Origin: Opisthocomus hoazin
Taxonomy: Eukaryota; Chordata; Aves; Opisthocomiformes; Opisthocomidae
DNA length: 64,000 nucleotides
Direction: 5' to 3'
Assembly: GCF_030867145.1 (NCBI RefSeq)
Contig: NC_134436.1
Location: forward strand, 4,588,001-4,652,000
Shown here: in pieces, positions 1-64,000 of the stretch
Layout: every line of letters starts with the position of its first letter
How positions within the stretch are numbered: the first letter of the stretch is position 1
Position numbers and translations under genes: made by a program
The notes under the pieces: model-generated
Seen by the model: only the letters and a program-made list of their open reading frames with translations
Told to the model about the DNA's origin: nothing
Database searches by the model: none

Positions 1-789
1 AACAGCAGCTCTGCACCCATAAAGCACCAAACAGCCACCATACGCTTTAGGGAAGAACAGATTTCTCTGATTAACAGGCATTTCTCTTTCCCTGTTCAAG
101 AAGAAAAGCTTAAAGGCATGGGACTTCTCCCCTTCCACCTTTTAAAGGAACATAAAGTTGGGGATGTCTGTGTATGTCACCTTTCAAGCCCTCCTATTCA
201 TCCTTCTCTCTTGCACAGCCTTGTGGCTTGCCCCAAGTGCTGGGACATAACACAGTCTCAAACCCCGTCTTCAGGGCAGGGGCAAGTCCCCTCCAAAGGG
301 CAGGGCCTGAGCTGTAGGCAGAGGGAAAGGCAGGAGATCCCTCCTTCCCCTCATAGCTAAAGAGGACTTTGTCATCTGGAGGGGCCTCCAGGTCTTGACG
401 AGACCTTTACTAAGGACTGCCAGCTTAAGCCAGCTTACACAGGAGAGACACCTCAGGTCAATGTTGAAGACCTTCCAGTCCACCAGAGCCTTCACAGGTG
501 GCAGAGGAAAGCACTTGCCAGCATGCTGCAAGCCAGGCCTCCCGCATGGTTCCTAGAAGACCAAGCAGTTCAGGTCCCTGCGTGCTCTGCCCTGCCCTCT
601 CTGCATGCAAAGGCAAAGATGAAATCACCTCCTTCTACAGAAAATTGTCTTTTCTATAGACTACAGAAAGCAGGGCCATGAAACCCCTCAGCCAGGGTGA
701 TGTGAGGAGATGAGACACACGGGAAGAGAGGAACTTGCTGGGGTGAAAGAACAAGGTGTAAGCTGGCCTTTAAAATGTAGGTCCTACCT
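1..789. other. non-coding stretch left of DIAPH1 relic
   Basis: No convincing coding exon or repeat was recognised. On the minus strand at about 265-310 a pyrimidine tract and AG precede a short proline-, phenylalanine- and glycine-containing stretch. It vaguely recalls the end of the DIAPH1 FH1 region, but the match is too short to call. Confidence 0.3.
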
Positions 790-1090
790 TAGTCGATGTG
801 GTCTTTGCTGTTGTATGGCTGACTGAGAATCTTTGGAGACGATCCCCATGGAAGCAGTGGAGATGCACAGGCTCCCCCGAGCCAAGGGCAGGAGGGGGGA
901 TACCTATTCCTGGTGGAGGCAGTGGGATGCCAGAACAACCTAGGCACAGAGGAGCCAATGGGATGTCTCTAGAAACAGTCCCTGGTAGCGGATGGGTGGT
1001 GGTGGCTGGATGTTCCCTGCAGTGCCTGGAGGTGAAGCTGCAGCCAGGGAAGAGCCTGAAGCTATTTCTCTCATCTTCCAGCCTCTCCAT

Positions 1091-3351
1091 CTGAAGCAGA
1101 AACAAGAACATGGCAGTGGTTAGTTCATGCTCAGTTACCCAGAGCAAACAGGGTACCACCCTGAAGCATCTCCCAAACGATCGATCAGGCCTATCTCAAA
1201 TCCCCATCCTTCCTCTCACAAGATGCTACCAACTGCCCTTGTCAATGAAAAATGAGCAGAAGGCAGCAAAGTAACAGGTGAACTGTTTGATCATTTGGTG
1301 ACTTAAAGTCCTCCTCCCATGAGGGGAAAAGATGCATTCCTGCAGCAGGGTGACCTCAGAAGAGCTGTGGTGAACAAACTACAGCAGGAAGCACAGTAGT
1401 GAAGTAGAGTCTGCTCCCAACCCCGAGCGTCAGTGGCTGAATATCAAAGTGCTAGAGACACACAGCGTAGCACAGAAAGAAAACTCCAATTCTCTGTTTG
1501 GACTATTTGCTGGTCCTAGTGCCAGTGAGAGTAAAAAGGGGTGAACGTCTGGATCTGCAGGACAGCCCGAGCCTGTGCTCTGCTGGTGGTGCATCCACAC
1601 CATGGTCAGCCCGTAGCCCTCGCTGTCTGGCACCTCAGAGACCCTGCCAAAACTTTGCTTGTGCTGCATGACCCCTTTTCTTCAGGCGCCCTCCTCTCCT
1701 CTCTCAGCTTTTGACCTGACACTGGCATCAGACAGGACAAGCCTGGTGAGATGAAACCTATTGCTCACAGTATCCAGTATCTCAGAAAGGAGAGGCGTCC
1801 CCTGGTCAGCTTACTCCTCCCTCGTGATGGGGAAGAGGTGCAGAGCTGGAGCTGCCGTAACCAACTGTCCAGTCCCAAACAGCACAAGAACTGCAGCAAA
1901 ATTAGTTGAATGTTTAGAATCATAGAATCATTTAGGTTGGAAAAGACCTTTAAGATCATTAAGTCCAGTCATAAACCTAACACTGCCAATTCTACCACTA
2001 AACCGTGTCCCTAAGTGCCACATCTACATGTCTTTTAAACACCTCCAGGGATGGGGCCTAAACCACTTCCCTGGGCAGCCTGCTACAGTGCTTGACAACC
2101 CTTTTGGTGAAGGAATCTTTCCTAATAGGTCATCTAAACCTCCCCAGCACAACTTGAGGCCATTTCATCTCATTCTATCAGTTACTACTTGGGAAAAGAG
2201 ACCAACACTCACCTCGCTACAACCTCCTTTCAGGTAGTTGTAGAGAGGGATAAGGTCTCCCCTCAGTCTCCTCTTCTCTAGACTGAACAACCCCAGTTGC
2301 CTCAGCCATAAGTCATAAGACTTATTTTCTAGACCCTTCACCAGCTTCATTGCCTTTCTCTGGACAAGCTCCAGCACCTCAATGTCCTTCTTGTAGTGAG
2401 GGGCCCAAAACTGAACACAGTATTTGAGGTGCGGCTTCACCAGTGCAGAGTACAGGGGGACGATCACTTCCCTACTCCTGTTGGCTACACTCCCTCTGAT
2501 CTGTGCTTTCCATCTTGTCAAAGGTAATCAGCCAGAGAGCAGGCTCAATAACGGAGATGTTTTTCTTCCTCTCCTCCATCAGAGGAGCTGCTTACAGAAG
2601 TATGCTCTCACCCAAAATATGGATTTCTACAGAATTTTGATTTCAAGCCTGTTTGCTTTGTATAAACAACTGCAAGATGCTTTATCTGTCTTCTATTATT
2701 TTTCTCAGTGTTAAATTTCTCAATATGTTTAAAAAAATTACCAGTGTACATTTTCTGTTCTATCAGACAAGGGATTTAGGAGCAGAAATGCGCACATTCC
2801 AATCCAAAAGTTTCCTTAACTGTTCAGTGTTGCTCTCCAGAGAGCAAAACCAAGTATGCACAGACTGCGTGGGCTCCAGGCACTTGGTGCAGCAATAGGA
2901 GACTGCTCAAACTGAGGACATCCACTAACACTGGGCTTCCTGAACAACGCAGATCACAACACATCCACTTTTTCCTGCCCTACACTTTTGTTGATAGAAA
3001 AAAGCAACTCTAAGAATATGCTTTAGCAACTTCCAGGAGGAGTCCCTGTGTCCAGGGAAAAGCCAAGACACTCCAGGTTCAGTCCCACATAACCCAGGTC
3101 ACTCCAGTGGAGAGTTGCATGACAGGCTCTTCTTATTCCTCCTGTCTCCATCTGTTTAAGCAAAGGTGGCTCAGAGCCTCCTGAAGGCACTCGCCAAATC
3201 TCTGACCAGTGGAAGCCCATCATCATTGCTTCTCCTCCTTCCAGTGTTGCCCCTCCAGAGAGAAGGATACAGCATTTTGAGGAAGACAGGGTGTCTGACC
3301 AGCTGTACCCCATCCCCAACTCATCAGCCCACATCTCAGCCTGAGATGGAC
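1091..3351. other. spacer between DIAPH1-like blocks
   Basis: Apart from the CR1 fragment at 1917-2527, nothing recognisable was seen. It would correspond to the intron before the FH1 exon of the decayed gene. Confidence 0.4.
1917..2527 (-). mobile_element. CR1 LINE 3' fragment
   Basis: This is a 5'-truncated CR1 non-LTR retrotransposon in minus orientation. The plus strand starts with the reverse complement of the typical 3' tail (repeated AGAATCAT, then TTAGGTTGGAAAAGACC). The minus-strand reading frame shows the end of the CR1 ORF2, with motifs such as [20 protein letters not shown] and [15 protein letters not shown]. It lies between the FH1-like and coiled-coil-like DIAPH1 relic blocks. 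Confidence 0.93.
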
Positions 3352-4277
3352 CTCCTCACTCGGATGGGAAACTTTGCTTGCCAGCTCCTGCTTCTCTGTA
3401 GTCTTTTGCTGCTTCTCCACCTCCAGCATCTCCTCACCACATGCATCAGGCAGTTTCTCCTCAAAGTCCTTTTTCATCTTCATTTCCACTTGCAGCTCTT
3501 CCATGCAGTCAGTTCCAAATCCAGCTGCAGAGGCAACAAACATAGGGGCTGAGCAGGGACATACAAGGAGCATCTCCATATAGAGGGATGGGTGGGCTTC
3601 CTTGCTTTCCCTAAAAACCTCTCAAAACCTCGACCACCCAGCCCTCATGCAGTACTATAGTCACGCAGCCAGAGACAAAGGTTCATGCCTCTGCTTAATC
3701 CAAGGGGCAAAAATCCTTCGAACAGTCCATCTCCAGCCCAGCTGTGATGGCCTCAAGTTTCCCAGTGCACATATTCACACCAAAATATGGGCAGTGACCG
3801 CTTTCCTGCTGGGAAGGATTCAGTGCAGATTAGGCACAATCTGGAGGCAGCTGCTTGCCCTGCAGTGACAGGAATGACACTTTTCAATTCCACCCCATCA
3901 CAGCTTCAATTATTTCCTACCATACAGAAACTGCAAGGGATTACCTGCTTGCGAGTTCAAGAGGTAATGGAGCCCGATGCCCACAGCTCAAGCATTGTTT
4001 TCCCTCACTGCGACAGCTGCAACTTGGGTATTTTTTTAGATTACAATGTAAGCATATGCTCTTCCTCTGTCAGAAAGATCAAGCACAACCTGTACACTGA
4101 TAATCAATTAGGCAAGAAATGAGCGGCAGCACTTGTAGTCCAGCACCAGGTAGAACAGGCTTTGGTTTGATGTGTGCTAACCTATCAGTTACCCAACCAC
4201 ATCAGCCAAAAACCTTTTTTCCAGTTCTGTCACTCTGGCTTCAGTTTTCTCCATTCTGGTTTTATCAACCAAGTTAC

Positions 4278-6990
4278 CTAAAAAGAAAAGGAAATACAAA
4301 TAACAAAAGCACTGCTATAAACACACTCCCCTTTGCCTTCTCCAATACATCCCACAAGCCTCATGATGCCCCACATCACTCACTGCAGGGCTGTGCTCTG
4401 CCCTGGCTGGAGAAACCCTGTCTGCTCACTACTGCAGAGCCTCTGCCTGAAGACTGATGTGCCCTTCTGTTTTCCCTAAACCCCATCCTAAGCAAACTGC
4501 TCCTCCAAAGCTGTTTCTGGGGTGCCAAAGAAAGTAACAAGCAGTTCATCTGTCTTTAAAAAAAAAAAAAATAGAGCTATGAACAGAAAATATTTACAAA
4601 ACACTGTAAAGGCAAATCAACCAAATATCAAACATTAATGGGGAAACCTAGAGGCAGAATTAGAAACACCATACCAGCAAAATTGTCCTCAGCAGTTCAG
4701 CCTCCACCAAGGACCAAACAAACACCAAGGTTGATGATGGCTGGTAAATGAGTTTCCCTGCCCCAGACACCTCTCAGTAGCCTGGGCTGAGATCAGGAAA
4801 GCAAAAAGCAACTTGCCTCTGCAGTCAAAGACATACAGCTCCAGTCAAAAGCAATTTTTTATTTCTTTCGATAAGCTGCCTAGTCAGTTATAACACCTGC
4901 TTACACAGGACACTGACTTCATCCACCTACATTCAGAAAAAGTCTGGACATGCTGGGTAAATCTGGAGTCTTGTGGACTTAGACTAACTGGGGGATCGGT
5001 TTGGCGACCTGTGTACCACTACCCATGGCTCTGGAGCTGCCCAAAAGCACCCGTGCTCTCACTGCTGCAGCTCTGTGTAGGCACTAAGGAAGACATTTCT
5101 CTTTATTTGTTCTTTTAAACTGGTAATACACAGCAGAGCATACCCTTTATGACCTACTGGGAGTTCTTCCCCAGGCAGAGCAGGAACAAGGGCAGAGCTT
5201 GTATATTTAAGAGGTATTTGAGTTACATTACCATTAAACATAGCTAAACATTTTACTGGGCTGAAGGCTGACAATACTGTAGAAGCACAGTCTTTGCTGC
5301 GCATCTAACTCCTGGGGAGAAATGAAGGAGTTTTTGTTTATTTTCATCTATAAAATGCTACCCAATTTAATGACAGAAATCCAAAGACCTACAATAAGCT
5401 TTGTAAACAGAGCACAGCAAATAAAAAGCAATTAGACCAACACAAGACACCCCAGGTGAACCCCTGAGGCACTTAAGAGGAGAAAGGTCTCCCTTCAGTC
5501 CAAGCTCAGTAAATGTGACAAGATGGACAACAACGACAAAGGGCAACGCCGGGGCCATGAAGAGCTGCTGGGGCTCAGTGATGACAGGGGACCAAAGCTC
5601 TCCTGGCATCACTGCACCCCTTGAGGCTTCCACAGACCCCGAGCACCCCAGCCTCTCTCACCTCCGCTTGTGCTGCTGGAAGGGAAAAGCATCACCCAGC
5701 ACAGATGTCACTCAAAGGGTCTGCAAGAGGAGAAGGTGTATTTTTAACACCTATTTGGCCAAACACGATTAAAACGTGCTTTCCCTCACCACTGATCTCA
5801 CCTAACAGGGCTGCGTTTCGGCTGGAAGAGGTTGAAGTTTGTTTTCCATGCCCTGAAAAACGAAATTAGGAAAGAAAAAGGAAACCTGCCTTCCAGCCTG
5901 TGTTAGGCTGCAGAGAGGAGAAACAGAAAAATCCTCCCTGAGGTAGGAGTAGTGGCTCACATCAAAGGCTTCCGAGTGAGAGGATCACCTCTGCACGCTG
6001 TGAGGAACATTTACGCTATAATTGTTAGCTTTCATCCAATCCAAAAGGATCAGGAACTGGTTGAGAGATTTAACGATCTCAGTCACACACCCTGGAATTA
6101 ATAAAGGCCACGGCACTCCCAAAACCCTGCACATGCCGTCCGAGTTCAGGAGCTGGGACCAAAAAGAGGAAAACAACAACAGCAGCAGTAAAGAAAAAAC
6201 TCCTGCAAGAGATACAGATTTTCTCACTAATTAACAGGCCCAACTGGAGAATAAAGGAGGAGGTAAGATATTAACATTTCTTCCCCTCCTTAGAGGGGAC
6301 ACAGATTTAACAGTCAGCGCTGTCTGGAAAATCCGCCGCTTCAAAACAGGCTCGTTAACTCCGAAAGCCCAGCGCCTACGGGACGGTGAGAAGCCCAAAG
6401 AAACCACAGACCTGTAAGGAGGACCCTGCTTTGTCCCCGCCGGGCCAGGCTTTGCCTCTGCTTTCCACGACCGAGGAGCTCCCGAAAGGCTTTGGATCCC
6501 ACACTCGGGTGTCCATCCGCCAAAACCTGAAAATAAACAGCGTTACTTGACTATCAAAACGCACAAGCACAACTTCAGGTACTACGCACGGTCCCAGCGT
6601 GGTTTTGGGTTTTTACGAGCTCACAGGGGCAGATTTTCTCCCCATCCATCAGCCGGGTGCTGGAACAGGAGCGCAAACGCCCGCTGCTCCGGCTTCTGAT
6701 GTGCCAAGAGCCTGGGGACTCTGGGCCGAGGCGTTAACCCCAACCGAGCAACACCTAGGGCTAAACTCGGTATTTCTGGAGCCTCCTGAAAATACCAAAT
6801 AAAGGGTAAAAATAAAAACACAGAACAGAACTTTTTTTTTTTTTTTTTTTTCTTCCCCCAGAAAGGAAAGCAGCGCTGCAGTTTGCTCAGCCCCGGGGGC
6901 CCCCATCGAGCGCCCAAGCAGCACCTGAACCTAAACTAACCCCCCAAAACAGCACAGTAAGTGTTTTTACATCGATCAGCCGTAATTTTG
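4278..6990. other. stretch expected to hold DIAPH1 N-terminal exons; none seen
   Basis: No GBD, FH3 or dimerisation-domain exon of DIAPH1 was recognised on the minus strand. The stretch holds an A-run at about 4558-4571 and a T-run at about 6831-6851. Short reading frames here look like chance frames. Confidence 0.45.
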
Positions 6991-7016
6991 GGGAAAAAAA
7001 AACAAAAAACGAGTAT

Positions 7017-7620
7017 TTGTTGGCTCCCCTAAAAGCGGGAGGCCCCGCCCGGCCCTGCCCTGCGCGCCCAGCCGGGAGCCGGCGGCGGGGGAATCGCGAT
7101 ACCGGCACCGCGATACCGGGTCCGCGACATCCCGGGTCCCCCCACGCGCTCACCGCCGCCACGAGCCCGCCCACGCAGCGCCCTCCGGACATCAATCTCC
7201 ACGAGACCCCGCCCCCGGGCCCCGCCCACCCCGCCGCAGGCAGCAGGGGCCGGGCCGGGGCACAAAGCAGAACCAGCGAGGGGGGAGCCCACGCTGCAGC
7301 ACCCAGCCTGGGTCCCAGCCCCCTCCCCGGGCCCGCGCTGCCCCTGCGCGCAGTGCCGCGCCTCGGACCACCGCTGCCGTGCGGGGGGGTGCGGGGCTGC
7401 CCTCACAGGTGGGTCCCAAACCCCCTCCCCTGGCCCCTGCGCGCAGTGCCGCGCCTCGGACCACCGCTGCCGTGCGGGGGGATGCGGGGTGCGCTCTCAG
7501 GCGGCTCCCACAGCCCATTCGGCCGCGCCCCGCGTCGTGTTTTCCCAGCCCACCCACTCTCAGGCAGCAGCACACCGGTTCCTGCTATCGGCTAGGTAAG
7601 GGCAGCCCGCAGCCTGGAGG
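7017..7620. promoter_or_regulatory. CpG island, possible old DIAPH1 promoter
   Basis: This is a very GC- and CpG-rich block flanked by AT-rich DNA. It sits between the HDAC3 3' end and the DIAPH1-like blocks, where the minus-strand DIAPH1 promoter would be. No start-codon exon of DIAPH1 could be read in it. It may still drive a non-coding transcript. Confidence 0.55.
7341..7489. repeat. 93-bp tandem duplication inside CpG island
   Basis: The string beginning CCCCTGCGCGCAGTGCCGCG occurs at 7341 and again at 7434. It continues for nearly 50 almost identical bases, so the unit is about 93 bp. Confidence 0.85.
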
Positions 7621-7629
7621 TCCCACCTG

Positions 7630-9470
7630 ACCCGGGACAAGGTGTCGGGGACCAGGATAAACGCCGGTCTAACGCGGCTCCAGCAGCCCTGACATACTAG
7701 GTAGCAAGTTCTCATTTTTCACAGCTCTGCTGTAGTGCAGAAATAGAACTATAAAGATAAAAAAAAATCTCTACAGATTGAACTTGTTTCTAGCTATTTA
7801 AGAAACAAACAAGCAAATGCACCCCCAAAAAACCACCCAACCCCAAACCCTACCCACCTTCAGCAACCCAGGTAAGACAATACCCCAAGTTTCCAGCCCT
7901 GTTTCAAAACACAGGACAGAGCAGGGCTGGGACAGCGCTAAGGGGAAGAATGGGCTGGGTGGTTTGCAAGGTAAGGTCGGTCCCATCTTCACAGTAAAAG
8001 AGAATTACAAGGGGAGGAACTCCCCTTTTTTCTCCCCAAAGCAAACACTGCCTGCTACCCAAGGTGGGAGTCTGAATTCCCCCTGTAAATCAGTTTTGCT
8101 GCAGAGGGTGATGACAGCAGCACAGGGAACAAGCCAGCTCTCTGACACCAGGTGAGGTGGCAAGCTGGAACAAAACAAGTTTATCTTCTGTTCAGACACA
8201 TGGGTTTCTTTTTCACAGATCTGGCTAGTCACTAGAGCAGCATTTTCTGCCTCCTGATTTGCAAAGAACATTACTCATAATGCTAGAAGCAAGTACAGCT
8301 GACCAAATCAGGGTCAGAGTTAGGGCCATCAGCCCAGTGCCTCCTTTGAGACAGCCAAATAGCGAACGCAGGAATCATACAAGTGCAGGGTAAGCACACA
8401 GCAATTCTTCTCCAGAGTACTAATTCAGTCACCAAAAATTTGCACCCAGAGTGTCTTTCTATTACCAACCTTGATTTCTCACACCCCCTCCCCCCAGTGC
8501 CTTTCAGAACCCGTGTTCACAATACCTGCTGGCAACAGCTTGCACAGCTCAACTAGGTGCATGTAAAGCAACTTCTTTTTTTCTGAGCCAGCGACTTGCG
8601 AGTTTCATTTGATGCTCCTCTAGTACCTAAATATTTGGAGAAACCCTGTCCAGCACCTGTAGCTTTATAGACCTTACAAATCCTTTCCTAGCTTAGTTCT
8701 CTCTCCCCAGCTACGAATCCTCATTCCTCATACAGGAGCTGTGCTATCATCCCTCTCTGCACCTAGTCTAATTCTACTGTAACTTACTTCTCTGGGCACC
8801 TAGTGGGAGCAACACTGACTTCTGCCTGCTTCACACTGCAGTTACACGAATTGGAGCTCACTTCTGGCCAAGCTTCACCTCCTCCCCATAAAGCTGAAGC
8901 CTTGGGCTGGCAGTGCTGTAGATGTCCTAAGGGGACTAGGCATTGCCTGTGAACACATCAACAGATCTGGTCAAGTTGGTGTCTTCTTCTGACCTGCCCT
9001 GTCACAGACCTAGGGAGGGGGAGTGAAGAGGGAGATAACCACAGGCCTAGAAACAAAGTCACCAATAAGGGCTTTAGGAAAGCGAGACTGCAAAGAGCAG
9101 ACTCTTATGGAAACTGCAACTCAGAGAAACAATGACATCTAAAACCAGTGCAGGAAAGGTTTCCTGAATCAGCTCTGCAGCTTCCTGCAAAGCTTTTCCT
9201 TGAATCGGAGGCGTAAGCAGGAGTGTCCGCCAGCCCACCTGCCCTCTGGCAAGGAAATTCAGGGTGCTCTCCTCATTGCACACTGAGGCTGCAAACTCAG
9301 CAGCGTACACTGAGGTGCTGAACACCCTCCATTCATTCAGACAGGTAAGATGGCGGAGGACACTACCCTGCCAGGGATGACACGCACACTCTCAATCCTT
9401 GGGAGGACAGAAGTCAAAAAGGTGTGAGTATTAAACAGACAAACAACAGGTCAGGTAAGAAAAATACTGC
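7630..9470. other. intergenic between CpG island and HDAC3 3' end
   Basis: No gene, exon or clear repeat was recognised on either strand. Confidence 0.5.
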
Positions 9471-9477
9471 CTCTTCA

Positions 9478-9483
9478 TTTAAT
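9478..9483 (-). terminator. HDAC3: candidate HDAC3 poly(A) signal ATTAAA
   Basis: TTTAAT on the plus strand gives ATTAAA on the HDAC3 strand, about 1.15 kb after the stop codon. I saw no AATAAA on the minus strand nearer to the stop, so this is the best candidate for the 3' end. Confidence 0.5.
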
Positions 9484-10520
9484 GTTTAAAGACATCAGTA
9501 AACAAACAGAACAGTACAGACAGTCAGAGGCTAAACCCCTCCCGCTTCCCCAGACCACGCACTCCAAATGACGACAGGTACCAGGTGACGACTCTGGCGA
9601 AGGAGCAGCAAGTCCGGGATTTGAGAGATGGCCGAGAGAAATCTCTGCTGTGTGAGGGCAAGACGACAGGACTTGAGAAGCAGCATTTTCCCTCACCCAT
9701 GAGCAGAGCAACGTCTCCTGGGTACAGTGAAGAAGGAATCGTTTCCATCCACTCCGAGCAAGCAGCCCAAATCTCTTGCGAACACACAGAAGGGCCAAGT
9801 GTGAAGTTGGAAAACACAGCTGGAAGCTACACTAGAGGTGCAAGACACACTATGTACTGACCTTGGCAGCCAAATCTCTGTTCCACAGTGATTTTAGCCT
9901 CTCAAAAAATAAACGAGGAAGTTAGGTCCAACTTGGCAAAGTGTTGCAGTACTGTGTATGGAGGGAACAAACAAGACTAAGCTCTGCGCACATTCTTCCA
10001 TCTTGCTCCATCAAGCTGCTCCTGGTCCAGGGACATTCACGAGCCCTATTCCACAACTGGCCTTGTCTTCTCGAACAGTTTTCCTTGAGCTGTGGAGCAT
10101 CAGTTGGTTAGAAGTGACATCAGGAAGCAGCTCTCAGTGCAGGCTTCAGAGGACAGTCGACTGCGTATCTGAGTGGAGGGCCGGGGAGAGCAGAATGTAT
10201 CAGGTGTTGCAGCTGAAGAGAGGTGGAGTTCGTAGGCACAACCGCTCCAGCTCCCACCTTGCTGGCAGCAGCCTGCACAGGAGTTACAGGAGGTGAAGGA
10301 ACCAGTGTGGGTCAGGCTCTGAGGGCAGTCGCACAGCTACCAGCCAGTATGCAGCACAGATTCAAGCGCTACTTGAATTTCCATTTCCCAGAGCGGTGAC
10401 AGCTGGAACCGTGACACGTGGTGGAAAGTAAGGAACGCGTTTCACTGCTCTCTGCCTCTCCAGGCAGCAGAAGCCTGCAGTGGTGCTGTTTCTGCTGCCA
10501 CTGCTGCAATCAGATACAAA

Positions 10521-10537
10521 GGGGGGGGGGGGGGGGG
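10521..10537. repeat. G17 homopolymer (C17 in HDAC3 3'UTR)
   Basis: Seventeen consecutive G on the plus strand lie 88 bases past the HDAC3 stop. The HDAC3 mRNA would therefore carry a C17 tract early in its 3'UTR. The run length is prone to sequencing error. Confidence 0.8.
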
Positions 10538-10624
10538 CTGTCTCCTATGTGGCCCAGTTAACTGCACCAAGCACCAATGTTCAGTGCAGGCCCCCCCATA
10601 GTCCAGAGCCCCAGCTCAGAGCCC

Positions 10625-28940
<18,316 letters not shown>

Positions 28941-28949
28941 CCATCGCCA

Positions 28950-29960
28950 CGGCTGAGTGCTCTAAAAATCGCCGAGAACTTCGGAAAGGAGGGTGCCGGG
29001 GAGGTCAGGGCTGCCTTGCGTTCGTGCGAGGTTGTTCACCCCGCGGCGGGCAGCAGCTCGCCAGCACCGGCTCTCCCGGCCGGCGCTCCCGTTCGCTCCC
29101 CGCTGCAGCTGCCCGCGTTCCCCTGAGCTTCTCCCCGCACCTTCAGCCGCTGAAACCGCTTCGGAGAGATTTTTTTTTTTTTTTCCCGGGGTCGGGCCAG
29201 GCGGGTGCTCTCGCTGGCAGACGGCGGCAGGCTGCCGCGGCAGAAGCAGCTCGGCTCCTTGCTGAGGAAGGCAGGCAGCCGGGAGCCGGGGGGCCGGAGG
29301 ATGCTCGCCGCGGTCCCCAGCCGAGGGGATGCGGGGTTGCTAGGAGGCAGGTGAAGGTGAAGAGGAGAACGCTGCGGAGGACCGCAGGCCCAGGTACCGC
29401 CGCCGCAGCGGAGACGGGGGCCGGCCGGGAGCGACCCTGCCTGCGCCGGGAAGCGAAGCCGGCGAGCGGGCGGCCGAGCTCCGAGCCCGCGGGGAGGGAG
29501 ACGGCAAAGCCCAGGGGAGCTGGGGCGGAGAGAGGAAGCTCGGTTCTGCGGGCGGACGATGCGGGAGCCGGCTCGGCCCTCCGCCAGCCCGGCTGCCACG
29601 GCTCCCCGCCTGCCTTTGCCTTTGCGGGCAGAGGCCCTCGGCTGCGAGTAGCGAGGGATGGAGGGGGAGCCGGCGGGCACGGCGCGGTGAGGATGCTCAG
29701 CCCCCCGCAAAGGCGAGCGGGGTGATGCCGCCCGCCGCAGAGCCCGGGGGACCGGTGCCCTTGGGAAGCCACCTGCAAGGGACGGGGGAGTGCCACAGCC
29801 CGGGGCCGGGCGGGCCTGCGGGGATGCTGCCGCCGATGCCCTTGGGATGCCTCTTGCCGGGTGCGTGCGGGGCGGCAGTGTCCTTGGGAGAACATCGAGC
29901 CGTCTCCAGCCTGCCTTCTCCTCCGCGGGGCCCCTGCCACGATGGACCTTGCAGGGCGAT
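28950..29960 (+). promoter_or_regulatory. RELL2: CpG island, probable RELL2 promoter and 5'UTR exon
   Basis: A strongly CpG-rich block ends about 150 bp before the RELL2 coding exon. That exon is entered through an acceptor (CTTCTCCTAG up to 30105) six bases before the ATG, so a non-coding first exon must lie upstream. Donor-like CCCAG/GTACCG near 29395 is one candidate. The exact first exon cannot be fixed from sequence alone. Confidence 0.6.
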
Positions 29961-30111
29961 AGATGAGCCCTTGGCAGCCCACCCCAAGCCGAGAGCTGGC
30001 TCTAGCCCAGGGTGGATGGGAGGAAGAGGAGGAGGACGATGGGCACGGGGACCTTGGCAGGGGGTGAGCACCGAGGTCTCTGATCCGCCTTCCCCCTTCT
30101 CCTAGATCCGC

Positions 30112-33100
30112 ATGTCAGACCAGAACAGCACCGACGATGGGGAGTCAGACCCCCAGCACAGCCTGTCTATGGTCTTCCTCCTCGTCCTCGTCTTCTTCAT
30201 CATGGGGCTGGTGGGTTTCCTGATCTGCCATGTCCTGAAGAAGAAGGGTTACCGGTGCCGGACCTTCCGGGACGAGCTCGACCCAGATAACAAAGACGTG
30301 CTGGCGGAGCTCCAGGCCAGTGAGTGCTGGGGCGATAGGGGCTCAGTGGGGGTTCGGGTGCTGCCTTTCACCAGCATGGACCAATACTCCTTAAACATGC
30401 TTCTGGGACACAGGCTGAGGCTGGGAGGGTTACCCATCACATACCACTGGGCTGGAAAAAAGAGATGAGGCAGTGAGAGCAGCACTGTGTTCCCCAGGGA
30501 TCGGGAGTTTACAACCCCAAGAGACCTCTAATCTGCTGGCTCTGCAGGCTGGCGAAGGCTAGTGGTGCCAGGGAGGTGGGAATCAGCATCTGGCCCTTCC
30601 CAGAGTAGTGTTATCACCAAAAGTAATTCTGATGAACACCCAGGACCTGCTGAGCTCTGGTCCTTTGGTGTTAGGAGGTCTGGCATGGGGCCAGCATAGT
30701 GTTTGCTAAATGTCATGTCCTCTTCTAGTCCCTGTTATGCTCATGCAGCCCAGAGGGACAGGAGTGCTTGCTTGAGATCTCTGCCCCACACTGGAAAGGG
30801 ACCTCTAGAGTTTTTCCATCGCTTCAGGCCATCATAAGCAGCTCTTTGATAGCAGGGTTGGGAAATCACTGCAGCGTTGAACGTGGGTGTAAGCCAGAGC
30901 TCAGTCCATGCAAGCTCTGTCGTTTGGTGGTGTCATCGGTCTCTGCTGAAATAGAGAAGACACATTCCTCCAGCTGCTTTCTTGCTTGAAAACAGCCAAA
31001 TGGTGCTACACAACTCCTCTGGCTCCTCTGTGCCACCGTCAGTGCTCAGGAGGATCAGCACCTCCCACTGCCACTTCTCATGCACGGGAGAAAAACGTGG
31101 CTGCCTCAGCTTGCCCACAGATGCAGTGGGAGCTTCCAGTCATCCTTGGATATGCTCCTCTTGCTTCAGTGACTTGGCTGTACATGACATGGAGACAGTG
31201 TCTGAACCTTTCAGGATTGGCTTTACCTGCTGGAGTTGCCACAGCTCAGGAAAACATCTCTGTGGGCTTCCAGGAGCACAGCAGCAGCCCCTGACCATGC
31301 TCTTTGAGGCAACTGTCTACCAGACCATAACTCTGACCTGCTCACAGGGATGTATAACTGCAGACTCGGCTGCAGGTCCAGCCACCCAAGCCTCCTGCAT
31401 CCAACAGTGGCCAGAAGCAGGTTGTGATGAACGCTGGGGATGAATACCACAATGGAGCAGACACCAAGCCAAGTTTCCCCAGCACACTTTTATGAGCTTC
31501 TAACAGTGTGTAGCTCCGGGGCTTTCTCCATCAGAGATGGTTTCTCTGTATTTAGCAGGCCCCAGTGGGTTTCTTTTCTGTGAACTTGTCCCATTTACCC
31601 TTAAGGACTTTTAGCACCTGCAGCATCCTCCACCCAGGGGCTCCAGGGCTGGACTGTCCCCAGGATTACCCTCCTCTTTCAACTTGTTTCGAACCTGCTT
31701 CACACTCGTTTCACGTGATGCTCCCTAGGAGCCACACAACCCCCCTCTCCCTGCACCTATGGATGCCATTTGAGCCATTTCTTTTCCAGAGTAAGGGATC
31801 TGGTGTTCCCCAGGGGCTTCCTGGTGTGATGTGGGACACAAGGCTTCTCTGACCTCTCTGTCGATGTGGCTGCTCCTGGGGAGGGACTGGCGAGCTAAGT
31901 ATCTGAATCCCAGCCCTCAGTTCCACGTTTTTTCTTTTCAGATGAAGAGGAGGAGCTGAATGAGGACACTGTGGAGAAGATAGTGAGATGCATCATCCAA
32001 AATGAAGGTGAGCATTTCCTAGGGCTGGCCCAGAGACTTGCTGACCGCTTTGGCTGACACATTCCCTTTTTCCTCTTTCTTCAGCAAATGCGGAAGCCCT
32101 CAAGGAGATGCTGGGGGACAATGAAGGGGACATCCCATTGCCAGTGCCCAGGTGAGGGAAGCCTATTCCAGCTTGTGGCTTCTGGAGAGTAAGGGAGAAG
32201 CCTCTGAGTATCACCTTGGCCTGCACACTCTGCAGCCAGCCCCTTTCTGGCTTGTTATAAAGCATCTTCCCAACAAGAAGTCCTGCTCCCCCAGGGGTTG
32301 CAATGAGTACTTCACACCACTGTCCTCATTCCTGTCCTCACAGGAGGTCCTCTCCAGAGCTGCTGCTTCTCAGGACTTGCTACAGCGAGGCTGCACCAAG
32401 GTTGGGAAATCTCCTCCAGCTAACAAGTCCTGTCATGTCCTTCTATTGCAGCCTTTGTCCTCATCGTAACAGCCAGGATGGTGGCCCACCACACCACCAC
32501 ACAGTGCATTTGGGCTCCACACAGGCCCCCTGCATCCACTGCAGCAAGAGGAAGAGGCACCCACTGCATCGACAAGGACGGTCCAAGGATGGCAAAGGCA
32601 GGATGCATCCTGGAGAGACAACTGTCTTCTCAGTGGGCAGGTACTTAAAAAAGCCTTGCCAGACATGGCCTATCTGCTCTGATGGACCTAGCATCACAGA
32701 GAGTCTCCTCAGTTCCCCTATTCCTCTCCCCTTCCCCACTTGCCAGACACCAGGCACCCTCTTGCTCTTCTCCATTTAGATGCCCCAGTAGTAGCTCTGC
32801 AGCTGGGAGTCCCGAATACACAGGTGCCTCCTGCACCTGGAAATGCCTGTGGTATGTGGCAGGCCATGACGCACCAGTGGCTTCCCTCCTCCTTCTCTGG
32901 GAAGGTGATTCAAGCCTGGGCTGTCTTGCTGACGAAGTGCTGGGCAGAGCCCCAAATCCACGTCCTTTCAAAGCCTGTTGTCCCAGCTATGTGTGAGCAG
33001 GGCTCTTGCTGTGCAACAAGGGCAGTGACCCCAGTTTTAGGGATCTTATTAGGAGGGGGAGGAGGTGACAGCAGGTCCCAGGTACAAGTTCACAGCCACC

Positions 33101-36100
33101 ACTGTCAGAATGAAAGAGTGGCTAAGCTCCTCCATCATCGTGGCCTCCAAAAATGACTGTAATTAGATGCCACGGGAGGAATATAAGAATAGGGGAGTGT
33201 GCCTGATACTTCCCACAAATGCTCTTCCAGTCCTCACCTGTTCTCACCTTAAGGGACTTCCTGAGCTGCCCGTGGTCTGTGTGGTCTGTAACCTTTAGTA
33301 CAATCTGCAGTCTTGCCCAGGTTTCCCCATTCCTCAGCAGAAAGGTTTAAAGACCTTTAAGCAAGGTCTTACAGTGCTCAGCTCCCTACCTGCCATGGTG
33401 ATCAGGGCAGGGTGACAAGCAACTGCTGGTCCCTGGATGACCACCCCAGTGAGACACAAAGCTCTGCTGTGCTCAGATCCTGCGGTAGGTCTTCATTCAG
33501 GGCCTAAGCCTTGATCAAGCTCCATGTTGCGGTGCAGAGAGACAGTCCTTTCATGGCAATGTTGAGCCAGAGTGGGCATCAGGGGTGTGGGTTTTTCCAC
33601 CATCAGAGCTAGGATTCTCAGTAGGGAGGTGAACTGGGGGCTTTATGGGGAGCTGGTAAAGCGGAGAAACATGCCAGACCTCCCCATGCTGAACTCCAGC
33701 TAAGATCACACCCATGCTGAACTCCAGCTAAGATCACACCTTCTGGAGACCAATAGCTTCTGGCTTCCTCTTTGCCCATTGCTGTCAGTTGTCCTTAGTT
33801 TAAGGGGTGGTGTTTGGTAAGCCACTTCTCTGCAGAGTTGCATATTTGTGGTTAATCTCATTCCCTGCCTGGTGCCCAGCTCCATCCACTCCTCTGTGTC
33901 CTTCGTCCATGCTCTTCTCAGTCTCCTCTCACTCACCTCTGAGTGCTGGAGAAGGTGGTCTTCTTTCCTAAAGGCACCTTCCCTCAAATCTTGGTTGCCT
34001 CTCTTTACACTTAATAACCCATGTCACATCAGCCTTCTCCATGGGACAGTAATTACATTTCTCCAAGGTTACATTTTAAAAGTTCTGCTTCCTGAAGACC
34101 TTGGTGTAGGTCCAACTGCTAAGCGGCCTATGTGCCCACAAGGTACAGAACTACCTCCAAATTCTGGTTCTTGTTTCCAAGCTGGCCCCTTTGCTCTTCC
34201 AGATCCTAGATGACTTTTCTGGGACTGCCCTTGCTGTGTCTTATTTACCACGAATATCCTGATTGCACAAAGTACCTTGATTCATGAGTGATCCTACTTA
34301 CAAAAGCTCTTTTAACCCACCTCTTCTGTTGCAATCTTCAGGTCTTGTTCCCCTCTTTTTTTTTTTTTGCAATTCCTTTTGTTTTGAAAACAGTGGTTGA
34401 GAGTCCAGTCCCCTTCCCTATTATCTACAGCTCACTGACTTAGTCTGGTCCCTGTCTGGTAGGCACAGGATCATTGCTGAAGAAAGGAAAGGAGTGGAAA
34501 GGAGCAAATTTAGTGGACATTCACCAAGAACATCAGGGGCTGGAGAACGTGGCATGTGAGGAGCTGCTGAGGGAACTGGGTTCGTTTAACCTGGGAAAGT
34601 CTAAAGGGGGAATCTAGTTGCTCTCTAAAACTACTCAAAGGGGTGGGGGGAGTTTAAATGAAGATGGAGCTAGACACTTCTCAGAGGTGCGCAGAGAAGG
34701 GCAAGAGGCAATGGCTGCAAGTTGCAACAAGAGAAATCCAGAAAAGATTTAAGGAAAAACTATTTTACCCAGAAATGGTGCAATCTCCATCTTCGGAGAT
34801 TTCCAGAACCTCACTGGAAGGGGCCCTGAGCAGCCTGACTGAGGGTGGGAGGTGGCCCGTTTTTGAGCAGAGAGTTGGACTGGAGACCTCCCGAGGGCTT
34901 TTCCCACCTAAATTATTCTGTACTTCTGAGGTAGTTAGCATTATAGGATCTGTACTCTCATATTATTGAACAATTTACCATCCACCTTAGGGCTTTCCCT
35001 AAACCTTACCAAAGCTTTCATTTTTACTACCTCTACGACGCTATTGAACAGCCACATTGAAGGGGTCCTCTGTCATCACATGCTCCTGTCTGCAGACCAC
35101 CCCATGGTTGTACCTCCCATTGCACACCTGCTGTCAGCGGCAGAGCTCGCCCACCGAGGCATCTGCGTCTGACCCTCCGTCCTTAGCCCGATCAGCTGCA
35201 GTGTGTCACATCCTACTGAATCAAATGCCTCGCTGATGCTGACTAGGCAGACATCCAGCATTCTCCTGCCTTTCCCCTCACCATCCGGAGGCCGATTACG
35301 CTACCTCTTGTGCCCCCTCCAGTCCAAACCCTGCCTGCTCCTTTGAATTTGTTCCCAGCCCTTCCAGGCTGACATTGCTGAACGGCATTACCAAGAAATA
35401 ATCCTGCCACTTGTGCCTCCTCCTGATCCCACTTTGGGACTGGAACATTCTTTGGTCTTCCTGAATCACAGTGTCGTGCCTTGTCTCCAAACACCTGGAC
35501 AGACCTGAAAAGTCACATTTGCTGCTGCTTGGCCTGAGCCAAGCAGTCCTGTGAGTACCTCGTTCAGAGCTGGAGCATTTCTCTTCTTGACCATTCCAAT
35601 CATGAGTAGGATTTCTGACTGCAGTGCTGAGGGGTCTATACTGTCCACAGGCTGCCGACTGGTCCTCAGTCTGGCAGTGGTCTCCTCCATCTCTGGAATC
35701 GCATCTGGCATCTATTCTTACCTCTTGGACCTTTCTTCTCAGCTTCTTCCTTCAGAATGGCCATACTGCCATGTGCTTAACCTTCGGGTCTTGTTCTTCT
35801 TTCAACCCCAGCAGCCCTTGAACTTTGCTGCTGAAATTGTATTTTGCCCTGATGCTAACTCGCAGCTGAACCTCAGCAGAGCCAGGGCCATCTGCAGCTT
35901 CTCCACGTGTGACTCAAGTGCAGGGAGAGTGGTTGCTGGGTGAGTCACAGGCTGCATGATGGCTCTGTGGTGGGATCAGCATTTTTGGCTGGTGGACATC
36001 AGCTAACCATGGAAGAGATTTCCCATCCGCTGGTCCAGCTGCACTACTTACAAAGAGGAATCACAGTGTTGGTCACAACCAGTTCACTTGCAATTCAGAA

Positions 36101-39100
36101 TTTTAGGCTTTGCCTATATGTTTCCCCTCACAAATCCTAAAGTTATGGCAGATCCCTAACTTCTCTTTTCTCCCCAGGTGCAATATTGCAACACCTCTGA
36201 TTACAAATGCACCCTTTGTGGTCATCAGACCAACTTCTGCAGCTGTTCTCCTGCCTACTGTGGAGCTCTGAGCTGTTACCTGATACATGGCAGAACCTTG
36301 GTGAACCACCTAGGCACCATCCATCATTCCAGGGGATGGCGCACAATGTGCTTTGGCAGATTTTAGCCAAATAGCTCCTCCTGCCTTTGATCCCTGTACC
36401 CAAATATAGCTCGCTTTGCCAAACACCTGTCCCTGCCCTCACTTAGGGTGCACTATCTGCCAAAAACACTGGCTTTTGTTCCCCTGATGGCAGTCAGTCA
36501 CTGGGCACAATGTCCATGTAGCTCTGTAAGGCCCTTGCTTCCTCAGCAGGCTCAGCCGGTTTGCATTTCACCTTCTAAATCAGAACCTGAGTTTCTGTAC
36601 AAGCTCCTGTTCATCCAGGTTGCATCTCAGAAGCATTTCCCAGAGCTGTGACCCATCTTGTTGCAGGGAGGACAGGCTGGCAGGGGCTGCACCAGCTAAC
36701 ATCTGAATTGACCTCTTTCTCTTTCTCTTACTATTTGTTTTGTCAAAAATGAAGGGAAAAATGAGGTTAAGTCAGTGGAGGCATGGCTAGAGTGGAGGTC
36801 AGTGGTGTTGAATGGGTCTGAAAGGTTGGAGATTGGCACCAGTTGATGACAAAGAGAGGAGATGCAAGGCTGGAGGTGCAGGCAAGTGGAAATACAGCTG
36901 GATGAGAGGAGGGAAAGGATTTTGATTCGTCCTGCCCCCATTACAGGTTTCGTGTCACACACATTGGGAAGAAACCCACTTTCCATGAGCAGCAGGACGG
37001 TCCCCTGCCTGACGGCAGCCGGGAGCTGAGCACGGAGGAGCTGGAGCACAGCAGCAACCGGCTCCAGCAGGAGCGGGCTCGCAATGGGACTGTCCCTGCG
37101 GGTGGCCTGCAGAATGGAGCCGTCCAGAAGGGTGCCCAGAGCAGCAAGGGTGGGGAGCAGAGCCGCTCCGCCACCCCAGCTCCGAACACACCAGCCAGCT
37201 CCAGCACTCGTGACAGCAGACGCACAGGCAAGGGGTCTGGCGTGGCAGGCACGCTGCAGGATGCTGGCACTGCCCCCGGGAGCACGAGCCGCCAGCGGAA
37301 GCTCCTGAGCCATCGGCTGTTGGGAGGGTCGAGTCCCAGCATCCCAGGAGAGCTGGTGCAGGAAGGAGCCAGCATCTGCCTAGAGGAGACCGGACTGGGG
37401 TCAGCAGATGAAGTGTCGGATATTCATGGGAGTCTGAGTCTGCATGAACAGGCTGACGACTGGGGAAGAGACGACAGCAGCAGAAAACAGCCCGGAGCGG
37501 AGGACACGGGGCAGCAGGTAGGTTCCTCCTCTTCCTTGTGCCCGTGTGGTCCCTTGGGCTGGAGGACTTGAGTGGTTGTGGCACAGCACCCAAAGTCCTG
37601 CTGCCGACAAATCAACCAGCCCAAGCGCGGTGGTGTGAGCTGTGCAGTGGGGATAGGCAGGCCGAGGCTTGCGCCAGGCTGACTGCAGCGTGGGACCTGC
37701 CCTGTCCTGCCCACCCTGTTTCTGCTTACCTTTTTTGATTGCATTTCCCCATCCGTTTTCTAAGGTCTGGGGCATGCAGAGGCATGACAGTTCCCACCCT
37801 GCTGGTACCTGCACTGTGGGGAAAAGGCAGGTCACTGGTTGACTTGCGTGGGAGATGCTGCAGACCTGCTGCTGCCGGCCCCTTCAGCAAGAAATGCGTT
37901 TTCTTCTGTTATTGGGCTCTTTGGGGACATCCACCAGGATTACTTTTTCCTGACCTGGGGGATCTCTGCTGATGCATACAGCTTGCAAACCTCCAAAAAC
38001 TGTAGCCTTCTGCACTGCTGGGTTTCAACATGGCCAGCAATGTACAGGCAGGGACAGATGTCTCCAGGAGCCCTTCTTGCCTTGAAGTCTAGGAAATGGT
38101 GAAGCCAACTGGTCATTTCTTGGTTGCTCTTCCCTGCCCTAGAGAGGCTGGCGCTGGCTGTGCTCAGAGAGGACAGCCCACCCTGGCTGGAGCTCCCAGC
38201 ACCAGGTATCTCCCAATCTTTCCACCCAACCACTTTGCTCCAGGGCAGCACTGATGAGGATGCCATCTGCTTGGCTGTCGGTGGCCCACAATTTGGGGGA
38301 TTTGTTTCCTGCTACGGCCTCCAGGCTGTTACCACTGAGCAAATGATGCTGTTGGTGCTGGTAGCGGACACTCAACACATTCACTCACTTACACGCTCGC
38401 CTGTGGTTCTGCAGTTGTGGAAAGATGGTTTTCGTGGAAGGGAGCTGGGGGAAATCACCTGGCGTGATGTCATCCCACCAGGGCTGCCCACGTTGAGCAG
38501 CCCCAGGAGCTGGCCTTGGCTTACCCCCAAAAAACCAGCACCAGGACACAAGTGGTAAAGCCCCTGGTAGTAAAAGGAAGCAAACGGATCTGGGTAAAAA
38601 TCCTGGTTGTGTTCTTCAAAGACAGGATATTCTCTGGGGCTGGCTCTGCTGGAGTCCAACGGGCCTGGTACAGCACGTGCCTGCAGCCCTTGGCAGGGAG
38701 GTGGGATGGGGCAGGACTGGGTCAGCGTAGAAGAGCCCGAGGAAAGGTGCCTAGCTGAATGTCGGCTAAGTGAAAAGCAGGAACCTGCTGCATTTTTTGT
38801 GTCCCTCGGCTTTCTGGTCTGGAAGGGTCTGGGCTCCTCCACGCTGGAGGTTTGAGCCATTTCGTGAAGAATGGCAGACCAAGGCAGCCACGCCAGGCAG
38901 AACTGATGAGCTGCAGCCCTTCTCTGGAGACCTGGAGAGATGGCGACAGGTCCTCCTTCCTCCCATGGCCCACCACGCCGCAGGAGATGCCCATGGCCCC
39001 TCTGATCTCCAGGGAAAGATGTGCACGCAGGACAAGTCCAGGGACACTGTGATTTTCTCCTCTTCATCTGTCTCCTCTGTGGTGCCAGGCTCTTGCCTCA

Positions 39101-39490
39101 GACCCTGCTCCAGGCTTTGGGGTATTGTTTCACTGTGCTCCAGGACATACAGTCCCAGGAGAATGGTGATGGGACCTCACTGGGATGTCTGTCACTGAGC
39201 CCTGGCACCGCTCGGAACCTCTCTTGTCCCTTAGGTCCCAGCCAGGGCCACCATGAGGGTTGCCAGCTGCTGCTCACCGTGTCTTGCAGGTGATGGGGCT
39301 TGGGCTGTAGTCAGCTCCTGGAGCCTCAGTGGGGTTGTGCCCACCTGCCTGTGGGTCACTGCTGTCACCAACAAACACCTGGCCCCCCTACCCCTGCACC
39401 CCAATCCCATGGGAGCGCTGACATCTACATCCCTCCTCCCTCCCACAGGAGCTCAGCGCCATGGTGCAGGACCGAGGAGCAACTGTTTGA
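30112..39490 (+). CDS. RELL2: RELT-like protein 2, complete, 6 coding exons, 380 aa
   Basis: RELL2 is a small single-pass membrane protein of the RELT family, which binds RELT and the kinase OXSR1 and can activate p38 signalling (family knowledge). Coding exons: 30112-30319, 31942-32007, 32085-32151, 32452-32640, 36947-37517, 39449-39490, total 1,143 nt in frame. Visible are a short N-terminus MSDQNSTDDGES, a membrane helix at residues ~20-42 (VFLLVLVFFIMGLVGFLICH), the basic stop KKKGYRCR, the conserved block NEDTVEKIVRCIIQNEANAE, the HHHTVHLGS motif and GETTVFSVGRFRV. The OXSR1-docking RFRV (177-180) is split across the exon 5/6 junction. The C-terminal half is low-complexity, rich in Ser, Gly and Gln, and longer than in human RELL2 (about 303 aa). 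The start is the first ATG after the acceptor. Confidence 0.95.
33683..33738. repeat. 28-bp perfect tandem duplication
   Basis: CCCATGCTGAACTCCAGCTA plus eight more bases occurs twice back to back, at 33683 and 33711, in RELL2 intron 5. Confidence 0.9.
34530..34935 (+). mobile_element. old CR1 LINE 3' fragment
   Basis: Diverged CR1 3' region in RELL2 intron 5. It keeps the order of the CR1 end (GAGGAGCTGCTGAGGGAACT, then a basic AAGAGGCAATGG-like patch, then GGACTGGAGACCTCCCGAGG and an ATTATTCTGTACTTCTGAG end). The ORF is broken many times, so it is much older than the copies in HDAC3. Confidence 0.75.
35076..35261 (-). mobile_element. possible ancient LINE reverse-transcriptase scrap
   Basis: The minus frame contains LDVCLVSISEAFDSVGCDTL, resembling the CR1-type reverse-transcriptase motif YLDFSKAFDTVSHSIL. 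The match is short and no flanking LINE sequence was recognised, so chance is possible. Confidence 0.35.
37518..39448. other. RELL2 intron 6 (1.9 kb), nothing else seen
   Basis: The intron separates the large RELL2 exon from a 14-codon terminal exon (ELSAMVQDRGATV, stop). Long minus-strand frames here show no recognisable domain. Confidence 0.6.
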
Positions 39491-40447
39491 CGTGAGTGCT
39501 CGTCCCCAGCCCCTGGGGTGATGTCCAGGGTTGGGTGGGCAGGCACTAGCAGTGTCCCTGCCATGGTGGGTCACAGTCTCGTGACGGAGAGAGGGTGAAC
39601 CTCTTCTCCATGAGGGTTGGATGCCAACCCTGGGCCACCAGGTCCTACATGGGCAGGTCCTCTTGTTTGCATGCCCAGCCAGAGGCAGTGATCCCAGCCC
39701 TGTTGCAGCTGGCGGGGGATGCCATGGCTGTGGGGACGAGCCCCATCCTGCCCCTCTCCCTGCAGCTCCTCTCTGCTCCTGGCTGGAGCGTGGACGGGAG
39801 GCGCATGGCCCCTGGCCCAGCACTGGGCTGAGGGCTCTGTCACGGGGGGACCGTGGGGCAGCTGGCCCCAGGTGAGCAGCTACGCGCTTGGCATGGCCGG
39901 AGCGACGCGCCGACGTTACAGACAACCGCACTTGGCGCCAGACCTCATCCCATTGGCAATAGGTACCTGACTCCCACCCACCGCATCCGCCCTGGAGACC
40001 CCCTCCGGGGGACCCTCGGGCCTGGCAGGGGCAGGACAGCACCCAGTCCCTGCTGCCCACCTGGTCCCAGCAGCCCCCCAGCGCTGGGGGAAGGACGCAT
40101 CAGAAGGGGCTGCAGCGAGGGGCAGGAACAGAAGCAGCAGTTCGAGACCCCCTGGGGTGGGGGACAGCACCCCCAACCCACCCGGCACGTTCACCGCAGA
40201 ACACAGTCCCCCCCAGGCACCCCCGCCACGCAGAGCGGTCACGGGCACAAATCCTGCACCGGCGAGGGACCCTGCAGGTCCCCGGGAGATGCTGGCGGAG
40301 AGAGGAGCCTCCAGCCCCACCCCAGCACAGGAGGGGCTGGAGCCCGGCACTGGGGGCAGGACCGCATGCCGGCCGGGCCAGCGGGCAGCCCTGGTGCCCG
40401 CGGCGAGCTTGGTGTGTAACCGCACTGTACATAGACAAGCTAAACCC

Positions 40448-40453
40448 ATTAAA
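40448..40453 (+). terminator. RELL2: RELL2 poly(A) signal ATTAAA
   Basis: ATTAAA lies about 960 bp after the RELL2 stop, just before the opposing FCHSD1 signal. No stronger plus-strand signal was noticed between the stop and here. Confidence 0.65.
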
Positions 40454-40484
40454 GCTGCTGAACCCCTCGGCAGAGTTAACTGGC

Positions 40485-40490
40485 TTTATT
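40485..40490 (-). terminator. FCHSD1: FCHSD1 poly(A) signal AATAAA
   Basis: TTTATT on the plus strand is AATAAA for FCHSD1, 360 bp after its stop. The first base of this signal lies 37 bp from that of RELL2, so the two mature 3' ends should meet or overlap by a few tens of bases. Confidence 0.75.
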
Positions 40491-40849
40491 GGGGCACAGC
40501 CCCCACCTTCCACCCCTGCCTGGGGGGAGATGCTCGGGGCGCAGGGGCTGAGCCCCCCCGGAGAACCAGGGCTGCACTGGGGGTGTACGGGCAGTGCCAG
40601 GCAGAAGGGGCAGAGGCAAGAGCTGGGTGAGACGGGGCCTGGCCGGGGCACTGAGCACCCCGGTAAAGGGGCTGCCAGGATGCCCTGTGCTGTATAAGGA
40701 TGCAAGGGGCGCTGGGCAGGATGTGGCCCCCGGAGAGACCAGCTCTGGGCACGGGGCAGCGCCAGCCTCTGCTGCCGGGACAGCAGCCCGCGGCGGCTCG
40801 CTCAGGCGAAGCTTTTTGGGGAGCGGGGAGGGACAGGGGACCCACAGGG

Positions 40850-46176
<5,327 letters not shown>

Positions 46177-46482
46177 CGCTGCGCTCCCCCGGGCACCGGT
46201 CCCGGTCCCGGTCCCGGTCCCCGCCACCGCCCCACGCGTCTGCGGAGCCCGGAACTGCCGTGACCAGCTCCGCCCCGCCCTCCGCGTGGCCCCGCCCCCT
46301 CCCGGGAGACCCGCCCCGGCAAGCACCGCCCCTAGGCCCGCCCCCTGTCCCAGGCAGGCCGCCCCTCGCGTCGGTTAAGCCACGCCCACCACGCCGGGCA
46401 AGCCACGCCCCCCCTCAGGGCCCCTTGCGCCGCCCAGCGGTGGGTGCTGCACGTCCGCCGGAGCGCTGGGAGAGGCGGACGT

Positions 46483-46970
46483 GGGGACATGGGGACAACA
46501 GGGACAGAGGGACGCGGGGACATGGGGACACAGACAGACGGGGAGATGGGGACGCAGGGAAACAGGGACACTGGAACACGGGGACACGGTGGGACAGGGA
46601 CATGGGGAGATGGGGACACGGGGACACAGGAAGATGGGGAGACAGGGATGTGGGGACATGGGGAAACGGTGAGATGGGGACATGGGGAGGGCTGGGGCCT
46701 GTGTCCTGGGCAGGGGGACATGGGGAGTGCTGGGGCATGGGGACACCGGGAGCGCTGGGGCCGAGTCCTTGTTTGTAGGGACACACAGAGCACTGGTTGT
46801 GGGAAGTGGTGACACGTGGGGTGCTGGAGCACTGGTTCTGGGACACAGAGAGATGTGGGACACTGGGGCACTGGTCCTGGGGTACGAGGACCTGTGGGGC
46901 ACTGGGGCCTCAGCCCCGAGGCACAGGGACATGTGGGGTCCCATGTCACATGGAAGGCACACGGTGACCC
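46483..46970. repeat. GGGGACAY minisatellite
   Basis: From 46483 to about 46690 the plus strand is a dense array of GGGGACA-type 8-9 bp units (GGGGACATG, GGGGACACA, GGGAGATG). It then becomes sparser, with larger units such as GGGGACAYNGGGAGYGCTGGGGC, until about 46970. It lies 0.3 kb outside the FCHSD1 first exon. Confidence 0.9.
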
Positions 46971-47977
46971 TGGACAGCTTGGCAGGACCCTGCTGTGGGG
47001 ACACGGGTTCGGTGCTGAGCAGTGGCATTTGGTGTGGGGCACCATGAGGGCTCCCCAGCCAGCCCTTGTCCCGTCTGTCCCCCAGCCACTCTGTCCCTCT
47101 ACCTTCCCCCTCCCACCCCCTTCAGCTCTCACTTCTCCTTCAGTCCTGTTTTTCCTCTGTCTGTCGTTCCTGCAGATCTCGTGGCTCTCCCTGCTGTCCC
47201 TTTTGTCCCCTTCCTGACCTCTCCCTGACATTTTTGGGGTCCGTTGCGCTTGTCCTGGTTCCCCTGCTGCGTGCTGACGCGCAGGGCTGGGCTGGGGCTG
47301 TGTCCCTGGGTCAGTTATTTCCCTCCACGGCCCCTTTGCTGCAGGAGGCAGCTGGGAAAATGGACCGGGGGCCACCCAGCACCCACTTGGCTGGCAGGAA
47401 GGGGATGGCAAAGTGGGACAATGCAGGGTGGCCCCATCAACAGGGTGGCATCGGCTGGTCAGCCCAACCGAGGTGATTGATGCCTGGGGATGTCTGGCCC
47501 TGGCAGGGCTGGCAGGCAGGGTGCCCTGTGCCCCCGGGGTGCTGCACCGGGGCAGGGGCACACGTCACCCGGCCAGGAGCCAGCTGCCTCCTTCCTGCCC
47601 CACAACTGGGGCACGTAAAGCTCCGCCTGATCTCTGCGGTTCGCAGCTGTCTTTCGACGGCTGCCTTGTGTCTGCTTCCTCCTCCTCGCAGCAAGCCGTT
47701 GCGTGCCGGCGGGCTGGAAACCACCCCAGTCTCCGTGACGTCCCCCGGGTGCTCGGCAGCGGCGGCAACTGGTGGTCATCTTGCGCTCCCCGCCTCCTGT
47801 CTGGCAGCTTGGACCACGGGGACGTGGGCAGCCCCCGGGCGCGACGAGGAGGAGAAAGAGGAAGGGTGCCAGCTGGGAGGGGGCTGGTGCCCGTCCTGCC
47901 ACGGTGACACACAGCGGGGCCAGCCCTGCCTGTGGCATTTGTGCAGACCCAGCTTGTGCAGAGGCCACTCTGCAGAG
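46971..47977. other. upstream region of the PAR-like receptor gene
   Basis: No coding exon was recognised. It presumably contains the receptor promoter and any 5'UTR, but no clear TATA box or CpG island is visible. Confidence 0.45.
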
Positions 47978-50151
47978 ATGTCCCAGCCAACGCCTTCACT
48001 CAGCTCCGCTGCTGCCTGTGTCACCATCCTGCTCAGCTGCGCCTGGCTCTGCTCGGCCGCCCAATTGTCCCCAAGTAAGTGCCTTGTTGGGTCTGGGGGG
48101 TGATGGGCAGGGCAGGGAGGCCTCGCTGGGACACTCCAACATTGTGTCCCCTGATACTTGGAGGGAATAGCTGGGTGTCACGGTGAAAGCTCAGGGCACT
48201 GCTCTGCTGCCTTGCCTGGGTTTCCGTGTTGAAGATCTAAGTGAAGACCTGAAACCCTGCCACTCCTTCCCCTTTAGGCAGCAAAAGTCATGTTACTGCT
48301 CTTGTAATCTGAATTTCCCCTGTTCCCTGGATGTGGAGAGGTGGCAGAGGTTGTGGGAAACTGGTTGGATGTACCTGGGGCCCCCAAGGGCCCGATGTCC
48401 TGGGGACCACCTGAATGGAGCTTTTGGAGCCTGGGGGTGACGTGCAGGGAGCAGAGCCTGGCTGTGTTTTTTTTGCGCAAGCCAGGAAAGGGATTTGATG
48501 GGATGTTGTTTCCCTGGTGTCCTGGGACCTTCCTGTTCTTCACTTCTGTTCTGAGCACACAGTGAAAAGCCTTGAACCACAGGAAGATGGGGAGGTGTGT
48601 GCAGCCCCAGCCGCAGTGGGGGGCCAAGCCGGTGGACTGGCTGGGAGAAGGAGGAGGCAGGAGCCCTGGTGGGAGAACATCTCCTCTCCTGGTGTGGGTG
48701 GCCATATCCCGACCCTGTCCTGGCACCAGTTTCCCATCTTCCCTTTTGATCCTGTTGGGTTACAGGGGACCCGTTGCACTAGGCTCAGTAGGAAGAAGAT
48801 GTTGGCAGAGCTGTGTGTCCCTGCAGCAGGGCATGGGAGCAGAGCCTGCCTGGGCTGTGGGCAGGGTGCCTGGCTGGGCTGGCACCGCCGTGGTGCCGGC
48901 ACCGGATGAGCAGTGCCAACAGCGCAGGACGTGGCGTGGCTCTGCATGGTGAGGGTAGCAGGATGTGGAGGGCTCCCATTCCCTGAGCTGTCCCTGCTGT
49001 GGGGCAGGGAGACGCCAGCTCCTACATTTGCTGAGAGGGGTGACATCTCATGTGTGGTCCAGAGTGGGAATGGTCAGTGGCAGGGGGCTCTCAGATGAGC
49101 CTGATGCTTTTTGTCCTCCACAGTGCGTAACAAAGGGCGAGTCTTGATCCCCCTCAACCCCCAAGAAGAAGTCACATGTCCCAGTGCCTCCGTGGAAGCT
49201 TTTCTCAACAGCACCCTCACCACCCGCCTCCTCCCTGCCCTCTATTCTGTGGTCCTGCTTGTGGGGCTGCCAGCCAATGCTCTGGCCTGCTGGGTCCTGG
49301 TAACAAACTTCAGGAGATGTTCCAGCACCCTCTTCCTGCTCAACCTGGCCAGCGCTGACCTGCTCTTCGTCCTTCTGCTGCCCTTCAAGATCTCCTACCA
49401 CCTCTTGGGCAATCACTGGCTCTTTGGGGACTACCTGTGTCGCACCATGGTGGCCTTTTTCTACGGGAACATGTACAGCTCCATCCTCTTCCTCACCTGC
49501 ATCGGCCTGGAGCGCTACATCTCTGTGGTGCATCCATTCCTGTGGAAAGGCTCCAGCTGGACACGGGGCAAGGCGGGTGTCTGTGTGGGCATCTGGTTGG
49601 TGGTGGGGCTGGGCATGAGCCCTCTGCTCTTGCAGACCCAGACAAGTCACATCTCAAGCCTGAACATCACAACATGCCATGATGTCATCCCACGAAAGGA
49701 TGAGCACGTGTTCTTCATCTACTATTTCCTTTCCCTGGTGGGGCTGGGCTTTGGCTTGCCCTTCGTGCTTATGATCATATCTTACAGCTGCATCCTGGCA
49801 CGGCTGCTGGCTGAGGGGAGACGCTACGGGCAGGTGGTGCGTGTCCTGGTCCTGGTCCTCCTTGTCTTCATCCTCTGCTTCACCCCCAGCAATGTACTGC
49901 TCTTCATCCACTACATGCTGGAGGCCACGGGGTGCCACAACGTCACTTACATCAGGTACACCCTGGCCCTGGCGCTTGGTGCCTTCAACAACTGCTTCGA
50001 TCCCTTTGTCTACTTCTACATCTCCCAGGATTTTCGGAGGTGGATCCGGGGTGCAGGCAGCTGCTGCCTGGGTGGTGTCAAGACCTTGACGGGGAGGACC
50101 TCAGAGAAGGCAGCCTTGCCCCTGAAGTCCAGTCAGCAGGACCAGCTGTAG
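47978..50151 (+). CDS. Proteinase-activated receptor 2-like GPCR, 2 exons, 374 aa
   Basis: Class A GPCR of the protease-activated receptor (PAR) family, switched on when a protease exposes a tethered ligand. Exon 47978-48074 encodes a signal peptide (hydrophobic VTILLSCAWLCSAA) and exon 49124-50151 the rest. The joined frame is 1,125 nt. The two-exon plan with a separate signal exon is the PAR family plan. Visible are the likely cleavage site NKGR/VLIPLN (after R38, like SKGR/SLIGKV of PAR2) followed by acidic PQEE, seven membrane segments, C138-C217 disulphide cysteines, LERY at the end of TM3 (161-164), the PAR hallmark NITTCHDV in loop 2, DPFVYFYISQDFRR after TM7 (closest to PAR2), and palmitoylation candidates CC346-347. 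N61, N213 and N305 are possible glycosylation sites. I know of no PAR gene here in mammals. Orthology is unassigned, so no symbol is given. Confidence 0.9.
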
Positions 50152-50425
50152 ACAAGGCTGGGGAGCACTGGGCTGTGCTTGGTGCCCACCTTGAAGGGCT
50201 GCGCCGTCCCAGGCTGGCAGCAGACTTGGGCAGAAAATTCCACCTTGGATCTGAGGTTCACTAGGACTTTGCCCAGTTTTTCAGTTCCTCCATTGCTGCT
50301 TGTGCCGCCCCCATCCCATGGGTCCCCTAGCTGGGTGCCCGACACTGGCACCCGTGTCTCCCCACCTGCTGCACCCCAGCATCCCTCACCACTCATCCTG
50401 CAGTGACCAAACCCTCCAGAGTACA

Positions 50426-50438
50426 AATAAACTTTATT
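50426..50438. terminator. palindromic bidirectional poly(A) signal
   Basis: AATAAACTTTATT reads AATAAA on both strands. It serves the PAR-like gene (275 bp after its stop) and is available to ARAP3 coming from the other side. Confidence 0.75.
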
Positions 50439-50727
50439 TCTCCCTGCTGGTGGAAGCAACATGTATAAATACCCGAGATGAGCAGGAGCCGTCCTCCATC
50501 GCCAGGTCTACACACCGGGCACACATGGCCAGCCCTGCTTCTGTTGACCCCCATTAAAATATGCCATGCTAGATGCAAGAAGGGAACTGGGAAATGACTT
50601 GGGTGTCCTGACCCTGCCCCATAGGCCCAGCACTGGGGAGAGGACATTGTGTGGTCTTCCTCTGTGCTGGCACCACATGCCCTCCTGCCTGATACCATGA
50701 CGTGCTGCCAAAACATACAGGCAGGCT

Positions 50728-50733
50728 TTTATT
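50728..50733 (-). terminator. ARAP3: proximal ARAP3 poly(A) signal candidate
   Basis: TTTATT on the plus strand gives AATAAA about 295 bp after the ARAP3 stop. It is the nearer of two candidates, the other being the palindrome at 50426-50438. Confidence 0.6.
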
Positions 50734-51025
50734 TTCCCTTTTACTTGCTTCCCTCAGCACTGGGCCTGATGGTAGATGTGCGACCCATGAGCAAGAGCAT
50801 GTGTGGCAGCATCCCCAGCCCTCCCAAGGGTGGGTACCACCTCTTTGCATCCTGGTCCCCACTAGTCCCCTGGTTCCCACCAGTGCCTGCTCCCAGCCCA
50901 GATCCACGGTGAGGAGGAGGAGGAGGACACGGGCTCCATGGTGTGGGAGTGTGGGGTACACATCATCACTGCCACCAGGCATGACTTGACCCCCAGGTCC
51001 CTGGCTGTCCCTTTGCCATGACAGG

Positions 51026-52287
51026 TCATGTCACCTGCTGGCCTGGCCCCGGGGGCTGGCCCTCGTTCTTCCTGAGGATGACATTGCTGAGCTCCTGGGT
51101 GAGTTTGTTGTTGATGGGCGAGGGAGGCTGCATGTTCCTCTTCCTGGGCATCTCCTGGGAGGACTCTGTGCTGGGGCTGCTCCCCAGCACAGCCCCCTGG
51201 TCCCAGTCCCTGGCCAGTGCCAGGGAAGGCTCCATTTTCCTCTCCAGAGAGGCTGTTTTGTTGGGTCTGAGCTCCTGGGCTGGAACTTTGTCGCTCTCCA
51301 GGTTCAAGCCCCTTTCGAGGGACACGGCTTTGGTGACAGAGGGACCCGCCACCTTCTGGGCTGGACTGGCAGGCAGTGAGGAGCGCAGTGCTGTGACTGG
51401 GGGTTGCTCGGGGAACGGGGATGGCTTCTTGGACCTGTCCACGGGGGGCATGGCCGACAGGTCTGCCAACAGCCCCTGCCCCAGCTCCAGCGTGGCCAGC
51501 TCGGGAAAGTTGCCCACCTCCTCGTAGACAGGATCAACATCCGCTTCCTTCTCCTGCTGCTCCTCCAGGGAGTCCTGGTGCATCTTCATGGGCTAGGGGA
51601 GTGCAGGGGATTGGGGTGAGGGGCACTGCCTGCAGCACTCAGCCGTACCCCTCCATGCCCCCTCACCTTGCCCTCCCTGCAGGGGACCCAGCCTCCATCA
51701 GGTCTCTTTGCTCAGACACTGCTACCCTTTCTTTCCCCATTGCTAATGGAGGGTGTTTTGGTCACTGCCAAGGCATGGTCCATGCCACCAGGTTGTGGCA
51801 GCAGCCCAGCATCCCTTGGCAGAGGTGGTCCGGGCTGGGGAGGGCAGATGGGTGCCCAGGCAAAGCACAAAGCCAGGCGATGTGAGGTCCATCCAGGTGG
51901 CCACCGTGGAAATAACCTGATGGCAAGGAGGACACAAACCTATTTTCTCACATTTCTTACGTTCAGCTCCTCTGGGCAATATTAAGCCCAACGGCAGAGG
52001 TGCTGGGAGCTGGGCTGGACTGTTGTGGCTTTGCTTGCATACACTGGGACCATTCAGGAACCCCCAGTCCTGGGTGTGGGACACACAGAGCAATGGGCAC
52101 CCCCCTCCTCTGCCACACAATGTGGGGAGGATGGCCTGGACACGTCTCTGAGTGCAGGTGGGATGCTGCAGGCAAGCCCTTGCCGCCGTAACCGGGAGGC
52201 ATGGCGCAAAGCCAGCAACGGATGCACTCCACGCGTGTGGGTACTTACAAAGAACATGGACAAAGTCCTTCGTGTGTGCAGGCGGCG
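51026..52287 (-). CDS. ARAP3: ARAP3 exons for C-terminal tail
   Basis: Exons 52249-52287 (RRLHTRRTLSMFF) and 51026-51592 (188 codons, then stop). The tail keeps one DPVYEEVGNFPEL tyrosine motif, where human ARAP3 has two close repeats (EEPVYEEPVYEEV). It then diverges into Ser/Pro/Lys-rich sequence and ends with KLTQELSNVILRKNE, similar to the human QELSSLILRKGE. Confidence 0.94.
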
Positions 52288-55200
52288 CTAGAAACAGAGG
52301 AGACAGGCAGAGGTAAGCATGTGATAGCACAGAGCAGGGTCACAGATGCCTCGGCAGGCAGAAGACAGGCAGTGGGGCACAGCATCCCATGTGTCCACAC
52401 AGCCCTGCACACACGGAGAGCTGCCACGGACACAAGCACAGCATGCAGCACGCACACGCTGGTGAGCACAGGGACACACACCCAAAGCATCCATCGATGC
52501 CAGGCGGCGTGCACCCGCCCCCGGGGCCCTGGGGTGGGCGCGTGGTCTCGGGAGGGGTGCCTGGACCTGGGTGGGCGCAGGAGCACTCATGGGCAGGGTA
52601 ACTGTGGGGGATTTACCAGGGTCTGGTTGGCAGAGAGCATGGTGGCGTCGGTGCTGTCCCCATGCAGCGGCACCAGTGGCATTGTGCCGAACTTCTGCTT
52701 GGCGAGGTCGGAGGAGGAGCGCCGGCGCATGATCACAGGGCGCAGGTCATCATGCTGTGCACAAGGACAGGGCAGGGAGGAGGGTCATGCCCTGCCAGTC
52801 CCCTCCTGTCCCACGGCCAGCACAGCCAGCCTGCACCCACCTGAGCCTTGAGGATGCTGGTGGTCCAGTCCCACAGCTCAGCCTGCCCCGAGCACACCAG
52901 GTACCTGCAGAGGAGTCAGCTGAGAAGCTGCCAGGGAGCAGGACTGGCAGCACCCAGGTCCCCTTGTCACCTTTCCTGTGAGCCCAGGGCTGCCAGGTAC
53001 AGCTACACACAGGGGGCTGCACCTCTGAAACTTCCTGCATGCCCAGATTTCTGCTTCCAGGCAAGGTGAGAGCTTGCCAGGTACCCGTGAGCCACCTCAG
53101 CTCAGCTGTTCTTGCTGCCCTGTGAAGAACATCTCAGCCCCATGCTGGTGGCAGGTGATGTGCTCAGCCGCTGTCCCAGCATTGCCAGTGCAAGTGAAAT
53201 GGGGACAGGATCAGCAGGGTGCACGGTGTGCCTTGACAGACAACGGTGCCAGGGAGGTCGGGGCAGGGAGCCCAGCTCAGTGCAGGGTGCAGGATCACCT
53301 GGTGTTGGGTGCACAGGGACACGGAGCCATGCTGGGTGAAGGCTGGCAGGCAGCACAGCCATGTGGGTGGCATGCACACCCAGGCAGGGTGGGCAGGTCC
53401 CTCTGGAGCCCAGAGCTTGCAAGACATGTCTCCCAGGGGTGCTGGTGTGGGTGGGGAGGTAGGAAGGGTGTGTGGTATGGAGATGGGTTGCTTATAGAGC
53501 CTGGCCCCGAGCTTGTTCCAGGGAGCATGTGGCCACACCACTCTGTCACTCGAATGCCCCAGTGAGGCACCAGCTCTGGTCTGACTCCCAGGGCCCTGTA
53601 GCACTGCCCATGGCTGTCCAAGTCCCATTAAAACTGGGGACAGGTCTCAACGTCCCCCCAGCCCTAGGATGGCAGGGGCAGATACTCACAGCTGCTGTTT
53701 GTCCAGGGTCAGCGTGAAACCCCACCTGCAGAAAGGAAGAGACAGACTGTGGGGCAGAACTGCCCAGCTCAGACACCGCCTGGGGTCCATGGGCAGTGGG
53801 GTGGGGGGTTGAGCTCGCCCCATGGGCCCAGGCTTGTCATGGCTTTGGGTCCCAGTGGGGCTTGGCATGGCCCGAGCAGCTGGGTTCGTGTTCTGGGGGC
53901 AGGGACTGAGGGATGCATGCCCCAGGGCCACGGCCAGGAGAGGTCCCACTTACTGGGCTGGTGGCTTCAGCTTCTTTCTAATGCCCATGTAAACCTTGGC
54001 TGCATCCAGGGGCCACTCGCGCTCTGGCTTGGCACTCTGGGGAAGGAAAGCCATTGTGTCAGCCCAGCTAGATGCCAGCCTCCCTACCACGAGGACAGCC
54101 ACCACCGTGCCACTGCTGTCCCCAGACTCCCGCTCCCTGCTTCCCCTCCCTGGGGCACAGGTCCATCCCTGCAGCATCCCCCGAGTACCCTCTTCTCCTT
54201 GAGCAGCAGCAGACTTCGGTCCCGGATGACAAAGTAGCGCTCCTGAAACTTGTTCCCCAGCAGTTTAGGGGGTTCCTCACGGCATTTCAGCAGCCCACAC
54301 TTGGGGGTCTCGCGCTTGGCACCTGTCCAGCGTAGGGAGAGGGGGATCAGGGAGATTGGGAGCATGTGAGCGTGGCTGGGGTACTGCAGGAAGATCCAAC
54401 TGTGGGTCTCAGGGATGTGCCCCTGATGGTTGCAGGGCAGTGGCCAGGGCAAGGGGAAGCTCAGGCAGATCTGTCCCCTGCTGGGGGCACCCTGAGGGGC
54501 TGGGACCCTTTGTGATTACCTTACCTGTGAAGAGACAGCTGCCCTCACCAATGGGGACCTTCCTCACCAGCAGGTACGCAGCACTGGGTTCTGGGAGCTT
54601 GCACCACTGCAAAGCTTGCTCCAGCACCTTCTCCTTGGGGTGCAGGGGCCGCTCTGGGGAGGCAAGGACACTCTCACTGCTGTGTCTCCTCCATTGTGCC
54701 AATCCCCGTCCTCCCTGCCCCCAGCAGCAAGCTGCCCTCTGTCCCATACCCCACACCTCCTCCTCACCAACCGGGTTGCTCAGAGAGCATGTCCCTGTAC
54801 CATACCCACCACACTCACCCAGCTCCCCGTTCTCCAGGACCTCGAAGGTCAGCCAGATGTCCAGGCTGGCTGCCACATTGCGCATCTCCAGCACCTGGTT
54901 GGTAAGCTCCTCTGCCGTCATCGTGGGGGACACCTGAGGCCGGACACATGGGGAGCTGCAGTGGGTGGTGGTAGGATGGGTCCCAGGGACAGACTGCGCT
55001 AGAAGCCTCTGTCCTTCCTCCCTTCCTCTAGCATGGCCCTCCTTTGGGACTCACCTTCAGGGTGACGCAACAGTCGGGCAGCTTCTGCTCCAGGTAAACC
55101 TCGATGATGAGGTCCCCTGCCTGTGAGAGCTGGGGGAAGAGTGGGTGGCATTGGTGCCATGCTGGCATGGGTGCTGTGAACATCCCTTCTCCCCAGGGGC

Positions 55201-58200
55201 TGGTGATGGTGTCCCATGGAGCTGGGGCTGCTGCTCTCCTGGGGAGGAGCCTCAAGATGATGGGCAAAGGGGAGACAAGTGTGGGGGAAGGTCCTTCCCC
55301 AAATTTCTGCTGTGGGACAGCGGAAACCCAGGGTGGGCAGCTGGGAGTGTCCCCAACCTCCAGGCTCTCCCACCAGCCCAGGGTCCTTGATGTGGTGGAG
55401 GCTGGCAAACACATCCTTAGTACCTGAGTGTCCTTCCAGGTGGTGATCAGACTGTTCTCCAGATCCATCTGCGATACCTGGTCCTCGTCAATCTGCCAGA
55501 TAAAGGGCACATGGGGTGAAAGGGGAGACACATGGTGTCAACGTGGACAGCAATATGGCTTGAGGACACATGGCCAGGACAGAGGCATGCAAGAGGAGGT
55601 GGAGGTGGGCAGTATTGAGGGGAGATACAAAGTGAGATGGACAGAGACGTTGCGGAGGGGGGTGGCAAGGCCCTTGCAGGGATCTTACGTTGAAGACGTT
55701 GACATAGTTGTCAATGAGGTCTTCCATCACCTTGACCTCGTGCTCCCCTTTGCCATCAGTCTGGAAGAGGCTGGGTGCGAAAAGCAGTGACAGGTTCTTG
55801 GTGCTCATCTGGTTGAGGTCTGCACATTTCTGCACCCTGGGGCAAGGAGCACAGGGGTGAGGGGCTGGCCCCGCTGTGGGTGGGGTTTCAGCCCCAGCCA
55901 CCCTCCTCTGCCTCATACAAACTCACCTGAAAAACAGCCCGTTTTTACCCTGCTCCCCAACTCCCCAGGAGGGGGAACTTGAAGCCAGGCAGTTCCTGTT
56001 TCCAGGACTTCCAGCTGCCACCAAACCAGACAACAGCCCGCCCCCCCCCCCTTCCCGTCATGCTCTGAGTCAGGGATGGGAATTTGTTTTGTTCCCTCAT
56101 TTTTGGGCACTGGTGAAGTTTACATCCTTTGAGGGTGTGTCACCTACTCCTGGACATCCTCCCAGTCTCTCCTGCTGCAGAATGGCTTTGGGAATATTTG
56201 AGGTGTCCCAGAGCAATGTCCTCTAGCACACCCCAGCACTGAACTGGGGGGCTGGTGGGGCAGGGCACAGGCACTGGGCTTTTCCTGGCTTGCAGTGATG
56301 GGACACAGCATTCCCTGCATGGTGGGGAGACCCCATGCTTCTGGCTGGCTGTGGGGACTCTGGCTGGACCAGGGAACCCTGCAGGAAGGTGGCCCACTGA
56401 CCGGTAGAGGTGCCCGATGAGCGCAGCCAGGGTCTTGTGGTTGAGGCGAGGCAGGCGATGAATGAGCTCCTTGTACCGCTCCAGGCGCTGGGGCTTTGAG
56501 GAGATTTCTGGAGGAAGTAAAATGTGTCATGGACCATTGCTGAGTCTGGTGGACACGGAGCTGACATGGCACCAGGGCTGGGACCAAAACCCTGTCCCAA
56601 GGGACATCGACCCCAAGGGGGCCCTGGCAGGCGTCCCAGTGTGGGAGAAGGGGTTGGGTGAAGGAGGTACCTGCAGCCTCCTTCCACTGTGGGTGCAGCT
56701 CCAGAGTGAAGACAGGGTCCTCCAGCTCACGGAAGAACCTCTTCAGCACATCAGTGACATCCTCAATGAAGTTGTCGTTGATGCGCAGCTTGACGTTGCG
56801 GGCGTCCCGCCGAAACTCCTCCATCAGTACCTTGATCCGGGACTTGGCTCCGTTCTTGCGGTAAATCCCTTCATGCCGCAGCCCTGGGGCAGGGACATAG
56901 GGTCGTGGGGGCTCAATCCTGCCCTGAGAGACCCCAGTGGGGCTGGTGCCCCAAGAGTGGTGCCTCTTGCCCAGACCCCTGGCTGCTATGTGTGTGCCAG
57001 AGGATGCTCCAGCTTTGCTGCTGCAATGCTGGGCTCACCATACTGTGTGATGAAAGCAATACAGCTGTCCACGATGATGGGGATGTCCCCCCGGCTCAGC
57101 TGCTGGTCCCGTAGTGCATTACCCCGGCCCCCCGCTGATGCCTGGATGTCGGCGTACCATGCTGCCGAGTCTGCTCGCGACAAGCCCTGCAGGTAAAATG
57201 TCCTGAGAACGACAAGGGCAGAGAAGAGGGAATGAAGGTTGCCTAGGGGAGGCGGGTTATTCCCTCCTGCCCATAAACAGAGCCTGCCTCGGGGACAGGG
57301 AGTAAGGCACAGCCAGACAGAGCCGGGGGACATCCTACCCCAGTGAGAGACCCCTGGCTGGGGTGACCTGTGTAAGCCCCTTGGCCACAGCCCTGCTGTC
57401 CTAGTAGCATCCCCACCAAGGGTTTGGGATCACCCACGCTTGAGTGCCTTCGCCCCGGGCAGCCTGCTGAGGTTGCTTGGCTCATTCCCTCAGCCAGGAC
57501 TCACCTCCCCATCTCCACCAGGATCAGCAGCTCCTTCTTCTCTGGGGTGTCCGTGGGGGGAACCAGACCTGCATTGGGGTAAGAAGTAGAGAGGTCAGAG
57601 CCATGCACGGTCACCCACCACATGCTGCCTGTCCTGGGCTGCGGCAGGGCACTCACTGAGCTCCTGCAGCCGTCGGAGGTTAATGCTGTCCTCAGCCCCA
57701 TCATCCTCGGTGGGACAGATGAAGAGGTGAGCTTTCTGCAGGATGAAGAAGGCCTGCTGCCACTGCTCGGGGTTGAGCATGCACTTGTAGCGCAGCTGGC
57801 CCACGCGCTGGAACTCGTAGCCAAGCAGGCAATGACAGCTCACAGGCGTGAACCACTGCGGGATGGAGCAAAAGATGAGCCAGGTAAAGACAGGGCTTGG
57901 CCCCCAAACACAGACCCTCATGAGGATGGGGGCAGGTTGCCAGGGTGGATGGGAGCCCCTGCAAAAGGAAGGAGGGTGCTTGCCACAGAGAGAGAAGAAT
58001 GTTGGTAGCTGGGAGGAATCACAACAGGGAAACAGGGACAGAGCCCAGGGACCCACCAGCAGCATGGGGTGCCAGGGCTGGGGCTGGCTCACCTTGCCAA
58101 TGGCATTGGCCCAGGCTTGCAACGTCTCAGGCCCATCGGTTCCCAGCTGCTGCACTTTTTCCCCAGTGAGGAAGAGCTCGAGTGTGAAGCGAAACCTGCA

Positions 58201-61200
58201 GAGGACAAACCAGTCCATCAGGGCAGCCCTCCATCCCGAACCTGCACCCAGAGCCAGACCAGACCATTACACCAAGCAGGGAGCAATGCCCATCCCTGCC
58301 CTCTGCGTGCCCACAGGCTCTCTGGGATGCGATGGGGGCACGGCTGGGAGTACCTTTCAGTGGCGCCAGGGCTGGTGAGCGCCTGGGCTCTGCTCACACC
58401 CAGGGAGATGAGGTCCCTGCTGTCAATGTGACCCAGGGGCTCGGTGCATTTCTCTGTCTCGAAGAAGAGCAAGGCTCTCTCCAGGGAGCACCAAGTGCGC
58501 TGGAAGTCTGTGGGACCAGGGGGTCAGCAGTGCTGGGGTGGGCACCTCACTGGCTGCCCTCCCATGCTCCCTATGCTTACCCTCTTTGCTTTTCTTGGCA
58601 CCTGGGAGCTTTGGGGGGGCTGTGGCCCGATACAGGTACCCACTGTGCGTCACTGGCTGCGTGATCTCATTGTAGACGCCCTCCGGACCTGGCTCCCGCG
58701 TGTGAGGGTCCCCTGTGGGGAACAGTGCTGAAAGCAGGGTGGGAGCAGGCACTCATCAAAGCATGGGTACCAGAGGGGCAGAAAGACCCCACCCATGCAG
58801 ATGTAGGCAAAGCGGTGTGCCAGGCATGGGGTTCCCTGGAAAGGGGCTCCAGTGGAACCCGCCACCTTGCCCCCAAAAGAGGGCTACAGTGGGGCAGGTG
58901 GGTCCCCCAGGCAACCACAACACCTGATGCCCTGGCTGTCCCCAGCCTTGGGGCGTGCTGTGGGGGGTAGGAAGAACGCCCCCCATCACAGTCAGATGGG
59001 GCTTGAGGGTCCTTGTTACCTGGATGGTTCCTGGGCCTTTTGCTCTCTGGTCCCCACCAAAGATCAACCCCAGGCGCCATCTCACAGGCAGTGGGGTCAG
59101 CCGTCAGCCCAGCCTCTGAGGATGAGAAGAACTGCAGGATGGTCTTGAGTAGGGCTGGTCCTGTCACTGCAGCACACAGTGCCTGGGATGAGACAGGAGC
59201 CCTTAGGGACCATGTCCTGGCTCATGGAGACCCCTAGCCCACGGATAGGGATGCTTTAAGGCAGGCATAGCGGGGCACAACCTCCCACCTGAGCCCCTGG
59301 GACTGCCTGGCACAGGGGTGCAGGTGCACAGAGCCAAGCAGGAGGTGTTGGCGTCTCAGATCCAGAGCTCTGGGATGGTTCTCAGCACCCCAGCATCCTG
59401 CCTGCACCCCGAGGTGACCCCTACCTGGAGCACATCCTCCTGAGTTGCATAGTGGGGATGGGGCAGGCGGTACCGTCCCTCGCGGTACTTGCGGGAGATG
59501 AAGCCCCGTCTCTGCTCAGCACTGGCATCGGGGTAGAGGGCCTCAGCAGCGGGGAGGCGGGCGGCCCAAAACCGGTTGGCTCGGTCATTTCCAAGCACAA
59601 TGAAGAGCTGCAGGAAAGTGTGATGGTCATGGTGAGCACCAGGGTCAGCCAGGAGGAGCAGGATGCCCAGCGTCCCTGCGTTTTGAGGGAGGCTGTGGGG
59701 CTACTGCCCTGCCCAGGGAAGCAGACTGGCCCCTAAGCATGCCATGCAAGCCCCAGCACCCTGCCCTGAGTGCCTCTACCTGTACAATTTCATTGGACCA
59801 TACGCTGGTATCAAGCTTCAGACTTTGTACCTTGGAAATGTTGGAGCCCAGGCTGCGGTGCTGCCCTGTGGGGAGCAGGAGAGTGAGCACCCCTTGATCC
59901 TGCCAGGGGAATTGGCACCCAAGTCTCACCTATAACCCAGCCAGCACCCTGCCTGCCCAGGCAGGCCCAGTCTGCACCCATCGGGACCCCTATGTGCCCC
60001 CCAGGGAGAGGTACTGGCCTGCACACTGCTTGCAGATGACCACGCACAGGTTGATGGATGCCCAGTCTGGATTCTGAGCCCAGCAGTCCGCACAGTATTT
60101 GTTGGCTTTGTTGGACCAGATCTTCTCTGCTACCTCGTAGTCGTAGAGCATCTCGGCTATGGCCTCCTGCAGGGCCTCCATCCACTCCCGCTTCTCCCGC
60201 TCTGACTCCGCTACAAAGCTATGAGCACCAGCACAGCTGAAACTCAGGGGCCTGGAGCTCTCAGCACCTGGGTCCAGCACCCAGCTTCTCCCTCCACCTT
60301 GTCCCACCCAGACTCCTGGGATACCTGAATATTTTGAAGGGGGTGATGAGCTCGAAGCTGCGGTTCTTGGCTTCGCGGATGGTGGAGCCACGCATCTCGA
60401 TCAAGCAGATGCCAATGCCCATTTTAAAGAACTGCAATTCAGAATGACACTGTGGCTGCAGTGGACACACCACACTGGACATGCTCGTGATGCTGTGGCT
60501 GGAGTCAGAGACCTGCACCTGGTACCCACACTCCCATCATTGCTCTGCTTGGACCAGTCAGACGTGGTACCCTGTCACATTACTCAGCCATCCCATGTGG
60601 GCTGACCTAAAGCATTCAGCAAGTATATTAAGCCTTAAAATGAAAGGCTTGTTCTGTCCACAGCCCCTGAAACCCGGCCAATCAGATCCCTCTGTTTTGG
60701 GGATTGGAGTCCACGTTGAGTCAGATGCACTCAAAAAGCAAATATCAACTTGAGCAAAACCCACAGAGGTTTGATGCTGCTTACCACACACCAGGCAAAC
60801 TGGAAATGAGGTGACTGGGAAAAAAACAAGGGTGCTGAGAAAATTCAGCAGGCTGGAGGTGGGGATTTCCATGGGCAGTGGGCAGGGTGCGACGGGTCAA
60901 CAGAGACCTGCTGCCTCCCATTGGGCAAGCCCATGTTGCAGCAGGTATGTTTGCTGGTGATTTCATGGTCATTGGTCCACCTGTCCTGTGATGGACTGGG
61001 ATGCTTTGCTGCGGCTGAGACCTAAGCGCCGGGCAGAGATGAAGATACTTTGGCTATAGGGAGGACATTGGGAAAGCGATCCTCTCCTGGCACTTGCTGC
61101 ATCTCCAAGTCTAAGCTCTCACCGTACAGCTGCCCTGTGCAGGATCTCCAGCTTCCCTCTCCACCATTTCCTTTCTCCTGCCCATCATTTTCCTTTCTAC

Positions 61201-63279
61201 TCTCCCTTTGGCACCTACCCTGCCTAAGCTCCTTCCATCCCTCCATTGCTCTCACCCCCGTCCACCATTGGCACAGCTCTCTATGCCAGCGGGGTGTCTG
61301 GTCTGGGCACGAACCTGCTCACTCTTGTACAGCCACATCTCAGGCAGGCTCAGGGCTGCGAACACCTTGGACTTCTGGCCCTTCAGCTCCAGGGTGCCTG
61401 ACTTCTGGCAGTGAGCAGTGTTGGTGGGCCGGGGCCGGGACCCCACCAGGCGCTGGTCCATCACCTTCTTCTGCAGTGTGGAGCACCACTCATTCCTCTG
61501 GGCTGGGGACCAAGCATGAGGCAGAGGGTCTGAGCCCTTCCCAACAACCCTGGCATGGACCAGAGCACCCAGCAGGCAGGGCAGGGAAGAGATCCCCATG
61601 CTTATGGTGGCTAGATGTTTTGGGGATGGGGTGAGACCTGACCCTGGGATGCTCTGGCTGGAGGAAGGAGGCAGGGATAGATCCTTGGGGACTGGTGGAC
61701 CCTGGCCTGGGTCTTCGCTTACCCTCATTCTCAGCGCGGAAGACGAAGATTCGGTGGCTGGTGAAGACCTGGAACTTGTTGTCCTTGGTGGAGCGAGCCA
61801 TCTCAATCACAGAGAGCGGGATCACCCCCTTGGAGTAGGGTTCCTGGAATGAGCCCCAGGCAGGGTTAACTCCCTTTACCCTTCTTTCTGGACACCTTCA
61901 TAACCTGGGCACCCCAGCATCTGCCTTGCCAGGCACGCTGGCATCGTGAACATAAGGGTAACGGGATGTGGCAGGGACGTCTGCAAGCTCCTGTGATAGT
62001 GGCTGCTCCAGGGCCATGCACAGTATCTGTTTCTGCATAGGTGCCACTGACGTGGGGCCAGCCTGGCTAGCTGTGCCACAGGACTGGGGCAGCAGTGCCT
62101 GTCATGCCAGGTGACACGGCAGCTATCAGCTCCCCGCAAGAGGCCTAATGGGGGCATGCAGAGCCCCCGCAGAAGGACGAGAGCATGTGGGACAGGAAAG
62201 GGCTTTTGACTTATCCCATGCACCTGACCCACAGTGCCAGCACACACAGTGAGAAAAGCTCCCCCATGCAGCACATCCTCCACATCATCCAGGTGCTCTG
62301 ACTCATAGTACAGCCCGGGGGACACCAGCAGCTGGGCAGGAGCTCTGGATTCAGGTAGGGATAGGTCTGCGGCTGGGATCCAAAGATTCTCCATTTTCAG
62401 CCTACCCCAGGGCTTGTGAGCTAGTGGGACACCCCTCACCTGCTCCGTGTTGGCAGAGGGACCCTTGCTACCCTGGCTTCCTATGGTGGGGGGCTGTGCC
62501 CAGAGCCCCTAGAGCACAGGAGCTGTGGCTGCTTCACCCTGGTGATGATAAGGTGTTGCTGGCTCTTTACAGAAGGATAAAGGGAGGCAAAGGGGATACG
62601 GCAGCTCACGTGGTGAGAAGGCACCCTGCTTAAACAGCAGGGTGTGGCCTTCCCACCCTGCCCACATCCTGCCCCTCTGTACCTTCTCACTGCTGAAGTA
62701 CATCAGGTTCTTCCCGTCAAAGCGGACGTAGCGCCTCTGGAAGACATAGTTCCTGTTGGGATGGCAGAAAAACAGGGCTGTTGGGAAGGGGACAGTTCCC
62801 CAAGGGCCCCGCGTCTGCTCACAGGTCCTTCCCTCCCTCTGAGGATGGCTGAACAGAGATCCTTGCAACACAGTTGGGGCACCCAAGAGGGTCCTCCTCC
62901 TGTGGAGACGTCTGGCTGACCCGGTAATATGGTGACAAGTGTGCCCACCTCACCAGCCTTGCCTGAGGGGGCTTCACCTATGGGGATCAGGCCACGGATG
63001 GGCACGTACCCTTGTGGGGAGAGCTTGTCCAGCCAGCCGCTGAGCATGGTGGGTCGGGGCTCCGAGAGTGACGTGAAGCTGGCGTAAGGCGAGATGGTGA
63101 GGTCATCCAGGACCTCATCTGGGTAGAGATGGGCTGGCAGGCTGAATGGGGTGCCCTCGGCCCGTGGTGCCTCCACAGTTGAGTACCCTTCAGTGTCATT
63201 CTGGACAATGTGGTCGATGAGCCGGGACCGTGTCTCCTCTTCCTCGCTCCTTCCCTCGCTGCTGCACTCGCTGCTTGTC
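51026..63279 (-). CDS. ARAP3: ARAP3, 5'-partial, last 29 coding exons, 1,372 aa
   Basis: PIP3-regulated dual GAP that inactivates Arf6 and RhoA at the plasma membrane downstream of PI3K, with Rap binding through its RA domain. Twenty-nine exons run from 63279 to the stop at 51026. Summed, they give 4,120 nt with every junction in phase (exon positions are in the block entries below). The domain order is that of the family: PH1, PH2, ArfGAP, PH3, PH4, RhoGAP, RA, PH5 and a tyrosine-containing tail. Human ARAP3 is about 1,544 aa. The missing N-terminal SAM and proline-rich part (about 200 residues) should lie right of 64000. The first exon here enters in phase 2 (one base completes a codon), so it is internal. 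Confidence 0.97.
52617..54322 (-). CDS. ARAP3: ARAP3 exons for PH5 and following linker
   Basis: Exons 54189-54322, 53954-54036, 53690-53725, 52841-52904 and 52617-52754. PH5 reads CGLLKCREEPPKLLGNKFQE through LLLLKEKR, KVYMGIRKKLKPPAQWGFTL and ELWDWTTSILKAQ. The next exon has the basic serine cluster MRRRSSSDLAKQKFGTMPL, a likely phosphorylation region conserved with human. Confidence 0.94.
54525..55492 (-). CDS. ARAP3: ARAP3 exons for Ras-association domain
   Basis: Exons 55424-55492, 55055-55129, 54819-54933 and 54525-54653. They encode DEDQVSQMDLENSLITTWKD, QAGDLIIEVYLEQKLPDCCV, SPTMTAEELTNQVLEMRN and LHPKEKVLEQALQWCKLPEP. In mammals this domain binds active Rap1, which raises RhoGAP activity. 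Confidence 0.94.
55689..57202 (-). CDS. ARAP3: ARAP3 exons for RhoGAP domain
   Basis: Exons 57039-57202, 56671-56883, 56402-56507 and 55689-55836. The domain begins IPIIVDSCIAFITQYG. The arginine finger is in LRHEGIYRKNGAK. The helices DDxKRFFREL-like (DVLKRFFRELEDP) and NHKTLAALIGHLYR, and LLFAPSLFQTDGKGEHEV are intact. GAP activity toward RhoA is therefore expected. Donor of exon 56402-56507 is GTCAGT. Confidence 0.95.
57505..58712 (-). CDS. ARAP3: ARAP3 exons for PH3 and PH4
   Basis: Exons 58581-58712, 58354-58507, 58093-58195, 57657-57855 and 57505-57568. PH3 starts at VTHSGYLYRATAPPKLPGAK and continues DFQRTWCSLERALLFFETEK to ETLQAWANAIGK. PH4 holds WFTPVSCHCLLGYEFQRVG and LRYKCMLNPEQWQQAFFILQ, ending near LRRLQELS and TPEKKELLILVEMGR. 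Confidence 0.94.
59020..60218 (-). CDS. ARAP3: ARAP3 exons for ArfGAP domain
   Basis: Exons 60019-60218, 59780-59865, 59425-59607 and 59020-59182. The Arf-GAP zinc finger is CADC-x16-CKQC, followed by AGQHRSLGSNISKVQSLKLD, which holds the catalytic arginine, then LDTSVWSNEIVQ and LGNDRANRFWAARLP. To keep AGQHR intact the first exon must end in TGTGCAG followed by GCCAGT, so this intron appears to be of the GC-AG type. Confidence 0.92.
60325..61843 (-). CDS. ARAP3: ARAP3 exons for end of PH1 and PH2
   Basis: Exons 61723-61843, 61315-61502 and 60325-60431. They encode GVIPLSVIEMARSTKDNKFQ and EWCSTLQKKVMDQRL (end of PH1), then PH2 starting SGTLELKGQKSKVFAALSL and running through MGIGICLIEMRGSTIREAKN. 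The donor after exon 61315-61502 is GTTCGT, weak but GT. Confidence 0.94.
62683..63279 (-). CDS. ARAP3: ARAP3 exons for linker and start of PH1
   Basis: Exons 63010-63279 and 62683-62752. The first encodes an acidic Ser/Glu linker (SSECSSEGRSEEEE) and LDDLTISPYASFTSL, matching the LISPYASF stretch before PH1 in human ARAP3. PH1 then begins MLSGWLDKLSPQGNYVFQRR. The arginine/lysine face typical of PIP3-binding PH1 domains is present (RRYVRFDGKNLMYF). Confidence 0.95.
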
Positions 63280-64000
63280 CTAGGAGAAATGGGGCTGTGA
63301 GGGAGTCTGGCTGCGGCACCATGGCTGCTCACCATGCGGGGTCCCAGTCAATGCCATCCCATTTGGGGATGTATTGCACTGCTCCTGGCCCCATCCTGAG
63401 CTCCCTGGGGCACCCAGTGACATGGGTGTTTCCATCTCCATGGCAGGGTGGGAAGAGGGCTCAGTGCTCACGAGGCCCATAGCCACCAGCAGCCCGAGGC
63501 TCAGCGAATCCTACATGACAGCAAGGCTGGGGGTAGCTGGCAAAATGGGCTCCCCTACCTCAGTTAATACTGCAGGGACCACCACACATCTCCAAACCCC
63601 TGGTATCACCTCCTTCCCCTCTTCACACTACAGGCAGCAAACTGAAGCCAGGCAGCTCCCCAGTCTCACGTTCTGCTGCCTGCTCTACACCCACCCCAGC
63701 TACCTCCTCACCAGGGGACTAAGCCTGCCTTCTGCCTTTACCCCTCCAGTGTTCATGGCACTGGGAAGGTCATTCTGCCATGACACCCTCCCGCCTGCTC
63801 TTGTGTCTAGTCAAAATCTTTTGCAAAGGGATTGCGGTGGACAGGTGGGTCAGTGGAACTCCTGCATCCATCTCCTTTTCTTGGTAAGTCATGCTAAAAC
63901 CCCCAGCCAAGCCTGGTGAGACTATCCAGCCATAACAATAAAAGGAAACTGCAAAAATAAACTGCTAAGCCTGTCCCTTCCCCTCAGCCTTCTCAGCCAG
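63280..64000. other. ARAP3: ARAP3 intron at right window edge
   Basis: No further ARAP3 exon (SAM or proline-rich part) was recognised in the last 720 bases, so the next upstream exon lies outside the window. Confidence 0.5.

Follow-up and report, generated by a model that had tools for sequence, protein, structure and literature searches.

A fifth protease-activated receptor gene beside ARAP3 in the hoazin, most probably the avian F2RL4

Introduction

Most of the biology of protease-activated receptors (PARs) comes from mammals and their four receptors. In the hoazin (Opisthocomus hoazin), the stretch of 64,000 nucleotides analysed here (NC_134436.1, positions 4,588,001 to 4,652,000; the window) carries a gene of this kind, hereafter the target, between an FCHSD-type gene and ARAP3. 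Human FCHSD1 and ARAP3 adjoin at 5q31, and no PAR gene is known to lie between them. This raises the question of whether the target is a displaced copy of one of the known receptors or a further member of the family.

A survey of animal genomes published in Sci Rep in 2019 describes a clade near F2RL3, made up of one amphibian and five birds and named F2RL4, which it lists among the receptor clades without a human orthologue; F2RL3 itself is given as locally duplicated in gar and coelacanth (PMC6504862). The survey's account of F2RL4 runs to one sentence, which contains no locus, structure or activation site. For zebrafish, one account of the PAR genes reports the lack of PAR4 and the presence of unnamed PAR paralogues near par2a/b (PMC3408399), and another counts 27 PAR-like genes (PMC2793433). 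In our literature search the name F2RL4 appeared in PMC6504862 only, and searches on PARs in chicken or birds, thrombocytes, synteny, FCHSD1/ARAP3 and genome duplication listed nothing on the target besides that survey.

Results

Gene structure and coding integrity

The target has the architecture of a PAR gene, with a signal-like exon and a single 7TM exon separated by a phase-1 intron (Table 1). A first-pass annotation of the window had reported an intact signal-peptide exon followed by a 7TM exon, and its coordinates proved exact, with a GT-AG splice between the two. It had also pointed to the motifs NKGR/VLIPLN, CHDV and DPFVYFY, all of which we found in the target protein. In all four PAR paralogues of the same genome, an AG resembling an acceptor stands in the same phase ahead of exon 2, according to our own reading of the exon 2 side only.

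Table 1 Features of the target gene and its neighbourhood, in window positions
Feature	Position	Strand	Description and basis
Whole gene	47978-50151	+	Opisthocomus hoazin NC_134436.1, two exons, 374 aa
Coding exon 1	47978..48074	+	Contains the start codon; encodes a signal-peptide-like segment (MSQPTPSLSSAAACVTILLSCAWLCSAAQLSP and the first base of the codon after it); sequence, splice model
Phase-1 intron	48075..49123	+	Donor A/GTAAGT, acceptor CCACAG/T
Coding exon 2, including stop	49124..50151	+	Activation segment at the N-terminus, then 7TM domain and cytoplasmic tail
NKGR/VLIPLN (residues 35-44), candidate for protease site and tethered ligand	49129..49158	+	Read from sequence; post-signal position as in paralogues
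CHDV, extracellular loop 2	49675..49686	+	NIT glycosylation sequon just before; alignment with PAR1-4 and P2RY8
GRRYG, short third intracellular loop	49816..49830	+	Common to PAR4; alignment, PDB match
DPFVYFY, end of TM7	49999..50019	+	Sequence, alignment
Poly(A)-signal-like hexamers, one per strand	50426..50438	.	AATAAACTTTATT; between target and convergent ARAP3; sequence match only
ARAP3 RhoGAP exon (flanking gene)	56663..56914	-	Best match human ARAP3 structure 5jd0, E 6.6e-25
SH3 exon of FCHSD-type gene, taken as FCHSD1	41448..41633	-	SH3 matches to FCHSD2 structures
RELT-family exon of a flanking gene taken as RELL2	30169..30276	+	Sequence match; fits RELL2

The hydrophobic stretch of the signal-like segment comprises residues 10-28, as delimited by a hydropathy scan and judged by hydrophobicity only. 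The seven helices were assigned from the match to Pfam 7tm_1, which covers profile positions 2-260 (E 7.2e-49); the crude hydropathy scan flagged five of the seven expected helices in addition to the signal segment. The ERY and DPFVY motifs are retained, and three N-glycosylation sequons are located at residues 61, 213 and 305. An AlphaFold single-sequence model of exon 2 was uninformative on the fold (pLDDT 41.6, pTM 0.24).

The reading frame is intact. Its length is weak evidence in this GC-rich window: in 7 of 200 Markov-simulated windows the longest frame from stop to stop reached 348 codons or more. Homology is decisive for the gene. A phmmer search of the PDB with the target retrieved human PAR4 (E 3.1e-68, 234 bits) and PAR2 (E 7.9e-66, 226 bits), followed in the bit ranking by PAR1 (194) and P2RY8 (176).

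Genomic neighbourhood

The target lies between the FCHSD-type gene and ARAP3, on the strand opposite to both, in agreement with its earlier placement between FCHSD1 and ARAP3. ARAP3 was recognised by its match to 5jd0, and ArfGap and RhoGAP exons occupy the minus strand at 51-61 kb of the window. The FCHSD-type gene was recognised by its SH3 matches and is taken as FCHSD1 rather than FCHSD2 on the basis of its neighbours. Downstream of the target, AATAAA occurs at 50426 and TTTATT, its equivalent on the other strand, at 50433. Repetitive-looking open reading frames at 46375-47050, between the FCHSD-type gene and the receptor, suggest a GC-rich minisatellite.

ARAP-like RhoGAP exons and RELT-family exons also occur elsewhere in the genome, on C1 at 3.02 and 4.56 Mb and on C5 at 26.03 and 26.6 Mb, respectively. 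The block that holds the target is thus one of several related blocks (G000:C1:3.02-4.66 Mb and C5:26.0-26.6 Mb), of which only that on C1 was noted to contain P2Y-like receptors. These two genes (L024 and L025, at 4.62-4.66 Mb) are situated 57 and 97 kb from the RELT-family exon, with the ARAP-like exon 1.5 Mb away on the same contig; by their human neighbourhood the two are taken to be P2RY2/P2RY6-like. The related blocks suggest, though they do not prove, an old origin of the target at its present locus.

The PAR genes of the hoazin

Searching the whole genome at the protein level with the target gave at least 109 matches at E ≤ 1e-8 (118 of 238 candidates scored), 20 of which were read as proteins (L009-L028). 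Among the matches listed, the top five are the target and four PAR-like genes, and the sixth is P2RY8. The best match after the target is a gene on C27 (290.8 bits, 44%), followed by three loci on C41 (256, 220 and 204 bits) and the P2RY8-like gene (183 bits).

The three C41 loci are clustered at 63.39-63.48 Mb. One was read as F2R, with 501 bits against human PAR1, another as F2RL1, with the site SKGR/SFAGQK and a 100/100 join with human PAR2, and the third as F2RL2 (K/TFRGIS), a name based on its ligand-like motif and its position in the cluster. The C27 gene (L010, G000:C27:4043497-4044429, minus strand) has human PAR4 as its best match, at 324 bits against 234 for the target, and SIN3-type exons, of either SIN3A or SIN3B, are found 13-14 kb away. 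The neighbour of human F2RL3 is SIN3B, and the C27 gene fits the F2RL3 of the hoazin. The place of the F2RL3 orthologue at the SIN3-type locus is occupied by this gene and not by the target. The sixth match (L014) is P2RY8, at 503 bits; its open reading frame begins at its own methionine, and in our reading no signal exon was seen.

Since the next four best matches read as F2RL3, F2RL1, F2RL2 and F2R, the target is an extra, fifth PAR, and it is the one PAR gene beyond the four among the 20 matches read of at least 109.

Two further observations were made during the search. A fragment at G000:C7:634394-634708, inside an open frame of 221 aa and ranked below the 20 matches read, is 41% identical to target residues 34-136. 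Three loci chosen by guess as a potential PAR cluster (L029-L031) played no part in the analysis. Two 7TM matches of equal score and length, L001 and L002 (G000:C41:67159759-67160793 and 67175252-67176286), lie 15 kb apart and may represent a recent duplication or an assembly copy.

Candidate activation site

Between the signal-like segment and TM1, arginine or lysine occurs at residues 34, 36 and 38, besides one arginine at the start of TM1. A cut after Arg38 would expose VLIPLN, at the place where the paralogues of the same genome have SFVLSS, SFAGQK (F2RL1), TFRGIS (F2RL2) and AIPGEK (F2RL3); Arg34 and Lys36 are alternative candidates. The P1' residue is thus valine in the target as opposed to Ser, Ser, Thr and Ala in the four paralogues. 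The first-pass annotation called this candidate ligand unusual; tethered ligands are reported to vary among PARs, the peptide SLVVIQ being active on zebrafish thrombocytes (PMC2793433), and GYPGQV and AYPGKF are described as PAR4 agonist peptides (PMC5855795). The candidate site of the hoazin's own F2RL3, CPR/AIPGEK, has Ala-Ile where the PAR4 peptide GYPGQV has Gly-Tyr.

The KGR site of the target has no proline at P2, and the acidic stretch for thrombin's exosite is nearly absent, with a single pair of acidic residues after the candidate site. This makes trypsin, tryptase or a TMPRSS-type protease likelier than thrombin, and the activator would accordingly be of the trypsin type rather than the thrombin type.

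From its sequence we infer the following for the expression, cleavage, ligand, protease and coupling of the receptor. In cells that express it, the signal peptide would be removed, and a trypsin-like serine protease would then cut the short N-terminus after Arg38. The new N-terminus could fold back on extracellular loop 2, at CHDV, and on the top of the helices, which would switch on G-protein signalling, probably through Gq, a coupling known for other PARs.

Loop motifs and phylogenetic placement

In the alignment, the loop-2 motif reads CHDV in the target; CHD is found in all seven other PAR rows and CFD in both P2RY8 rows. G(R/K)RY occurs in the third intracellular loop of the target, human PAR4 and the hoazin F2RL3 (three of three rows); the other seven rows lack it. 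In the target this loop is shorter than that of PAR2 by six columns, and that of F2RL2 is short too.

Two trees were calculated, one with 16 rows (the target, the four other PARs of the hoazin, its P2RY8, six of its outgroup receptors and four human PDB chains) and one with 24 rows (295 columns). The vertebrate sequences in them came from the hoazin genome and from PDB chains. PAR3 entered with a single divergent row, and the composition of human PAR4 was marked as odd in both trees. The target joined the pair of hoazin F2RL3 and human PAR4 at 89/89 (16 rows) and 91/91 (24 rows), neither join being starred. The pair itself was starred, at 100/99 and 100/98, with the target outside it.

AU tests rejected the target as partner of hoazin F2RL3 alone (p 0.002 with 16 rows, 0.006 with 24 rows) and, with 16 rows, of PAR1 (p 0.013) and P2RY8 (p 0.020). 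A position as sister to F2RL2 (PAR3) was not rejected (p 0.13 with 16 rows, 0.074 with 24 rows). P2RY8 was placed among the PARs in both trees, and a grouping of the PARs without it had p 0.55 (24 rows); the clade that holds the target consists of the PARs and P2RY8.

Alternative origins

The target could be a duplicate of PAR2 (F2RL1) that was relocated to its present locus, a reading we regard as improbable. Its KGR/xLI resembles the SKGR/SFAGQK frame of the hoazin's own PAR2, PAR2 comes next after PAR4 among the PDB hits (226 against 234 bits), and placing the target as sister to the PAR2 pair is not rejected with 24 rows (p 0.076). However, the same placement is rejected with 16 rows (p 0.021), as is, at p 3e-11, a partnership with hoazin F2RL1 alone; the third loop is shorter than that of PAR2, and a separate F2RL1 gene is present in the C41 cluster. 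The tree tests have weakened this reading without closing it. It is more improbable still that the F2RL3 (PAR4) orthologue changed its locus in birds and is itself the target. Although PAR4 tops its PDB hits and its third loop is PAR4-like, the C27 gene is closer to human PAR4, lies near the SIN3-type exons and pairs with human PAR4, and the AU test rejects the target as sole partner of human PAR4 (p 0.003, 16 rows). The score, locus and pairing of the C27 gene largely refute this origin.

The C1 block, with L024 and L025 close to its RELT-family exon and an ARAP-like exon on the same contig, gives some ground for deriving the target from a P2RY2/P2RY6 ohnologue that became PAR-like by convergence. 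We find this barely credible: the target has a PAR-type gene structure and CHDV, and its grouping with L024 and L025 is refuted by the sequences (p 9e-58, 24 rows). Unlikely, yet the least so of these alternatives, is a PAR descendant that has given up proteolytic signalling and now acts as a cofactor, the role ascribed to PAR3, or as a receptor for a soluble ligand. The P1' valine and a proline at ligand position 4 set the target apart from its four paralogues, and P2RY8, for which no signal exon was seen, sits among the PARs in the 24-row tree; against this, the target has kept a signal-like exon, an arginine site in the expected place, CHDV, ERY and DPFVY.

Altogether, the trees and AU tests support a lineage separate from the F2RL1 and F2RL3 orthologues and make PAR4/F2RL3 the likely, though not the proven, closest kin of the target. 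The separate PAR lineage proposed in the first-pass annotation is thereby borne out, the target being distinct from the F2R, F2RL1, F2RL2 and F2RL3 found elsewhere in the same genome. The protein phylogeny, which that annotation had named as a check, places it outside both the F2RL1 pair and the F2RL3 pair. The annotation's label "PAR2-like" lacks support, as both trees join the target to PAR4/F2RL3 (unstarred) and the pairing with hoazin F2RL1 alone is rejected.

Discussion

Our analysis leads us to regard the target, with considerable confidence, as an intact fifth PAR gene that is sister to F2RL3 (PAR4) and corresponds most probably to the F2RL4 clade as its orthologue in birds. The identification with the published F2RL4 follows from the presence of one extra PAR in the genome and from its placement next to F2RL3, and is on these grounds most probable. 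The separate lineage has been in print since 2019 as F2RL4, and the advance is therefore modest: what is added here is the location, the gene structure and the candidate activation site NKGR/VLIPLN. That mammals lack F2RL4 at the FCHSD1-ARAP3 site is suggested by its place in the survey among clades that have no human orthologue (PMC6504862). It also agrees with the human locus, where no PAR gene is known between the two genes.

A wider history can be put forward tentatively. The fifth PAR might date back to the vertebrate genome duplications, with birds and amphibians retaining it and mammals having lost it, within a RELT-FCHSD-ARAP block whose sister copy contains P2Y receptors; the body of the receptor would be like that of PAR4, and its trypsin-type switch like that of PAR2. 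If this is true, bird cells carry a protease sensor that is absent from mammals. If birds do have a fifth, PAR4-related receptor, findings on protease sensing in thrombocytes, epithelia and inflammation could not be transferred directly from mice and humans. Now that a locus can be named for it, together with a peptide that may activate it, the almost unstudied F2RL4 becomes easy to test.

Among the known receptors, F2RL3/PAR4 is nearest to the target in sequence and shares with it G(R/K)RY in a third loop of short length, a similar tail and a phase-1 acceptor ahead of the activation segment. In contrast to the target, F2RL3 is located at another locus, by a SIN3-type gene, and its candidate site in the hoazin is CPR/AIPGEK, whereas the target has kept LNITTCHDV in loop 2, as in PAR1 and PAR2. 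The resemblance to F2RL1/PAR2 lies mainly in the candidate cleavage site, where KGR is followed by x-L-I (human SLIGKV), and in LNITTCHDV; F2RL1 differs in its locus and in a third loop that is six columns longer, and neither tree groups the target with PAR2. The F2RL4 clade, as outlined in the survey, is a PAR lineage near but outside F2RL3, and the hoazin likewise has one extra PAR-like gene among the 20 matches read, placed near F2RL3 by an unstarred join.
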